Origin: Deferrisoma camini S3R1
GTDB lineage: Bacteria; Desulfobacterota; Deferrisomatia; Deferrisomatales; Deferrisomataceae
Assembly (NCBI RefSeq): GCF_000526155.1
Contig: NZ_JAFN01000001.1
Location: 2,691,014-2,755,013, forward strand
Direction: 5' to 3'
DNA length: 64,000 nt
In this document: positions 1 to 64,000 of the stretch, in pieces
Numbering within the stretch: the stretch's first letter is position 1
Layout: the number at the start of each line of letters is the position of its first letter
Made by a program: the position numbers and the translations under genes
Notes under the pieces: model-generated
Told to the model about the DNA's origin: nothing
Seen by the model: the letters and a program-made list of their open reading frames with translations, nothing else
Database searches by the model: none

Positions 1-27
1 ACGGCGCCACGGGGCGCAACACGGCGG

Positions 28-56
28 GCGTCCGCGGAGGGTACCTCCGCGGACGC
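28..56. other. Perfect 13-bp inverted repeat (hairpin)
   Basis: GCGTCCGCGGAGG, three bases, then its exact reverse complement. It lies 20 bp beyond the stop of the small secreted-protein gene on the minus strand, so it may end or stabilise that transcript. No T-run follows on either strand, so a canonical intrinsic terminator is not shown. Bases 1-75 hold nothing else I recognise. Confidence 0.5.
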
Positions 57-75
57 AGAAGCGTCGTACCGACTC

Positions 76-414
76 TTAGGAGATGGCTATGGGGATGGGT
101 GGGAGGGGTCTAGCGAAGAGCACCGGAATCCCGCGGGACGAGGGCGGGGGAGCCGGGCGGGGGGCGAGAACAAGGGGAAGGGTCACCGAGATTCCCGGAA
201 GGCCCGGCGCGCAACAGGAGCAGCTCGCAAAGGAGCACTCCCCCTTGGACTGCGCCTTCTCGGAAAACAGACACGTCCGGGCACACCCGGGGCGCACCGT
301 CGGGACCTGGGCCGACCAGGCGCAGGTGGGGATCGTGGCCGCCTGCAGGGCAAACACGACCAGGACGAAGACCAAGGCCACGTGGGCCTGACAGGAATCT
401 CGAAGCAGACGCAT
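76..414 (-). CDS. Small Cys-rich exported hypothetical protein
   Basis: I do not recognise the family. The 112-residue product begins MRLLRDS and has one hydrophobic stretch at residues 11-27 that looks like a signal peptide or anchor. The middle is rich in cysteine (C31, C44, C48, C60, C65, C67, C68, with two adjacent), and the C-terminal half is rich in proline. Eight cysteines in so short a product suggest disulfides or metal binding after export. It lies 53 bp downstream of the histidine kinase on the same strand and appears to have its own promoter overlapping the kinase stop. No strong Shine-Dalgarno (SD) is visible. Codon use is less biased than in neighbours, so a spurious frame cannot be excluded. 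Confidence 0.4.
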   Translation of the reverse strand: MRLLRDSCQAHVALVFVLVVFALQAATIPTCAWSAQVPTVRPGCARTCLFSEKAQSKGECSFASCSCCAPGLPGISVTLPLVLAPRPAPPPSSRGIPVLFARPLPPIPIAIS

Positions 415-441
415 CCCGGCACCGGATTGAGTGTGCTTCTT

Positions 442-471
442 ACTTTAGACAGAGCCCCTATGCCCGGTCAA
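442..471 (-). promoter_or_regulatory. Sigma-70-like promoter for the small secreted-protein gene
   Basis: On the minus strand TTGACC, an 18-bp spacer, then TAAAGT. The -35 overlaps the stop codon of the upstream histidine kinase, and the -10 lies about 30 bp before the start codon at 414. Confidence 0.45.
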
Positions 472-2246
472 GGGAACGGCCGACCCCGGGTCCGCAGCCA
501 TACCGTGACCCGGGTGCCCCGGCCTCGGATGCTCTCCACCTGAATCCGACCGCCGTGCTGCTCCACGATCTGGTGCACCACGGCCAGCCCAAGGCCCGTG
601 CCCGTGGGCCGGGTGGTGTAGAAGGGGTCGAACATGTGCTCTCGCTCCTCCGGCGTGAGTCCCCGGCCGGTGTCGTCCACGGCCACGGCCGCCTCGTCCC
701 CTTCCTCCCACGCCGCGACCGACACCTCTCCCCCCGGCGGGGTGGCAGCGAGCGCGTTCTGGACGAGGTTCAGAAGCACCTGGGTCAGCAGGTCTGGGTC
801 GGCGCGCACCGTGAGCTCGGCGGGCACGTCCACTCGAAGCGCGATCCCGGCCTGGGCCGCCTCGGCCTCGGCCAGGGCTCGCACCCGCTCGACCACGGAT
901 GCCACGCCCACGTCCCGGGGCTCCGGCTCCCGGGGCCGCGCGAACTGCAGGAGCGCCGAGATCAGCCGGTCGAGCCGATCGATCTCCTCCACCATGACGC
1001 GGGCGTACCCGGCCGATTGCTCGTCGTCCCCGCTGCGGGCCCCGAAGTACTGGGCGAACCCCCTCAGGGTGCCCAGGGGGTTTCGGATCTCGTGGGCCAG
1101 CCCCGCGGCCATCCGGCCCAAGGCGGCAAGTCGACGGGAGCGTTCGAGCTGCTCCTCCGCGGCCCGCAGCTCGCGTACGTCCCGGATCAGGAGCACCGTA
1201 CCCGCCCGCCGTCCATGACGATCGGTCAGGGGGGCCGCGCTCACCCGCACCGGCACCACGGCGCCGTCGGCGGCCCGGCACTCGGCCGGCCGCTCCGACA
1301 CGCCCTCCTCTGAGCCGATCCAGGTCTCCAGGGCCTCGCAGGCCCCGGAGCCCACGAGCTCACGGAGCGCCCGGCCTCGAGCCTCCTTCTCGCTGGTTCC
1401 GAACAGCTCTTCGGCCCGCCGGTTCAGGCCGACCACCCGCCCCTGGCGGTCCAGGGTGACCAGGGCGTCGGGAAGGCTCTGGATCACGTCCCGGGTGTGG
1501 CTCTCCAGGTCCGCCAGGGCCGCGCGCACCCCTCGGACCCGGTGGGAGAGGAGCACCAGGTACAGACCGGCCGCACCGGCCACCAGGAGCACGCCGCCCA
1601 GGATCAGGCCCTGGCGCAGGTCCTGGGCGCGGGCCTCGGCAAACTCCCGGGTGTGAAGCCCCACGAAGATCGCCTGCCGGCAGGCCGGCGCGTCGGCGAC
1701 GACCCGGCCCCGACCGGCCGGCCCCATGGAGCACCAGCGTTCCCAGCGCCGACGCATGGGCGCCGCCCCCTGGCCCGCCAGGGGCTCGAACGGCCGGGCC
1801 ACCTCGAAGATCTCCTCGCCGGACCGGCTGGACACGAGACGACTCACCGGGCCCGTGGCCTCCAGCACTTCCCGCACCCTCTGCAGGGGGGCCGGGCCGC
1901 CGTCGGGGAGGTCCCCGGCCGAGGCGACCACTCGACCCTGCTCGTCCACCAGCCACACGTAGGCCACCAAGGGGCTGCGGGCCGTCTCCTCCACGAGCAC
2001 CCGGACCGGGCTCTGGGACGCGTCCGTCGTGCGGAGCGACGTGCGCGCCCCGGCCTCCATGGCCCGGATCAGGGTCAGACCCTCCTGGGCCAGGAACCGC
2101 TCCATGAGGTGGCGCTCTCGGTCCAGGTTGCGCGCCGTGGCCACGGCCAGCAGCACCCCCAGAATGGCCGTGGCGGCCAGCAGGGACGCGGCCGGAAACC
2201 CCGGCTCGTCCGCTCCGGGCACCCGGGCTCGTCGGGCGAAGACCAT
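468..2246 (-). CDS. PAS-domain sensor histidine kinase (NtrB/ZraS-like)
   Basis: A membrane histidine kinase of about 592 residues. A transmembrane helix (about 16-38) and a second one (about 214-233) bracket an extracytoplasmic sensor region. A PAS domain follows (about 250-355), then a HisKA domain with the phosphoacceptor His near 385 in LAHEIRNPLG. The HATPase domain carries an N-box (LVQNALAATPPGG), a DTGRG G1 box and GTGLGLAVVHQIVEQHGG. I start at ATG 2246 because GGAG sits eight bases upstream; an in-frame extension to 2306 lacks such support. No response regulator is adjacent, so its partner must be elsewhere. The architecture resembles kinases that drive sigma-54-type regulators, but the signal is unknown. 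Confidence 0.9.
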   Translation of the reverse strand: MVFARRARVPGADEPGFPAASLLAATAILGVLLAVATARNLDRERHLMERFLAQEGLTLIRAMEAGARTSLRTTDASQSPVRVLVEETARSPLVAYVWLVDEQGRVVASAGDLPDGGPAPLQRVREVLEATGPVSRLVSSRSGEEIFEVARPFEPLAGQGAAPMRRRWERWCSMGPAGRGRVVADAPACRQAIFVGLHTREFAEARAQDLRQGLILGGVLLVAGAAGLYLVLLSHRVRGVRAALADLESHTRDVIQSLPDALVTLDRQGRVVGLNRRAEELFGTSEKEARGRALRELVGSGACEALETWIGSEEGVSERPAECRAADGAVVPVRVSAAPLTDRHGRRAGTVLLIRDVRELRAAEEQLERSRRLAALGRMAAGLAHEIRNPLGTLRGFAQYFGARSGDDEQSAGYARVMVEEIDRLDRLISALLQFARPREPEPRDVGVASVVERVRALAEAEAAQAGIALRVDVPAELTVRADPDLLTQVLLNLVQNALAATPPGGEVSVAAWEEGDEAAVAVDDTGRGLTPEEREHMFDPFYTTRPTGTGLGLAVVHQIVEQHGGRIQVESIRGRGTRVTVWLRTRGRPFP

Positions 2247-2321
2247 GGGCGTCACTCCGAGACTCGAACGGTAAGGCGATCGGGCCCACTCTACCACCGC
2301 CGGCAACCGACCCGAAACCGG

Positions 2322-2463
2322 CCCCCCCGGGCTTTGGCGCGGTTCGAGAGCCGCCTGGCCGCCTAGCGGGCCGAAGGCCCGAAGTTACATGGAAGCCCCC
2401 TTCGGCCGCTGCGCGACCCTACAACGGGGAAGGGTAACTAGCGTTGGTCGAGGCCGTTGCTGG
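2322..2463 (+). repeat. Composite intergenic repeat, left part (modules C and A)
   Basis: The 578-bp gap between the kinase and the chemoreceptor is mostly repeat. This part has the C module (gcggttcgagagccgcc, then cctagcgggccgaaggccc), which forms short hairpins, followed at 2381-2395 by the 15-bp A motif GAAGTTACATGGAAG. A block ending in acaacggggaagggtaac then leads to the G element. The same modules recur at 6.4, 7.6, 52.4 and 52.7 kb. Confidence 0.8.
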
Positions 2464-2656
2464 CGGCGGGCATGGGGCCTGCTTCCGGCCGCGCGCGAAG
2501 CCGGGTATTGAGATTCGCCGCGCAGGCATGGGGCACCGGCGGTGGCTTCATGAGCGTTCGGCGGGGCACGAACGAATTCACGGTGCGAGCGTTGGAGGCG
2601 CTGCGCGGCGAGCCAAGGAGCCGCGCGCGGCTCTCCAGCAGCCCCCATGCCCCCCG
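2464..2656 (+). repeat. G element copy 1 (nested palindromic repeat, ~190 bp)
   Basis: The ends are inverted: GGCATGGGGCCTGCT on the left, AGCAGCCCCCATGCC on the right. Inside are a second pair of GC-rich arms (ttccggccgcgcgcgaagcc and aggagccgcgcgcggctctcc) and a third pair (CGCCGCGCAG and CTGCGCGGCG) around a central ttcatg. Other copies lie at 48486-48680 (same orientation), 33440-33625 and 46663-46840 (inverted). Confidence 0.85.
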
Positions 2657-2719
2657 ACCCGATGTCGAGACGAGCTTTCGACCGACGACCAACGACCAAC
2701 GACCGAACTTACTGGGAAG
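2657..2719 (+). repeat. Heptamer run plus A motif
   Basis: The sequence cgaccgacgaccaacgaccaacgaccga is a run of 7-bp units (GACCAAC and GACCGAC). It leads directly into the A motif variant GAACTTACTGGGAAG at 2705-2719. The same heptamer-to-A-motif junction occurs at 6660-6720 and, inverted, at 17239-17280, 37751-37790 and 57681-57730. Confidence 0.75.
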
Positions 2720-2748
2720 AACCCGAAGCACACTCGTGTTCCCTTTTC

Positions 2749-2776
2749 TAAAGCCCTCGCCCACGGCCTCCGATAG
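2749..2776 (+). promoter_or_regulatory. Sigma-28 (FliA)-like promoter before the chemoreceptor
   Basis: TAAA, 16 bases, then TCCGATAG closely resembles the flagellar/chemotaxis consensus TAAA-N15-GCCGATAA. It lies about 50 bp upstream of the chemoreceptor start, where such a promoter is expected. The spacer is one base long. Confidence 0.45.
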
Positions 2777-2824
2777 GGACGATGCAACGGTTCCGTCTCG
2801 GGTTCCCACGGAGGAGATCCGCCG

Positions 2825-4417
2825 ATGTCGCTGAAGACGAAGCTCTCGCTGGTGGTCGCCGTCCTCGTGACCGTGCCCGTGGTGGGGGGAGGAATCACTG
2901 CGTACCAGATCGCCCGCACCCAGGCCTTGGAACAGATGCGCACCGAGGTGGACAACCTCGCCCAGGCGGCGCTCCTCTTATGTGAAGGCTATTACAAGGC
3001 CACCGGCGCCAAGGAGCCCGGCCCGGAGCTGCGCAAGGCCCTTTTGGGACTTCGGGTTGGGGAGACCGGGTACCCTTTTGCCGTCCGGTCGGACGGCACC
3101 ACCGTGCTCCACCCCAAGCTCGAGGGCAAGAACGTCAAGGACGCCAAGGACGCCCGGGGCAAGCCGTTCATCCGGGACATGCTCTCGATGCGGGACGGTT
3201 GGGTGGAGTACTGGTGGCAGAACCCCGGCGAGCCCCGCGCCCGGAAGAAGATCGCCCGGGTGCTCTACTTCGAGCCCTGGGACTGGGTGATCGGGGTGGG
3301 AAGCTATGAGGACGAGTTCCTGACCATCCCCTGGGCCATCCGGGACGTGACGGTGGGTGCCTCGGCCGTGGCGATCGGGATCGCGGTGCTGGTGGGGTTC
3401 TGGTTCGCCCGCGGCGTGGGCAACGCGGCCGGCCAGCTGGGGCAGGCGTTCGAACGCCTGGCCCACGGGGACCTGGGCGCGTCCGTGGAGATCCACCGCT
3501 CGGACGAGCTGGGGGTTCTGGCCCGGGCGTACGGCGAGATGCGGGGCGGGCTCGTCGACCTGATCCGGCGGGTGTCCGAGGCGGCCGGGAGGGTGGCCGG
3601 GGAGGCCCAGCAGATCTCGGCCTCCAGCCAGCAGGTGGCGGGCGGCGCCGACCAGCAGAGCCACAAGGCCTCCGAGGTGGCGGCCGCCGTGGAGGAGATC
3701 TCGGCAACGGTGCTGGAGGTCAGCCAGAACGCCCAGGAGGTGGCCCGAAACGCCCAGCACATGTCCGACGTGGCCCGGGAGGGAGAAGAGATCCTCTCCG
3801 AGAGCCTCGCCCGCATGGACGGCATCGCCCGCATGGTGGAGGGCCTGGCGGCCCGCATCGAGGAACTGGGCGGCAAGACCGAGAGCATCGGCCACGTGAT
3901 CCGGGTGATCGACGACATCGCGGACCAGACCAACCTGCTGGCCCTGAACGCCGCGATCGAGGCGGCCCGGGCCGGCGAGCACGGCCGGGGGTTCGCCGTG
4001 GTGGCCGACGAGGTGCGGAAGTTGGCCGAGAAGACCACCAAGGCCACCAAGGAGGTGGAGGCCACGATCCGCTCGACCCAGGAGGAGAGCCGCCAGGCCG
4101 TGGAGGCCACGGCCGAGGGCCGGGCCCAGGCCGCCCAAGCGCACGAGGTGTTCGACCGGGCCGGCGAGGCGTTCCGAGCGATCCTGGACCGGGTGAACCA
4201 GGTGAGCCAGATGATCGGGCAGATCGCCGTGGCCGCCGAGCAGCAGTCCGCGGCCATCGAGCAGATCTCCAACAACGTGGAGGGGATCGCCACCGTGAGC
4301 CGGGACGTGGCCGGCCAGACCGGGGAGCTGGCCCACGCCGCCCAGGGTCTGGCCGCCGAGGCCCACGGCCTCGAGCGGGCCGTGGGGCGGTTCCGGCTCG
4401 GGGAGGAGGAGGGCTAA
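2825..4417 (+). CDS. Methyl-accepting chemotaxis protein with periplasmic Cache domain
   Basis: A 530-residue chemoreceptor. An N-terminal transmembrane helix (about 7-29) precedes a single-Cache-type periplasmic domain (about 30-165) with typical motifs such as GETGYPFAV and [15 protein letters not shown] second helix lies at about 175-198, then HAMP and a long coiled signalling domain. The CheA/CheW-contacting hairpin tip is clear ([20 protein letters not shown], about 365-385). An SD (ggaggag, eight bases before ATG) supports the start. A sigma-28-like promoter precedes it. Its stop codon overlaps the stop of the convergent tupC-like gene. The ligand is unknown; single-Cache domains often bind small carboxylates, which is family knowledge only. 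Confidence 0.93.
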
Positions 4418-5409
4418 CCTCCCAAAACCCGGACCGCCGTGGCCTTGAACGACGCCACGGCCTCGTCGCCCACGGTGAGCCCCAGGCGCTGCCACGACGA
4501 CCGGGTCACCACGGCCACCAGGCGGGCCCCGCAGTCCAGGGTGACCCACACCTCGCCGTCGGCTACCCGGGCCTCCACCACAGTGCCCCGCAGCCGGTTC
4601 CGTGCCGAGGTCGGCGGAATCTCCCGGGAGAGCACGATCTCCCGGGGGTCCACCTCGATGACCCGGGCATCGGCCGGCAACGGCTCCACCACCACGCGCA
4701 AGGGCCCGGCCACGAACACGTCGCCCCCGTGCCGTTCCGGCTGGCCCCGGAACACGTTGTCGGGGCCGCCGGGTCGTAACACCCCTCCCTCGGCCCGCCA
4801 CACCTCGGCGCCCAACCGCCGGGCCTGGGCCGGGTCGTGGGTGGCCAGGACCACCGTGGTGCCCCTCTGCCGGCGCCAGGCGTCCACCACCGCTTCGATG
4901 CGCTCGCGGCTCTCGGCGTCCAGGTGGTTTAGTGGCTCGTCCAGCAGGAGCACCCGGGGCTCCAGGGCCAGCACCCGCGCCAGGGCCAACCGCTGGGCCT
5001 CTCCCCCGCTCAGCCGGGTGGCCCTCCGGTCGGCCAGGGGCGCGAGCCCCACCTGCTCCAGGGCGGCCGAGAGCCTGGGGGCCACCTCCGGTCCGCGGAC
5101 GCCCCGGGCCCGCAGGGCCCAGGCCACGTTGGCCGCCACCGAGCGGTCGAACAAGTAGGGCGCCTGGGGCAGGTACCCCACGCCGGCGGGCGGTCTTCCG
5201 CCGGGGGAGACCTCGGATCCGAAAAACCAAAGCCGGCCCCCCGAGGCGGGACGGAGAAACGCCAACACCTCCAGCAGCGAGGTCTTGCCCGACCCGTTGG
5301 CCCCCACCAGCGCCACCAGGCCGCCGGCCGGCACCTCGAACCGCTCCAGCCGCAGCACCTCTCGCCCCCCTCGGGCGATCCGCAGCCCCTCGGCCCGGTA
5401 CGCGGTCAT
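4414..5409 (-). CDS. tupC: Tungstate/molybdate ABC transporter ATP-binding protein
   Basis: A 331-residue ABC ATPase energising oxyanion import with the permease encoded just upstream. Walker A is GANGSGKT (about 36-43), the signature is [11 protein letters not shown] (about 137), and Walker B is VLLLDEP. The C-terminal 70 residues form a TOBE-type oxyanion-binding domain. It starts four bases inside the permease gene (ATGA overlap), so translation is coupled. The riboswitch upstream of the pair points to tungstate or molybdate rather than sulfate. The exact ion cannot be read from sequence. Its stop overlaps that of the convergent chemoreceptor by a few bases. Confidence 0.85.
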
Positions 5410-6098
5410 GCCGACCTCCGGCGCAGGGCGAACAACGCCGCGTTCACCCCCAGGGCCACGGACAGGAGCACGATGCCCAGGGCCAGGCCCAGCTCGAACT
5501 CCCCCTTGCTCGTTTCCAGCGCGATCGCCGTGGTCATGGTGCGGGTGTACCCCCGGATGTTTCCGCCCAGCATCATGGCCACCCCCACCTCACCCACCGC
5601 CCGTCCGAACCCGGCCACCAGGGCGGCCAGCACGCCCAGACGGGCCTCCCACAGGGCCATGCGGCCGGTGGCCCAGGGCCCCGCGCCCAAGGCCCGGCAG
5701 GTCTGGAGGAACCGGGGGTCCAGCCCCTCGACCGCGGAGACGACCAGGTTCGTCATCAGGGGCAGCACCAAGAGGAACTCGCCCAGCACGATGCCGGGCG
5801 GGGTGTAGAGGAGGCCCAACCACCCCAGGGGGCCCTGCCTGCCGATCAGGCCGTACACGAGGAGCCCCACCACCACGGTGGGCAGAGCCATGAGGGTGTT
5901 CAGGACCAGCAGGAGGGGTTGGCGTCCCGGGAACCGGCCCAAGGCCACCGCAACCCCGGCCGGCACCGCCGCGGCCGCGGCCAGCGCAGAGGCCGCCCCC
6001 GAGACCCATACGCTCGTGCCCACGGCCGCCCACACGTCGGGATCCAGGCCCGTGAGCAGGCCCCAGGCATGGGACAGGGCGAGAACCAGGTAGTCCAT
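5406..6098 (-). CDS. tupB: Tungstate/molybdate ABC transporter permease
   Basis: A 230-residue integral membrane permease with about five hydrophobic helices and the cytoplasmic EAA-type loop region (GRAVGEVGVAMMLGGNIRGY) that contacts the ATPase. It starts MDYLVLALSHAWGLLTG at ATG 6098, preceded by gaggaggg. A longer in-frame reading to 6440 runs through the riboswitch and is rejected. It is translationally coupled to the ATPase. TupB family proteins are this size and have this GEVG motif. No substrate-binding protein (TupA) gene is adjacent; it would normally be first in the operon. Confidence 0.85.
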   Translation of the reverse strand: MDYLVLALSHAWGLLTGLDPDVWAAVGTSVWVSGAASALAAAAAVPAGVAVALGRFPGRQPLLLVLNTLMALPTVVVGLLVYGLIGRQGPLGWLGLLYTPPGIVLGEFLLVLPLMTNLVVSAVEGLDPRFLQTCRALGAGPWATGRMALWEARLGVLAALVAGFGRAVGEVGVAMMLGGNIRGYTRTMTTAIALETSKGEFELGLALGIVLLSVALGVNAALFALRRRSA

Positions 6099-6153
6099 CC
6101 CCTCCTCGGGCGCCGGGCCGGGGAGCCCGGCCGTGCGAGAACCGTAAGCACGA

Positions 6154-6184
6154 AAAACCCTCCCCGCGAACGGACGGGGAGGGC
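6154..6184 (-). terminator. Intrinsic terminator in the tupBC leader
   Basis: On the minus strand CCCTCCCC, a ten-base loop, GGGGAGGG, then TTTTT. It sits between the riboswitch aptamer and tupB, so it is the probable expression platform: the transcript ends here or continues into tupBC according to ligand binding. Confidence 0.8.
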
Positions 6185-6185
6185 G

Positions 6186-6316
6186 CACACGTTCATCGCA
6201 CCGGTCGGCCCGTCTCCTTTCCGAACGCGGGAGGCCGGGGCGTTTCCACCCCGACCCGTCGGCGAACCGGCCGTGGGCCCCCGGGGGAACCGGTAGGCCG
6301 AGTCGCTCGGAGACAC
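6186..6316 (-). ncRNA. Moco/Tuco-type riboswitch (molybdenum or tungsten cofactor)
   Basis: The minus-strand leader contains the conserved blocks I know from the Moco RNA motif, in order: ctccgag, GCCTACCGGTTCCCC, a variable arm (ggggtggaaacgcccc), CCTCCCG, CGGAAAGGAGACGGG, CCGACCGGTG, and ATGAACG followed by gtgtgcgcc. Distant blocks pair with each other (gggtcgg region with ccgacc). It lies directly upstream of an intrinsic terminator and a tungstate/molybdate transporter, a known context for this class. Tuco variants are said to lack one stem of the Moco form; which type this is needs folding against the covariance model. Confidence 0.82.
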
Positions 6317-6452
6317 AGGGGCAGTCTAGGCCACGGTGGGACGACCCGTCAACGGGCGTACTGCGACGGGCCCGCCGAAGGAGGAACCCCCCTTCGGCCC
6401 TGGGGGGCCCTAACAACGACTTTCGGTGGTCCGGGGCCATTGCCGGCGGCGG
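6317..6452. repeat. Composite intergenic repeat, left part
   Basis: The block ccccccttcggccctggggggccctaacaacgac (from about 6387) matches 2396-2430 and 52440-52470. It is followed by a ccattgccggcggcgggg stretch that leads into the F element, as at 2455-2470. Confidence 0.6.
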
Positions 6453-6602
6453 GGCACGGGTTTCAGGAACCGGAATTCAGCGGACAGGAGACAGGAAATC
6501 CCGAAAAGCAGCTTGAGTTCTCGGGGGGATCCTCTCGGGGGATCGAAGAGCCTTCTTCCTGTCCACCGACTTCTGAATGCTGGCCCCTGAAACCCCATGC
6601 CC
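6453..6602 (-). repeat. F element copy 1 (~150 bp, imperfect terminal inverted repeats)
   Basis: Arms of about 40 bp: tttcaggaaccggaattcag then cggacaggagacaggaa on the left, matched on the right by ttcctgtccaccgacttctgaatgctggcccctgaaa. The two ends carry GGCACGGG and CCCCATGCC. Its reverse complement is, by eye, more than 90% identical to 33080-33228 and clearly related to 57757-57905. It has no credible reading frame, so it looks like a non-autonomous mobile or structured element. Confidence 0.85.
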
Positions 6603-6720
6603 TCCGAGCTTTGGTGCGGCTCAAAGGCCGCCTAGCCGCCTAGCGGGCCGAAGGCCCCAGACCGTTGACCGTTGACCGTTGACCGTTGACCGTAGACCGA
6701 CGACCGAAGTTACATGGAAG
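6603..6720 (+). repeat. C module, heptamer array and A motif
   Basis: The C module (ctttggtgcggctcaaaggccgcc, then cctagcgggccgaaggcccc) is followed by four perfect and two variant copies of GACCGTT (6660-6700), then the A motif GAAGTTACATGGAAG at 6706-6720, ending seven bases before the stop of the hypothetical gene. Confidence 0.85.
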
Positions 6721-6726
6721 GCCCTC

Positions 6727-7248
6727 TCACCAAGAAACGTCGTCTAGGGGCGGAAGGGGAACGATCTCGTCCTCCGACTCCAGCCGGGCCAGCACGGTGT
6801 GCAGGTCGTACTTGCCCACCCGGATCCGGCCGTCCACTAGGGGCCGCACCGGCGGGGCGAACCCGCACCGCACGTGGAGGTCGAGCCGGGGCATCTCGCC
6901 GGGCTCGCTCAGGCAGAACATGCCGGGCCGCTTCAGCAGGTCCTGGTACACACCGTAGATCAGGAGATGGCTCAGGCCCCGGCCCCGGGCCGGGGGCACC
7001 ACGAAGATCAGGGTGTCGTCCAGCACCGACGGGTCCCCGCTGTGGGCCACGGCATAGAACCCAAGCTCCCGGTCCGGCCGGGAGTCCTCCGCCACGGCCA
7101 GCCCGGCCACGAACCGCTCCGGGTCGAACCGGCGGGCAAAGGCCGGCTCCCCAGCGGCCGAGGCGATCCGCTCGGGATCATCCGGCCCGATCGGTGTGAG
7201 CACGTAGTCCTGCCTGCGAAACCGGACCCTGCGTTCCCCGCCGTCCAC
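6727..7248 (-). CDS. Conserved-looking hypothetical protein
   Basis: I do not recognise the family. The product is about 173 residues, acidic, with no membrane segment. The stretch VPPARGRGLSHLLIYGVYQDLL resembles the acetyl-CoA loop and helix of GNAT acetyltransferases (R/Q-x-x-G-x-G/A), but the rest is not diagnostic. I choose GTG 7248 because GGGAGG lies five bases upstream; a longer frame would start with TTG inside a repeat. It stands alone between repeat tracts, followed by F/C/A modules, so no operon context helps. Confidence 0.6.
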   Translation of the reverse strand: MDGGERRVRFRRQDYVLTPIGPDDPERIASAAGEPAFARRFDPERFVAGLAVAEDSRPDRELGFYAVAHSGDPSVLDDTLIFVVPPARGRGLSHLLIYGVYQDLLKRPGMFCLSEPGEMPRLDLHVRCGFAPPVRPLVDGRIRVGKYDLHTVLARLESEDEIVPLPPLDDVSW

Positions 7249-7317
7249 TGGCGCCTCCCATCCTTCCACAGCCGACACTCCGGCAAGTCCCCTGCCCCTC
7301 CGGCACGGGGCCAATCG

Positions 7318-7632
7318 TTTTGAATGCAACTTGGCAACAGGCCCTTCGGGGCCGGGCAGCGGGGAAGGGTAACGTTCCGTGATCCGGGGGCCTTGGCGGC
7401 GGGGGGCGTGGGGCCTGCTGTTCAGGAGCCGGGGTCCGGAGGACAGAGGGCAGAAGCGTAAGGCGCCTCCCCCGATGCGCGAAGCTCTACAGAAAGTGGG
7501 GTGGGAGGCTTTCCTCGCGGCCTACCGGAGCTGAATTCTGACAGCTGGTATGGCCGCGCGCGGCTCTCCAGCAGCCCCCATGCCCCCGAGCTTTGGTGCG
7601 GTTCGAGAGCCGCCCAGCGGGCCGAAGGCCCC
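7318..7632 (+). repeat. Composite intergenic repeat with a decayed F element
   Basis: The sequence begins with the J motif (ttgaatgcaacttggcaa), then a block shared with 2405-2435 (ggggaagggtaac). Next are a ggcggcggggggcgtggggcctgct end, a worn F-like stretch (gttcaggagccgggg ... ggacagagggcagaag ... ctgaattctgacagctgg), half of a G element (ggccgcgcgcggctctccagcagcccccatgcc) and a complete C module that ends three bases before the smpB stop. It looks like partial elements stacked end to end. No gene is seen here. Confidence 0.75.
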
Positions 7633-7635
7633 AAC

Positions 7636-8100
7636 TCAACGGCGGCGCATGGCCCGTTGGATCTCCCGCTGGGCGTCGGCGCGCTTGAGGTCCTCGCGCT
7701 TGTCGTAGTGTTTCTTGCCCCGGCCCAGCCCCAGCTCCACCTTGGCGTGGCCGCCCCGGAAGTACACCCGCAGGGGCACCAGGGTGTACCCCTTCTGTCG
7801 CACCTTCCCGTGGAGGCGACGGATCTCGTACTTGTGCAGGAGGAGCTTCTTGTCCCGGTCGGGGTCCTGCTCCTCCCGCCGGCCGTGGGGGTAGGGGGAG
7901 ATGTGGAGCCCCGAGATCCACGCCTCGCCGTCCTGCACCCAGGCGTAGGCGTCGGTGAGGTTGGCCTTGCCCTCCCGCAGGCTCTTGACCTCGCACCCCC
8001 GCAGAACGAGCCCGGCCTCGAAGGTTTCCTCGATGTGGTAGTCGCGCCGGGCCTTCTTGTTGGTGCACACCACCTTGACGCCCTCGGACCTCTTGGCCAC
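7636..8100 (-). CDS. smpB: SsrA-binding protein SmpB
   Basis: A 154-residue RNA-binding protein that delivers tmRNA to stalled ribosomes for trans-translation. Family motifs are complete: CTNKKARRDYHIEETFEAGL near the start, LREGKANLTDAYAWV, and the basic C-terminal tail GRGKKHYDKREDLKRADAQR. The start is GTG 8100, with GGAGG eight bases upstream; it begins one base after the rseC stop, so the two genes are cotranscribed. No tmRNA gene is visible in this window. Length is normal. Confidence 0.97.
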   Translation of the reverse strand: MAKRSEGVKVVCTNKKARRDYHIEETFEAGLVLRGCEVKSLREGKANLTDAYAWVQDGEAWISGLHISPYPHGRREEQDPDRDKKLLLHKYEIRRLHGKVRQKGYTLVPLRVYFRGGHAKVELGLGRGKKHYDKREDLKRADAQREIQRAMRRR

Positions 8101-8101
8101 C

Positions 8102-8515
8102 TCACCCCCTCCGCACGATCCGGGGCATGGCGGTCTTGCGCCCGCCCCACCGGGACGCAACCAGGGCGCCCGCCATGGCCACGAGCCCGAGGATGGCCGC
8201 GCCTGCATCGGGCCCGATGCCGAACCGGGGCCCCAGGGCGTTCCCCGCCACCGCCCCCGCCACCAGCACCAGCACCGGCACCAGGTACACCCAGAACGAG
8301 GCCTTCACCACGGCCGCCTCGGGCACGGCCACCGTCACCCGGTCGCCCGGGGAAACGCCCAGGGGGTCCTGAACCCACACCCGGGCCTCCCGGCCACCCC
8401 CCAGGTGCGCGCACGCCCCCCGGGCGGCGCACCCCTCGCAGGCGCTGCCCCGCTGGGTCTCCACCAGGGCCCGGCCGGGCCGGACCTCCAACACCTTTCC
8501 GGTCTCTTCGATCAT
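8102..8515 (-). CDS. rseC: RseC/MucC-family SoxR-reducing system protein
   Basis: A small inner-membrane protein of 137 residues with an N-terminal soluble part holding four cysteines (CEGCAARGAC, as C-x2-C-x5-C) and two transmembrane helices (about 72-95 and 101-120). The family is linked to sigma-E control and to electron transfer by Rnf/Rsx to SoxR. No rnf genes are in this window, so its role here is open. ATG 8515 is preceded by CAGGAG. It is the first gene of a pair with smpB. Confidence 0.85.
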   Translation of the reverse strand: MIEETGKVLEVRPGRALVETQRGSACEGCAARGACAHLGGGREARVWVQDPLGVSPGDRVTVAVPEAAVVKASFWVYLVPVLVLVAGAVAGNALGPRFGIGPDAGAAILGLVAMAGALVASRWGGRKTAMPRIVRRG

Positions 8516-8530
8516 GGAAGCTCCTGCCAA

Positions 8531-8634
8531 CAGGCTTCGGGCTTTCGGCCGCTGGCGGCTGGGCAGCTAGGCGGCTGGGCGGCTCACGGGCCCCGCCGCC
8601 GCCGAGGCTTCGGGAGGCGTGGGGTCTGCCAGCC
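8531..8634. repeat. C-type repeat before the M42 peptidase stop
   Basis: The stretch ggctttcggccgctggcggctgggcagctaggcggctgggcggctcacggg is the inverted C module with 8-bp units based on GGCTGGGC and GGCTAGGC. It continues into gaggcttcgggaggcgtggggtctgcc, an inverted version of the ccccatgcccccgaggcttt junction found elsewhere. Confidence 0.6.
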
Positions 8635-9702
8635 TCACTGGGGAATCCAGTCCCGGTCCGGGCCGATCCGCAGGAGCACCGCCACCAGGAGCTGGATCGC
8701 GTGGTCCAGGTCGGAGAGGCTCAGGACCTCGGAGGGGGTGTGCATGTACCGCAGCGGCACCTCCACCAGGGCCGTGGCCACCCCGGCGCGGGTGAGCTGC
8801 ATCACGTTGGCGTCGGTGCCCGTGGCCCGGGGTGCCGCCTCGAACTGGACCGGGATCCCCTCGGCCCGGGCCGTATCCACGAGCAGCTCGAACAGGCGGG
8901 GGTTGATGTTGGCGCCCCGGGACAGCACCGGCCCCTTGCCCACCTGCACGTCGCCCACCGCCTTCTTGTCCACCCCCGGGTGGTCCGTGGCGAAGGTCAC
9001 CTCCACACAGATGCCCACGTCCGGGTCGATGCCGAAGGCGCTGGTGCGGGCGCCCCGGAGCCCCACCTCCTCCTGGACGGTGGACACCCCGTACACCGTG
9101 CAGCCCAGGTCGGGCTTGCGCTCGGCCAGCCGGCGCAGGGTCTCGGCCACGACGAAGCTGCCCATCTTGTCGTCGAGGCCCCGGCTGGCCACCCGGTCTC
9201 CCCCCAGCCGCTCCAGCTCGAATGCGAAGGTGACGGGGTCGCCCACGGCCACCCGGGCCTCGGCCTCGTCCCGGCCGGCCGCCCCGATGTCGATGCACAG
9301 GTCCTTGATCTTGGCCACCTTGCTGCGCTCGTCGTGCTCCAGCAGGTGGATGGGCTTGCGGCCGACCACCCCGGTCACGGCGCCCTCGCGGCCGTGCACC
9401 CGCACCCTCTGTCCCGGCAGGAGATGGGCGTCCACGCCCCCGATGGGCGCGAAGTACAGGAACCCCTGGTCGTCGATGTACCGGACCATCAGCCCGATCT
9501 CGTCCACGTGGCCGGCCAGCATCACCCGCGGCCGGTCCGGCCCCCGGAGCACGCCCCAGGAGCTGCCCATCACGTCGGTGTGCAGCTCGTCCACGTGGGG
9601 CTCCACGTGGGCCCGCCACACCCGCTGGGCGGGCTGCTCGAACCCTGAGGGGCTCGGCGCGTCGGTCAACCGCTTCAAGAAATCGAACACCGCGTCTTCC
9701 AT
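8635..9702 (-). CDS. M42 family metallopeptidase (glutamyl aminopeptidase/endoglucanase-like)
   Basis: A cytoplasmic dimetal aminopeptidase of 355 residues. Metal and catalytic motifs of the M42/TET family are present: GHVDEIG (about 64-70), GLDDKMGS (about 175), QEEVGLRGA (catalytic Glu), D in CVEVTFATDHPG, and a C-terminal HTPSEV metal-binding His. The start ATG 9702 has AAGGAG seven bases upstream. Repeat tracts lie on both sides, so it looks monocistronic. These enzymes trim peptides and form large tetrahedral shells; substrate preference cannot be read from sequence. Confidence 0.93.
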   Translation of the reverse strand: MEDAVFDFLKRLTDAPSPSGFEQPAQRVWRAHVEPHVDELHTDVMGSSWGVLRGPDRPRVMLAGHVDEIGLMVRYIDDQGFLYFAPIGGVDAHLLPGQRVRVHGREGAVTGVVGRKPIHLLEHDERSKVAKIKDLCIDIGAAGRDEAEARVAVGDPVTFAFELERLGGDRVASRGLDDKMGSFVVAETLRRLAERKPDLGCTVYGVSTVQEEVGLRGARTSAFGIDPDVGICVEVTFATDHPGVDKKAVGDVQVGKGPVLSRGANINPRLFELLVDTARAEGIPVQFEAAPRATGTDANVMQLTRAGVATALVEVPLRYMHTPSEVLSLSDLDHAIQLLVAVLLRIGPDRDWIPQ

Positions 9703-9717
9703 GTGTGACTCCTTCGG

Positions 9718-9809
9718 AGATGCTAGGAGGCTGGAAGGCTAGAAGGTTGGGGGCCTCCCACGCCCCTAAGGGGTTCCATTGCTTTCCAGCTTTCCAGCTT
9801 TCTAGCCTA
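9718..9809. repeat. Octamer tandem repeats between M42 and argJ
   Basis: Two short arrays face each other: gctaggaggctggaaggctagaaggttgg (8-bp units like GGCTGGAA) and tttccagctttccagctttctagcctactagct (8-bp units like AGCTTTCC). They are reverse complements in type, so the 92-bp gap can form a long imperfect hairpin between the argJ stop and the M42 gene. Like-built arrays occur at 32972-33006, 37717-37745 and 48728-48760. Confidence 0.7.
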
Positions 9810-10978
9810 CTAGCTCCGATAGTCCGCGTTGATCCGCACGTACTCGGCGCTCAGGTCGCAGGTGGTCACGGCGGCCTCGCCGGCCCCCTCGTCCAGGGTG
9901 ATCCGGATCTCGAACTCCCGGCCCGTCATGGCCCGGTGGGCCTCGGCCTCGGCCTCGAGGCCCAAGCCCAGGCCGTCGCGAACGATCTCCACCCCGCCCA
10001 CGGCGATGTGGAACGGGCCGCCCCCGTAGGCCCCCGAGCGGCCCAGGGCCGCGGCGATCCGGCCCCAGTTGGGGTCCTCGCCGTGGATCGCGGTCTTCAC
10101 CAGGGGGCTCTCGGCCACGGTGCGGGCGATCCGGAGGGCCGAGGCCTCGTCGGCCGCGCCCACGACCCGCACCTCCACCACCTTGGTGGCGCCCTCGCCG
10201 TCGGCTACGATCATGCGGGCCAGGTCCCGGCACACCCCCTCCACCGCCTCGGCCAGGGCGTCGAGCCCCCCCGGGGCATCGGCCGGCGCCACCCCGGCCG
10301 CTCCGCCCGCCAGAAGCAGCACGGTGTCGTTGGTGGAGGTGTCCCCGTCCACCGTGATCCGGTTGAAGGTCCGGTCCACGGCCTGCACGAGCACCTGCCG
10401 GAGGAGGGGGGGCTCCACGGCCGCGTCCGTGGCCAGGAACGCCAGCATGGTCCCCATGTCGGGCCGGATCATGCCCGCGCCCTTGGCCACGCCCACCAGG
10501 CACACCTCCCGGCCTTCCACCCGGAACGACCGGGCCGAGATCTTGGGGAACCGGTCGGTGGTGAGGATGGAGCGGGCGAACGGATCCGGGTCCTCGGCCA
10601 GGGACGCGCGCAGGGCCGGGATGGCCTTCTCCATGCGGTCCACCGGCAGGCGGGCACCGATCACCCCCGTGGAGCACATGAGGACCTCCTCCGGGGCCAC
10701 CCCGAGCTCCCGGGCCGCGGCCGCAGTCAGACGGCGGGCGTCGGCCAGCCCGGCCTCGCCGGTGCACGCGTTGGCGTTGCCCGCGTTCACCAGCACGGCC
10801 CGGGTGGTCCCCCGGACGACCCGCTCCCGGCACAGCACGACCGGGGCGGCCACCACCCGGTTACGGGTGAAGACCCCGGCCGCAGAGGCCGGGGTCTCGC
10901 ACCACAGGAGCCCCATGTCCAGCCGGCCGGGCCCTTTGATCCCGGCCCTGACCGCGCCGAACCGAAATCCCCTGGGGA

Positions 10979-10982
<4 letters not shown>
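9810..10982 (-). CDS. argJ: Bifunctional ornithine acetyltransferase/N-acetylglutamate synthase
   Basis: ArgJ transfers acetyl from N-acetylornithine to glutamate in the cyclic arginine pathway. The 390-residue precursor carries the self-cleavage site [16 protein letters not shown]; Thr178 becomes the N-terminal nucleophile of the beta chain. The residue before it is Gly rather than the common Ala. TGVIGARLP (about 105-113) and the C-terminal [15 protein letters not shown] are family hallmarks. ATG 10982 overlaps the secA stop (ATGA), so it is translated with secA. Confidence 0.96.
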
Positions 10983-13654
<2,672 letters not shown>

Positions 13655-13795
13655 GATCTGGCTCCGGCCGCCGCCGGGGGCGGCGGGGGTGGGGGTCGTT
13701 GGGATCCTCTCGGGGGACGGCCACGGCGGAGGGGAAGGGTCGGCCGGCGGCCCGGAGCCGGAGGCCCGAGGCCCCCGGGCTCCGCCGGACCGGTC

Positions 13796-13824
13796 ATGCT
13801 AACACCCGGCTGGGGGTGAGTCAA
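13796..13824 (-). promoter_or_regulatory. Sigma-70 promoter for secA-argJ
   Basis: On the minus strand TTGACT, a 17-bp spacer, then TAGCAT, about 140 bp before the secA start. The long GC-rich leader between them includes strong hairpins (13700-13790), which may affect secA expression. Confidence 0.6.
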
Positions 13825-13849
13825 AAGCGCTCCTGGCAGGAAAACCGCC

Positions 13850-14635
13850 TCAGGGCCCCGATTCTTCGGGCTGCAGGGCCGACAGCAGCTCCTCCACCTC
13901 GTCCACGGAACCTGGATCGAGAACGACCGGTTCGGCCGGGGGATTCGCCTCCTGCACCTCCCCCCCGAACGCGAGGGCCCGGAGGGCCTGTCGGCCCAGG
14001 CGCAGGGCATCGCCGAACCCCCCGGCGTGGGCGGCGATCCGGTCGATCCACGGGAGAGGAACGAGATCCGGGCCGCCCACCGCGGCCAGGCGGTGGAACA
14101 GAAACGCCCGCAGGTCCTCCTGGGACGGTCGGGGCACGGGCACGATCTCGGCAGGGGGGCCTGCGGACCCGTCGCCCACCCACAGGGGCAGCGCCAGGGG
14201 CTGGCCGGCCACCCGGAGCGCCGCGAGCGCCTCCAGCTCGGCCAAGGCCCCCGCGTCGGGCCGGCCCTCCACGGCCACCAGCACCGCGCCCCGTTCGACG
14301 AACCGCTCCAGCACGGCCTCGTACACGACCCGGGCCGCCTCGTCCGCCGTGGCAGGCGGCTCCGCGCCCATCGCCTCCACGGCCGAGGCCAGGAAGTCAG
14401 GGCTCGGCGCCACCCACAGCACGGGGATCCCCCGTCCCAGGGCCTCGTCCGCGATCCGGGCGAGCAAGGTGTCCCGCCCGGAACCCTCGGGCCCCACGAG
14501 CACCACCCCGCGGCCGCACCCCAGGGCCTCGGCCGCCCGCGACCGCGCGGCCTCCCGCTCCGGGGTCTCCCAGAACAGCCCCCCGTCCGCGGCCGCAGCG
14601 AACGGATCGCGCCGGAGTCCGAGCCCTTGCCACAC
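13850..14635 (-). CDS. ExeA/GspA-like AAA ATPase with degenerate P-loop
   Basis: A 261-residue protein that opens like ExeA/GspA-type ATPases (GLRRDPFAAAADGGLFW, compare the F-x-x-x-P-D-P-x-F/Y-F/L pattern). The expected Walker A reads GPEGSGRDTLL: the catalytic Lys is Arg and the following Ser/Thr is Asp. Walker B (AVLVAVEGRPD) has no DE pair. So it probably binds nucleotide poorly or not at all. It starts at GTG 14635, four bases after the stop of the giant TPR gene, whose end supplies its SD. ExeA-type proteins help insert secretins; with a TPR partner this may be a structural assembly pair. Confidence 0.65.
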   Translation of the reverse strand: MWQGLGLRRDPFAAAADGGLFWETPEREAARSRAAEALGCGRGVVLVGPEGSGRDTLLARIADEALGRGIPVLWVAPSPDFLASAVEAMGAEPPATADEAARVVYEAVLERFVERGAVLVAVEGRPDAGALAELEALAALRVAGQPLALPLWVGDGSAGPPAEIVPVPRPSQEDLRAFLFHRLAAVGGPDLVPLPWIDRIAAHAGGFGDALRLGRQALRALAFGGEVQEANPPAEPVVLDPGSVDEVEELLSALQPEESGP

Positions 14636-14638
14636 GGC

Positions 14639-16837
14639 CTATCCCCCCTCCCGGGCCCGGAGGCTCCGAAGCCTGCGAAGGCGGCTCGCCACGTCCCGGA
14701 ACCCGGGCGCCTCGGCCTCGGCCTTCTCGAAGTGGCGCAGGGCCCCTTCCAGGTCGCCCTCCTCCTCGGAGAGGTCGGCCAGCTCGTAGAGGATGGCCGC
14801 CCGGTCCTCGGGCGAGTTCGACGGCACGGCCAGGGCCATCTTCAGGGCCGAGCGGGCGTCCGCCCGGTTCCCCTGCTCCCGGTACAGGGCCGCCATGGCG
14901 GCGTAGGCCTCCCGGGCCTTCTCCGGGGAGCGGGCCGCGATGCGGAACTCCTCCAGGGCCTCGTTCACCAACCCCATCTCCCGGTACGCCGTGCCCAGGT
15001 CGTAGTGGGTCTCGTAGTCCCCCTCCTCGAGCTTCTCGGCGATGCCCGCCTTGAACTCGCTCACGATGTCGTCGAGCTCCGAGACCTCGAAGTCCTCGAA
15101 CCCCTCGAACCGCAGCCCCCCCTCCCCCAGCACCTCGGCCTGCAGGTCCACGAACTCGTCCCCCCCCGGCGGGGTCCACCCCAGGGACTCCAACCGGGCC
15201 AGCAGGTGGGGCGAGTCGGGGAACCGTTCCCGAAGCCGGACCAGAACCTCCACCGCCTCGTCCCGCCGGCCCTGGGCCTCCAGAAACTCCGCCTCGGCCA
15301 GCCCTTCCCGCAGATCGTCCGACGCGGCCTCCGTGGCCTCCCGGGCGCCCCGGCGCACCACCCGCTCGCCCTCCTCCCCCTGAACGAACTCGATGGCGGA
15401 GGCGTCGATCTCGATCTCCACGTCCTGGGGCCCCGAGGGCAAGGCACCGGGCTTCAGGTACTGAATCGCGTTTCGGGCCTCCGGGTTGTCCGGATCCACC
15501 TCGAGCACGGCCTGGTAGGCCCGCAGGGCCTCGTTCTGACGGCGCTCCTGGAGCAGCAGCTCCGCGATGTGGAGCTGCTCGCGCACCCACCCCTCCCGAT
15601 CGCCACGCCGCTCGTACACGTCGCGGAGCTTCTGGCGCAGGTCGATCCGGCCGGGAGCCCGCTCCACCAGGGACCGGAGCTTGGCCTCGGCCTGCTCGTC
15701 CATGCCGTACTTCAGATAGAGCTCCGCCTCCAGCACCTCGTCCGCGAGGGGGTCCGGGCCCTCGGCTCCGACCAGCCCCTCCACCGGCTCCGGCGCCCCC
15801 TCCCACACCGGCTCCGGCGCCTCGGTCGGCGCCGCCTCGAGGACCTCGCCCAGGGCCAGGCGGGCCTCGGCGTCTTCGGGGGCGATCTCCAGGACCTTCC
15901 GGTAGTAGAACGCCTCCTTGTCCTCGAGGCCCCGCCGGCCGTACACCTTGGCCATGGCCCGGTACGCCTGGGCCAGCTCGGCCCGGTCCCCCCTCGCCCG
16001 GGCGATGGCCGCCAACTGCTCGAGCAGGAACAGATCCTCGGGGTCCTCCTCGTACAGCCCCAGGGCCACCTTCCGGGCCTCCACCAGCTGACCGAGCACC
16101 AGGTAGGCTCGAAGCGCCAGGAGCCGCAGGTCCCGGTCGCCCGGCTCGGCCCTCAGCCCCTCCCGGATCACCTCCAGGGCCCGCTCCTCCTCACCCAGGT
16201 CCACCAGGAGCTCGGCGAGCCTCCGGGCCACCACCGGCGATTTTCCCGAACGCTCGTAGAACCCCTCCAGGATCTGGAGGAGCTTGCGGTTTCGGCCCTC
16301 GCCCCGGAGCTGGAGCGCCAGCTTTCCGACCTCCTCCTCGAAGGCCTCGGTCCGGCCCTCGTCCAGGTACATCTCCGCCAGGTGCACCTTGATGGCCGTG
16401 TTGTCCGGGGCCATCTGCTCCATGCGCGACAGCAGCTCCTGGGCCTCGGCGCTGAGGTTCTGGGCCCGCAGGATCTCCACCGCCTTCTTGAACGAGGCCA
16501 GCGCGTCCCCCACCAGGCCCTGCTTGGTGTAGAGCTCCCCCATGGCCCGCCACAGGGCCGGGTTCTGGGGATCGTGACGCACCGCCTGCTTGTAGACCGC
16601 GATCGCCTTCAGGTAGAACCCCTGGTCGGCGTACGCCTCGGCCACCCGCTCGCTCTCCTCCACCACCTCCTGGCGCTTGCCCATCCGGCCGTACAGCTCC
16701 ACCAGCCGGAGGCGGGCCCGCATGTCGCGGGGATCGAGGGCGAGCAGCTTGCGATACTCGGCCGCCGCCTTCTCGTACTGCCCCTTCTGGATGTACCGGA
16801 GGGCGTTTCGGGCGACCTTGTCGCGGTCGATGGCCAT
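14639..16837 (-). CDS. Large tetratricopeptide-repeat protein (732 aa)
   Basis: A cytoplasmic scaffold made almost entirely of TPR units, with no signal peptide. The N-terminal third has regular repeats such as YEKAAAEYRKLLALDPRD and GLVGDALASFKKAVEIL. A less ordered acidic segment (about 340-600) includes VEIEIDASAIEFVQGEEGE, and a final TPR group holds DYETHYDLGTAYREMGLVNE, a pattern I associate with deltaproteobacterial pilus or gliding-motility TPR proteins. It is coupled to the ExeA-like gene and follows gcvH by eight bases. The binding partner is unknown; FimV- or FrzS-like scaffolding is possible. Confidence 0.8.
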   Translation of the reverse strand: MAIDRDKVARNALRYIQKGQYEKAAAEYRKLLALDPRDMRARLRLVELYGRMGKRQEVVEESERVAEAYADQGFYLKAIAVYKQAVRHDPQNPALWRAMGELYTKQGLVGDALASFKKAVEILRAQNLSAEAQELLSRMEQMAPDNTAIKVHLAEMYLDEGRTEAFEEEVGKLALQLRGEGRNRKLLQILEGFYERSGKSPVVARRLAELLVDLGEEERALEVIREGLRAEPGDRDLRLLALRAYLVLGQLVEARKVALGLYEEDPEDLFLLEQLAAIARARGDRAELAQAYRAMAKVYGRRGLEDKEAFYYRKVLEIAPEDAEARLALGEVLEAAPTEAPEPVWEGAPEPVEGLVGAEGPDPLADEVLEAELYLKYGMDEQAEAKLRSLVERAPGRIDLRQKLRDVYERRGDREGWVREQLHIAELLLQERRQNEALRAYQAVLEVDPDNPEARNAIQYLKPGALPSGPQDVEIEIDASAIEFVQGEEGERVVRRGAREATEAASDDLREGLAEAEFLEAQGRRDEAVEVLVRLRERFPDSPHLLARLESLGWTPPGGDEFVDLQAEVLGEGGLRFEGFEDFEVSELDDIVSEFKAGIAEKLEEGDYETHYDLGTAYREMGLVNEALEEFRIAARSPEKAREAYAAMAALYREQGNRADARSALKMALAVPSNSPEDRAAILYELADLSEEEGDLEGALRHFEKAEAEAPGFRDVASRLRRLRSLRAREGG

Positions 16838-16845
16838 GGGAGCGG

Positions 16846-17226
16846 CTACCCCTCCACCCGGGCCCGGTAGGCGTCGGCCCCGAGCAGCACCGACCGATCG
16901 AAGTCCGGGGAGAGCCTCACCCGGATCATCCAGCCCACCCCGTAAGGGTCCTCGTTGATGCGCTCGGGCGCGTCCTCCAGCTCGGCGTTGACCTCCATCA
17001 CCTCCCCCTCGACCGGGCTGTACAGCTCGGAAACGGACTTGGTGGACTCCACGGTCCCGAACACCTCACCCACCGAGAGGGTGCGGCCCGTCTCCGGCAA
17101 CTCCACGTACACCACGTCGCCCAACTCCTTCTGGGCGAAGTCCGTGATGCCCACCGTGGCCACGTCGCCGTCGATCCGGGCCCAGGTGTGCTCCGGGTGA
17201 TACAGCAGTTCGGCCGGCAAGTGCAT
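16846..17226 (-). CDS. gcvH: Glycine cleavage system H protein
   Basis: A 126-residue lipoyl carrier. The lipoylated Lys is in FGTVESTKSVSELYSPV (about 62), surrounded by the normal GcvH fold: HTWARIDGDVATVGITDFAQ and GVGWMIRVRL. Start ATG 17226 has AAGGAG five bases upstream. No gcvT or gcvP is adjacent, so it either works with distant glycine-cleavage genes or serves as a lipoate donor for other lipoyl enzymes, as known for some stand-alone H proteins. It heads the TPR/ExeA-like operon, an unusual partner set. Confidence 0.93.
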   Translation of the reverse strand: MHLPAELLYHPEHTWARIDGDVATVGITDFAQKELGDVVYVELPETGRTLSVGEVFGTVESTKSVSELYSPVEGEVMEVNAELEDAPERINEDPYGVGWMIRVRLSPDFDRSVLLGADAYRARVEG

Positions 17227-17238
17227 GGTCGCTCCTTT

Positions 17239-17430
17239 CATGTAACTTCGGTCGTCGGTCCACGGTCAACGGTCGTCGGTCTGGGGCCTTCGGCCCGCTG
17301 GGCAACCGAGCGGCCGGGCGGCTCTCGAGCCGCGCCAAAGCTCGGGGCATGGGGCCTGGAGGAACGGCCTCCCGCCTCACGGGCCGAGGCCCCTAAGATT
17401 TCTCTAGTTTCCGGTCTCTAGTTTCTGCCC
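17239..17430 (+). repeat. X module copy 1 (A motif, heptamers, C core, TAGTTTC heptamers)
   Basis: The sequence opens with an inverted A motif (catgtaacttc) that abuts the gcvH SD. Heptamers (ggtcgtcggtccacggtcaacggtcgtcggtc) come next, then ggggccttcggcccgctgggc, cgagccgcgccaaagctcggggcatggggcctgg, a ggccgaggcccc block, and a second heptamer run, ctctagtttccggtctctagtttc. The same order is seen at 37751-37945 and 58030-58178, and inverted at 47544-47681. The remaining 17431-17536 holds only a GC-rich tract with no gene. Confidence 0.85.
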
Positions 17431-17536
17431 CCAGCCCCGTGCAGGGCCCGAACGGGCTTCGAGGGTACCGGGGGGGGCGACGACCTTGGGGGGAGACCGT
17501 GAACGAATGTACGCGGCGGGCCGGATGGGGGCAAGA

Positions 17537-17974
17537 TCAGCCGGTCCGGAGGTGGGCCACGAGTCCCCGAAGCCCCAACAGATAGCTCTCGGCGCCGAAC
17601 CCCATGACGACCCCGGCGGCCCGATCGGCCAGGAGGGACCGGTGCCGGAAGGGCTCGCGCGCGTACACGTTGGAGAGGTGCACCTCGACGAAGGGGACGG
17701 CCACGGCCAACAGGGCGTCGCGCAGCGCCACGCTGGTGTGGGTGTAGGCGGCCGGATTGATCAGGATCCCGTCTGCCCACCCGCGGGCCTGCTGGATCCG
17801 ATCCACCAGGGCGCCCTCGTGGTTCGACTGGAAGCACTCCAAAGCCACCCCCAGCTCACCGGCCAGGCTCCGGAGCCGGGTCTCGATCGCGTCGAGGGTG
17901 TCGGCGCCGTAGGTGCCGGGCTCCCGGGTCCCCAGCAGGTTCAGGTTGGGCCCGTGGATCACGAGGACGTTCAC
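17537..17974 (-). CDS. aroQ: 3-dehydroquinate dehydratase, type II
   Basis: A 145-residue enzyme that dehydrates 3-dehydroquinate to 3-dehydroshikimate, third step of the shikimate pathway. Motifs: [18 protein letters not shown] (Tyr base), [32 protein letters not shown] and [16 protein letters not shown]. The start is GTG 17974, overlapping the roadblock gene stop (GTGA), with GGAGGAG upstream. It is the last gene of the long pil-aro chain, so this operon carries aroB, aroC, aroK and aroQ. Confidence 0.97.
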
Positions 17975-18318
17975 ACGAACTCCTCCCGAAGGGCCCGGGC
18001 CCACTCCCCCGCGTGGAAGCGAACCTTGCCCGGGGGCACGCCCTGGGCCGTGAGGAGGGCCACCACATAACCCTCCCCCAGAGCCGTGAGGGTCCACACC
18101 TCGCCGTCGGCTTCGAGCACCATGCTCCTCAGCCCCGGCCCCACGCTCTCGGCCCGGGCCGCCGCGGACCACAGCTCGGCCAGCTCCGCGGCAACGGTCT
18201 CGAAGTCGGCCTCTCCCCACGCGGCCACCTCGATCCCGGAGCTCTCCATCACCACGGCGGCCCGCACCCCGCCGAGCCGCCCGCACAGGTCCTGCAAGGC
18301 CCTGTCCAGATCAGACAC
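17971..18318 (-). CDS. Roadblock/LC7-domain protein (MglB-like)
   Basis: A 115-residue single-domain roadblock/LC7 protein: [20 protein letters not shown] is the typical first strand pair and the alternating hydrophobic pattern continues through [22 protein letters not shown]. Roadblock proteins act as GAPs or scaffolds for MglA-type small GTPases that set the polarity of type IV pili and gliding machinery. No GTPase gene is adjacent. It starts at GTG 18318 inside the end of the TPR gene and overlaps aroQ, so all three are coupled. Confidence 0.8.
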
Positions 18319-18844
18319 CCAACACCCTCCGCCAGGCCCGCACGCGTTCCAGCCATTCGGCCAACCGGCCCGCCGCCCCGCTCGGTGGGGGCTCCTCCGC
18401 CGTGCCCAGCAGCTGCCGGAGGCGTTCCCGGGCCTCCACGTCGTCCGGATCCCGGGCCAACACCTCCCGGTAGATCGCCACCGCCCCCTCCACGTCCCCC
18501 TGGCGCGCGTGGATCTCGGCCAGGGTCTTCGAGGCCATGGGGGGGGTCTCGTCTTCAGGGGCTGCCTGGGCCTCGGTCGCGTCGGGCCCCAACTCCCGGG
18601 CCACCGCCTCCCTCAGGCGCCCCAGGCCCGCTGGGAGCTCCCCGAGCCCCCCCAGCACGGCCTGCGCCTCGCCGACCCGCCCCAGCATCCCCAGGAACCG
18701 GGCCTCCTGGATCCGGAACACCGCCCCCTCCCGCCCCCGAAGCTCCTCCAGCGCCTCCTCGGGGGGAAGGGCCTCGATCCACAGGGGGGCCAGGGGTTCA
18801 CGGCCCTCCTCGCGAAACCGGCTCAGGCGCCCGGGAAGTTCCAT
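18311..18844 (-). CDS. TPR-containing protein
   Basis: A 177-residue cytoplasmic protein. The C-terminal half has a clear TPR pair (LAEIHARQGDVEGAVAIYREVLARDPDD) and a final charged helix; the N-terminal half is helical without a recognised domain. A spacer rich in Glu, Ala and Pro joins them. It follows the giant Ig-like gene by five bases and overlaps the roadblock gene by eight. A TPR plus roadblock pair in a pilus operon suggests a polarity or assembly complex, but this is inferred from context alone. Confidence 0.72.
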   Translation of the reverse strand: MELPGRLSRFREEGREPLAPLWIEALPPEEALEELRGREGAVFRIQEARFLGMLGRVGEAQAVLGGLGELPAGLGRLREAVARELGPDATEAQAAPEDETPPMASKTLAEIHARQGDVEGAVAIYREVLARDPDDVEARERLRQLLGTAEEPPPSGAAGRLAEWLERVRAWRRVLGV

Positions 18845-18849
18845 CACGG

Positions 18850-21800
18850 CTACGGAACCGTTACGTCGTGGGTGGCCTGGGTCCCGTCCTCGGCCGTCAC
18901 GGTGATCGTGAACGAGTCCCCCGAAGCGGCCCCAGCCGGCACCGTCCAAGTGAACGAGGCGGTCCCGTCTCCCGAGGTGGTCAGCGACGACGGGTCCACC
19001 GTGCCGTCGGTCGCCGAAACCGTGAGATCCAGAGCTTCGATCGGGTAGTGGGCTGGCGAGGCGCTGTCCGTCACCTGAACCGTGAAACTCAACGTGTCCC
19101 CGGCGTTGCCTTCGTCCGGGCCGATGACGTTGACCAGCGTGGGGGCCACCCAAGCCAATGAGTACCCTGCCGCATCCCCCACCGTCCGGCCGGCCGTCTC
19201 GGCGTAGACCCACACCGGATCGTTCACGAGGCTCCCCGGGTAGGTCATGGTCGCCGTGGCTTTCCCATCGGTGGTCGAGGTGAGCGAAGCGAGCGTCCCC
19301 CCCCCAACCTGGTTGCCCACCACGTAGGAGATCCCCGTTTCGGTCGCCGCCAGCGTCGAGAACAGGTCCAGCACGGTGGAGGAGGCGACACTCTCGACCA
19401 CGTAGCCACCTTTGGCCGCGCCGGAGAGCAGGATCAGGGTGTCCCCCGCGTCCACGCCCGCTGCCGAAAAGTCGGCCGAGGAGTCTTCAAAGCCGTCCGT
19501 CCCCCCCTGGGTCTTGCCGGTGCTCCCGCTGGCCTTGTCGTTGTAGACCTGCCCGAAGTACACGGCCGTGCCGTCGGCCACGGCATTGCCGTACTGATCG
19601 GAGACGAGGGCGAAGTACTCATGGGACAGCGTCCCGTCCCCGTTGTCCTGAATGTTGTTGGAGCGGCCCAGGGTGACGCTGAACGGGGGGCCGCCCAACA
19701 CCGTGATTCTTGGAGAGGTCGCGGTGAGCGTTCCCACCGTGACCTTGATGCGCACCGTGCCCGGCACCGTGCCGCTTCGGAAGTCCGCCGAGACCCGCCC
19801 GTTCGTGGTGCTCAGGGTCGCCGAGCTCCCCAGGGCGGCTCCCGCGATCTCCTCGCCGCCGTTGGGCCCCTCCACGATCTCGACCGTCACGTTGTTCGGC
19901 GTATCGGTGATCGGGTTCCCCCCCTCGTCCACCACGGTGATGTTGAGCGTGGCCACCTCGTCCTCGCCCACCCCGGCCACGCTCACCGTTTCCTGGCTGA
20001 GGCTGAGCAGGATGTTGGCTGGATCCCCGCTGGAGGTGAATCCCACCTCCACGTCTTCGGTCGCCAGCAGCCCGTCCGCCGAGGCCGACACGGTCGCGGT
20101 GCCGTTTCTGTCGGCGGTCAGGTTCACCGTCCCCTCCCCGTTCACCAACGCCACCGACGACACCGGCGACGTGGGGTCATCGGTCCACAACACGCCCAGT
20201 GTCGTGTTCACGTTCACCGTCAGGTCCACCGGGTTCCCCTGGGCGTCCTTCGCCGTGATCGTCAACACGGACGGCGTCGCACCGTCGGGGGGGATCCGGC
20301 TCAGACTCGGAGTGATCTCGAGCGAGGCCACCGGTCCCGGTTTGAGCGTGAGCGACGCGCTCTGGGACACCCCGCCCGCGCCCGCCGTGATCACCACGGG
20401 GCCTGCTGCCGCCCCCGCCACGTACGACACGGCCACCCCGCCGTTCACCGTGGTGTACGGTCCCGCCGGCGAGAACGAGCCCGACGTCGCGGTCAGCGTC
20501 ACTGCGGTGCCGTCGGCCACCGGCTGCCCCAGCGTGTTCAGCACCTGGACATCCACCGTGGTCGAAGAAGCTTCGTCGGCCGTGAGAGAAGTGCTCCCCA
20601 GTTCGAGGGACACCGACTTCACGACCTCATCCGATAGAGCCAGATCCACCCCGGCGGTGGCCGTACCCACCTGCACCGACACCCGGGCCGTGCCATCCCC
20701 AGCTCCCACGGGGGCCGTGTAGGTCACCGAGAACTCACCGTCACTCGTCTCGGCGGAGTAGGAGGACAACATGCCCTCCGGGTTGCCCGACGCGTCCGCC
20801 GAAACGTCCAACACGGCCGGGGTCCCATCGGCCACGCGATGGTTGTCGGCATCCAACACCACGACCCGCAACGTGCTCGTCTGGATCCCGTCCGCGACCA
20901 GGCTCGTGGGGCTCGCCAGGATCAGGATCTCGTCCGCCGGTCCCGGCACGAGCGCCACGGCCGCAGTGTCGGTCGCCCCCCCTGCGGTGGCCCGGACGGT
21001 GGCGGTGCCCAATAGGGTCCCCGCCTTCAGGTACACTACCGCCCGCCCGAGGCCATCGGTTTCTGCGCTCGATACCGCCGTGCCGCCGGCATCGATCAAC
21101 GTGCCCAGATCCGTAGAAAACGACACCGTGGTGCCCGCCGCCACCGGGTTGCCCTGACCGTCCGTCACCTGGGCGGTCAGAGTCACCAGGGAAGAGCCGT
21201 CGGCCACCAGGGTGGAAGCCGAGGCGGTCAAAGCCACGGCTCCCACCGGCACGTCGATCAGGGTCACGTCGGCGGAAGCGGTCACCTCGTTGGGGGTCTT
21301 GGCCGTGATGCGCGCCGTGCCCGCCGTGGTCCCCGCCGTGTAAGAGAAGGTCCCCACCCCATCGGTCACCGTGACCTGGGCCGGAGACACCAGGCCCAGG
21401 TCCGGATCCGCGTTGCCGGACGTGTCCGTCACCGTGAGATTCACCGTGGTGTCCACCGGGTTCCCGTACGCGTCTCGAACCTCCACGGTTCCCTGGGCCT
21501 GACTCGTACCGTCCGCCGTCAGGTTCGCCGGGAGCACCCGAACCGAGATCCCGCTCGCATCCGGTGCCGCCGCCACCACCGTCACGGACGTCCGGTCGAA
21601 CCCGCCGATCTCCGCGCTCGCAGCCGAGACCCAGACCGTCCCCGCCACGGTGGGCACCCGGAGGTACGCCCTCGCCTTGCCCGACAGGTCCGTGGCGGTG
21701 GTCAGCGAGGTACTCCCCCCGGTGCTCTCACACCCGTCCAGGAAAAGGGCTCCGCCATCCGTGGTGAAGGTCACCGCCTCGCCCCGGATCGCCGAACCGC

Positions 21801-22689
21801 TCACGTCGTTCGCCGCCAACGTGAACAGGGCGCACTCGCCGGCGCCGAACTCGGTGCCCGAGGCCGTCAACACATACGAACCCAGCTCCGCTGGGGGTGC
21901 CGTGGTGAACTCAATTTGCAGGTCCGCTGCCTCCACGTCATCCGCAGCATCCGCGGTGTCGTTGTCGGCCTTCGCGCTCACGGTGGCGGTGCCCGCCGAG
22001 GTCGGGGCCACCAGGGTTACCATGGCCACCCCGTTGACCAACGGCGCCGTGGTCGTCTGGTCCCCGTTGGTGCCCTCGAACGTGCCGAGGTCCACGGAGA
22101 AGACGACAGACCCTGTGGCGCTCGGGTTCCCGTACGAGTCCTTAGCAGTGGCGGTGAGCTGCACCGTGCTCGCACCGTCCGCCGTGGCCGTGGAGACGTC
22201 GGCAGACAACGTCAGGGATGCCACCGGTCCCGGCTCGACGGTCACGGTCACGCTCCGGGTGAGCCCCTCGGCCGTGGCCCGAACCCGGGCCGACCCCGCC
22301 TCGGTCGCCGTGAGAACCACCGACGCCGTTCCGTCCGAGCCGGTCATCTTCGTGGCCGAGGCGGTCCCCCCGTCCAGCGCCCCCAGGTCCGTGGAGAAGG
22401 ACACCTCCACCCCCTCGAGGGGGTCGCCGGCCGCGTCCTTCACCGTGGCCGTGATCGTGGCACCGGTCGCGTCCCCTGCGGTGAATCGATCCACGGACGC
22501 CGACGCGGCCACGCTGGGTTGCCCCGAGGTGGTTCCCGTTGGGCTCGTGCCCCCTCCCGTCGTCGCGGCCGGCGCGGAGGGGGCCGGCGGCGGCCCCCCG
22601 CTGTCCTGGGAGCCGCATCCGGCCAACAGCAGGAGGGACGCCACGAGGGCGAAGAAGAAAGTTGGACCGAAAGAGCGCTGCACGCGCAT
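18850..22689 (-). CDS. Giant lipoprotein with tandem bacterial Ig-like (Big_1) domains
   Basis: A 1279-residue surface protein. It has a lipoprotein signal (LLLLAGC, Cys25), a Ser/Thr/Gly/Pro linker, and about ten tandem Ig-like domains of 95-110 residues. Each opens with a variant of L-x-A-D-G-x-S-x-x-x-L-T-A-x-V-x-D-x-x-G-N-P-V, the invasin/intimin Big_1 pattern, for example ASTLVADGSSLVTLTAQVTD. One domain (about 290-350) has a Cys pair. The last ~90 residues form a different beta-rich module. It is probably outer-membrane anchored and exposed, for adhesion or as a stalk. It follows two more lipoprotein genes in the pilus operon. Confidence 0.88.
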   Translation of the reverse strand: MRVQRSFGPTFFFALVASLLLLAGCGSQDSGGPPPAPSAPAATTGGGTSPTGTTSGQPSVAASASVDRFTAGDATGATITATVKDAAGDPLEGVEVSFSTDLGALDGGTASATKMTGSDGTASVVLTATEAGSARVRATAEGLTRSVTVTVEPGPVASLTLSADVSTATADGASTVQLTATAKDSYGNPSATGSVVFSVDLGTFEGTNGDQTTTAPLVNGVAMVTLVAPTSAGTATVSAKADNDTADAADDVEAADLQIEFTTAPPAELGSYVLTASGTEFGAGECALFTLAANDVSGSAIRGEAVTFTTDGGALFLDGCESTGGSTSLTTATDLSGKARAYLRVPTVAGTVWVSAASAEIGGFDRTSVTVVAAAPDASGISVRVLPANLTADGTSQAQGTVEVRDAYGNPVDTTVNLTVTDTSGNADPDLGLVSPAQVTVTDGVGTFSYTAGTTAGTARITAKTPNEVTASADVTLIDVPVGAVALTASASTLVADGSSLVTLTAQVTDGQGNPVAAGTTVSFSTDLGTLIDAGGTAVSSAETDGLGRAVVYLKAGTLLGTATVRATAGGATDTAAVALVPGPADEILILASPTSLVADGIQTSTLRVVVLDADNHRVADGTPAVLDVSADASGNPEGMLSSYSAETSDGEFSVTYTAPVGAGDGTARVSVQVGTATAGVDLALSDEVVKSVSLELGSTSLTADEASSTTVDVQVLNTLGQPVADGTAVTLTATSGSFSPAGPYTTVNGGVAVSYVAGAAAGPVVITAGAGGVSQSASLTLKPGPVASLEITPSLSRIPPDGATPSVLTITAKDAQGNPVDLTVNVNTTLGVLWTDDPTSPVSSVALVNGEGTVNLTADRNGTATVSASADGLLATEDVEVGFTSSGDPANILLSLSQETVSVAGVGEDEVATLNITVVDEGGNPITDTPNNVTVEIVEGPNGGEEIAGAALGSSATLSTTNGRVSADFRSGTVPGTVRIKVTVGTLTATSPRITVLGGPPFSVTLGRSNNIQDNGDGTLSHEYFALVSDQYGNAVADGTAVYFGQVYNDKASGSTGKTQGGTDGFEDSSADFSAAGVDAGDTLILLSGAAKGGYVVESVASSTVLDLFSTLAATETGISYVVGNQVGGGTLASLTSTTDGKATATMTYPGSLVNDPVWVYAETAGRTVGDAAGYSLAWVAPTLVNVIGPDEGNAGDTLSFTVQVTDSASPAHYPIEALDLTVSATDGTVDPSSLTTSGDGTASFTWTVPAGAASGDSFTITVTAEDGTQATHDVTVP

Positions 22690-22729
22690 GGACGTTCCTC
22701 CGCGGAGATCCCAGGATCTCCCCTGGTGC

Positions 22730-23392
22730 CTACTGGGCGGTGAGCTCTTCCACGATGGGGTTGATGAACCGCACGGTGATCGATCCGCGTGCGTGCACGT
22801 CGTCGTCGTTCAGCACGTCCTTGGCGTACACATCCACGTAGACGGTCCATTGGCGAACCGCCTCTCGTTCGGTGGGGTCCGTCTCGAACAGGATCGCATC
22901 CCGGAGGCCGTTCAGCTTCATCTCCACCGGCACCAAGGTCACGTTCACGTCGGCGGTGGCGTCGGCGGGCACCTCTACGCTGGGAAACTCGGACCGCGTG
23001 GGCGCGTAACTGTGAGATCGTCCGTATTTGTCCACATAGGTCAGATCCACCCGGTAGACCAGCAAGGGCCGGCCCTCCTCCACCCCGGGGCGGGTTTCGT
23101 TCCGAAGGGTGATCGTGCCCGTGTCGTTGGAGAGCCGTGCCTCCACGTTGGCGATGGGCTCGTTGGGGATCCCGTCCCCTTCCCCTTCGTCGTCCGTTCC
23201 CAGCTCCCCGTCCTTGCCGGAGTCGTCGGTCTTTTCCACGGCCGCGAACACCGGCGCGGTGCTCCCGGAGGAGTCCACCACCCTCTCCACGGTCAACAGG
23301 TTTGCGGCCTGGAAGTCGTCGGCGCTTCCGCACCCTCCGAGGCCGAGGGCGACCACGGCCAGCACGACCAGGGCTGTGTGTAGGGTTCGCAT
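22730..23392 (-). CDS. Hypothetical lipoprotein
   Basis: A 220-residue lipoprotein: MRTLHTALVVLAVVALGLGGC with Cys21 as the lipidated residue. An acidic stretch rich in Asp, Glu and Gly (about 55-75, DDEGEGDGIPNEP) could bind calcium. The rest is beta-rich, with FINPIVEELTAQ at the end. I do not recognise a named family. Start ATG 23392 has GGGAGA six bases upstream. It sits between the VWA lipoprotein and the Ig-like giant, all reading the same way, so the three probably work on the cell surface together. Confidence 0.72.
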   Translation of the reverse strand: MRTLHTALVVLAVVALGLGGCGSADDFQAANLLTVERVVDSSGSTAPVFAAVEKTDDSGKDGELGTDDEGEGDGIPNEPIANVEARLSNDTGTITLRNETRPGVEEGRPLLVYRVDLTYVDKYGRSHSYAPTRSEFPSVEVPADATADVNVTLVPVEMKLNGLRDAILFETDPTEREAVRQWTVYVDVYAKDVLNDDDVHARGSITVRFINPIVEELTAQ

Positions 23393-23415
23393 CGTGGACT
23401 TCTCCCGAGTTCCGG

Positions 23416-24516
23416 TCACGGGCGGGTCACCGTGTACGTTCCGGAAAACACCGCCCGGAGCGTGCCGTTCTGGTTGGCGTAGGTCACATTGGTCACGAAC
23501 GGGACGTCCAGCGACGTGAGCGTTCCGGACAAAGTGAACGGGTTGGGGAACGCCAGCTCCAGCGTGTCGATGGGAGTCAGGGCCTCGATGCGCTGGGGGA
23601 TCGTCACCCCGAACGCGGTCAGCAGGCTCGAAGCGGTCACCGCCTCGAAGAACTCCCCGCCGGTCTCATCGGCAAAGGTCTGCAGATCGGCCTTGCCGAT
23701 GTCGCTGAGGTCTCCCCCCAGTCCCACCGTGAACACCACCAGGTCCCTCTCCTTCGCCAACTGGAGCCCCTGGTAGCGGGTGCTGGTGGAGTCCTGCATC
23801 CAAACGTCGGGCCCCCCGGACACGGCGTCCACCGTGTCATCCCCGTCGGTCAGCAGCACCACGGCCCGCCGGCCGGGCCGCGTGCCCACGGCCCGCACCG
23901 CCTCGATCAGGGCCCCTCCCAGATTGGTGGCGCCGCTGGCCGTGAACCCGTCGATGGTCTCCTCGAGGACGGTCTGGTCGCTGGTCAACTGTTGCAAGAT
24001 CCGGGCTTCGTCGTCGAAGTCCACGATCGCCACCTGGTCGTCGGCCGCCATCAGACCCACGAACAGCTTGGCCGCCTCCTTGGCCACCTGCATCCGGGTC
24101 TGGCCGGTCTCGGTGCCAGACCCCATGGAGCCGCTGGAGTCGATCACCAGGGCCACGACGCTCGCGTCCGACGAGGCCAGGGAGACCGTCACGTCGTCTC
24201 GGTCGATCGGGCGTGGAGCCGTGCCGGGGTTCAGGATGATTGCGAAGTTCTCGGGCCCGAGGTCGAACAATGGGTCCCCGTTCTGGTCCTCGACCCGGGC
24301 GAACACCCGGACCTCGCCCGTTCCGGCGTCGTACTCCACGCTGGTCGCCAGGTCCACGCCGGTGATGCTCGACTCGTCCACCACCGGAACCGACACCTCC
24401 GGGGCGGCCGGGCCGGGCTGGGCCGGGCCGGGGTTGTACTCCTCGACCCCGCAGGCCGCGACCGCGGCGAGAAGCAGGGGGAGGAGCGGTCGGAGGAAAC
24501 GCCTTGGGATGGTCAT
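23416..24516 (-). CDS. VWA-domain lipoprotein
   Basis: A 366-residue lipoprotein with lipobox LLLAAVAAC. A beta-rich N-terminal region (about 40-135) precedes a von Willebrand A domain with a full metal-ion-dependent adhesion site: DSSGSMGSG (first motif), TNLGGALIEAV (Thr) and LLTDGDDT. The C-terminal ~80 residues are beta-rich. Its start overlaps the aroB stop (ATGA). VWA lipoproteins beside pilus genes recall pilus-tip or adhesin proteins such as PilY1, but no PilY1 beta-propeller is present. Confidence 0.85.
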   Translation of the reverse strand: MTIPRRFLRPLLPLLLAAVAACGVEEYNPGPAQPGPAAPEVSVPVVDESSITGVDLATSVEYDAGTGEVRVFARVEDQNGDPLFDLGPENFAIILNPGTAPRPIDRDDVTVSLASSDASVVALVIDSSGSMGSGTETGQTRMQVAKEAAKLFVGLMAADDQVAIVDFDDEARILQQLTSDQTVLEETIDGFTASGATNLGGALIEAVRAVGTRPGRRAVVLLTDGDDTVDAVSGGPDVWMQDSTSTRYQGLQLAKERDLVVFTVGLGGDLSDIGKADLQTFADETGGEFFEAVTASSLLTAFGVTIPQRIEALTPIDTLELAFPNPFTLSGTLTSLDVPFVTNVTYANQNGTLRAVFSGTYTVTRP

Positions 24517-25610
24517 GGCTCGTGTACCGTCTCCGCGAGCAGGTCGGCGAGCAGGTCGGCAGGCACCCGGTGCCCCCACTCGGCCCGGCCGACGGCCCGC
24601 AGCAGCACCCACCGGGGCTCGCCGCCCCGGCTCTTCTTGTCGTGGCGAAGGGCCGTACGGATCGTTTCGACCGAAATCCCTTCGGGCCTTAACCTGTACC
24701 CCCACGCCCGCAGGTGCGCCCGGATCCGCTCCGCCTCGGGGCCCGCCAGCAGCCCAAGCCGCTCGGAGAGACGGGCCGCAAACCCGAGGCCCATGGCCAC
24801 GGCCTCTCCGTGGGTGTAGGTCCCATACCCTGCCGCCGCTTCCACAGCGTGGCCGAAAGTGTGCCCCAGGTTGAGGACGGCCCGCTCCCCGGCTTCGCGC
24901 TCGTCCGCCTCGACCACCCGGGCCTTGAGGGCCACGGCCCGGGCCACCGCCTCCTCCAGGACCTCGGCGTCCTCCACCAGGTGCGGCCCGGCGGTCTCGA
25001 GGAGCTCGAACAACGCCGGGTCGCCGATGAGCCCCGCCTTCACCACCTCGGCCAGGCCCGACAGGATCTCCCGGCGGGGCAAGGTGGAGAGAAGGATCGG
25101 GTCGGCCACCACGAGCCGGGGCTGGTGGAACGCTCCGATCAGGTTCTTGCCCCGGGGGTGGTCGATACCGGTCTTTCCCCCCACGCTCGAGTCCACCATG
25201 GCGAGGAGCGTGGTTGGGATCTGGACGAATCCGACGCCCCGGAGAACGGTGGCGGCCGCGAATCCGGCCACGTCCCCCACCACGCCCCCCCCGACGGCCA
25301 CGACCAGGTCCTGCCGCTCGACCCCGGCGGCCAGAAGGGCGTCCCACAGGGCGGCCACGGTCTCCAAGTTCTTGTGCCCCTCGCCCGGCTCCATGGCAAA
25401 CCGGCCGAGGACCGTCGCCCCCGCTCCCACGAGCGCCCGCTCGGCCGCCTCGGCCCACAGCCCCTCGACCGTGCGGTCGGTCACCAGGAAGATCCGTCGC
25501 CCCCCCAACGCCCCCCGGGCCGGCTCCAGGTCGGCCAGGCGATCCAGCAGGCTCGACCCCACCAGGACCGGGTAAGCCCTCTCCCCCAGCCCCACCCGCA
25601 GGGTTCTCAC
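24513..25610 (-). CDS. aroB: 3-dehydroquinate synthase
   Basis: A 365-residue NAD- and metal-dependent enzyme converting DAHP to 3-dehydroquinate. Conserved stretches include GEGHKNLETV, VGGGVVGDVAGFAAA, QIPTTLLAMVDSSVGGKTGI, and the metal ligands Glu in SGLAEVVKAG and His in LNLGHTFGHAVE and YTHGEAVAMG. It starts at GTG 25610 overlapping the aroK stop (GTGA). The aroK-aroB pair behind pilMNOPQ is a widely conserved order in Proteobacteria; here aroC is also included. Confidence 0.97.
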   Translation of the reverse strand: MRTLRVGLGERAYPVLVGSSLLDRLADLEPARGALGGRRIFLVTDRTVEGLWAEAAERALVGAGATVLGRFAMEPGEGHKNLETVAALWDALLAAGVERQDLVVAVGGGVVGDVAGFAAATVLRGVGFVQIPTTLLAMVDSSVGGKTGIDHPRGKNLIGAFHQPRLVVADPILLSTLPRREILSGLAEVVKAGLIGDPALFELLETAGPHLVEDAEVLEEAVARAVALKARVVEADEREAGERAVLNLGHTFGHAVEAAAGYGTYTHGEAVAMGLGFAARLSERLGLLAGPEAERIRAHLRAWGYRLRPEGISVETIRTALRHDKKSRGGEPRWVLLRAVGRAEWGHRVPADLLADLLAETVHEP

Positions 25611-26125
25611 GGCCCCATCTCCTGGCGCACCCGTTGCCACACCTCTTCGACCACCTCGGGAAGCGACCGCCCCTCGGTCTCCACCTGGATCGCCACGGCG
25701 TCGTACAGGCCCGCCCGTCGGGCCAGGAGCTCCCGGGCCCGGCCCAGCGGATCCGGGCCACCCAGCAGCGGGCGCGGGGTGGAGCTCGCCGCGGCCCGGG
25801 CCACCGCCTCGTCGGCGCTCACCCGCAGGTTGATCACCAGGTGTTCCTGCAAAAGCCTCTGGTTCTCCTTCCGCAGCAGCACCCCGCCGCCGGTGGCGAT
25901 CACCCGCCGGTCCTCCCCGAGCACCCGGGCCAGGGCCTCGGCCTCCCACCGCCGAAACCCCTCTTCCCCCTCCCCGGAGAAGATCTCCGGGATCGAGCGG
26001 CCCGCGGCCCGCTCGATCTCGGCGTCCAGGTCCACGAACCCCCACCCCAGGCGCTCCGCCACCCGGCGCCCCACGGCCGACTTGCCCGCGGCCATGAAAC
26101 CGGTCAGGACGATGTTTCGACCCAC
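25607..26125 (-). CDS. aroK: Shikimate kinase
   Basis: A 172-residue P-loop kinase that phosphorylates shikimate at O3. Walker A is GFMAAGKSAVGR; substrate and nucleotide residues include DLDAEIERAAGRSIPEIF and ATGGGVLLRKENQ. I start at GTG 26125, needed to include the first beta strand (RNIVLTGF); this places the start 22 bp inside aroC. The SD there is weak, so translation may depend on ribosomes finishing aroC. Confidence 0.95.
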   Translation of the reverse strand: MGRNIVLTGFMAAGKSAVGRRVAERLGWGFVDLDAEIERAAGRSIPEIFSGEGEEGFRRWEAEALARVLGEDRRVIATGGGVLLRKENQRLLQEHLVINLRVSADEAVARAAASSTPRPLLGGPDPLGRARELLARRAGLYDAVAIQVETEGRSLPEVVEEVWQRVRQEMGP

Positions 26126-27297
26126 CGCCGATTGATCCGGTCGAGGTAGGATTCCAGTGCCCCTTTGAGATCGGCCACGCTGTCCCCCCCGAACTTCTCG
26201 ACGAGCGCCCGAGCCAACTCGAAGGCCAGCACGGCCTCGCCCACCACGCTCGCCGCTGCCACGGCGCACACGTCGCTGCGCTCGGTCGAGGCCTCGTGGG
26301 GGCGGCCGGTGACCAGGTCCACCGTGCGCAACGGCCGCATCAGGGTGGGGATCGGCTTCATGGCCGCCCGCACCCACACCTCCTCACCGTTGGTGATGCC
26401 CCCTTCGATCCCTCCCGCCCGGTTCGTCGGCCGCCGCACCCCACCCCGCCGGCCGTCCCCCGGCCCGCCCGGCAGGATCTCGTCGTGGACCCGACTGCCG
26501 GGGAGCCGGGCGCCCTCGAACCCGATGCCCACCTCGAACCCCTTGATCGCCGGGATGGCGAGAAACGCGGCTGCGAGCCGGGCGTCCAGCCGGCCCTCGG
26601 GCACCACGTGGGTCCCCAGCCCCACCGGGACGCCGGTGGCGAACACGACGAACGTGCCCCCCAGGGTGTCTCCGGCGGCCCGGGCCTGGTCCACGGCTCG
26701 GCAGGCGGCCTCGTCGGCGTGCGGGTCCGGCATCCGGATCCGAGCCGTCTCCGCCCGGGCATGGAGTTCGGGGAAGGGGTCTTCCCACGCCGCCTCCACC
26801 GACCCCACCGAGGTGACGAACGACCCGACCCGGATCCCGACCTCGGCGAGGAGGGCCTTGGCGACCCCACCGGCCGCCACCCGGGCCGCGGTCTCCCGGG
26901 CGCTGGCGCGTTCCAGCACGTTGCGGGCGTCGTCCAGGTCGTGCTTGAGCGCGCCGGGCAGGTCGGCGTGGCCCGGCCGCACCCGGGTCACCGGCGGGAC
27001 CGCACCCCGGTGCTCCGGGGAAGGGCTCATGCCCTGCTGCCAGTTTCTCCAGTCCCGGTTCCGCACGGCGAGCACCACCGGGGCTCCGGTGGTCTCTCCC
27101 CAGCGCACGCCGGCCAGGATCTCCACCCGGTCGGCCTCGATCTTCATGCGGCCGCCCCGGCCGTAGCCACCCTGGCGGCGGGCCAGGTCCCGGTCGATCT
27201 CGGACGGATCCAAGGGCAGGCCCGCCGGCACCCCCTCCACCACCGCGATCAGGACCGGCCCGTGGGACTCCCCGGCCGTCCGGTAGCGCATCCCCAT
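26104..27297 (-). CDS. aroC: Chorismate synthase
   Basis: A 397-residue FMN-dependent enzyme turning EPSP into chorismate. Signatures: GESHGPVLIAVVEGVPAG near the start, RRQGGYGRGGRMKIE, RPGHADLPGALKH, RASARETAARVAAGGVAK, and the late FMN-binding RSDVCAVAAASVVGEAVLAFE. Start ATG 27297 shares one base with the pilQ stop (TGATG). It is the first aro gene in the chain, placed between pilQ and the usual aroK-aroB pair. Confidence 0.97.
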   Translation of the reverse strand: MGMRYRTAGESHGPVLIAVVEGVPAGLPLDPSEIDRDLARRQGGYGRGGRMKIEADRVEILAGVRWGETTGAPVVLAVRNRDWRNWQQGMSPSPEHRGAVPPVTRVRPGHADLPGALKHDLDDARNVLERASARETAARVAAGGVAKALLAEVGIRVGSFVTSVGSVEAAWEDPFPELHARAETARIRMPDPHADEAACRAVDQARAAGDTLGGTFVVFATGVPVGLGTHVVPEGRLDARLAAAFLAIPAIKGFEVGIGFEGARLPGSRVHDEILPGGPGDGRRGGVRRPTNRAGGIEGGITNGEEVWVRAAMKPIPTLMRPLRTVDLVTGRPHEASTERSDVCAVAAASVVGEAVLAFELARALVEKFGGDSVADLKGALESYLDRINRRWVETSS

Positions 27298-29915
27298 CAC
27301 GGATTCTGGGCCGCCGTCTCCAGGGCCGGCGGGTTCACGATCTTCGGGGTGATGAAGATGATCAGCTCGGTCTTGTCCATGCGGTTGTTCTTGCTCTTGA
27401 ACATCCACCCCACGAACGGCAGCTTCGACAGCCACGGGATCCCCGACTCCACGTTGGACTGCCGGTTCGTGATGATGCCCCCGATCACCGTGGTCTCGCC
27501 GTCCTTTACCAGGACCTCGGTGGTGGCCGCCCGGGTCTCCTTGCCCGGGGTCCGGGAGTCCACCGCCTGGAACGTGGCGGAGGGATCCTCTTTGGACAGG
27601 TCGATCTTCATGATGATGGACCGGTCGGCCGTGACGTGGGGGGTCACGTTGAGCCGCAGCTTGTACTCGATGGACTGGGTCTCGATCTTCTCCTCGGTGG
27701 CCGTGGTGAACGGGATCTCCACACCCTGGCTGATCTCGGCCGTCTTGTTGTCGAGGGTGGTCACCCTGGGCGACGAGATCACCCGGCCCTTGCCCGAGGT
27801 CTCGATGGCCGAGAGCCGAAGATCCAGGGAGAACACGTCGTTCACGTGGCCCAGGGTGAGGGCCAACGCCCCGCCCGGCCCGCCAGCCCCGCCGGCGCTC
27901 GGGAAGTTCACCGCGAAGTTGCCCACACCCGTGTCTCCGGAGATCCCGATCGAGTGGGGGAACGCCCAGTCCGTTGCCGCGCCCGTGCGGGGGCTCGCCT
28001 CGAACCGCCCCCCCCACTGGATCCCCAGGTCCTTCGCGAAGGTGGACGACACCTCCACGATCCGGGCCTCGATCAACACCTGGGGGGTCTGGGTGTCGAG
28101 CCGGCGCACGAGCTCCCGGGCCTCCTCGAGCCGCTCGGCCACGTCCTTGATCAGGATGGAGTTGGTCCGCTCGTCCACCGAGACCGAGCCCCGATCCGAC
28201 AGCACGGCCTTGACCTTGTCCGACAGCTCCTGGGCCGAGGCGTAGTTCACCGCCACGATGTCCGTGACCAGCGGGGCCTGCTCCTTCTCCGCCTTTTCCT
28301 GCTCGAGCCTCCGGGCCCGCTCCTGGGCGAGCCGCTCGGCCGGGGCGATCCGGATCACGTTGCCCTCGCGCACCTTGTCGAGCCCCCGGGTCTTCAGAAT
28401 CACGTCCAAGGCCTGGTCCCAGGGCACGTCCACCAGCCGCACCGTTACCTTACCCTGCACGTCGTCCCCGGCCACCAGGTTCAGCCCGCTCACCTCCCCG
28501 ATCAGCCGCAGCACGTTGCGGATGTCGGCGTCCACGAAGTCCATCGAGAGCCGCCGGCCCGTGTAGATCGGCCCTCCTCCCTCCGCCTCTTCGCCGGCCG
28601 GCGCCTCCTCGGCCCCGGCGGGTTCGCCCTCCACGAGCACGATCTGGTCCTCTTCCCGCCGCACCGCAGCCACCCCGGTCTCGGGCGGCGCGGTCGAGCC
28701 CCCCGCCACCAGGACGGTCAGGTGGGTTGCGTCCCGCTCGATCCGGAACGGGGCGGGTTTTCGCAGATCCACCACCAGCCGGGTATCGCTGCCCCTGGGA
28801 TAGGCGGCCACCAGCTTGACGGCGCCGGGAAACGCCGAGGTGTCGAGGGCCCGCCTGAACCGTTTGGGCAGGGTGGTGGCCGGGATGTCCACCACGATCC
28901 GCTCCGGCCCGGCCTCCACCACCCGGTGGGGCGCCGGCTTCGTGAACGCCAGCTCGATCCGGCTCCAGTCGGCGTCCTGGCGGAAGCCCAGGTCGCTCAC
29001 CCTGCCGCCCCCGGCCAGGCTCTCCCACCGGGCTTCGGTAGCGGCGGGCCGGGCCTCCTCGGCCTTCTGGGCGGCGGGAGCGCGAGCCGCCTTCGGCTCG
29101 GGCTTCGGGGCCTCGGCGGGCTCGCCCAGCTTCAGCACGAACCCTTCCGACACCTTCTCGAGCCGGTACCCCTTCAACACCGAGGGGTCCTTCGCCTCCA
29201 CCACCGCCCGGACCCGCCCCTCCTGGCGGCCCAGGCGCACCCTCACCACCGGGCCCTCCAGGTCCTTGGTGACCTGGGCCGCGGGGAGGGACACGCCCTC
29301 GGCGTCGATCACGAGCCTTCGGCCGTCCGAGAGCAGGAAGGCGGCCAGGTTCGTGGGTTCTTGGCCGAACCGGAACCGCAGGCCCTGGTTCCCGGCCAGC
29401 GGCTCCACCACCTCCTGGCGCATCTCGCCCCCGGAGGGCATCGCGGTCCGGGACTCCGTGGCTCGCAACCGCACCACCAGGTCGAGCCCGCCAGGGACCG
29501 GCTCGGCCACGGCCTCCACCGGCCCGGTTGGCCGCACCGTGATCTCCGCAGCCCCCTCCGGCAGGGCCCGGGCCTCCAGGGCCTCGATCACGCCGTCGCC
29601 CACGTCCACCCTGGGGGCCACCCCCTCTAGGGTCACCCCGTCGAGCCGCAGCGAAACCTGGGGAGGCGCGTCGGACACGCGCAGCCGGTGGGCCGGGGTG
29701 CCGTCCGCCTCCAGATGGATCCGGTCGCCCGTGTCCTGAGGGGAGATCGACAGGCCGGTGATGCGCACCCGTTGCGCCTCGGCCGCCGGGGCTACCGGGG
29801 CCGGGGGTTCGGCGCTCGTACGGGGCTGCGGTGCGGCGCACGCCGCCAACGTGGCCCCCAGGGCCGCCCCCCACACCGTCTTCCAGGCGCTCGGGCGCCG
29901 TATCGATTGGCTCAT
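27297..29915 (-). CDS. pilQ: Type IV pilus secretin PilQ
   Basis: An 872-residue outer-membrane channel for the pilus fibre. The N-terminus has a lipobox-like LAAC. Two AMIN-type peptidoglycan-binding regions (about 45-150 and about 305-400) follow, with a third related beta region between them. Then come an STN/N0 domain (LSMDFVDADIRNVLRLIGEV), a secretin N1 domain and the C-terminal secretin gate with VISSPRVTTLDNKTAEISQG and the end LIIFITPKIV. It starts four bases inside pilP. Length is at the upper end for PilQ. Confidence 0.97.
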   Translation of the reverse strand: MSQSIRRPSAWKTVWGAALGATLAACAAPQPRTSAEPPAPVAPAAEAQRVRITGLSISPQDTGDRIHLEADGTPAHRLRVSDAPPQVSLRLDGVTLEGVAPRVDVGDGVIEALEARALPEGAAEITVRPTGPVEAVAEPVPGGLDLVVRLRATESRTAMPSGGEMRQEVVEPLAGNQGLRFRFGQEPTNLAAFLLSDGRRLVIDAEGVSLPAAQVTKDLEGPVVRVRLGRQEGRVRAVVEAKDPSVLKGYRLEKVSEGFVLKLGEPAEAPKPEPKAARAPAAQKAEEARPAATEARWESLAGGGRVSDLGFRQDADWSRIELAFTKPAPHRVVEAGPERIVVDIPATTLPKRFRRALDTSAFPGAVKLVAAYPRGSDTRLVVDLRKPAPFRIERDATHLTVLVAGGSTAPPETGVAAVRREEDQIVLVEGEPAGAEEAPAGEEAEGGGPIYTGRRLSMDFVDADIRNVLRLIGEVSGLNLVAGDDVQGKVTVRLVDVPWDQALDVILKTRGLDKVREGNVIRIAPAERLAQERARRLEQEKAEKEQAPLVTDIVAVNYASAQELSDKVKAVLSDRGSVSVDERTNSILIKDVAERLEEARELVRRLDTQTPQVLIEARIVEVSSTFAKDLGIQWGGRFEASPRTGAATDWAFPHSIGISGDTGVGNFAVNFPSAGGAGGPGGALALTLGHVNDVFSLDLRLSAIETSGKGRVISSPRVTTLDNKTAEISQGVEIPFTTATEEKIETQSIEYKLRLNVTPHVTADRSIIMKIDLSKEDPSATFQAVDSRTPGKETRAATTEVLVKDGETTVIGGIITNRQSNVESGIPWLSKLPFVGWMFKSKNNRMDKTELIIFITPKIVNPPALETAAQNP

Positions 29916-30463
29916 GGCCTCACCTCATCCTCGGGAGTGTGTAGCCGCAGGTCCACGGTCCGGGCCTGCACCTCTCCCAGCAGGTCCACCACCCGTTCCT
30001 CCACCACCACCCGATCCGGGTGGATCGCCACGATCTTCCCGCCCCGGTCACCCACCAGGGTCCCCACCCGCACCACGTACCCCTTGCCGTCGGGCGCTTC
30101 GACCAGGGCCCTTGCCGACTCCCCCGGTCCCCACACGATGCCGGCCACCCGGAGCTCCTCCACCGCGAACCGCTGCAGGGGCGTCTTGGGCACGAACACG
30201 TCGGGGGACTTCTTCTCCTTTTTCTTGGGCTCGATCCGGATGAACGGCTGGAACGGATCCCGCAGCCCCTCGGGGTCGTACACGAACGTGGGGGCTCCTT
30301 CGGCCGCCGAGGGGGTCGCCGCCTTCTGGGCCTTGGGCGCGGGCTTGCGCACGGGCGGCGCCTTGGCCGGAGCCGGGCTGGGCGGGGGCTCCCCGCCGCA
30401 GGCCCACAGCCCCGCGGCCAGCACCACCCCCCACCAGGCCGCACGCACCCGCCGGGGGATCAC
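29912..30463 (-). CDS. pilP: Type IV pilus assembly lipoprotein PilP
   Basis: A 183-residue lipoprotein (lipobox LAAGLWAC) that links the inner-membrane PilMNO platform to the PilQ secretin. A disordered Pro/Ala/Lys linker follows the Cys, then the conserved RDPFQPFI motif and the beta-rich HR domain with VAGIVWGPGESARALVEAPDGKGYVV, a PilP hallmark. It overlaps pilO and pilQ by four bases each. Confidence 0.95.
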   Translation of the reverse strand: MIPRRVRAAWWGVVLAAGLWACGGEPPPSPAPAKAPPVRKPAPKAQKAATPSAAEGAPTFVYDPEGLRDPFQPFIRIEPKKKEKKSPDVFVPKTPLQRFAVEELRVAGIVWGPGESARALVEAPDGKGYVVRVGTLVGDRGGKIVAIHPDRVVVEERVVDLLGEVQARTVDLRLHTPEDEVRP

Positions 30464-31083
30464 CGCTTCCCTCCCTTCCTCTTCTTTCGTTTCTTGTCCG
30501 CCGCGCCCTTCTCACCGGGCTCCAGAAACTTGTAGGTCACCGCCCGGCAGCTCACGGTGAGCTTCACCCCGCCGGCCTCCGGCTTGGGGTTTCCGAACTC
30601 GCTGGACACGATCGTGACGATCCGGGGAAGGCGTCCCACCTTGTCGAAGAACACCGCCACGTCGTGGTAGCGCCCAAGCACCTGCATCTCCAGGGGCACC
30701 TCGGCGTAGAAGTCCTTGGGCTGGCTCCCCCCCGGCTTGAACAACAGGAACTCGAGCCCCGAGTCCTTGCCCAGATCGCTGATGGTCTGGAGCAGGTCCG
30801 GGATCTCCTCCCGGTTGGGGAGCTTCTGGAGGGCCTCGGCCAGCTTCTCGTCCAGGTGCCGCACCTCTTCCTTCACCCGGGGGAGGTTGTCGGCGATGGC
30901 CTGGTTCTCACGGAGCTCCCGGCCGAGGCGCTCGTACCGATCCTCCAGGCCCCGGAGCTCCTGGAGCCGGGGCTGGAACCCCACGAAGTAGTAGCCCAGC
31001 CCCACGAACACGGTGAACCCCACCCACAGCAGGGCCTTTCGGCTCGCCGGCCACTTCAGATAGGTGTCGACCACGGCCGCCAT
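30460..31083 (-). CDS. pilO: Type IV pilus assembly protein PilO
   Basis: A 207-residue inner-membrane protein with one transmembrane helix (about 16-34), a periplasmic coiled coil (about 38-95, RLGRELRENQAIADNLPRVK) and a ferredoxin-like domain with EVPLEMQVLGRYHDVAVFFD. It heterodimerises with PilN. The C-terminus ends in an unusual lysine-rich tail (GAADKKRKKRKGGKR). It starts three bases after pilN and overlaps pilP. Confidence 0.95.
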   Translation of the reverse strand: MAAVVDTYLKWPASRKALLWVGFTVFVGLGYYFVGFQPRLQELRGLEDRYERLGRELRENQAIADNLPRVKEEVRHLDEKLAEALQKLPNREEIPDLLQTISDLGKDSGLEFLLFKPGGSQPKDFYAEVPLEMQVLGRYHDVAVFFDKVGRLPRIVTIVSSEFGNPKPEAGGVKLTVSCRAVTYKFLEPGEKGAADKKRKKRKGGKR

Positions 31084-31086
31084 GGC

Positions 31087-31638
31087 TCACCCCGCCTTCG
31101 GGTACACGATGGTCGTCTGGATCGTGAAGGACTTCAGATTCACCCCTCCCTTGTTCACCTGACGGGTCACCTCGAGCCGCACCCCGCGGAACAGCGGGCT
31201 GCGTTCCAAGGCGGTCATGAACCGCGCGATGGTCTGGTTGTCGATGGCGTACCCCTCGAGGGTCATCGCCCCCCCGCTGTCCCGGAGCCTCTCGAGCCAC
31301 ATCTTCTGGGGGATCAACCGGGCGATCTCATAGAGCACCCGCGAGGGGCCCCGCTGGCGCTCTTCCAGGCGGGCGATGACCTCCAGCTTCTCCTCCAGGT
31401 CCCGCTTCTTCTTCCGAAACTCCTTGACCTCCCCGATCACCTTCTGGAGCCGGGTGATCTCGGCCTTCCGGGCGGCGATGCGCTGCCGGGCCTCGGCGAT
31501 GTCGGACCGGATCATGGAGTCGACCGTCACGATGGCCCCCACCAACGCGACCACGAGAACCGCCACCATCACGGCGTGGCGCCGGAGCACCTCCCTGCGC
31601 CGTTCGGCGCGGACCGGGAGCAGGTTGATGCGGATCAT
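31087..31638 (-). CDS. pilN: Type IV pilus assembly protein PilN
   Basis: A 183-residue inner-membrane protein. It starts MIRINLLPVRAERR: the INLLP motif is the segment that docks in the groove of cytoplasmic PilM. One transmembrane helix (about 21-42) is followed by a periplasmic coiled coil and a ferredoxin-like domain with MTLEGYAIDNQTIARFM. ATG 31638 overlaps the pilM stop (ATGA). Confidence 0.96.
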   Translation of the reverse strand: MIRINLLPVRAERRREVLRRHAVMVAVLVVALVGAIVTVDSMIRSDIAEARQRIAARKAEITRLQKVIGEVKEFRKKKRDLEEKLEVIARLEERQRGPSRVLYEIARLIPQKMWLERLRDSGGAMTLEGYAIDNQTIARFMTALERSPLFRGVRLEVTRQVNKGGVNLKSFTIQTTIVYPKAG

Positions 31639-32693
31639 CGCTCGTCGATCCTCCGCAGTGCGAGCCCCGTGGCCACGGCTGCCACCGGCCCCACCTCTTC
31701 GAGATAGTCCGGGTCGAACCCCTTCTCGGACCAGCGGAGCCCCCGAAACGGGTTCAGGATCTCCACCGACACCCCCACCCGTTCCTCCACGGCGGCGGCC
31801 AAGCCTGGGACCCGGCAGGACCCCCCGCACAGGAACAGCCCGTCGATCTCTTCCTCGGCCGAGGTGGCGCTGAAGAAATCCAGGGACCGCTGGATCTCCA
31901 ACACAAGATTCTCGGTGGTGAGCCGCAGCACCTCCAGGGCGTCCTGGGGCCCCAGGGTTCCCACGTGGCCGCCGAGCTTCAGCACCTCGGCCTCCTCATA
32001 GCTCACCCCGAGCTCCTTCTGGATCTCCTCCGTGAAGTTGGCGCCGCCCATGGTGATGTCTCGGGTGAAGGTGCTCACCCCGTTGCGCAACACGTTGATG
32101 TTCATGATGCTCGCGCCCACGTCCACGAGCACCACTGTCTTGTCCAGGTGCTCGGGATAGCTCACCTCGAAGATGTTCTCGAGGGCGAACGCATCCACGT
32201 CCACCACCTGGGGGGTGAGCCCGGCCTCGGTGATCACCGCGGCGTAGTCGTTGATGATGTCCTTTTTCACCGCCACGAGGAGGACCTCCATCTGGCCTTC
32301 CTCCTCAAGGGCCGGCCCGAGGATCTGAAAATCGACGTTCACTTCTTCGATCTCGAACGGAATGTACTGTTCCGCCTCCCACTGGATCTGATCCTCCAGT
32401 TCCTCCTCCGTCATGAGGGGAAGTTGGATCTTTTTCACGATCAGAGAGTGGCCGGAGACCGAAGTGGCGACGTTCTTGTTCTTGATTTTGAGATGGGAGA
32501 ACAGGTTGCGGATCGATTCCACCACGACGGCCGAGTCCATGATCACGCCGTCGACGATGGCTTCGGGAGGGAGTTGGGCCACGCCCAGGTTGGTCAGGTC
32601 GTATCCGCCCTTATGGTGCCGGAGCTCCACCGCCTTGACGAAGTGACTTCCGATGTCCAGGCCCACCAGGTTCTTGGGTTTCCACAGTGCCAT
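31635..32693 (-). CDS. pilM: Type IV pilus assembly ATPase-like protein PilM
   Basis: A 352-residue actin-like cytoplasmic protein that begins the pilMNOPQ operon. Actin-fold motifs: VGLDIGSHFVKAVEL (phosphate 1), VVLVDVGASIMNINVLRNG (phosphate 2) and GLFLCGGSCRVPGLA (adenosine). ATG 32693 has AGGAG six bases upstream. A strong sigma-70 promoter lies about 80 bp before it and probably drives the fifteen-kilobase chain from here to aroQ. Confidence 0.97.
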   Translation of the reverse strand: MALWKPKNLVGLDIGSHFVKAVELRHHKGGYDLTNLGVAQLPPEAIVDGVIMDSAVVVESIRNLFSHLKIKNKNVATSVSGHSLIVKKIQLPLMTEEELEDQIQWEAEQYIPFEIEEVNVDFQILGPALEEEGQMEVLLVAVKKDIINDYAAVITEAGLTPQVVDVDAFALENIFEVSYPEHLDKTVVLVDVGASIMNINVLRNGVSTFTRDITMGGANFTEEIQKELGVSYEEAEVLKLGGHVGTLGPQDALEVLRLTTENLVLEIQRSLDFFSATSAEEEIDGLFLCGGSCRVPGLAAAVEERVGVSVEILNPFRGLRWSEKGFDPDYLEEVGPVAAVATGLALRRIDER

Positions 32694-32772
32694 CCGGAGC
32701 TCCTGGCAAAGGCGGGCGGCGGCCTCCGCGGCCCTGGGCAGGCCGCAGGGAACTCGGAAAAAGTCCCGCCGG

Positions 32773-32801
32773 ATCGTATCGGAGGGGTCTCACTGTGTCA
32801 A
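32773..32801 (-). promoter_or_regulatory. Sigma-70 promoter for the pilMNOPQ-aro chain
   Basis: On the minus strand a perfect -35 TTGACA, a 17-bp spacer, and TACGAT as the -10. The distance to the pilM start is about 80 bp. It is the best promoter match in the region. Confidence 0.75.
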
Positions 32802-32944
32802 GGTTCCCCCACTTTCGGCTCGCCAAACACAGAAACCCATCGGATAGACCGTTCTCGCACTTGAGGGGGGACGAGTTCTTTTTCTGAGCCCATCCCCCGT
32901 TCGAGTCCGGGTTCCGGAACCGTGCCGACGAAACCCATACGGTA

Positions 32945-33079
32945 ACGACCACCGGCCTTCCAAGTAACGTCCGCTAGGACGCTGGGAGGCTAGGACGCTA
33001 GGACGCATGAAAACCTACTTGATTCCAGAGTGTTCCAAGTATGACCCCGCCTCTTTGGCGCCACCTCACGGTCTCTGGG
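32945..33079 (+). repeat. Octamer array and K module
   Basis: An inverted A-like piece (ccaagtaacgtcc) is followed by 8-bp units gctgggag-gctaggac-gctaggac (32979-33003). Then comes the K module catgaaaacctacttgattccagagtgttccaa, also present, inverted, at 48700-48726 and 52352-52388. No gene is seen anywhere in 32694-33735, a gap of over 1 kb. Confidence 0.7.
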
Positions 33080-33228
33080 GGCATCGGTTCCAGGGGCCAG
33101 AATTCAGAAGTCGGTGGACAAGGAGAAGGCTCTTCGGTGCCCCGAGAGAGTCCCCCCGGGAACCCAAACTGCTTTTCGGGATTTCCTGTCTCCTGTCCGC
33201 TGAATTCCGGTTCCTGAAACCCATGCCC
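33080..33228 (+). repeat. F element copy 2
   Basis: Same ~150-bp element as at 6453-6602 but in the opposite orientation: ggcatcggttccaggggcc, ttcagaagtcggtggacaag, a central cttcggtgccccgagag hairpin, then tcctgtctcctgtccgctga and ggttcctgaaacccatgcc. The arms are inverted repeats of each other. A spacer with accgcggaaactgtgcgggg follows. Confidence 0.85.
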
Positions 33229-33397
33229 CACCGCGGAAACTGTGCGGGGATCGGTTCGAGTCACTTCCTCGCAAACAGGCCGCCTCGCGGTCTACTGGAG
33301 CTGACAACCGTCACGGCCCGGGGAAACGGAGTGCAAGCAAGAACCTGACCACCCGCCCCGCGTCCGGGAAACGAGGATCTCGCCGAACGGCGCGGTC

Positions 33398-33655
33398 ATA
33401 CCAAGTCGCGTTCAAATCTATTGCCCCCCTGCCCAGAGGGGCAAGGGTCCTGTCGGAGAGCCGGGCGCGGCCCCTTCGCTCGCCGCGCAGTGCCTCCGGC
33501 GTCTGGACTGCGAAAGGGTTCGGATTCCAACTGGTTGTCATGAAGCCAGCTCCCCCGCCCCATGCCTGCGCGGCGAATCTCAATGCCTGGCTTCGCGCCC
33601 GGCCGGAGGCAGGTCCCTTGCCCCGCCCCCGGCTGGGTATCCTATGGATGGCAAC
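33398..33655 (-). repeat. G element copy 3 inside J terminal repeats
   Basis: A G element (33440-33625) inverted relative to the copies at 2464 and 48486. It is bracketed by short inverted J motifs: ataccaagtcgcgttcaaat on the left and atggcaacttggtatc on the right. The J-G-J arrangement is repeated at 46617-46877, which suggests one composite unit of about 260 bp. Confidence 0.8.
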
Positions 33656-33669
33656 TTGGTATCAATGGG

Positions 33670-33704
33670 CAACGGCAGGCCACCGAAGGGGCGGCCTGCC
33701 GTTG
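33670..33704 (-). terminator. Strong hairpin downstream of gyrA (probable terminator)
   Basis: CAACGGCAGGCC and its exact reverse complement GGCCTGCCGTTG around an 11-base loop, 32 bp beyond the gyrA stop. The U-run is missing, so it may need Rho or act as a 3'-end stabiliser. Confidence 0.55.
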
Positions 33705-33735
33705 TGGGGTTGGGAGGGGGCTCTGCCGGCCCGCG

Positions 33736-36207
<2,472 letters not shown>

Positions 36208-36278
36208 GGGGTTCTCCAGGGGATGTCAGGAGGCGGGGACCGGCGATGGGCTCCCGGCGGGGCCCCTCCGGCGCGGGG

Positions 36279-36659
36279 TCACCACCCGTCCTCCACGGCC
36301 TCGAAGGCGTTCTCGAACACCTCCACCGTGGGGCTCGGGCCGTCCCAGCGCACGGCCACCACGTCGAAGCGCATCGGCGCCCCCTCGAGCCGCCGCTCCT
36401 TCGCGAAGTACTGGGCGAGGCGGGTGAGCTTGCGGCGCTTGCGCCGGTCCACGGCCTCGTGGGGGGCTCCGTAGGCCTGGCCGGCCCGGGTCTTCACCTC
36501 GAGGAACACCAGGGTCCGGCCGTGCAGGGCCACGCAGTCGATCTCGCCCAGGGGGCACCGGTAGTTGCGCTCGAGGATCCGGTACCCCCGGCGGCGAAGC
36601 ACCTCCACCGCCAGATCCTCCCCGGCCTGGCCGAGTCGGCGGGTCCTCCGCGCGCTCAC
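36279..36659 (-). CDS. yraN: UPF0102 family protein YraN (predicted nuclease fold)
   Basis: A 126-residue protein of the restriction-endonuclease fold: GQAGEDLAVEVLRRRGYRIL, then the core acidic residues in GEIDCVALHGRTLVFLEVKTR (E-x-D...E-x-K). The biochemical role is not settled; it commonly follows rnhB, as here. The start is GTG 36659, overlapping the rnhB stop (GTGA). Confidence 0.9.
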   Translation of the reverse strand: MSARRTRRLGQAGEDLAVEVLRRRGYRILERNYRCPLGEIDCVALHGRTLVFLEVKTRAGQAYGAPHEAVDRRKRRKLTRLAQYFAKERRLEGAPMRFDVVAVRWDGPSPTVEVFENAFEAVEDGW

Positions 36660-37312
36660 GACGTCCCGAACAGGCCCTGCTGGACCGGCAGGGCCCCGGC
36701 GAGCTCCCGGACCCCCCGGAAGGTGAGCCGGTGGGCCGGGCTGGGCCCCAGCCGGGCCAGGGCCTCGCGGTGGGCCGCGGTGGGGTAGCCCTTGTGGTCC
36801 TCGAACCCGTATCCCGGGTACCGCCGGCCCAGCTCCGCCATGAGGGCGTCCCGGTGCTCCTTGGCGATCACCGAGGCGGCCGCGATGGCGAGGCTGCGGC
36901 CGTCGCCCCCCACCAGGGTTCGCTGGGGCAGATCGAGGGGCAGGGGGTGGACCCCGTCCACCAGGAGGAGGTCGGGTTCCAGCCCCAGGTCCGCCACGGC
37001 CCGGCACATGGCCCGGAGCGAGGCCCGGAGGATGTTCGTCCGGTCGATCTCCTCCGGCGTGGCCTCGCCGACTCCCACGGCAACGGCTGCCTCGCGGATC
37101 CTGGGCACCAGCTCGGCCCGGGCCGCCGGCCGCAGCTTCTTGGAGTCGTCCAGGCCTGGGATCCGCACCCCCGGGGGGAGCACCACGGCCGCGGCCACCA
37201 CCGGCCCGGCGAGCGGGCCGCGGCCCACCTCGTCCACGCCGCACACCCGCCGGGCCCCGGAGGCGTACGCCTCCCGGTCGGGTGTTCCCAGGGGCTCGCG
37301 GACCCGGCCCAA
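36656..37312 (-). CDS. rnhB: Ribonuclease HII
   Basis: A 218-residue enzyme that removes ribonucleotides from DNA. The catalytic acids are in GVDEVGRGPLAGPV (Asp, Glu) and LLVDGVHPL (Asp), with a final Asp in GYGFEDHKGYPT. The only start that keeps the whole domain is TTG 37312, with GGGAG about nine bases upstream. It follows rplS by 16 bp. Confidence 0.94.
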   Translation of the reverse strand: MGRVREPLGTPDREAYASGARRVCGVDEVGRGPLAGPVVAAAVVLPPGVRIPGLDDSKKLRPAARAELVPRIREAAVAVGVGEATPEEIDRTNILRASLRAMCRAVADLGLEPDLLLVDGVHPLPLDLPQRTLVGGDGRSLAIAAASVIAKEHRDALMAELGRRYPGYGFEDHKGYPTAAHREALARLGPSPAHRLTFRGVRELAGALPVQQGLFGTS

Positions 37313-37328
37313 CCCGGGGCTCCCGTCC

Positions 37329-37676
37329 CTAGTGGGTGCGCAGTTCCTTGAGCCGCGCCGCCTTGCCCCGCAGGGCCCGCAGGTAGTAGAGCTTGGCCCG
37401 ACGCACCTTGCTGCGGGAGACCACGTCGATCTTCTCGATCAGGGGGCTGTGGACCGGGAAGGTCCGCTCCACGCCGACCCCGAAGCTCACCTTGCGCACC
37501 GTGATCGTCGAGCGGACCCCCCCGCCCTTCTTGGCGATCAGCACCCCCTCGAACACCTGCGTGCGCACCTTCTGCCCCTCCCGGATCCGGTAGTGGACAC
37601 GCAGCTTGTCGCCGGGGCGCAGGTAGGGGACGTCCATCCGCATCTGCTCGCGTTCCAGCATGTCGATCACGTTCAT
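37329..37676 (-). CDS. rplS: 50S ribosomal protein L19
   Basis: A 115-residue ribosomal protein at the 30S-50S interface. It is complete: [48 protein letters not shown] and the basic end [23 protein letters not shown] 37676 has AAGGAG upstream. A 269-bp repeat tract separates it from the RNA methyltransferase gene, an unusual break in the rimM-trmD-rplS order. Confidence 0.97.
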
Positions 37677-37684
37677 GGCTGACT

Positions 37685-37945
37685 CCTTGTTACTTCGGGC
37701 CTCCGGCCCGCGTGAAGGCTGGAAAGCTGGAAAGCTGGGAGGTTGAAACGCTCCCAGCAACTTCGGTCGTCGGTCTACGGTCAACGGTCTGGGGTCTTCG
37801 GCCCGCCGGGCGGCTAGGCGGCCCGGCGGCTCCCGGGCCTCGACACCAAAGCCTCGGGGGCATGGGGCCTGCTGGAGCGCCCGCCCAACGGCCCGAGATC
37901 CCCGGAATTTCTCTAGTTTCTAGTCTCTAGTGTCTAGTCTCTAGC
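37685..37945 (+). repeat. Octamers plus X module copy 2 inside the trmD-rplS cluster
   Basis: A C-type hairpin (cgggcctccggcccg) comes first, then octamers ggctggaa-agctggaa-agctggga, the inverted A motif (ctcccagcaacttc, 37751-37764), heptamers (ggtcgtcggtctacggtcaacggtc), and the X core with ggcggctcccgggcctcgacaccaaagcctcgggggcatggggcctgctgga. It ends in tttctctagtttctagtctctagtgtctagtctctag. From about 37800 it is almost the exact reverse complement of 47544-47681. Confidence 0.9.
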
Positions 37946-38524
37946 CTACGTCGATCCCTCGCGCATCCCGAACAGCCGGTCCACCACGATCGAGGCGGCG
38001 GAGCGCACCGAAAGGTGGTTGTACCCCGTGCCCGCGTCCACCGGCTCGAGCACGTCGTCGCACGCCTCGTACGCCTCGGGGGCCAGGCCCCATCCGGTCC
38101 CGAACACCACCAGTCCCCCCGCACCCGGCTCGGCCAACCGCTGACGGGCCGCCGCGAACCCGACCCGCCCCCCCTCCCGGCGGGCCGAGGTGGCGAGCAC
38201 CCAGGGCCGGCCGCCCCACCGCTCCGCCAGGTCGGCCACGGCCTCGCCCAGGCCGCTCACCAGCCGGACCCCTTCCAGGGCCCGGCGCCGCCAGGGGTTG
38301 GTCCGGCCCCCAGCCCCCTGCACCCAGTGGCGGAGCAACCGCTCCAGCAGCTCGGTCTGGGCCCGAAGGGGGGTGACCACGTACAGCCCCGCCAGCCCGT
38401 AGGTGGCGGCCAGCCGGGCCAGGTCGTGCACGTCCAGCGGCGTCACGGCCGTGGCCACCACCCCACCGGTGCGGTCGAGCACGGGGTGGTGCACCAGGGC
38501 CAGGGCCGCGCTAGCCCTCGTCAA
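37946..38524 (-). CDS. SPOUT-fold RNA methyltransferase (Tm1570-like)
   Basis: A 192-residue protein of the small SPOUT family that accompanies TrmD; in Calditerrivibrio the two are fused. It opens ASAALALVHHPVLDRTGGVV and ends with the SAM-binding trefoil-knot region (VVFGTGWGLAPE, then DAGTGYNHLSVRSAASIVVDRL). The target nucleotide is unknown. The start is TTG 38524 with GGGGAG about six bases upstream; it overlaps trmD by 14 bp. Confidence 0.82.
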   Translation of the reverse strand: MTRASAALALVHHPVLDRTGGVVATAVTPLDVHDLARLAATYGLAGLYVVTPLRAQTELLERLLRHWVQGAGGRTNPWRRRALEGVRLVSGLGEAVADLAERWGGRPWVLATSARREGGRVGFAAARQRLAEPGAGGLVVFGTGWGLAPEAYEACDDVLEPVDAGTGYNHLSVRSAASIVVDRLFGMREGST

Positions 38525-39254
38525 CGGTCTCTCCCCGCAGGACCCTCCGGGCCAGTTCCCGCTCCTCGCCCGAGAGGTCGGCCCGCTCCAGGAGGTCCGG
38601 CCGGCGCCGCGCCGTGCGGATCACCGCCTGCCGCCGCCGCCACGCGGCGATCTCGCCGTGGTGGCCCGAAAGCAGCACGTCGGGCACCCTCAGCCCCCGG
38701 AACTCCCTGGGCCGGGTGTACTGGGGATACTCCAGCAGGCCGGCCGACAGGCTCTCGTCCTCGGGCGAGGCGGCATCCCCCAGCACGCCGGGGATCAACC
38801 GGGCCGTGGCCTCGATCACGACCCAGGCCGCGGCCTCCCCCCCCATCAACACGTAGTCCCCCACCGACACCTCGTCGTCGCAAAAGGCCCGGATCCGCTC
38901 GTCGAACCCCTCGTACCGGCCGCAGACCAGGGTCAGGCTGCCGGCGCCGGCGAACTCCCGGGCCACCTCCTGGCAGAACGGCCGGCCCTGGGGCGTGAGC
39001 AGGACCACCCGGGTGTCCGCGTCGGCCCGGCGCACATGCTCGATGGCGTCCACCACCGGCCCGGGCTTCATGACCATGCCCGCGCCGCCGCCGAAGGGGT
39101 AGTCGTCGGTGACCCGGTGGCGGCCCTCGCCGAACGGCCTGAGATCCACCAGGTCCACCCGGACACGGCCCTCTGTCACGGCCCGTCCCAGGATCCCCTC
39201 ATCCAGGGGGCCGCGGAAGAACCCCGGAAACAGGGTGACGACGTGGACGGTCAG
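38511..39254 (-). CDS. trmD: tRNA (guanine-N1)-methyltransferase TrmD
   Basis: Methylates G37 of tRNAs with SAM. Motifs: HVVTLFPGFF near the start, DDYPFGGGAGMVMKPGP, VLLTPQGRPF, LVCGRYEGFDERI, VGDYVLMGGE and VLLSGHHGEI. Family members start just before this first strand, but no ATG, GTG or TTG lies there. The best site is CTG 39254 with GGAGGG nine bases upstream, overlapping the rimM stop (247 residues). The alternative ATG 39320 would add 22 unrelated residues and has no SD. Confidence 0.92.
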   Translation of the reverse strand: MTVHVVTLFPGFFRGPLDEGILGRAVTEGRVRVDLVDLRPFGEGRHRVTDDYPFGGGAGMVMKPGPVVDAIEHVRRADADTRVVLLTPQGRPFCQEVAREFAGAGSLTLVCGRYEGFDERIRAFCDDEVSVGDYVLMGGEAAAWVVIEATARLIPGVLGDAASPEDESLSAGLLEYPQYTRPREFRGLRVPDVLLSGHHGEIAAWRRRQAVIRTARRRPDLLERADLSGEERELARRVLRGETVDEG

Positions 39255-39766
39255 TCCCAGAGGCCCTCCGGCACCCGCACCACGATCCGCCCCGCCTCGG
39301 GGGCGATCTCCAGGACCCATTGTCTGACCACCGGGAGCATCCATTCCCGCCCTTGCCCGCTCCGGATCACCAGCACGTCGTGGGCGCCCGAGTCGAACAC
39401 GTCGACCACCGTGCCCAGGATCCGGCCCTGTTCGTCCGCCACCTCGCAGCCCGGCAGGTCGGCATGGTAGTACTCGCCCTCATCCAGGGGGGGCAGCTCG
39501 GCCCGGTCCACGTACAGCACCGCGTGGGTCAACTCCCGCGCGGCCTCGGGGGTGTCGTACCCCTCGAACTTGACGAGCACGAACCGGCCGTGGAGCCGGT
39601 GGTGCTCCACCCGGATCGGCTCCGGCCCCCGGCCCCGATCCACGTAGAAGCGGGTGTATCCCTGGAGGCCCCGGGGCAGGTTTCCCCGGGGGTCGACCCG
39701 CACCTCGCCCCGCACCCCGTGGGGCCGGCCGATCCGGCCGACGGCGACGTGGCGGACCCGGGTCAC
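39251..39766 (-). CDS. rimM: Ribosome maturation factor RimM
   Basis: A 171-residue factor for 30S assembly, binding S19. The N-terminal RimM barrel has VAVGRIGRPHGVRGEVRV and the PRC-barrel has YYHADLPGCEVADEQGRILG and GREWMLPVVRQWVLEI. It starts at GTG 39766. It follows rpsP by 18 bp; the KH-domain gene khpA often found between rpsP and rimM is absent. Confidence 0.96.
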   Translation of the reverse strand: MTRVRHVAVGRIGRPHGVRGEVRVDPRGNLPRGLQGYTRFYVDRGRGPEPIRVEHHRLHGRFVLVKFEGYDTPEAARELTHAVLYVDRAELPPLDEGEYYHADLPGCEVADEQGRILGTVVDVFDSGAHDVLVIRSGQGREWMLPVVRQWVLEIAPEAGRIVVRVPEGLWD

Positions 39767-39784
39767 GGCAGCCGCACCGGGAAC

Positions 39785-40066
39785 TTACGAGCCCGAGGCC
39801 TCCGGCCGCTTGGCGTGGGCCTTGGCCCACACGCCGGTCTTGCGCAGCAGGCTCACCACGGTGTCGGAGGCCTTGGCCCCGTTCTCCAGCCAGTACAGGA
39901 CCCGGTCCTCCTTCACCTCGATGGTGGCGGGATCGGTCAGGGGGTTGTAGGTGCCCAGCACCTCCAGGAACCGCCCGTCCCGGGGGGCCTCGGAAGGCGC
40001 CGCCACGATCCGGTAGAAGGGGCGCTTCTTGGCGCCGTGGCGAGCCAGTCGGATGCGTACAGCCAT
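39785..40066 (-). CDS. rpsP: 30S ribosomal protein S16
   Basis: A 93-residue protein of the small subunit body: [34 protein letters not shown] and [17 protein letters not shown]. The start ATG 40066 has GAGGAG upstream; a slightly earlier in-frame ATG (40075) has none. It lies 62 bp after ffh with a strong palindrome between them. Confidence 0.97.
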
Positions 40067-40095
40067 GGGTTTCACTCCTCACGAGGTTCGATCAC

Positions 40096-40117
40096 GGCCG
40101 GGCCCATGGGCCCGGCC
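40096..40117. other. 22-bp perfect palindrome between ffh and rpsP
   Basis: GGCCGGGCCCATGGGCCCGGCC is self-complementary along its full length. In RNA it would form a hairpin that could partly separate ffh and rpsP expression, or be a binding site for a dimeric protein. No T-run follows. Confidence 0.5.
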
Positions 40118-40128
40118 CCGTCACGCTC

Positions 40129-41487
40129 TCACACCGGAAGGCGGGGCATCCAGCCGCCCCGCCTCTTTTTCTTCTTGCCCCCGCCCTTGCGGCCCACCCC
40201 GAGCACGCCCATCCGCTTCATCATCTTCCGGGCGTCCTGGTAGCGACGGATCAGGCGGTTCACATCCTCGACCCGGGTGCCGCTGCCCCGGGCAATCCGG
40301 CGGCGGCGGCTCGCATTCAGGATCTCGGGCCGGCGACGCTCCTCCGGGGTCATGCTGTCCACGATCGCGATCACCCGCACGAGCTCCCGCTCGTCCACCC
40401 GCAGGTTCTTCACCTGCCCCATTCCGGGCACCATCTTGAGCAGGTCCTCCAGGCTGCCCAGCTTGCGCAGCATGCGCAGCTGGTCCCGGAAGTCCTCCAG
40501 GGTGAAGCGGTTGGACCGGAGCTTCTCCTCCAGCTCCTTTGCCGAGTCCTCGTCGATGGCCTGCTCGGCCTTCTCGATGAGGCTCATCACGTCGCCCATG
40601 CCCAGGATGCGCGACGCCATCCGCTCGGGGTGGAACACCTCGAGGGCGTCGAGCTTCTCGCCCACGCCCACCAGCTTGATGGGCCGCTGGGTGACGGCCT
40701 GGATCGACAGGGCCGCTCCCCCGCGGGCGTCGCCGTCCGCCTTGGTCAGGACCACCCCCGTGATGCCCACGGCCTCGTCGAACGCCTTGGCCACGTTCAC
40801 CGCGTCCTGGCCGGTCATGGCGTCGGCCACGAGCAGGATCTCCCGGGGATCCAGGAGCTCCTTGAGCCGGCGGAGCTCGTCCATGAGCTCCTCGTCCACG
40901 TGGAGCCGCCCCGCGGTGTCCACGATGACCGTGTCGTACCCGCCCTTGCGGGCCTCCTCCAGGGCGGCCCGACAGATCTCCACCGGATCCTGATCGGGGC
41001 GCGAGGGGTACACGGCCACGCCCACGTCCGACGCCACCTTCTGGAGCTGGTCGATGGCCGCGGGCCGGTACACGTCGGCCGGCACCAGATAGGGATCCCG
41101 GCCCGCCCGGCGCTTCAGGTGGAGCGCCAGCTTGCCGGCCGTGGTCGTCTTGCCCGAGCCCTGGAGCCCCACCAGCATCACCGGCACCGGGGGCTTTCCG
41201 GCCACGTCCAAGGGGGCCACGTGCTCGCCCATCATCCGGACGAGCTCGTCGTGGACGATCTTGATCACCGTCTGGGCCGGGGTGAGGCTCCGCATCACCT
41301 CCTGGCCCTGGGCGCGTTCCCGCACCGCCTCCACGAACCGGCGCACCACCCGGTAGTGCACGTCGGCTTCCAGGAGCGCGAGGCGTACCTCTCTCAGCGC
41401 CGCCTGGATGTCCTTCTCGCCCAGGCGACCCTTGCCCCGCAACGAACGGAACACGCCGCTCAGTTTTTCGGACAGCGAATCGAACAT
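40129..41487 (-). CDS. ffh: Signal recognition particle protein Ffh
   Basis: A 452-residue GTPase that binds 4.5S RNA and signal sequences. The N domain is followed by the G domain with GLQGSGKTTTAGKLA, DTAGRLH and TKADGDARGG. The Met-rich M domain contains LEDFRDQLRMLRKLGSLEDL and the RNA-binding RRRRIARGSGTRVEDVNRL motif. ATG 41487 is preceded by a 60-base leader and a near-consensus promoter. Confidence 0.98.
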   Translation of the reverse strand: MFDSLSEKLSGVFRSLRGKGRLGEKDIQAALREVRLALLEADVHYRVVRRFVEAVRERAQGQEVMRSLTPAQTVIKIVHDELVRMMGEHVAPLDVAGKPPVPVMLVGLQGSGKTTTAGKLALHLKRRAGRDPYLVPADVYRPAAIDQLQKVASDVGVAVYPSRPDQDPVEICRAALEEARKGGYDTVIVDTAGRLHVDEELMDELRRLKELLDPREILLVADAMTGQDAVNVAKAFDEAVGITGVVLTKADGDARGGAALSIQAVTQRPIKLVGVGEKLDALEVFHPERMASRILGMGDVMSLIEKAEQAIDEDSAKELEEKLRSNRFTLEDFRDQLRMLRKLGSLEDLLKMVPGMGQVKNLRVDERELVRVIAIVDSMTPEERRRPEILNASRRRRIARGSGTRVEDVNRLIRRYQDARKMMKRMGVLGVGRKGGGKKKKRRGGWMPRLPV

Positions 41488-41548
41488 GCGCAGAAGCCCC
41501 GGCCCGAGCGCACAACTCGAGCGTCCCCCGGATTTTTCGGAAACGGGA

Positions 41549-41578
41549 ACTATAGGGAAGGCGTCAAGAAGGTGTCAA
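41549..41578 (-). promoter_or_regulatory. Sigma-70 promoter for ffh and the translation cluster
   Basis: On the minus strand TTGACA, an 18-bp spacer, then TATAGT. It overlaps the end of the LysM gene and probably drives ffh-rpsP-rimM-trmD-methyltransferase. Confidence 0.75.
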
Positions 41579-42630
41579 GGAGAAACGCCCGCAGCCAGGA
41601 ACCGATCCCCGGGCTCCAGGCCCACACGGCTCTCCACCACCACGGCCGACGAGGTCTTGTCCTCCACCCCGATCACCACGGCCCGGGCCAGGGGGCTGCG
41701 CAGGTCCACCATCCCCTGGGCGCTCCGCCTGGCCTCGCTCGCCGGGAACTCCACCACGAGACCCCGCTCGACCCCATGGATCCGCCCCCGGTCCAGAAAG
41801 ATCAGGTCCTGCTCCCCGTACACGCTGCGGTCGGGCTCTCCCCGCAGGACCACCCCCTCCAACCCCCGGGTGGTGGGCACCGCCGCCACCTCCACCGCGG
41901 GCGGCCGGTAGGCCATGACCCCCGCCCCGTTCTCCACGGCGTCGTACCCCTCCACGATCCTGGCGACGGCCCGGCCTCCGCCGGACGAGACCACCTCCAG
42001 ATGCGCCAGGATCCGGACATATCGGCCCATCGGCTCGCCGTTGCTGGGGTGGAGCACCTCCTGACGGTCGTCGAACGCGGTGAGCCGGGTGCCCGGTGCG
42101 GGTGCCCGCCCGGAGGCCCAGGCGATCTCGATCTCCTCACCGGGGGCGTAGACCACCTTCCGCTGGGAGCGGGTGTCCACGGTGCCCAGCCGGGGCAGGG
42201 GGTGGGACGAGATGAAGTCCTGGGTGCGGGCCCGGGCGAACCGGTACACGGGCCGGGCGGCTCCCTCCGCCCCCGCGGCCGGGGTGCCCCGCTGCGGGGC
42301 CGGCGCCCCGGCGGCCTCGGCCATCGTCCCAGCCCCTTGGGCGGGCGTGAGCCGTTCCACCGGCAACCGGACGATTCGGGGCTCCGGCCGGGCCGGCCGG
42401 CCAGCGGACCGGTCGAACCGGATCTCTTCGCCCGGGAAGATCCAATGGGGGTTGCGGATGTGGGGGTTCATGGCCCACAGCTCGGGCCACAGGGACGGAT
42501 CGTTCCACTGCCGCCCCGAGAGGTCCCACAGGGTGTCCCCGGGCGCCACCCGATAGGAGGGCTCGGCCGCGCCCACGGTCAGGGCTGTGCACACCCACAC
42601 CGCCGCCGCACAAACGATCCGTGCCTTCAC
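41575..42630 (-). CDS. LysM-domain exported protein
   Basis: A 351-residue protein with a signal peptide (ARIVCAAAVWVCTALTVGAA) and one LysM domain (YRVAPGDTLWDLSGRQWNDP, then WPELWAMNPHIRNPHWIFPGEEI), the form common in deltaproteobacteria. The remainder is a beta-rich periplasmic region (about 130-350) with Ala/Pro linker and no known catalytic motif. Start GTG 42630 has GAGGAGGA six bases upstream, two bases after the CpoB-like gene. Peptidoglycan binding is likely. Confidence 0.88.
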   Translation of the reverse strand: MKARIVCAAAVWVCTALTVGAAEPSYRVAPGDTLWDLSGRQWNDPSLWPELWAMNPHIRNPHWIFPGEEIRFDRSAGRPARPEPRIVRLPVERLTPAQGAGTMAEAAGAPAPQRGTPAAGAEGAARPVYRFARARTQDFISSHPLPRLGTVDTRSQRKVVYAPGEEIEIAWASGRAPAPGTRLTAFDDRQEVLHPSNGEPMGRYVRILAHLEVVSSGGGRAVARIVEGYDAVENGAGVMAYRPPAVEVAAVPTTRGLEGVVLRGEPDRSVYGEQDLIFLDRGRIHGVERGLVVEFPASEARRSAQGMVDLRSPLARAVVIGVEDKTSSAVVVESRVGLEPGDRFLAAGVSP

Positions 42631-42632
42631 GG

Positions 42633-43334
42633 TCAGTCCTCCTCGCCCTGAAGCCGCCTTCGCGCCTCGCGGGCCGCGTCCGCCTGGGGGTACCGCTCCA
42701 CCACCCGGGTCCAGAACACCCGGGCCTTGTCCGCCTCGCCCAGCCGGTCGTAGGCCAGCCCGATCTTCAGCAGGGCGTCGGGCGCCTTGGGCTCGTGGCC
42801 GTAGCGGTCCACCACCTTCTGGAACTCCACGATCGCCTGCTCGTACTGGCCCTGGGAGTAGTAACACTCGCCGATCCAGTACTGGGCGTTGTCCGCGTAC
42901 TCGTGGTCCGGGTAGCGCTGAACGAACTCCTCGAAGTCCAGGATGGCCGCGCCGTAGCGTCCCTCGCGGTACGCGTTGAACGCCCGGCGGTACAGGTCGG
43001 CCGGCGCGGACAGGTCGGTGCGGGGCTCGGGCGCGGCCTGGGGCGGCTCGAGCTTCACCACCTTGAGCCGGGGCTCGGGCGCGGCGACCGGTTTCTTTTC
43101 GGCCACCCGCTCCAACGACTCAAGCCGGGCCTCCTGGGCATCGAGCCGCTCCCGCAGCCCCAGGAGGACCCGATTCATCTCGTCGAGCCGCAGCTCCAGC
43201 CGGGCCCTTCCTTGCTCCAGCTCCCGGACCCGGGCCTCCCAGGCCGGCGGCTGCTCCTTGGGCGGCGCGGCGGCGCACGCCCCCAGCCCGAGCACCACGA
43301 CCGTTGCAGCAACAGACTTCGTAGCGGTGTTCAC
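42633..43334 (-). CDS. cpoB: CpoB/YbgF-like envelope protein
   Basis: A 233-residue lipoprotein (VVVLGLGAC) with a coiled coil (about 25-75, ARLELRLDEMNRVLLGLRER) and three C-terminal TPRs (YRRAFNAYREGRYGAAILDF, NAQYWIGECYYSQGQYEQAI, KIGLAYDRLGEADKARVFW). This is the CpoB/YbgF layout that couples Tol-Pal to septal peptidoglycan synthesis. Tol-Pal genes are not adjacent. Start GTG 43334 has GGGAGG upstream. Confidence 0.88.
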   Translation of the reverse strand: MNTATKSVAATVVVLGLGACAAAPPKEQPPAWEARVRELEQGRARLELRLDEMNRVLLGLRERLDAQEARLESLERVAEKKPVAAPEPRLKVVKLEPPQAAPEPRTDLSAPADLYRRAFNAYREGRYGAAILDFEEFVQRYPDHEYADNAQYWIGECYYSQGQYEQAIVEFQKVVDRYGHEPKAPDALLKIGLAYDRLGEADKARVFWTRVVERYPQADAAREARRRLQGEED

Positions 43335-43406
43335 GGGTTCCCGACCTCCCGATCGAGGGTGATCCCATCGGCCCCGGCGTGGCCGGCGGCGCACCGGGAC
43401 GCGCAT

Positions 43407-43435
43407 ACCATACCACCGGCCTTCTCGTCCACCAA
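43407..43435 (-). promoter_or_regulatory. Sigma-70-like promoter for cpoB-LysM
   Basis: On the minus strand TTGGTG, a 17-bp spacer, TATGGT. It is back to back with the rex promoter, eleven bases away. Confidence 0.5.
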
Positions 43436-43446
43436 GAACGCGGGGT

Positions 43447-43482
43447 TTGACAACGGCGTTTGTTTGTTATTACGCTTCACAA
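43447..43482 (+). promoter_or_regulatory. Promoter and Rex-like operator before rex
   Basis: A perfect -35 TTGACA at 43447-43452 is followed 11 bases later by TTGTTATTACGCTTCACAA (43464-43482). The right half equals the Rex half-site TTCACAA; the left half TTGTTAT is imperfect and the spacing is one base long compared with TTGTGAA-N4-TTCACAA. The site covers the expected -10, so Rex could repress itself. The rest of 43335-43662 holds no gene. Confidence 0.4.
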
Positions 43483-43662
43483 GCGACCGACGATCTTCGA
43501 GCCTGGATGATTCACGAGCGTTCGTCGCGAAGCCGGCGATGGTGCTTTCCGGTCGGGACGATGCCGAGGTGCGAGCAGGCTCCGGACCCCCTGGAATCGG
43601 GGCCTCGGCAGAAGAGCTCACGGATCATCCGGGCCGCCCCCAGCGGGGAAGGAGCGGGATCC

Positions 43663-44295
43663 ATGCAAAGCCCCAAGGTTCCCGAAGCCACCATCAAGCG
43701 GCTCTCGATCTACATGCGGGTGCTCAAGGATCTGGAACGGAAGGGGGTCGAGGTAATCTCCAGCGCCGAGCTGGCCGATATATGTGGGGTCAACGCGGCC
43801 CAGATCCGCAAGGACCTGACCTATTTCGGGGAGTTCGGGGTGAGGGGGGTGGGCTACTACGTGAAGGAGCTCCACTTCGACATCCGAAAGGTGCTGGGCC
43901 TGAACCAGAAGCGCAACATCGCGCTGATCGGCGTGGGCAACCTGGGCCGGGCGCTGGCGAGCTACCGAAGCTTCACCGAGCACGGGTACGTGTTCGTGGC
44001 CGCCTTCGACGTGGACCCGAAAAAGGTGGGCACGTTCCTGCCCACCGGGGTGCCCATCGAGCATCTGGACGAGCTGCCCCGGGTGGCCCGCGAGAAGCAC
44101 ATCGAGATCGCGATCGTCACCACCCCGGCCGAGGCGGCACAGGATGCCGCCGATGCGGCGGTGCGGGCCGGCATCAAGGGGATCCTGAACTTCGCGCCGG
44201 TCCAGATCAGCGTGCCGGAGCACGTGAAGGTGAAAAAGGTTGACCTGACCACGGAGTTCGATAACTTGGTGTATCACCTGTCATCCGGAGCGTAG
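43663..44295 (+). CDS. rex: Redox-sensing transcriptional repressor Rex
   Basis: A 210-residue repressor that leaves DNA when NADH binds. An N-terminal winged helix (about 10-80) has SSAELADICGVNAAQIRKDL and the Rex-specific YFGEFGVRGVGYYV. The Rossmann domain has GVGNLGRAL. I use ATG 43663 (AAGGAG nine bases upstream); an in-frame extension upstream lies across the promoter. Eleven bases later comes the glycosyltransferase gene. Rex usually controls fermentative and respiratory genes. Confidence 0.95.
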   Translation: MQSPKVPEATIKRLSIYMRVLKDLERKGVEVISSAELADICGVNAAQIRKDLTYFGEFGVRGVGYYVKELHFDIRKVLGLNQKRNIALIGVGNLGRALASYRSFTEHGYVFVAAFDVDPKKVGTFLPTGVPIEHLDELPRVAREKHIEIAIVTTPAEAAQDAADAAVRAGIKGILNFAPVQISVPEHVKVKKVDLTTEFDNLVYHLSSGA

Positions 44296-44306
44296 GGACG
44301 GACACG

Positions 44307-45524
44307 ATGGCCGACTGGATCCTGGAAAACCCCGAGAACGTTTCCGAAGCCGACATCGTGGTCGGCATCCCCAGCTACAACGAGGCCGATGCGATCGCGT
44401 TTCCCACCCAGCAAGCGTCCTTGGGCCTGCAGGAGTACTTCAAGGGCTACCGCACGGTGATCGTCAACTGCGACAACGCGAGCACCGACAACACCAAGGA
44501 CGCGTTCTTCAACGCCCCCTGCGAGGTGCCGCGGATCTACGTGTCCACCCCGCCGGGGGTAAAGGGCAAGGGCAACAACTTCCGGAACCTGTTCCGGTTG
44601 GTGACGGAGCTGGGCGCCCAGGCCGTGGTGGTGGTGGACGCAGACCTCAAGAGCATCACCCCCAGGTGGATCAAGGCCCTGGGCGATCCGCTCCTGGACG
44701 ACTTCGGGTTCGTGGCGCCCCTGTACCTGCGCCACAAGTACGACGGCACCATCACGAACAACATCGCCTACCCTCTCACCCGGTGCCTCTACGGTCGGCG
44801 GGTGCGCCAACCCATCGGCGGCGACTTCGGGTTCTCGGGGGAGCTGGCCCGATTCTACCTGGAGCACGAGACCTGGAACGACGACGTGGCCCAGTTCGGC
44901 ATCGATATCTGGATGACCACCCTGGCCATGTACTTCCGCAAACCCATCACCCAAGCGTTCCTGGGCCGGCCCAAGATCCACCGGCCCAAGGATCCGGCGG
45001 CGAGCCTGGGGCCCATGTTTCGCCAGGTGGTGGGGACCATCTTCCACCTGATGGAGCCGTTCGCCCCGTTCTGGCGCGAGGTTCGCCGCAGCCGCCCCAC
45101 GGCGATCTTCGGCTTCGGGCTGGGCGAGACGGAGCAGCCGCCGCCGGTCAACGTGAACGTGGACGCCCTGTACGAGAAGTTCCGGGACGGAGCCGATCGC
45201 TACGACGCCGCGTGGAAGGAGGCCCTCGCGCCGGCCACCTACGCCAAGCTCGCCGAGGTGCGGCAGCTCGAGCCCGCCCACTTCGAGTTCCCGATCCCCC
45301 TGTGGGCCCACGTGCTCTACGACATGGCGGTGGCCCACCGCGACCGGGTGCTGCCGCGGGAGGAGCTGCTGGACTCCCTGGCGCCCCTGTACTTCGGCCG
45401 CACCCTTTCGTTCGTGCGGTCCACCGAGGGGATGGCGCTCCGGCAGGCCGAGGAGTACGTGGAGGACCAGTGCCTGGTGTTCGAGGACGCCAAGCCGTAC
45501 CTGGTCGAGCGCTGGGGCGCCTGA
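44307..45524 (+). CDS. GT-A fold glycosyltransferase (GpgS/mannosylglycerate-synthase-like)
   Basis: A 405-residue soluble nucleotide-sugar glycosyltransferase. The GT-A start VVGIPSYNEADAI, the GVKGKGNN loop and the metal-binding DAD in VVVVDADLKSITPRW are clear. PIGGDFGFSG and HETWNDDVAQFGIDIW match the region that in GpgS-like enzymes binds acceptor and catalytic metal. Such enzymes make glucosylglycerate-type compatible solutes, but the acceptor cannot be read here. It lies directly after rex and before a CheY-like gene. Confidence 0.78.
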   Translation: MADWILENPENVSEADIVVGIPSYNEADAIAFPTQQASLGLQEYFKGYRTVIVNCDNASTDNTKDAFFNAPCEVPRIYVSTPPGVKGKGNNFRNLFRLVTELGAQAVVVVDADLKSITPRWIKALGDPLLDDFGFVAPLYLRHKYDGTITNNIAYPLTRCLYGRRVRQPIGGDFGFSGELARFYLEHETWNDDVAQFGIDIWMTTLAMYFRKPITQAFLGRPKIHRPKDPAASLGPMFRQVVGTIFHLMEPFAPFWREVRRSRPTAIFGFGLGETEQPPPVNVNVDALYEKFRDGADRYDAAWKEALAPATYAKLAEVRQLEPAHFEFPIPLWAHVLYDMAVAHRDRVLPREELLDSLAPLYFGRTLSFVRSTEGMALRQAEEYVEDQCLVFEDAKPYLVERWGA

Positions 45525-45551
45525 CCCGCATCCGTCGGAAAGGAGGAGGAC

Positions 45552-45920
45552 GTGGCCCGGATCCTGATCGTGGACGACGAGGAACACATCCGCACCCTCT
45601 ACACGTTGGAGCTGGAGGACGAGGGGCACGAGGTGTACGCCCTGGAGAGCGGGCGGAACATCGTGGAGCACGTGGAGTCGTTCCGCCCGGACGTGGTGAT
45701 CCTGGACATCAAGATGGTGGACGTCAGCGGCCTGGACGTGCTCCAGGAGATCCGCAACCGGTTCTACGACCTGCCGGTGATCCTGTGCTCCGCCTACGGC
45801 TCGTACAAGGGGGACATCAAGAGCGTGGCCGCCGACTACTACGTGGTGAAGTCGTCCGACCTGACGGAGCTCAAGCGGAAGATCGAGCAGGCCCTCGAGG
45901 CGAGGATCCCCCAGGACTGA
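45552..45920 (+). CDS. Stand-alone CheY-like response regulator
   Basis: A 122-residue receiver domain with no output domain: LIVDDEEHIR (acid pocket), phosphoacceptor Asp in VVILDIKMVDVSGLDVL (about 54), SAYGS (Thr/Ser switch) and the lysine in YYVVKSSDL. It starts at GTG 45552 after aaaggaggagga. It is followed by a strong terminator, so rex-GT-receiver form one transcript. No partner kinase is adjacent. Confidence 0.92.
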   Translation: MARILIVDDEEHIRTLYTLELEDEGHEVYALESGRNIVEHVESFRPDVVILDIKMVDVSGLDVLQEIRNRFYDLPVILCSAYGSYKGDIKSVAADYYVVKSSDLTELKRKIEQALEARIPQD

Positions 45921-45946
45921 CCCTTCCCGGCGCCCGGCGCGCACAG

Positions 45947-45972
45947 GCCGGCCCCCGGGGGCCGGCTTTTTT
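45947..45972 (+). terminator. Intrinsic terminator after the rex operon
   Basis: GCCGGCCCCC pairs exactly with GGGGGCCGGC and is followed by TTTTTT. It ends the rex-glycosyltransferase-receiver transcript. Confidence 0.92.
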
Positions 45973-46004
45973 GCTGCGCCACCCTCACCCCAGCGGACAT
46001 CCCC

Positions 46005-46616
46005 ATGGTCAAGTACATCGCGGTGGCGGGCAACATGGGCAGCGGCAAGTCCAGCCTGGTGGAGTTCCTGTGCCGCCGGTACCCAGAGATCCGTCCGTTC
46101 TACGAGCGCAACGCCGAGAACCCCTACCTGGCCGACTTCTACCGGGACATGGACCGGTGGGCGTTCCACTCCCAGGTGTACTTCCTCACCCTCAAGTTCC
46201 GGGTACACCAGGAGCTGGACGCCTGCCCCCAGACCGTGATCCAGGACCGCACCATCTACGAGGACGCCGAGATCTTCGCCGAGAACCTCCACCGACGGGG
46301 CCACCTGACCGGCCGGGACTACCGGGCCTACCGCCTGCTGTACGAGACCATCCGCGCCAGCCTCAACCCGCCGGACCTGCTGATCTACCTGAAGTCGAGC
46401 ATGTCCACGATCCGGCGACGCATCCGTCGCCGGGGTCGGGACTACGAGCAGGCCGTGGACCCGGCCTACCTCCGGGACCTCAACCGCCTGTACCGGTCCT
46501 GGATCCGACGCTACGACCTCTCGCCGGTCCTGGTGATCGACGCGGACCGTCTGGACTTCATCCACGATCTGGTGGACCGGCTGGAGGTGCTGGAGACGAT
46601 CGAGCGGTACCTGTAG
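46005..46616 (+). CDS. Deoxynucleoside kinase (dGK/dAK/thymidylate-kinase-like fold)
   Basis: A 203-residue P-loop kinase of the deoxynucleoside kinase family: VAGNMGSGKSSLVEFL (Walker A), substrate-contacting Glu in RNAENPYLADFYRD, and the DRS-type motif VIQDRTIYEDAEIFAENL, then the LID arginines RRRIRRRGRDYE. It salvages deoxynucleosides by 5'-phosphorylation; which base cannot be decided. The SD is weak. Monocistronic, between a terminator and a repeat. Confidence 0.9.
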   Translation: MVKYIAVAGNMGSGKSSLVEFLCRRYPEIRPFYERNAENPYLADFYRDMDRWAFHSQVYFLTLKFRVHQELDACPQTVIQDRTIYEDAEIFAENLHRRGHLTGRDYRAYRLLYETIRASLNPPDLLIYLKSSMSTIRRRIRRRGRDYEQAVDPAYLRDLNRLYRSWIRRYDLSPVLVIDADRLDFIHDLVDRLEVLETIERYL

Positions 46617-46877
46617 TACCACGTTGCGCTCAAATCCACTGGACCCCTGGGCCGAGGGACCTGCCGGAGAGCCGGGTGCGGCTCCTCAGCTCGCCGCGCA
46701 GCGCCTCTGACGCTCGGACCCCGAAATGATTCGGATTCCACCGAGTTGCCATGAGACCAGCTCTTCGGTTTCGTGCCTGCGCGGCGAGCCTTAGTGCCCG
46801 GCTTCGCGCACGGCCGGAGGCAGGTCCCTTTCTCCGCCCCGACGAGAACTCTCGGTTTGAACGCAACTCGGTATAGC
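46617..46877 (-). repeat. G element copy 4 inside J terminal inverted repeats (MITE-like)
   Basis: The 261-bp unit begins at taccacgttgcgctcaaatcc and ends at ggtttgaacgcaactcggta; the two ends are inverted repeats of about 20 bp. Inside is an inverted G element (46663-46840). The left end directly follows the stop codon of the kinase gene. The same J-G-J structure is at 33398-33655, supporting a single mobile unit. Confidence 0.85.
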
Positions 46878-46890
46878 CCCGCTCCAGCGC

Positions 46891-46920
46891 TTGACAGTTT
46901 TTTCACCCATCGTCTAGCGT
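46891..46920 (+). promoter_or_regulatory. Sigma-70 promoter for maf
   Basis: TTGACA, an 18-bp spacer, TAGCGT, 24 bp before the maf start and just right of the repeat end. Confidence 0.65.
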
Positions 46921-46943
46921 TGCCCGCTACGGAGAGGAGCCGG

Positions 46944-47552
46944 ATGCCCCGACTCGTTCTCGCTTCCGCCTCGCCCCGCCGCCGCGAGCTCCTGGCCGCG
47001 GCGGGGATCGACGCGGCCGTGTTTCCCACGGGGGTGGACGAGACCCTGCCCCCCGACACTCCCCTGGAGGAGGGCCTCCGGAAGGTGGCCCTGCGCAAGG
47101 CCCGGGCGGCCCGGGACGAGTTCCCGGCCGACTGGATCCTCGCGGCCGACACGGCGGTGGTTCTCGACCGGCGGGTGCTCGGAAAGCCGGCGGACCGGGA
47201 AGAGGCCGCCGCCATGCTCCGGGCGCTCTCGGGCCGGAGCCACCGGGTGATCACGGCCGTGGCCCTGCTGGGCCCCGGGGGAGCCGGGGCCGCTCGGACC
47301 TGCACCACCCGCGTGTGGTTCCGGCCCTTGGACGAGGAGCAGATCGCGTGGTACACGGCCCTGCCGGAGCCCTACGACAAGGCCGGGGCCTACGCGATCC
47401 AGGGCAGCGCGGCAGGGTTCGTGGAACGGATCGAGGGCTCGTACACGAACGTGGTGGGGCTGCCCCTGGCGGAGACCCTGGAGATGCTCGGAGGGACGGG
47501 CCTCCTCCCCTGGGAGGCCCCTCGGGCCCCTGCGGGGCCGTCTAGAGACTAG
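46944..47552 (+). CDS. maf: Maf family nucleotide pyrophosphatase
   Basis: A 202-residue enzyme that hydrolyses non-canonical nucleoside triphosphates (dTTP/UTP or m7GTP type). Motifs: LASASPRRRELL at the N-terminus, AADTAVVLD (catalytic Asp), the GKPADREEAAAML helix, and AIQGSAAGFVERIEGSYTNVVGLPL. The AIQG form is typical of the dTTP/UTP pyrophosphatase (YhdE) group. ATG 46944 has GGAGAGGAG upstream. Confidence 0.95.
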   Translation: MPRLVLASASPRRRELLAAAGIDAAVFPTGVDETLPPDTPLEEGLRKVALRKARAARDEFPADWILAADTAVVLDRRVLGKPADREEAAAMLRALSGRSHRVITAVALLGPGGAGAARTCTTRVWFRPLDEEQIAWYTALPEPYDKAGAYAIQGSAAGFVERIEGSYTNVVGLPLAETLEMLGGTGLLPWEAPRAPAGPSRD

Positions 47553-47681
47553 AGACTAGAAAAAGCAAGGGCTTCGGACCGTTGGGCGGGCGCTCCGGCA
47601 GGCCCCACGCCCCCGAGGCTTTGGTGTCGAGGCCCGGGAGCCGCCGGGCCGCCCAGCCGCCCAGCGGACCGAAGGCCCGAA
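47544..47681 (-). repeat. X module copy 3 (inverted)
   Basis: The sequence starts inside the last codons of maf with tctagagactagagactag heptamers. It continues cggaccgttgggcgggcgctccggcaggccccacgcccccgaggctttggtgtcgaggcccgggagccgcc and ends at agcggaccgaaggcccg. It is nearly the exact reverse complement of about 37800-37945. It overlaps the maf 3' end and supplies the last residues of that protein. Confidence 0.9.
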
Positions 47682-47684
47682 AAG

Positions 47685-48392
47685 GTGATGGAGATGGACC
47701 ACACAACCGAGATCGCCGAGCGGTACCGGGCCGTCCTGGAGCGGGTGCGGCGGGCGGCCGAGGCAGCCGGCCGCGACCCCCACGGGATCGTGCTGGTGGC
47801 CGTGTCCAAGAGGATGGGCCCGGAGCGGATCGAGGCGGCGTACCGGGCCGGGGCCCGGGACTTCGGGGAGAACTACGTCCAGGAGGCCCTGTCCAAGGTG
47901 GACCGCTTGCCCCCGGACGCCCGATGGCACATGATCGGCCACCTCCAGTCCAACAAGGCCCGTCGGGCGGTGGAGACGTTCGACTGGATCCACTCGCTGG
48001 ATCGCCCGTCCCTGGGGGACGCGCTCGAGAAGGCGGCCGCGGCCCGCAACCGCACGGTGGACGTGCTGATCCAGGTGAACGTGGGCGGCGAGGCCACCAA
48101 GTCGGGCACCGACGCCGAAGGGGCCCAGGCTCTGCTCGGCCGGGCGGGCCACTGGCCCCACCTGAGGATCCGGGGGCTCATGACGATCCCCCCCTACCGG
48201 CCCGACCCCGAGGAGGTGCGGCCGTACTTCCGGGCCCTGCGCGAGCTGCGGGACCGCCTCCAGGCCGGGGCGCCCCCGGGGGTGCGGCTGGAGCACCTGA
48301 GCATGGGGATGAGCCACGACTTCCCGGTGGCCATCGAGGAGGGCGCCACCATGGTGCGCGTGGGAACGGCGATCTTCGGGGAGCGGGGGTGA
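47685..48392 (+). CDS. PLP homeostasis protein (YggS/PLPBP)
   Basis: A 235-residue fold-type III PLP-binding protein that keeps free PLP and amino acid pools in balance; it has no known catalysis. The PLP lysine is in LVAVSKRMGPERIE; other hallmarks are DFGENYVQEAL, WHMIGHLQSNKARRAV, IHSLDRPSLG and LSMGMSHDFPVAIEEGATMVRVGTAIFG. Starts at GTG 47685, ATG 47688 and ATG 47694 are all possible. The yggS-proC-yggT order is common. Confidence 0.95.
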   Translation: MMEMDHTTEIAERYRAVLERVRRAAEAAGRDPHGIVLVAVSKRMGPERIEAAYRAGARDFGENYVQEALSKVDRLPPDARWHMIGHLQSNKARRAVETFDWIHSLDRPSLGDALEKAAAARNRTVDVLIQVNVGGEATKSGTDAEGAQALLGRAGHWPHLRIRGLMTIPPYRPDPEEVRPYFRALRELRDRLQAGAPPGVRLEHLSMGMSHDFPVAIEEGATMVRVGTAIFGERG

Positions 48393-48404
48393 GCCCAGCG
48401 GGCC

Positions 48405-48485
48405 GAAGTTCCTGGGAAGTTCCGGTAGGCGACGAAGCGGCCCGTTAGCGAAACAGGAACTTCTTGCACCCCCGCCCCAGAGTTT
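48405..48485 (+). repeat. Composite repeat upstream of G element copy 2
   Basis: A gaagttcctgggaagttcc sequence related to the A motif, its partial inverse caggaacttcttgc, and the ccccagagtttcggcggcgggg lead into a G element. Confidence 0.5.
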
Positions 48486-48680
48486 CGGCGGCGGGGCATG
48501 GGGTCTGTTTCCGGCCGCGCGCGAAGCCGGGCATGAGATTCGCCGCGCAGGCACGGGGCAGCAACAATGGTTTCATGGCCGTGCGGCCGGGGACGAACGG
48601 TTTCGCGGTGCGAGCGTTGGAGGCGCTGCGCGGCGAGCTAAGGAGCCGCACGCGGCTCTCCAACAGACCCCATGCCCCCC
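48486..48680 (+). repeat. G element copy 2
   Basis: GGCATGGGGTCTGTTTCC on the left and CAACAGACCCCATGCC on the right pair with each other. A compensating change keeps the outer arm paired (GTCTGTT with AACAGAC here, CCTGCT with AGCAG at 2464), which supports a real structure in DNA or RNA. Confidence 0.85.
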
Positions 48681-48830
48681 GACCGTGAGGTGATACCAAC
48701 GATTGGAAATCAGGTAGGTTTCCAAGCATTCTAGCCTCCTAGCTTTCTAGCGTCCTAGCGGAAGTTACTGGGAAGAGCCTTTCAGCCTTCTAGCGGGCCG
48801 ACGGCCCGAATCAAAACCGAAAAGGACGTA
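48681..48830 (+). repeat. J, K, octamer and A modules before proC
   Basis: The order is ataccaacgattgg (J-like), an inverted K module (ggaaatcaggtaggtttccaagcattc), octamers agcctcct-agctttct-agcgtcct-agc, the A motif GAAGTTACTGGGAAG at 48761-48775, and a short C piece (tagcgggccgacggcccg). The proC SD (aaaagga) follows at once. Confidence 0.75.
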
Positions 48831-48833
48831 GCC

Positions 48834-49643
48834 ATGTCAGCACTGCCACGCATCGCAGTGGTCGGGGTCGGCAACATGGGCGAGGCCCTGGTCAGGGGGC
48901 TCCTGAACGCCGGGGCCGTCCCGCCGGAGCACCTGGTGGGAGCCGAGAGGGTCGAGGCCCGCGCGAACGAGGTGTCCCAGCGATACGAGATCCGGGTCGA
49001 GGCGGACCCGGCCCGGGCGTGCGACGGCGCGGGGATCGTGGTGCTGGCGGTGAAACCCCAGGACCTGGCCCCGGCCCTGGAAGGGATCCGATCGGCCGGC
49101 GGCTCTCCCCTGGTGGTGAGCGTGTGCGCCGGCGTCACCCTGGCCCGCCTGGAGCGAGATCTGCCGGAGGGGACCCCGGTGGTCCGGGTCATGCCGAACA
49201 CCCCGGCCCTGGTCGGGTGCGGCGCCAGCGTATACTGTGCAAACCGGTTCGTCACGTCGGAGCACCGCCGGTGGGTGGAGACGCTCCTGGGAGCGGTCGG
49301 CACCGTGCATGCGGTGGACAAGGAGGAGCTCCTCGACACCGTGACCGGCCTGAGCGGCAGCGGGCCGGCGTACGTGTTCGCGGTGATCGAGGCCCTGGCC
49401 GACGGCGGCGTGCTGATGGGGCTTCCCCGGCCGCTGGCGCGCCACCTGGCCGTGCAGACCGTGCTGGGGGCCGCCAGGCTGGCCCTGGAGAGCCCGGAGC
49501 ACCCGGCGGAGCTGCGGGACCGGGTCACCTCCCCCGGGGGCACGACCGCCGCGGGGCTGCGGGAGCTCGAGGCCCGGGGGCTTCGCTCCGCCCTGATCGA
49601 GGCGGTGGCCGCGGCCACGGAGCGTTGCCGGGAGCTAGGCTAG
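48834..49643 (+). CDS. proC: Pyrroline-5-carboxylate reductase
   Basis: A 269-residue enzyme for the last step of proline synthesis. Rossmann motif VVGVGNMGEAL, VVLAVKPQDL, VVRVMPNTPALVGCGASVY and the signature TGLSGSGPAYVFAVIEALADGG with VTSPGGTTAAGL. ATG 48834 has aaagga upstream. Its TAG stop is the exact left edge of a TA-flanked insertion. Confidence 0.97.
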   Translation: MSALPRIAVVGVGNMGEALVRGLLNAGAVPPEHLVGAERVEARANEVSQRYEIRVEADPARACDGAGIVVLAVKPQDLAPALEGIRSAGGSPLVVSVCAGVTLARLERDLPEGTPVVRVMPNTPALVGCGASVYCANRFVTSEHRRWVETLLGAVGTVHAVDKEELLDTVTGLSGSGPAYVFAVIEALADGGVLMGLPRPLARHLAVQTVLGAARLALESPEHPAELRDRVTSPGGTTAAGLRELEARGLRSALIEAVAAATERCRELG

Positions 49644-49794
49644 TGTCGTGTTTCCGAAATTTCATGGTTTTCCCAGGGGGTGGGGCTGGGGGCCCCTGCT
49701 TCGCTGAACGGCCTCGCAGGGGCCGTCGCGTTTCGTCGGAGCCCCCAGCCCCACCGCCGCAATCCGCATACTTTTTTTGCGAAACGGAACACTA
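49641..49794 (+). mobile_element. MITE-like element with TA flanks at the proC stop codon
   Basis: A 154-bp unit (both TAs included). The left end TAGTGTCGTGTTTCCG and the right end inverted, TAGTGTTCCGTTTCGC, match in about 12 of 16 positions. Both TAs are followed or preceded by ggc context (aggcTA...TAggct), as expected after TA target duplication by an IS630/Tc1-mariner-type transposase. Inner arms ggtggggctgggggc and gcccccagccccacc are also inverted. Without it the site would read gagctaggctaggctcc, keeping the TAG stop. It has no transposase. Confidence 0.75.
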
Positions 49795-49837
49795 GGCTCC
49801 TGAGGCCGGGGCTCGACGCTACTCACGGAGGCGACAC

Positions 49838-50137
49838 ATGTTCGTGCTGGGCAACTTTCTCCTGGGGCTCGCCCGGGTGCTGGACCTGGTGCTCAACCTC
49901 TACTTCTGGGTGGTCCTGATCCGGGCCCTGCTGTCCTGGGTGAACCCGGACCCCTACAACCCGATCGTGCGGTTCCTCCACCGGGCCACGGACCCCGTGC
50001 TCTACTGGGTGCGCCGGAGGCTGCCGGTGGTGTTCGGGGGCATGGACTTCTCCCCCCTGATCGTGATCCTGGCCATCTACTTCCTGCGGCTCTTCCTGGT
50101 GGGCACGCTGGCCGATCTGGCCCTGCGCCTGCGCTGA
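49838..50137 (+). CDS. YggT family membrane protein
   Basis: A 99-residue inner-membrane protein with two hydrophobic helices (about 8-30, 65-90) and the family motif VLIRALLSWVNPDPYNPIVR. The YggT family is linked to osmotic tolerance and to YlmG-type division proteins. ATG 49838 has cggagg upstream. It precedes divIVA by 12 bp, a link between YlmG-like and DivIVA proteins that is also seen in Gram-positives. Confidence 0.93.
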   Translation: MFVLGNFLLGLARVLDLVLNLYFWVVLIRALLSWVNPDPYNPIVRFLHRATDPVLYWVRRRLPVVFGGMDFSPLIVILAIYFLRLFLVGTLADLALRLR

Positions 50138-50149
50138 CGAGGTGTCCCC

Positions 50150-50647
50150 ATGCGCCTGACCCCGGCCGACGTGATGGAACAGACGTTCCGGACCACCTTC
50201 CGGGGGTTCGACCCGGTGGAGGTGGACGCCTTCCTCCAGCGGATCGCGGACGAGTTGGAGCACCTTCGGGAGGAGCGGGACCGGCTGGCGCTGGAGCTCG
50301 AGGAGGAGAAGAAGGCCCGCCGCACCCTGGAGGAGGCGCTGGCCGCCGCCCGGACCCTGCAGGAGGGGATCCTGACGAAGGCCCGCCAGGAGGCAGAGCT
50401 CGTCGAGGCCCAGGCCCGGCAGCGGGCCGACCGGATCCTGGCCGAGGCCAACGAGGAGCTCCTGCGGGTACGGCGCGAGATCGAGACCCTGCGCCAGCGC
50501 TGGACCCTGTGGCTCGCCGAGGCCGAGGGTCTGGCCCACACCCTGCTGGCATGGGTGAAGGAGCGCAAGGACCGGCCGCCCCAGGCCCCCGAGCTCATCA
50601 CGAACTGCGAAGAAGGGTCCGAGGACGATTCCGGTGCCGATGCGTGA
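50150..50647 (+). CDS. divIVA: DivIVA-domain protein
   Basis: A 165-residue coiled-coil protein. The N-terminal membrane-binding and curvature-sensing motif is clear: MRLTPADVMEQTFRTTFRGF and DPVEVDAFLQRI. A long coiled coil (about 30-125) follows, then a short acidic tail. DivIVA recruits partners to negatively curved membranes. It overlaps the start of yggU by 14 bp. Confidence 0.93.
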   Translation: MRLTPADVMEQTFRTTFRGFDPVEVDAFLQRIADELEHLREERDRLALELEEEKKARRTLEEALAAARTLQEGILTKARQEAELVEAQARQRADRILAEANEELLRVRREIETLRQRWTLWLAEAEGLAHTLLAWVKERKDRPPQAPELITNCEEGSEDDSGADA

Positions 50648-50927
50648 GGTCCCCGGCGGGGTGGAGATCGACCTGTGGGTCCAGCCCCGGTCCAGCAAGA
50701 CGGCGGTGGCGGGCCAACAGGGCGACGCGATCAAGATCCGGGTGGCGGCGCCGCCGGTGGAGGGCAAGGCCAACGCCGAGCTCGTACGGTTCCTGGCCAA
50801 GCAACTCGGCGTGCCCCGGTCGGCGGTGGAGGTGGTGCGGGGCGAGACCGGCCGCCGCAAGACGGTCCGGATCGCCGGGGTCACCGCTGCCGACGCACAA
50901 GCCCGACTGGGGGCTCCACCCCGGTGA
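50634..50927 (+). CDS. YggU/UPF0235 (DUF167) family protein
   Basis: A 97-residue protein of unknown role. It has the family pattern IDLWVQPRSSKTAVAG, KIRVAAPPVEGKANAEL and RGETGRRKTVRI. Starts at GTG 50634 and ATG 50640 both overlap divIVA. Its last 47 bp overlap the convergent DUF488 gene. Confidence 0.93.
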   Translation: MPMREVPGGVEIDLWVQPRSSKTAVAGQQGDAIKIRVAAPPVEGKANAELVRFLAKQLGVPRSAVEVVRGETGRRKTVRIAGVTAADAQARLGAPPR

Positions 50928-51318
50928 TCTCCACCTCGGCCCCGAACCGCTCTTGGGCGATCCGCAGCAGGATGCGGCGGTGGCACGCCTTTGCCGGGCC
51001 CTCGTAGCACACGAGGTATACGTCCTCGGTTCCAGACCGGGCCGCGAGCTCTGCCAGGCGCTCCAACGCAGCCCGGTCATTCTCGATCTGACGCCGGAAC
51101 CTCGCCTCGTAGTCGCACTGCACGAAGGCCCGGTTGTGCGCCGCTTCCGAACCCCGGCCGAGCCGCTTCTCCAGGGCCTTCTTCCTCTCCAGGAACTCCC
51201 GGAGCAGCTCGGAAGACGGCGCGAGCTCGTCGTTGCCCCGGCCCCGGTTCACCAGCACCCGCCGGTCCCGTGGGATCCCCAGCCGTTTGAGATCCGCGAT
51301 GCTCGCCTCCCGCAGCAC
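50881..51318 (-). CDS. DUF488 family protein
   Basis: A 145-residue protein. Its C-terminal half has the diagnostic VYLVCYEGPAKACHRRILL (two Cys plus His), and near its start IADLKRLGIPRDRRVLVNRG. The family has no settled function. I choose GTG 51318 because AAGGAGG lies eight bases upstream. It is convergent with and overlaps yggU by 47 bp, so one strand codes for both C-termini. Confidence 0.82.
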   Translation of the reverse strand: MLREASIADLKRLGIPRDRRVLVNRGRGNDELAPSSELLREFLERKKALEKRLGRGSEAAHNRAFVQCDYEARFRRQIENDRAALERLAELAARSGTEDVYLVCYEGPAKACHRRILLRIAQERFGAEVEITGVEPPVGLVRRQR

Positions 51319-51411
51319 GTGGTGCGCCTCCTTCCATTGCACGGACCCGCTCCCCCCTCTACACTTGCCTCCCTTTTCCACTTCCACCCCTACTCGCCGG
51401 CTAGCCTTTTG

Positions 51412-52260
51412 ATGACCCTCTCCCCCGGCCAGCGGAAAATGGTGCTGGCCACGTTCCTGTTTACCCTGATGGGGATGCTGGTCAAGCATCTCCGGCCGAT
51501 CCCGGCCCACGAGGTGGTGTTCTTCCGGGCCTGGGTGTCCCTGGTGGCGTGTGGGTGGATGCTCCGCCGGGTCGGCCGAAGCCCCTGGGGCTCCCACCGG
51601 GGGCTCCTGCTGACCCGGGGCGCGGCCGGGACCGGGGCCCTGCTGCTGTACTTCTACACCCTCCAGCGCATGCCCCTGGCCACGGCGGTCACGGTGCAGT
51701 ACCTGTCGCCCCTGTTCACCGTGGCCCTATCGGGCCTGTGGCTACGCGAACCGGCCAGCCGGCGGCAGTGGGGATGGTTTCTGCTCTGTTTCGCCGGGGT
51801 GGCCCTGATGAAGGGGTTCGACCCGCGGGTCGGGCTGGGCGTGCTCGGGCTGGGGCTCACGGCCTCGGTGCTCGCCGGGGTGGCCTACAACCTGGTGCGG
51901 AGGCTGGCCGGCCTGGAGGACCCCCTGGTGGTGATCTTTTACTTCCCCCTGGTCACCCTTCCGCTGGTGGGCCCCTACACACTGACCCACTGGGTGTGGC
52001 CCCGAGGGATGCAGTGGGTGTGGCTGGTGGCCGTGGGGCTGCTGACCCAGGCCGCCCAGGTGCAGATGACCCGTGCCTACCACCTGGAGCCGGCATCCCG
52101 GGTGAGCCATCTCACGTACCTCGGGTCGGTGTTCGCCCTGGGGCTGGGCTACCTGGTGTTCGGCGAGAACTTACCCCTCGGCGCCCTGGCCGGCATGGCC
52201 CTGGTGCTCCTGGGCCTGGTGCAGGCCACCCGTGCGGGGAAAAGCCCGGATCGGTCCTGA
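51412..52260 (+). CDS. EamA/DMT-family transporter
   Basis: A 282-residue membrane protein with ten predicted helices in two EamA halves. Starts MTLSPGQRKMVLATFLFTLM; the first half contains PAHEVVFFRAWVSLVACGWM and LQRMPLATAVTVQYLSPLFT, the second SRVSHLTYLGSVFALGLGYL. DMT permeases export metabolites such as amino acids; the substrate is unknown. The SD is poor. It reads away from DUF488, so the 93-bp gap may hold both promoters. Confidence 0.9.
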   Translation: MTLSPGQRKMVLATFLFTLMGMLVKHLRPIPAHEVVFFRAWVSLVACGWMLRRVGRSPWGSHRGLLLTRGAAGTGALLLYFYTLQRMPLATAVTVQYLSPLFTVALSGLWLREPASRRQWGWFLLCFAGVALMKGFDPRVGLGVLGLGLTASVLAGVAYNLVRRLAGLEDPLVVIFYFPLVTLPLVGPYTLTHWVWPRGMQWVWLVAVGLLTQAAQVQMTRAYHLEPASRVSHLTYLGSVFALGLGYLVFGENLPLGALAGMALVLLGLVQATRAGKSPDRS

Positions 52261-52261
52261 C

Positions 52262-52542
52262 GTCGGTCGTTGGTCGTCGGTCGGGGCCTTCGGCCCGCTA
52301 GGCAGCTAGGCGGCCAGGCGGCTCCCGAACCGTTCCAGAGCTCGGGGGCATGCCTGTAACACTCGGAAATCAGATAAGCTTTCAAACCCCATGACGCCCC
52401 AGCCTCCCAGCGTCCTAACGGAAGTTACATGGAAGCATCGTCAGGCCCCTGGGGGGCCCTACAACCCGCGGCGTAACCGGACGCCTTCCCGCGGCGGCGG
52501 GGGGCCTGTTTCCGGCCGTGCGTGAGTGCAGCATCCGACTTA
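52262..52542 (+). repeat. Composite intergenic repeat (heptamers, C, K, A, G-like end)
   Basis: The order is heptamers cggtcgttggtcgtcggtcgg, C core ccttcggcccgctaggcagctagg with aggcggct, a gagctcgggggcatg junction, an inverted K module (ctgtaacactcggaaatcagataagctttcaaac), part octamers, the A motif GAAGTTACATGGAAG (52421-52435), a ccctggggggccctacaac block as at 6396, and a G-element left end (ggcggcggggggcctgtttccggccgtgc). Confidence 0.8.
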
Positions 52543-52654
52543 CGCTGCATCCGTCACTCAGCCCGGGGGACGAGGCGTTTCAGCGGATCTTATTGCGAGA
52601 CTGCCCGGAAGCGAAGCCGACCGGGCACGCGGTGGCTGAGTGCCGGATGCAGCG
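52543..52654 (+). repeat. 112-bp element with 21-bp terminal inverted repeats
   Basis: CGCTGCATCCGTCACTCAGCC on the left is matched at 20 of 21 bases by the inverse of GGCTGAGTGCCGGATGCAGCG on the right. Inside is a second hairpin (gcccgg ... ccgggc). It interrupts what would otherwise be a G element, so it probably inserted into it. Confidence 0.75.
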
Positions 52655-52780
52655 ACCATAGGAGCCACGCCCGGCGCTCCAATAGGCCCCCCGCCGCCGG
52701 GTTGGCGAGAGCCACTTGCCCTGGGGGGGCCAGGAGACCGTAGACCGAAGAGCGTGGACCGAAGTTACTGGGAAGCCCCC
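52655..52780 (+). repeat. G-like right end, heptamers and A motif
   Basis: After a worn G right end (gctccaataggccccccgccg) come gaccgtagaccgaagagcgtggaccga (7-bp units) and the A motif GAAGTTACTGGGAAG at 52761-52775. No gene is seen in 52261-52878. Confidence 0.65.
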
Positions 52781-52802
52781 CTCGTGGCACGCTTGCGCCA
52801 TC

Positions 52803-52830
52803 TTGGTAACACGCACGTTTCTGGTATAAG
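52803..52830 (+). promoter_or_regulatory. Sigma-70 promoter for the S51-CysS/GT4/PIG-L operon
   Basis: TTGGTA, a 16-bp spacer, TATAAG. It begins 23 bp after the last repeat and lies about 50 bp before the first start codon. Confidence 0.6.
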
Positions 52831-52878
52831 TTGTGGCCTTCCCCTGCATCGCCCCAACGGTCGGGAGACGATCGACGC

Positions 52879-54132
52879 ATGGATTCGTCGCAAACCGAGG
52901 ACGCACGCCCTCCCCGAGGCGTGGTGGCCCTGATGGGCTCCGGCGAGCTCACCGCCACCATGGTGGAGGTGCACAAGGCGCTGCTTCGCCGGCTGGGTGA
53001 CCGGCCCAGGGCCGTGTTCCTCGACACCCCTGCCGGGTTCCAGCTGAACGCGGACCAGATCGCGGAGAAGGCCCAAGCCTACTTCCGGGAGCGGGTCGGC
53101 CACCCCCTGGGGGTGGCGTCGTTCCGGCGGAAGGGCCTGCCCCCCCTCGAGGTGGCGGAGGCGTTTCGGACGCTGCGGGCGGCCGACTACGTGCTGGTGG
53201 GCCCTGGCAGCCCCACCTATGCCCTGCGCCACTGGAAGGGCACGCCGGTCCCGGACATCCTGGTGGAGCGGGTCCGGTCAGGGGGCTGTCTGGCGGCCGC
53301 CAGCGCGGCGGCGCTCACCGTGGGTCGGTACACCCTGCCCGTGTACGAGATCTACAAGGTAGGCGAGGAACCCGCCTGGGTCGATGGCCTCGACCTGTTG
53401 GGCCGCCTCGGCCTCGATCTGGTGGTGGTGCCCCACTGGAACAACGCCGAGGGCGGCACCCACGACACCCGGTTCTGCTACATGGGCGAGCCCCGGTTCC
53501 GGGCGCTCGAGGCCCAACTGCCGCCTGCGCAAGGGATCCTGGGGATCGACGAGCACACCGCGGTGATCCTGGACTTCGGCGCCGGTCGGGCCGAGGTGCG
53601 GGGGCTGGGGGCCGCGACCCTGCGCCGGGACGGGCGGGAGAGTCGGTTCCCCAGCGGCCGCGCGTTTCCGTTGGAAGCCCTGGGTCCCGGTGCGGCTCCC
53701 GGCGAGGCGGTCCCCATCGACGCCGCCCCGCCGGAGCCCGGGCCCGCGGCCGGGCAGCCCGGTTTCTGGGATCGGGTCCGCAGCCTGGAGGAGGCCTTTC
53801 ACCGGGCCCTGGCCGACGGGGACGCCCGGGGCGCGGTGCAGGCCGTGCTGGACCTGGACCGGTGGGTGATGGAGGCCTCGGACGAGTCCGACCGGGTCGA
53901 GGCCCGGGAGGTGCTCCGGGAGGCCATGGTCTCCCTGGGCGCGGAGCTGGCGACGAGGCCGGCCAGCCGGGAGGCGTGCCTCGCCCCCCTGGTGGAGGAC
54001 CTGGTCCGGGTTCGGGAACGGTTCCGCCGCGAGGGGCGGTGGGCCGAGGCCGACGCCCTGCGCGAGGCCCTGGGCCGGACCGGCGTCACGGTGGAGGACA
54101 CCCCGGAGGGGCCCCGGTGGCGGTGGGAATGA
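52879..54132 (+). CDS. Peptidase S51-like domain fused to a cysteinyl-tRNA synthetase-like tail
   Basis: A 417-residue fusion. Residues 14-280 are a class I glutamine-amidotransferase-like fold of the S51/cyanophycinase type: VLVGPGSPTYALR, GGCLAAASAAALTVG (candidate nucleophile Ser142, with the flanking Gly residues replaced by Ala) and GIDEHTAVILDFG. Residues 295-417 resemble the C-terminal helical part of CysS: LEEAFHRALADGDARGAVQA, then RFRREGRWAEADALREALGR and GVTVEDTPEGPRWRW. No HIGH/KMSKS catalytic domain is present. Start ATG 52879; the next gene overlaps by four bases. Function unknown. Confidence 0.8.
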   Translation: MDSSQTEDARPPRGVVALMGSGELTATMVEVHKALLRRLGDRPRAVFLDTPAGFQLNADQIAEKAQAYFRERVGHPLGVASFRRKGLPPLEVAEAFRTLRAADYVLVGPGSPTYALRHWKGTPVPDILVERVRSGGCLAAASAAALTVGRYTLPVYEIYKVGEEPAWVDGLDLLGRLGLDLVVVPHWNNAEGGTHDTRFCYMGEPRFRALEAQLPPAQGILGIDEHTAVILDFGAGRAEVRGLGAATLRRDGRESRFPSGRAFPLEALGPGAAPGEAVPIDAAPPEPGPAAGQPGFWDRVRSLEEAFHRALADGDARGAVQAVLDLDRWVMEASDESDRVEAREVLREAMVSLGAELATRPASREACLAPLVEDLVRVRERFRREGRWAEADALREALGRTGVTVEDTPEGPRWRWE

Positions 54133-55136
54133 CGGGCACGGCCGAGGCACGCCAAGCCCGAGGGCCGGTGCGGGTTCGGGAGCTGGACCCGCCGTCGGTG
54201 CGGGCCGAGTGGAGGACGTGGGGGCTCGAGTGGCCCGCGGCCTTCACCGCGCCCCCGTGGGTCTCGGCCTGGGCCGAGACCCTGGGCTCCGACCGGGAGG
54301 TCCGGTGGCTCGTGACCGAGGAGGCCGGAGCCCCGATCGGCGCGGTCCCGCTGGTGATCGCGGGGGACACGGCCCAGGTGGCCGGCAGCCCGGACGTGTG
54401 CGACCACCTGGACCTGGCCGCCCGGCCGGGCCGGCAGGCCGAGGTATGCCGGGCCCTCGCCCGGTTTCTGGCGCACAGGGGCGTTCGCCGACTCGACGCC
54501 GAGGCGGTGCGGCCCGACGCGCTCCTGGTCCGGGGCTGGAGGGCCGCGGGGCTGCCCGTGGACCTCCCCGGGGTGGCGGTCACCGTCGAGATGGACCTGC
54601 CGGCCTCGTGGGACGGCTACCTGGAGCGCCTCTCCAAGCACGATCGGCACGAGGTGCGCCGGAAACTGCGCCGCCTGGAGGAGGCCGGCCCGGTGGTCTG
54701 GCGCCGGTCCCAGGACCCGGCCGCCGACCTTCCGGTGTTCCTGCGCCTGTTCCGGGACAGCCGGCCCCGGAAGCGGGCCTTTCTGACCCCCGAAAGGCTC
54801 TCGTTCTTCCACCGGCTCGCGGCCGCCTTGGCCGCAGACGGGGTGCTCGACCTGGGCATCCTCGAGGTGGGGGACCGGCCGGTGGCCGCCACCTTCGGGT
54901 TCTCGTGGGCGGACACAGCGCATCTTTACAACAACGGGTTCGACCCCGCCTGGGCCGACCGCAGCGTCGGACTCGTGGCAAAGGTCCTGTCGGTGCGCGA
55001 CGCCATCGAGCGGGGCATGGCACGCTACACCTTCCTACGGGGGGACGAGCCCTACAAGTTCCGGCTCGGCGGCCGCGCCGTGCCCCTCCTGGGGTTCCGG
55101 GCCCGGTTGAGCCCCTCGGGCGGGGGGGATCGCTGA
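54129..55136 (+). CDS. GNAT-fold/FemAB-like acyltransferase
   Basis: A 335-residue soluble protein with the Acetyltransf_6 (CelD/FemAB-like) double GNAT layout: first half around WLVTEEAGAPIGAVPLVIAG, second with LSKHDRHEVRRKLRRLEEAG, LGILEVGDRPVAATFGFSW, LYNNGFDPAWADRSVGLVAK and YTFLRGDEPYKFRLG. Family members transfer acyl or aminoacyl groups to sugars or peptides; the substrate cannot be read. ATGA overlap with the preceding gene and TGATG with the glycosyltransferase. Confidence 0.85.
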   Translation: MTGTAEARQARGPVRVRELDPPSVRAEWRTWGLEWPAAFTAPPWVSAWAETLGSDREVRWLVTEEAGAPIGAVPLVIAGDTAQVAGSPDVCDHLDLAARPGRQAEVCRALARFLAHRGVRRLDAEAVRPDALLVRGWRAAGLPVDLPGVAVTVEMDLPASWDGYLERLSKHDRHEVRRKLRRLEEAGPVVWRRSQDPAADLPVFLRLFRDSRPRKRAFLTPERLSFFHRLAAALAADGVLDLGILEVGDRPVAATFGFSWADTAHLYNNGFDPAWADRSVGLVAKVLSVRDAIERGMARYTFLRGDEPYKFRLGGRAVPLLGFRARLSPSGGGDR

Positions 55137-56323
55137 TGCGGCCGTCGCTGTGCATCGCCCTACTGTGCCTCCACTCCAGCCCCCTGGGCTCGCTGGGGGC
55201 GCGGGACACCGGGGGCATGAGCGTGGTGGTGCGGGAGACCGCCCGGCACCTGGCCCGGGCGGGTCACCGGGTGGACGTGTTCACCTCGCCCCCGGGATCC
55301 CGGGGGGCTGGGGTCCGGGTGCTGGCCCCGGGGGTGCGGCTGGTGGAGCTCGAGCCCGGGGTCCCCGCCCGGGCCGGCAAGCTGGCCCTCCGGGCCCGGG
55401 TGCCGGAGGTGGCAGCCGCGGTGGAGAGGTTCCGGAGCCGCGAAGGGCTCGCCTACGACCTGGTCCACAGCCACTACTGGCTCTCGGCCCTGGCCGGCGA
55501 GCGGCTGGCGGCCCGGTGGGGCGCTCCCCACGCGATCACGTTCCACACCCTGGCCGCGGTCAAGAACCGGCTCGGCTGCGGCGAGGACGAGCCCCGGGTC
55601 CGCCAGGAAGAGGAAACCCGGCTGGGCCGGACGGCCGACCGGGTGATCGTGCCCAGCCTGCGGGAGGCGGGGGAGCTGGAGCGGTGCTGCCCGGGCGCGC
55701 CGGTGCAGGTGGTTCCCTGCGGCGTGGACCCGGCGAGGTTCCGGCCCGTGGCCCCGGCGTCGAGGCCGCACCGTGGGCCCCTGCTTCTGTACGTGGGCCG
55801 GATCACCCCGGTCAAGGGTCTCGACATCCTTCTGGCCGCGTTGGCCCGGTTGGGGCCGGACACCCACCTGTGGGTGGTGGGGGGCGAGGGCCCGGCCGAC
55901 GCCGCTCGGGTGGAAGTCTGGGCCCGGGAGGCGGGGGTGGGGGGACGGGTCCGGTACCTGGGCTCCCAGGGCCACGACCGGCTCCCCGCCCTCTACTCGG
56001 CGGCCGACGCCGTGGTCGTGCCGAGCCGGTACGAGAGCTTCGGCCTCGTGATCCTGGAGGCTCTGGCCACGGGCACGCCCGTGGCCTCCACCCGGGTGGG
56101 GGTGGCCGAGGAGGCGATCCGCCCCGGCGAGAACGGCTGCCTGGCCGACGCGGCCGACCCCGACGCCCTGGCCCAGGCCCTCCGGTCGGCCCTGGCCCTG
56201 CCCCGGCTCCCCGACCGGATCCGGGAAAGCGTGGCCCGGTTCTCCTGGGACCGGGTCACCGGGGACCTGGCGGCCGTGTACCACGACCTGGTGCGGCCGG
56301 CGCCCCTGGCCGCCTTCTCGTGA
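55136..56323 (+). CDS. GT4 glycosyltransferase, MshA-like
   Basis: A 395-residue retaining GT-B enzyme. The N-terminus SSPLGSLGARDTGGMSVVV matches the MshA/sucrose-phosphate-synthase type, in which the DxGGM loop binds acceptor. The donor domain has LLLYVGRITPVKGLDILL and the E-x7-E motif in YESFGLVILEALATGTPV. MshA joins GlcNAc to inositol phosphate for mycothiol; related enzymes use other acceptors. The following PIG-L deacetylase, 13 bp on, is the usual second enzyme of such paths. Confidence 0.88.
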   Translation: MRPSLCIALLCLHSSPLGSLGARDTGGMSVVVRETARHLARAGHRVDVFTSPPGSRGAGVRVLAPGVRLVELEPGVPARAGKLALRARVPEVAAAVERFRSREGLAYDLVHSHYWLSALAGERLAARWGAPHAITFHTLAAVKNRLGCGEDEPRVRQEEETRLGRTADRVIVPSLREAGELERCCPGAPVQVVPCGVDPARFRPVAPASRPHRGPLLLYVGRITPVKGLDILLAALARLGPDTHLWVVGGEGPADAARVEVWAREAGVGGRVRYLGSQGHDRLPALYSAADAVVVPSRYESFGLVILEALATGTPVASTRVGVAEEAIRPGENGCLADAADPDALAQALRSALALPRLPDRIRESVARFSWDRVTGDLAAVYHDLVRPAPLAAFS

Positions 56324-56336
56324 TTCGGAGGATCCC

Positions 56337-57056
56337 ATGCCCCCTTCCCTTCGACCGCTCGACGTGAGCCCCGTGGACCTGCTGGTGGTGGCGCCCCACC
56401 CCGACGACGCCGAGTTCGGCGCCGGGGGCACCGTGGCCCGGTGGACCGACGAGGGCCGAGGCGTGGCCTACGTAGTGGTCACCAGCGGGGAGAAGGGCTC
56501 GGCCGATCCGGACGCCGACCCGAGGGCCCTGGCCCGGGTGAGGGAGGCCGAGCAGACGGCCGCCGCCCGGCTGCTGGGGGTGAACCAGGTGGTGTTCCTG
56601 CGCGAGCCCGACCAGGGGCTCGAGGACACGCCGGAGTTCCGCCGCGAGATGGTCCGGTGGATCCGGGCCTTCCGGCCGAGGATCGTGGTCACCTCGGACC
56701 CGTACCGGCGGTACCTGTGGCACCGGGATCACCGGGTGGTGGGCCAGGTGGTGATGGACGCGGTGTTCCCCTACGCCCGGGACCCCTTGGCCTTTCCCGA
56801 GCTCCTGGAGGAGGGCCTGTTCCCCCACAAGGTGGCCGAGGTGTGGTGCTGGGCCAGCGAGGACCCCAACCACCGGGTGGACGTGACCGGGGTGTTCGCG
56901 CGCAAGGTGGAGGCCCTGGGCTGCCACCAGAGCCAGCTGGCCGGGCTTCCGTTCGAGGACCCGGCCGCCTGGCTGCGGGCCCGGGCCCGGGAGGCGGCCC
57001 GGGGCACCCCCTACGAGCTGGCGGAGGCGTTCCACCGGGCCGTGGCCCTGCCGTAG
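56337..57056 (+). CDS. PIG-L family deacetylase (MshB/BshB-like)
   Basis: A 239-residue zinc deacetylase. Metal and catalytic residues are in VVAPHPDDAEFGAGG (His, Asp, Asp) and YLWHRDHRVVGQVVMDAV (His). Family members remove acetyl from GlcNAc units, as MshB and BshB do in mycothiol and bacillithiol synthesis. It follows the MshA-like gene closely. The last 46 bp overlap the convergent histidine phosphatase gene. Confidence 0.92.
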   Translation: MPPSLRPLDVSPVDLLVVAPHPDDAEFGAGGTVARWTDEGRGVAYVVVTSGEKGSADPDADPRALARVREAEQTAAARLLGVNQVVFLREPDQGLEDTPEFRREMVRWIRAFRPRIVVTSDPYRRYLWHRDHRVVGQVVMDAVFPYARDPLAFPELLEEGLFPHKVAEVWCWASEDPNHRVDVTGVFARKVEALGCHQSQLAGLPFEDPAAWLRARAREAARGTPYELAEAFHRAVALP

Positions 57057-57673
57057 CCGCCCGCCGGCCCGTACCCGACCACCCGGGCCGAACCGTCCGG
57101 CCAGGCGTCCACGGCGAGTACCGAGCCGGGCTGGGGGTAGCCGTCCGTGACGCCGTACCGGTGCAGGGCGGCCTTCCGCCTCGGGTCCGGGTCGGCCCCG
57201 GCCAGGCGCAGCACCAGGAACGCCAGGGGGTCGCCGTGGGTCACCGCCACCACCACGCCGCCCGGGTGCGTGCGGGCCGCCCGGCCGAGGAACCGCAGCA
57301 TCCGCCCGGCCACCTCGGGGGGCTGCTCGAACCCGGGGCCGGCGCCCGTGTAGAAGTCCTCGCCCGCGGCCCGGGCCTCGGCCAGGGGGCGGCCCTCGAA
57401 CGGGGTGCGCACCTCGTGGAGCAGCCGCGAGATCCTCAGGCGCAGGTTCGGGTGGAACCGCAGGATCTCGGCCGCGGTCTGCCGGGCCCGCAGCAGGGGG
57501 CTCGCGTACACGGCGGCCAGCGGTGCGTCCGCCAGCCCCTCCCCCACCTGCCGGGCCTGGCGGCGGCCCTCGGGGCTCAGCCCGAACCGGGGCAGCCGGC
57601 CGTACAGGATCCGGCCGGGGTTGTGGACCCGGCCGTGCCGCACCAGGAGAACCCGCGTCGGGGCGTGTTCCAT
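57011..57673 (-). CDS. Histidine phosphatase family protein
   Basis: A 220-residue phosphatase of the phosphoglycerate-mutase fold: LLVRHGRVHN (catalytic RHG), SPLLRARQTAAEIL, the Glu of LLHEVRTPFEGR and VVAVTHGDPLAFL (second His). GpmB/CobC-like; the substrate is unknown. ATG 57673 has AAGGGA upstream. It faces the PIG-L gene; similar phosphatases lie by mycothiol genes in actinobacteria, but here it is on the opposite strand. Confidence 0.9.
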   Translation of the reverse strand: MEHAPTRVLLVRHGRVHNPGRILYGRLPRFGLSPEGRRQARQVGEGLADAPLAAVYASPLLRARQTAAEILRFHPNLRLRISRLLHEVRTPFEGRPLAEARAAGEDFYTGAGPGFEQPPEVAGRMLRFLGRAARTHPGGVVVAVTHGDPLAFLVLRLAGADPDPRRKAALHRYGVTDGYPQPGSVLAVDAWPDGSARVVGYGPAGGYGRATARWNASASS

Positions 57674-57680
57674 GTCGTCC

Positions 57681-57756
57681 CTTCCCACTAACTTCGGTCG
57701 TTGGTCGTCAGTCGTTGGTCGTCGGTCGAAAGCTCGCCCCGACATCGGAGCCGGGG
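57681..57756 (+). repeat. A motif and heptamers before the histidine phosphatase
   Basis: An inverted A motif (cttcccactaacttc) includes the phosphatase SD. Heptamers cggtcgttggtcgtcagtcgttggtcgtcggtcg come next, then gaaagctcgccccgacatcggagcc, which matches 2657-2690 inverted. Confidence 0.8.
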
Positions 57757-57905
57757 GGCATGGGGATCAGGGGTCAGAATTCAGAAGCCGGCGGACAGGG
57801 AGAAGACTCTTCGGTGCCCCGAGAGGATCCCGCCGGGAACCCAAACTGCTTTGTGGGAGTTCCTGTCTTCTGCCCGCTGAAATTTGGTCCCTGAACCCCA
57901 TGCCC
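57757..57905 (+). repeat. F element copy 3
   Basis: Ends GGGGCATGGGG and CCCCATGCC. Inside: ttcagaagccggcggacagg, ctcttcggtgccccgagagg, aacccaaactgctttgtggg and tcctgtcttctgcccgctga. Same orientation as the copy at 33080, opposite to 6453. Confidence 0.85.
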
Positions 57906-58178
57906 CGCCGCCAACGCCCCCGGATCACTGAACGTTACTTTTCTTCGTTGCCCGACCCCGCAGGGGCAAAGGGGCGTCCACCTCGTCCCCTTCTTGACGG
58001 GTGGCCCCCGCGTCTGTTACCCACACAGGACGATTGGTCTGGGGCCTTCGGCCCGCTGGGCGGCTCTCGAATCGCGCCAAAACTCGGGGGAATGGGGTTT
58101 GCTGGAGAGCCAGCCAAACGGCCCGAGGCCACTGGAATTTCTCTAGTTTCTAGTCTCTAGTTTCTAGTCTTTGGACGG
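57906..58178 (+). repeat. Spacer plus X module copy 4 before dapL
   Basis: The spacer ggatcactgaacgttac is the inverse of 7371-7385. X module: tggtctggggccttcggcccgctgggcggctctcgaatcgcgccaaaactcgggggaatggggtttgctggag, then a ccgaggccactggaatttctctagtttctagtctctagtttctag heptamer end. Nothing else is seen in 57674-58227 except the dapL SD. Confidence 0.85.
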
Positions 58179-58227
58179 CCCCCACAGGGGCCTGTTGGAA
58201 CTTCTATAAGAGAAAGGATATCGCGCA

Positions 58228-59463
58228 GTGGCCCTAGCGAACGAGCACTACCTGAAGCTGAAGGCAGGCTACCTGTTCCCCGAGATCGCCCGCCGGGTCA
58301 ACACCTTCGCCCAGGCCCACCCCGAGGCGCGGATCATCCGGCTGGGCATCGGCGACGTGACCCGCCCCCTGGTCCCCGCGGTGGTCGAGGCGTTCCACCG
58401 GGCCGTGGACGAGATGGCCCGGGCCGAGACCTTCCGGGGGTACGGGCCGGAGCAGGGGTACGACTTCCTGATCGAGGCGATCCGGGAGAGGGCCTATGCC
58501 CCCCTCGGCGTGGACCTGAGGCCCTCGGAGATCTTCGTCTCCGACGGGTCCAAGTGCGACACCTCCAACATCCTCGACATCTTCGGCCTGGACAACCGGG
58601 TGGCCATCTGCGACCCGGTGTACCCCGTGTACAACGACACCAACGTGATGGCGGGCCGCACCGGCCCGGCCGACGAGCGGGGCTACTACCAGGGCATCGT
58701 GTACCTGCCGTGCACCGCGGAGAACGGGTTCATCCCGGAACTGCCGGACGAGCCGGTGGACCTGATCTACCTGTGCTACCCCAACAACCCCACGGGCACG
58801 GTGGCGACCCGGGACCAGCTGGCCCGGTGGGTGGAGTACGCCCTGGAGCACGACGCGGTGATCCTGTTCGACGCGGCCTACGAGGCGTTCATCACCGAGC
58901 CGGGCATCCCCCACTCCATCTACGAGGTGCCCGGGGCCGAGCGGTGCGCCATCGAGTTCCGCAGCTTCTCCAAGACCGCCGGGTTCACCGGGGTGCGCTG
59001 CGCCCTGACCGTGGTGCCCGAGGCGCTGACGGCCCGCACCCCCTCCGGCGAGCGAGTCAGTCTGAACAAGCTGTGGAACCGGCGCCAGTCCACCAAGTTC
59101 AACGGGGTCAGCTACCCGGTTCAGCGGGCCGCGGCCGCGGTGTACTCGGACGAGGGCTGGGAGCAGGTGCGCCGGGAGATCGCCTACTACATGGAGAACG
59201 CCCGGATCATCCGGGAGGGGCTCGCCGCGGCCGGCATCACCTGCTACGGCGGGGTCAACGCCCCCTACATCTGGCTCAAGACCCCCGGCGGGATGTCCAG
59301 CTGGGACTTCTTCGACCGGCTGCTGGAGGAGTGCCACGTGGTGGGCACCCCGGGGAGCGGGTTCGGCCCGAGCGGGGAGGGGTACTTCCGGCTGTCGGCC
59401 TTCGGGGACCGGGCCAACGTGGAGGCGGCCGTGGACCGGATCCGCAGTCGGTGGGGACGATGA
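58228..59463 (+). CDS. dapL: LL-diaminopimelate aminotransferase
   Basis: A 411-residue PLP enzyme that makes LL-diaminopimelate directly from tetrahydrodipicolinate, bypassing the acylated routes. N-terminal [20 protein letters not shown] is typical; [26 protein letters not shown] and the PLP lysine in [15 protein letters not shown] are present. It starts at GTG 58228 with AAGGA nine bases upstream. It overlaps queC by four bases. This enzyme is typical of deltaproteobacteria, Chlamydiae and some archaea. Confidence 0.97.
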
Positions 59464-60161
59464 GCGCCCCCGACCGACCCAAGGCCGTGGTGCTCCTGAG
59501 CGGGGGGCTCGACTCGGCCACCTGCCTAGCCGTGGCCCGGGCCGAGGGGTACGAGTGCCACTGCCTGAGCTTCGCCTACGGGCAGCGCCACGACGTGGAG
59601 CTCGAGGCCGCCCGGCGGGTGGCCCGGGCCCTCGGCGCGGCCGAGCACAAGGTGATCCGGCTCGATCTGCGGGCGTTCGGCGGCTCGGCCCTGACCGACG
59701 ACATCGAGGTGCCCCGGCCGGCCGACGAGGCCGAGATCGGCCGGGGCGGCATCCCGGTGACCTACGTGCCCGCCCGCAACACCATCTTCCTCTCGTTCGG
59801 GCTCGCCTGGGCCGAGGTCCTGGGCGCCTTCGACCTGTTCATCGGGGCCAACGCCCTGGACTACTCGGGCTACCCCGACTGCCGGCCCGAGTTCCTCGAG
59901 GCGTTCGAGCGGGTGGCCAACCTGGGCACCAAGGCCGGGGCCGAGGGCCACCGGTTCCGCATCCACGCCCCGTTGCTGCGGCTGACCAAGGCCGAGATCA
60001 TCCGGAAGGGGGCCGCCCTGGGGGTGGACTACGGGCTCACCCACTCCTGCTACGACCCGGACCCCGAGGGCCGGGCCTGCGGCGGCTGCGACAGCTGCCT
60101 GCTGCGGAAGAAAGGGTTTCGGGAGGCCGGCGTGCCGGACCCCACCCCGTACCGGACGTAA
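59460..60161 (+). CDS. queC: 7-cyano-7-deazaguanine synthase
   Basis: A 233-residue ATP-dependent enzyme that makes preQ0 for queuosine. PP-loop [59 protein letters not shown] and the zinc cysteines in [22 protein letters not shown]. Starts at ATG 59460 in an ATGA overlap with dapL. Other que genes are not in this window. Confidence 0.97.
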
Positions 60162-60167
60162 AGGGGG

Positions 60168-60362
60168 CTACTCCTCCACCGCGATCGCCCCCGGCGCGCA
60201 CTCGTCCGCGGCCCGGCGTACGGCCTCCTCGTGCTCCGGCGGAACCACGTCCATCTTGACCACGCCCCGGAGGTTCCGGTCGTCGTAGTCGAACACCGCC
60301 GGGCACACCCGGTGGCAGTTGCCGTCGCCCATGCACAGATCGTAGTCGATGCGCACCTTCAT
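60168..60362 (-). CDS. Small ferredoxin with Asp in place of one cluster Cys
   Basis: A 64-residue monocluster ferredoxin. Ligands are C10, C16, C20 and C55 (DLCMGDGNCHRVCPAVF and ECAPGAIAV); the residue where a second Cys would be is Asp13, as in Pyrococcus furiosus ferredoxin, so it may hold [4Fe-4S] with Asp ligation or [3Fe-4S]. A redox partner is not identifiable. It is convergent with queC, six bases away. Confidence 0.92.
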   Translation of the reverse strand: MKVRIDYDLCMGDGNCHRVCPAVFDYDDRNLRGVVKMDVVPPEHEEAVRRAADECAPGAIAVEE

Positions 60363-60463
60363 CGGAGCCTCCTGGGGGGTGCAGACGGGCCCGCGGGGCC
60401 CGGAGGGATGGGACGACCCGAGGGTACCGCGACCCCGCCCCCTGTCAACGCACGCGAGGGCCC

Positions 60464-61021
60464 ATGATCCGTCACCTGCCCAACGTCCTCACCGCCAGCC
60501 GCATCGCCCTGGTGCCGTTCCTCCTGTGGCTCATGGCCGAGGAACGGTTCGGCACGGCGCTGGTGCTGTGCGGGGTGGCCGGGATCACGGACGCCCTCGA
60601 CGGGTACCTGGCCCGCCGGTGGAACCAGGTGACCCGGCTGGGCGCGGTGCTCGACCCGATCGCGGACAAGGTCCTGGTGGTGGGCAGCGTGGTGGTTCTG
60701 GCGGGGCAAGGCCGGGTCCCGGCGTGGCTGGCCGGGCTGGTGGTGGGACGGGACGCCCTGATCCTGGGGGGTGCGGTGGTGTACCAGGCGGTCACGGGCC
60801 GGCTGGAGATCCGGCCCACCGCCCTGAGCAAGGTGAACACCTTCCTCCAGATCGTGGTGGTGATCGGGGCCATCCTGGAGGGCGCCGGGATCCCCTTGGG
60901 GCGGGTGCTCGGATGGGGCTTCGTGGCCGCCGGGATCACCACGGCCGGCTCGGGGCTCCACTACCTTTTGGCCTGGACGATCAAGGCGTTCTCCCGCCCC
61001 CCGGCATCCCCCCGGGAGTGA
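60464..61021 (+). CDS. pgsA: CDP-diacylglycerol-glycerol-3-phosphate phosphatidyltransferase-like
   Basis: A 185-residue membrane enzyme of the CDP-alcohol phosphatidyltransferase family. The catalytic motif D-x2-D-G-x2-A-R-x8-G-x3-D-x3-D is complete in DALDGYLARRWNQVTRLGAV then LDPIADK. About five hydrophobic helices. The start MIRHLPNVLTASRIALVPFL is typical of PgsA. It forms phosphatidylglycerol phosphate. It ends three bases before the stop of the convergent cytochrome gene. Confidence 0.9.
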   Translation: MIRHLPNVLTASRIALVPFLLWLMAEERFGTALVLCGVAGITDALDGYLARRWNQVTRLGAVLDPIADKVLVVGSVVVLAGQGRVPAWLAGLVVGRDALILGGAVVYQAVTGRLEIRPTALSKVNTFLQIVVVIGAILEGAGIPLGRVLGWGFVAAGITTAGSGLHYLLAWTIKAFSRPPASPRE

Positions 61022-61024
61022 CCC

Positions 61025-61465
61025 CTACCCCTTGTGGCACCCCCCGCACTCGTAGGGCGCCTTCCGGCCCTCCTTCTTGTTCACCTCGGCGTGGCAGCTT
61101 CGGCACAGGCCGTGGAACGCCTTGAACAGCGTGGGGATCTTCTGCACCCCCAGCTTCTTCTTCAGCGCCGTGTACTTCTTGGCGTACCCGTCCTCGCGGT
61201 TGGACAGGTGGCAGTCGTGGCACAGCCCCTCGTGCACGGTGTTCATGTGGCAGCCCTTGCAGTCGGTCTGCCCCTGGCGGATCATCACGATGTTGTGGTG
61301 ACACTGCTCGCACCGGACCCCCCACTGCTCCACGTGCTTGCGGTGGGGCAGAACCACCACGCCGCGGCGGGCCCTGGGCAGCACCACCTCGTCCCGCACG
61401 CCCCAGGCGACGCCCGCCGTTCCCACCACCCCGGCGACGACCAGCGCAACGACCCGCTTCCCCAT
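61025..61465 (-). CDS. Periplasmic pentaheme c-type cytochrome (class III-like)
   Basis: A 146-residue exported protein: signal peptide VVALVVAGVVGTAGVAWG, then five CxxCH heme sites (CEQCH, CKGCH, CHDCH, CRSCH, CGGCH) and several extra His as distal ligands (PHRKH, KAFHG). The small size and heme spacing resemble c3/c7-type carriers used in sulfate and metal reduction, with one heme more than c3. ATG 61465 has GAGGAGGG upstream. It is 81 bp after the nitroreductase, past a terminator. Confidence 0.92.
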   Translation of the reverse strand: MGKRVVALVVAGVVGTAGVAWGVRDEVVLPRARRGVVVLPHRKHVEQWGVRCEQCHHNIVMIRQGQTDCKGCHMNTVHEGLCHDCHLSNREDGYAKKYTALKKKLGVQKIPTLFKAFHGLCRSCHAEVNKKEGRKAPYECGGCHKG

Positions 61466-61491
61466 CGGATCCCTCCTCTGCAAGAAGAACG

Positions 61492-61519
61492 AAAAAAGCC
61501 CCCCGCGAACGCGGAGGGC
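61492..61519 (-). terminator. Intrinsic terminator after the nitroreductase gene
   Basis: On the minus strand GCCCTCCGCG and CGCGGGGGGC pair (one G-T) and are followed by TTTTTT. It separates the nitroreductase-thioesterase pair from the cytochrome gene. Confidence 0.8.
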
Positions 61520-61545
61520 CCTTCTACCAAGCCGGCCGTGGGGGG

Positions 61546-62124
61546 TCAACCGGCCACGATCAACTCCTCGAGCCGCCGCTTGGGCACGTGGTGCATGCCG
61601 CGCTCGTCCCGCCAGTACCGAACGTCGCCGCCGGGTTCCAGGTCCTCGATCACCACGGTCTCGGCCGGCTTGCCCAGCGCCAGCACCAGCCGGATGAAGA
61701 GGTGCTCGGGGATCGACAGGGCCTCGCGCAGCCGGTCCTTCTGGATGGCGCCGATCATGCATCCCCCGAGCCCCCGCTCCACGGCCCCCAGCAGCATGGT
61801 CTGGGCGGCGATGCCGTCGTCGCACCACCAGTCCTTGGCGATCCGGGTGTCCACGGTGATCACGATGTAGGCCGTGGGCCGCTCGCCCGGCTCCGGCCCG
61901 GGCCAGTCCCTGAGGTAGCCGGCCCAGGCCAGGCAGGGGAAGATCCTGGCGTTGGTGTCGGGGTCGCACGACAGGATATAGCGCAGGGGCTGGCGGTTCG
62001 CGGCCGAGGCGGTGTGCCGGGCCAGGTCCACCAGCTCCACCAGGGTGTCCCGCCCGATCCGGTGCGTCTCGTCGAACCGCCGGTAGCTGCGGTTCCGGAG
62101 CACCAGGCTGCGCAGCTCGCTCAT
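61546..62124 (-). CDS. Nitroreductase family protein
   Basis: A 192-residue FMN enzyme: the N-terminal RNRSYRRFDETHRI and SAANRQPLRYIL bind FMN phosphate and ring, DDGIAAQTMLLGAVERGLGG is the dimer helix, and LVLALGKPAE the late FMN strand. Substrates may be quinones, nitro or halogenated compounds. It starts in an ATGA overlap with the thioesterase gene and has an AAGGAGG SD. Confidence 0.92.
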   Translation of the reverse strand: MSELRSLVLRNRSYRRFDETHRIGRDTLVELVDLARHTASAANRQPLRYILSCDPDTNARIFPCLAWAGYLRDWPGPEPGERPTAYIVITVDTRIAKDWWCDDGIAAQTMLLGAVERGLGGCMIGAIQKDRLREALSIPEHLFIRLVLALGKPAETVVIEDLEPGGDVRYWRDERGMHHVPKRRLEELIVAG

Positions 62125-62570
62125 GTTCGTCCTCCTTCGGATTCGTCCCGGGGGATGTGGGGCAGCACGAGGAACGTGCCCGTGGCGTGGCCCACCAGCT
62201 CCCCGGCATCGTCCCACAGGTGCATCTGCGCCACGTCCTGGCGCCGGCCGGCCTTGAGCACCTCGCCCACCGCCCGCAGGCCCACGCGCCTCGCCGGCCG
62301 GAGGAAGTGGACCGACATCTCGGACGTGGCGATCCAGCACCGCTCGGTCCGGGCCACGGCGCAGGCGAACCACCCCGCCGAGTCGAGCAGCGTGGCGTAC
62401 ACCCCGCCGTGGATCCCCCCCAGCCCGTGGTCGAGGCCCGGGTGATATGGTAGCGTGACGACGGCCCGGTCCCGGTCGTCGAACGCCAGGCGCATCCCGA
62501 AGGTCTTGGCGATGGGCGCCCGCTCGTGGAACAGGCGAAGGAGCTCGCTGCGGCGCCGGGCGCGCTCCAT
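62121..62570 (-). CDS. PaaI-type hotdog thioesterase
   Basis: A 149-residue hotdog-fold thioesterase: HPGLDHGLGGIHGGVYATLLDS holds the catalytic G-x-x-H-G-G region with Asp/Asn-like acid, and TSEMSVHFLRPARR the second conserved strand. Hydrolyses acyl- or phenylacetyl-CoA types. ATG 62570 has GGGAGG upstream and a leader with two terminator-like hairpins. Confidence 0.88.
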   Translation of the reverse strand: MERARRRSELLRLFHERAPIAKTFGMRLAFDDRDRAVVTLPYHPGLDHGLGGIHGGVYATLLDSAGWFACAVARTERCWIATSEMSVHFLRPARRVGLRAVGEVLKAGRRQDVAQMHLWDDAGELVGHATGTFLVLPHIPRDESEGGRT

Positions 62571-62884
62571 GGGGGTTCCTCCCGAACGTGAAAAAGGCGA
62601 CCCTTTCGGGGCCGCCATTGTGTCACGGTCGACATCGCGAGGCCAGGGCGGTGAGGAAAAAGGGAGGGACGGACCTCCGTGTCCTTCCCGCCCGGACGGG
62701 GCTCGCCGGCACCTCCGTGTCCCGGCCCGGGCCGCCCCGCCCATCTCGCCTTCAGCCCATGGATCGGCAGCCCCCCGGCCGGGCTTGAGGATTTTTTTCG
62801 AAGCACGCCGACCCGGGCGTTCAAGGGCCTGCCGCGGCCGGCCGATCCGGAATCCATTCCCCTGCAAGTGCAAGGAGTTGGGCC
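62571..62884 (-). promoter_or_regulatory. Structured 314-bp leader region before the thioesterase
   Basis: No gene is seen. On the minus strand two terminator-like structures precede the thioesterase SD: ggacacggaggtccgtccctcccTTTTT (about 62655-62690), and GGCGGCCCC-gaaa-GGGTCGCC-TTTTT (about 62593-62615). The 12-mer ACCTCCGTGTCC is repeated on the plus strand at 62673 and 62711. On the plus strand agccccccggccgggcttgaggaTTTTTTT (about 62769-62799) is another possible terminator. No riboswitch class is recognised. Confidence 0.4.
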
Positions 62885-63397
62885 ATGGACCTGAAGCGAA
62901 CCGTGGAGGCCGTTCTGGAGAGCGGCGTGTGCCCGCCCGACCAGGCCATGGCGATCCTCCGACACCTGGAAGGGGGGCGACCGGGGTCGGAGGAGACCCG
63001 GATGCTGAACCGGCTCCGCGAGGCGCTCGAAACCGGAGAGGTGCGGATCCCGGCCGCCAGCCGCTACCGCAACATCATGGAGGAGCTGGTGTGGGCCGAG
63101 GTGGAGCGCCGGTGCGAGGACCCCGCGGTGCTCCGGGCCGTACGGACCAACCTCCACGACATCATGGCCTACGCCCTGAACCGGCTGCCGCCGCTGTACG
63201 CCACCAGCCTGGAGGGGGCCGCGTTCCAGCGGCACCGGGCCGAGGCGGAGCTGGGCGGGCTGGTGGCCTCGCGGGTGGACGAGGCGCTGGCCACCACGGC
63301 CCGGAAGCCCGAGTGGCACCCCGAACGGGTCCCCCTGGTGGACGACCCGGCCCCCCGGCTGATCGAGGCCCTGCAAAGGCTGGGCGAGGCCCGTTGA
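62885..63397 (+). CDS. ComFB-domain protein
   Basis: A 170-residue protein whose middle (about 58-105) matches the ComFB family: RYRNIMEELVWAEVERRCED and TNLHDIMAYALNRLPPLYAT. ComFB-like domains occur in late-competence and cyclic-di-nucleotide-linked proteins; their role in Gram-negatives is unclear. ATG 62885 has AAGGAG seven bases upstream. The following barrel gene starts within its stop codon. Confidence 0.85.
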   Translation: MDLKRTVEAVLESGVCPPDQAMAILRHLEGGRPGSEETRMLNRLREALETGEVRIPAASRYRNIMEELVWAEVERRCEDPAVLRAVRTNLHDIMAYALNRLPPLYATSLEGAAFQRHRAEAELGGLVASRVDEALATTARKPEWHPERVPLVDDPAPRLIEALQRLGEAR

Positions 63398-64000
63398 CCC
63401 CCGGGTCCACGAGCACAGGGGGGCCGCCGGAACGACGGCGGTGGGGGCCGGTCCTCGCTCCGTTGTGGACCGCGGTGCTGCTCGCGCTGGCGGCGGCCGG
63501 CACGGCCCGGGCGCAGGCCCAGGACCCCGGATCCCCGCCTTCCCCCCGGAAGGTCTCGGTGCTGCCGATCGCCTTCTACACCCAGGAGACGAGCCTCGCC
63601 TTCGGCGGCATGCTGGTGCGGGCGTTCCGGCGGCCCGGCGACGGGGCGGACGCCCGGCCCAGCAGCGTCATCGGGGTGGCCTTCTACACCCTCCGGTCCC
63701 AGTACAACCTGGCCCTCAGCCCCTCGCTGTACCTACGGGACGGCCGGTATCTCCTTCGGTTCTCGGCGGCGTTCAACGAGTGGCCCAGCACGTTCTGGGG
63801 GGTGGGCAGCGGCGTGTCCGACGACGACGAGGAGGACTTCACCCGCCGCACGGTCTCGTTCGAGGCGGCGTTCCTCCGGCGGCTGTGGGGACCGCTGCGG
63901 GCCGGACCGGCGGTGGACCTGTCGTTCACCACGATCTCCGAGGTGGAGCCCGGGGGGTTCCTCGACCGGGAGGCGTTCCGGGGCAGCCGCGGGGGGGACG
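63394..64000 (+). CDS. Outer-membrane beta-barrel protein (BamA/TamA surface-antigen-like), 3' cut by window end
   Basis: An open frame runs to the window edge (about 202 codons). The probable start is TTG 63394 in a TTGA overlap with comFB. A basic N-region (ERRRWGP) precedes a signal peptide ending TARAQAQ. The mature part alternates hydrophobic residues as in barrel strands: SVLPIAFYTQETSLAFGGML, VIGVAFYTLRSQYNLALSP and FWGVGSGVSDDDEEDF. The YTQETSLAFGG start resembles single-barrel Omp85 proteins lacking POTRA domains. The 3' end is missing. Confidence 0.75.
   Translation, partial: MTPGSTSTGGPPERRRWGPVLAPLWTAVLLALAAAGTARAQAQDPGSPPSPRKVSVLPIAFYTQETSLAFGGMLVRAFRRPGDGADARPSSVIGVAFYTLRSQYNLALSPSLYLRDGRYLLRFSAAFNEWPSTFWGVGSGVSDDDEEDFTRRTVSFEAAFLRRLWGPLRAGPAVDLSFTTISEVEPGGFLDREAFRGSRGGD

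Follow-up and report, generated by a model that had tools for sequence, protein, structure and literature searches.

A tungstate transporter probably divided between two distant units with Tuco-type riboswitches in Deferrisoma camini S3R1

How a tungstate transporter is completed and controlled when the gene for its binding protein is not beside it is the question raised by a locus in the genome of Deferrisoma camini S3R1. In the window, by which we mean the whole 64,000-nucleotide stretch of DNA that was analyzed, tupB and tupC follow directly on a riboswitch leader and tupA is absent between the leader and tupB, as the original prediction had stated in describing tupBC as lacking its binding protein gene. 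The elements of this unit, in coordinates of the window, are:

6323..6352, minus strand: sigma-70-like promoter, TTGACG-N18-TAGACT, ending 9 nt 5′ of the conserved aptamer start
6212..6314, minus strand: RF01055 aptamer of the P3-less (Tuco) type, 61.3 bits
6207..6228, minus strand: proposed antiterminator strand GCGTTCGGAAAGGAGACGGGCC, overlapping the P1 3′ strand
6157..6184, minus strand: intrinsic terminator hairpin CCCTCCCC...GGGGAGGG, then a T run, kept in every tupBC leader of the family
5406..6098, minus strand: tupB, tungstate ABC transporter permease, 230 aa (NF041773, 8.9e-56; NF038017 above cut-off; dN/dS 0.04-0.14)
4414..5409, minus strand: tupC, ABC ATPase with a C-terminal TOBE domain, 331 aa (PF00005, PF03459)

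A cmscan search of the whole window gave a single Rfam match, to RF01055 at 6314-6212 of the minus strand (61.3 bits against a gathering threshold of 36, E 2.9e-12), with an alignment that spans model positions 11-121 and has the P3 columns deleted, while the conserved blocks CUCCGAGC, GGAAAC, and GGAAAGGAG are retained. Moco RNA blocks before tupB, and a leader running directly into an intrinsic terminator, had both been read from the bare letters, and both readings stand: the covariance model match is significant, the stem held to separate Moco from Tuco RNAs is missing, which places the RNA in the Tuco type, and the hairpin at 6184-6157 with its T run lies upstream of tupB. The interval originally given, 5406-6316, does cover tupB plus the aptamer, but the transcription unit is better described as 6352-4414 on the minus strand. 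One sigma-70-like promoter was found in the leader stretch against 0.0 expected from shuffles; the single terminator-like site there compares with 0.8 expected by chance and is conserved in relatives. These features support identification of the leader as a P3-less (Tuco-type) member of the Moco riboswitch family with a putative terminator platform.

Within the unit, the start of tupC overlaps the stop of tupB (ATGA), and TupC has the Walker A, signature, Walker B, and H-loop motifs; by analogy with related ModC proteins, its TOBE domain may provide further control by the oxyanion itself. TupB scores 189.2 of 320 bits against NF041773, under the curated equivalog cut-off, and the equivalog cut-offs of NF041772 and NF041773 (TupA and TupB, respectively) are reached by no genome of the order. 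Upstream of the tup leader are a 200-aa open reading frame and smpB. The 200-aa protein (6727-7329, minus strand), positioned between smpB and the leader, has no Pfam or NCBIfam match, and another genome, G004, has a homologue of it ahead of its Tuco-porin-tupABC unit. Intergenic DNA of the window at 6380-6720, 7340-7650, and 2380-2830 consists of mosaics of dispersed repeats, with 6380-6720 matching 33073-33234 over a 163-base stretch (90%) and 57752-57935 over 188 bases (82%), and 2380-2830 matching 48487-48684 over 199 bases (88%). Partial copies of these repeats occur in other loci of the genome, and short tandem arrays of GACCGTT, CGCTAGGA, and TCTCTAGTGTCTAG are found in similar intergenic DNA at 6660-6699, 32972-33006, 37910-37944, and 58140-58170.

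The genome searched (one contig, 4.24 Mb, 98% complete) contains exactly one TupA and exactly one TupB. The tupA gene is about 250 kb from tupBC, so that the three genes do not form a TupABC cluster, and it belongs to a porin-tupA unit behind tandem P3-less RNAs. RF01055 has three matches in the genome, namely the tupBC leader and two RNAs in series at C1:2444706-2444983 (locus L018; 68.1 and 74.3 bits against the gathering threshold of 36, both without P3), with a clear terminator after the first RNA and a hairpin whose T tail is weaker after the second, followed by a 400-aa Porin_O_P gene and then tupA. As the search gave no RF01055 match beyond these three, the detected riboswitch regulon would comprise tungstate uptake alone (porin, TupA, TupB, and TupC). 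TupA matches NF041772 at 1e-66 with 224.8 of 400 bits, under the curated equivalog cut-off, and matches the solved structures of Geobacter TupA (PDB 3lr1, E 3e-91) and 5my5 (E 4e-63). Its oxyanion-site residues are present (STTTS at 36-40, R147, and T153), corresponding to the membership residues TTTS, R118, and T124, with R147 located where D. alaskensis TupA has R118, the residue that sets oxyanion binding in that protein (PMC5517513).

Two explanations had been offered for the missing gene, that tupA lies elsewhere or that the transporter uses another binding protein, and the position of the only TupA of the genome, some 250 kb away behind its own tandem Tuco RNAs, bears out the former. Two ModA homologues are encoded in the genome and one of them could in principle partner TupBC, leaving the distant TupA to serve something else, but we regard this as very improbable: each ModA locus has its own modB and modC, TupA has no other permease, and the next-best permease matches after TupB are ModB-like, at 2e-8. 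As neither Mod system lacks an A, B, or C component of its own, TupA and TupBC are the sole unmatched partners, and the sensor common to both halves, the conservation of the split, and the single operon in relatives likewise argue against a substitute binding protein. Even harder to credit is a tupBC that is a decaying remnant, left behind when tupA moved, for which it could be said that a relative, G005, retains smpB-Tuco-tupABC at the corresponding position; this is, however, the only TupB of the genome, dN/dS is 0.04-0.15, and the ATPase motifs, promoter, aptamer, and terminator are intact across the genus. A complete tup operon elsewhere, with a degenerate copy here, was likewise ruled out, because three species of the genus show an identical split and purifying selection acts on the single tupB as well as on tupC. 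Our preferred reading, which we hold with considerable confidence, is that one tungstate transporter is split over two distant units that are linked through riboswitches of a single kind.

Relatives allow something to be said about the history of this split. Both loci recur, at 95-98% identity, in the remaining two species of the genus, and within the genus dN/dS for tupA, tupB, and tupC is 0.04-0.15. The sister genus has a tandem Tuco-tupA unit and a separate smpB...Tuco-tupBC unit. The split in G003 is read from short contigs. G005, of the same order, has smpB, one Tuco RNA, and tupA-tupB-tupC together with a separate Tuco-porin unit; G004 and G007 have Tuco-porin-tupABC, with the porin of G004 cut short. 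G008, also of this order, has tupA apart from tupB. The split is repeated in the distant G035, from an unrelated family, with a Tuco RNA on both parts (Tuco-porin-tupA, and Tuco-tupBC elsewhere). The intact smpB-Tuco-tupABC of G005 suggests that tupA moved away, most simply by leaving an operon beside smpB in the family to which the present genome belongs. Several of these loci have further contents. In G008 (L062:5028-8678, plus strand) response regulator and sensor-kinase-like genes stand after Tuco-tupA in place of tupBC. A 76-bit RF01055 RNA in G007 (L060:5025-5145, plus strand) precedes a same-strand gene for a PHB/PHA accumulation regulator (PF07879), an unusual target. In G035 a Tuco-terminator-moaE unit (L122:4006-4778, plus strand) has a Tuco-terminator-porin-tupA unit directly 3′; a reading of this locus as a tandem Tuco pair was rejected, because Tuco-moaE and Tuco-porin-tupA are units of their own.

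The role of the porin and the identity of the ligand are each subject to more than one explanation. The porin matches Porin_O_P (PF07396) at 57.1 bits against a gathering threshold of 20.9; its profile matched no solved structure in a sequence search, and a search of genome contigs matched relatives only, mostly MAGs. Two comparisons give it a dN/dS of 0.11-0.14; the value for the closest pair, which has accumulated few synonymous changes, is 0.54. It could possibly be a porin for phosphate or for oxyanions in general, standing beside tupA by neighborhood only, a tentative reading that would fit a family named after phosphate-selective porins and one relative (G287) positioned beside pst-like genes, as expected of phosphate porins. 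Against mere neighborhood, 28 of 395 sampled genomes of the phylum encode a homologue at E <= 1e-25, and 13 of these homologues adjoin tupA, across six families, with two more following a Tuco RNA; in the tree, the porin's own clade (support 97/99) consists of tup- or Tuco-linked members only, and three other branches show the link again. This linkage across the phylum makes a role in tungstate entry plausible, and we put at about even chances that the porin serves as an outer-membrane channel dedicated to tungstate, such that a cofactor-sensing RNA would control the path through both membranes from two unlinked loci. No report of a porin in tungstate uptake was found in open-licence papers. 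In G248 (L126:4642-6987, minus strand) a Tuco RNA is followed first by a porin and next by a modA-like reading frame, an order by which the porin link may extend to molybdate. As to the ligand, the P3-less form and the gene content make the tungsten cofactor likely: loss of P3 is the proposed mark of Tuco RNAs, a correlation with exceptions, and P3-less RNAs agree with tungsten use in 17 of 19 organisms (PMC2408646), while here the tungsten-gene association of the subtype is seen in the tup genes directly downstream and in ten AFOR-family tungstoenzyme genes (PF01314) in the genome. That the RNAs sense the molybdenum cofactor, or either cofactor, with a transporter serving molybdate as well as tungstate, is unlikely. 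TupA-type proteins do bind molybdate, more weakly (PMC5517513), and absence of P3 alone is no proof, because the E. coli RNA ceased to regulate, rather than changing its ligand, when P3 was removed (PMC2408646); but P3 is absent from all three RNAs, the site in TupA is of the tungstate type, the genome has the ten AFOR genes already noted, and molybdate has separate modABC sets, both loci being without an RF01055 riboswitch in the genome search.

With tungsten cofactor as the preferred ligand, a switching mechanism may be proposed. The pattern TTGAC-N17/18-TANNNT precedes P1 at all leader starts in families f1-f3 (12/12) and also in G008, with a gap between promoter and aptamer of 6-9 bases in these leaders, and a G+C-rich hairpin with a T run is found 3′ of the aptamer in all leaders of the order except that of G008, which has a weak candidate only. 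Read by eye, the terminator arms vary on both sides between loci yet stay complementary. In minimum-energy folds of transcripts cut before the terminator 3′ arm, 6207-6228 (minus strand) pairs with 6184-6166, like pairing of the candidate antiterminator is found in the leaders of relatives, and at most loci the terminator 5′ arm pairs with the conserved aptamer 3′ strand, which fits an OFF switch. The energy of the antiterminator duplex is not above that of shuffled GC-rich strands in most loci, and for this reason we infer the antiterminator step from its recurrence across loci and from published logic. In the proposed scheme, in which ligand, direction of control, antiterminator, and porin role are all putative, each unit would have a constitutive-looking promoter directly before a P3-less Tuco aptamer. 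When the tungsten cofactor is plentiful, the aptamer would close P1, the terminator would form, and transcription would stop; when it is scarce, the P1 3′ strand would pair with the terminator 5′ arm and permit read-through. The tupBC genes would be under one switch and porin-tupA under two in series, for which a steeper response would be expected, as has been proposed for tandem riboswitches (PMC9481103; PMC2408646). At low cofactor, porin, TupA, TupB, and TupC would all be made, and tungstate could pass through both membranes.

Much of this is familiar, in that the riboswitch class, the P3-less form, tandem copies, and control of molybdenum and tungsten genes are already known. The RNAs described here have the aptamer sequence and fold, the P3-less form, and, putatively, the terminator platform of the Moco/Tuco RNA (RF01055; Regulski et al. 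2008, PMC2408646), and uptake and cofactor genes are control targets in that work as well; the difference is that three RNAs of one genome would here act on two transporter halves and a porin, and no porin is mentioned by Regulski et al. The tandem pair resembles the triple array of S. wolfei (PMC2408646) in having aptamer-terminator units of one kind in series, also before molybdenum or tungsten transport genes, whereas the tandem Wco RNAs in the survey PMC9481103 precede genes unrelated to the cofactor and the pair here precedes porin-tupA. TupABC systems of D. alaskensis, E. acidaminophilum, and C. jejuni have the same TupA site motifs, TupB permease, and ABC ATPase, but in the present genome tupA and tupBC are about 250 kb apart with a riboswitch on each, and a porin gene lies before tupA. 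Similarly, the porin shares a Pfam family with the OprO/OprP phosphate-selective porins (PF07396), but unlike them occurs in linkage with genes for tungstate uptake and with Tuco RNAs. Neither one TupABC distributed over two unlinked units that share a sensor nor a porin in such a regulon was found described in open-licence papers.

No named carrier was found for passage of tungstate across the outer membrane, and the recurring Tuco-porin-tupA order names a candidate. As far as detected, the riboswitch regulon in this genome is concerned with uptake of one metal only, and all components of tungsten uptake are probably switched in concert by one signal, so that a split transporter would be kept in register by a single class of RNA sensor, used once singly and once in series.
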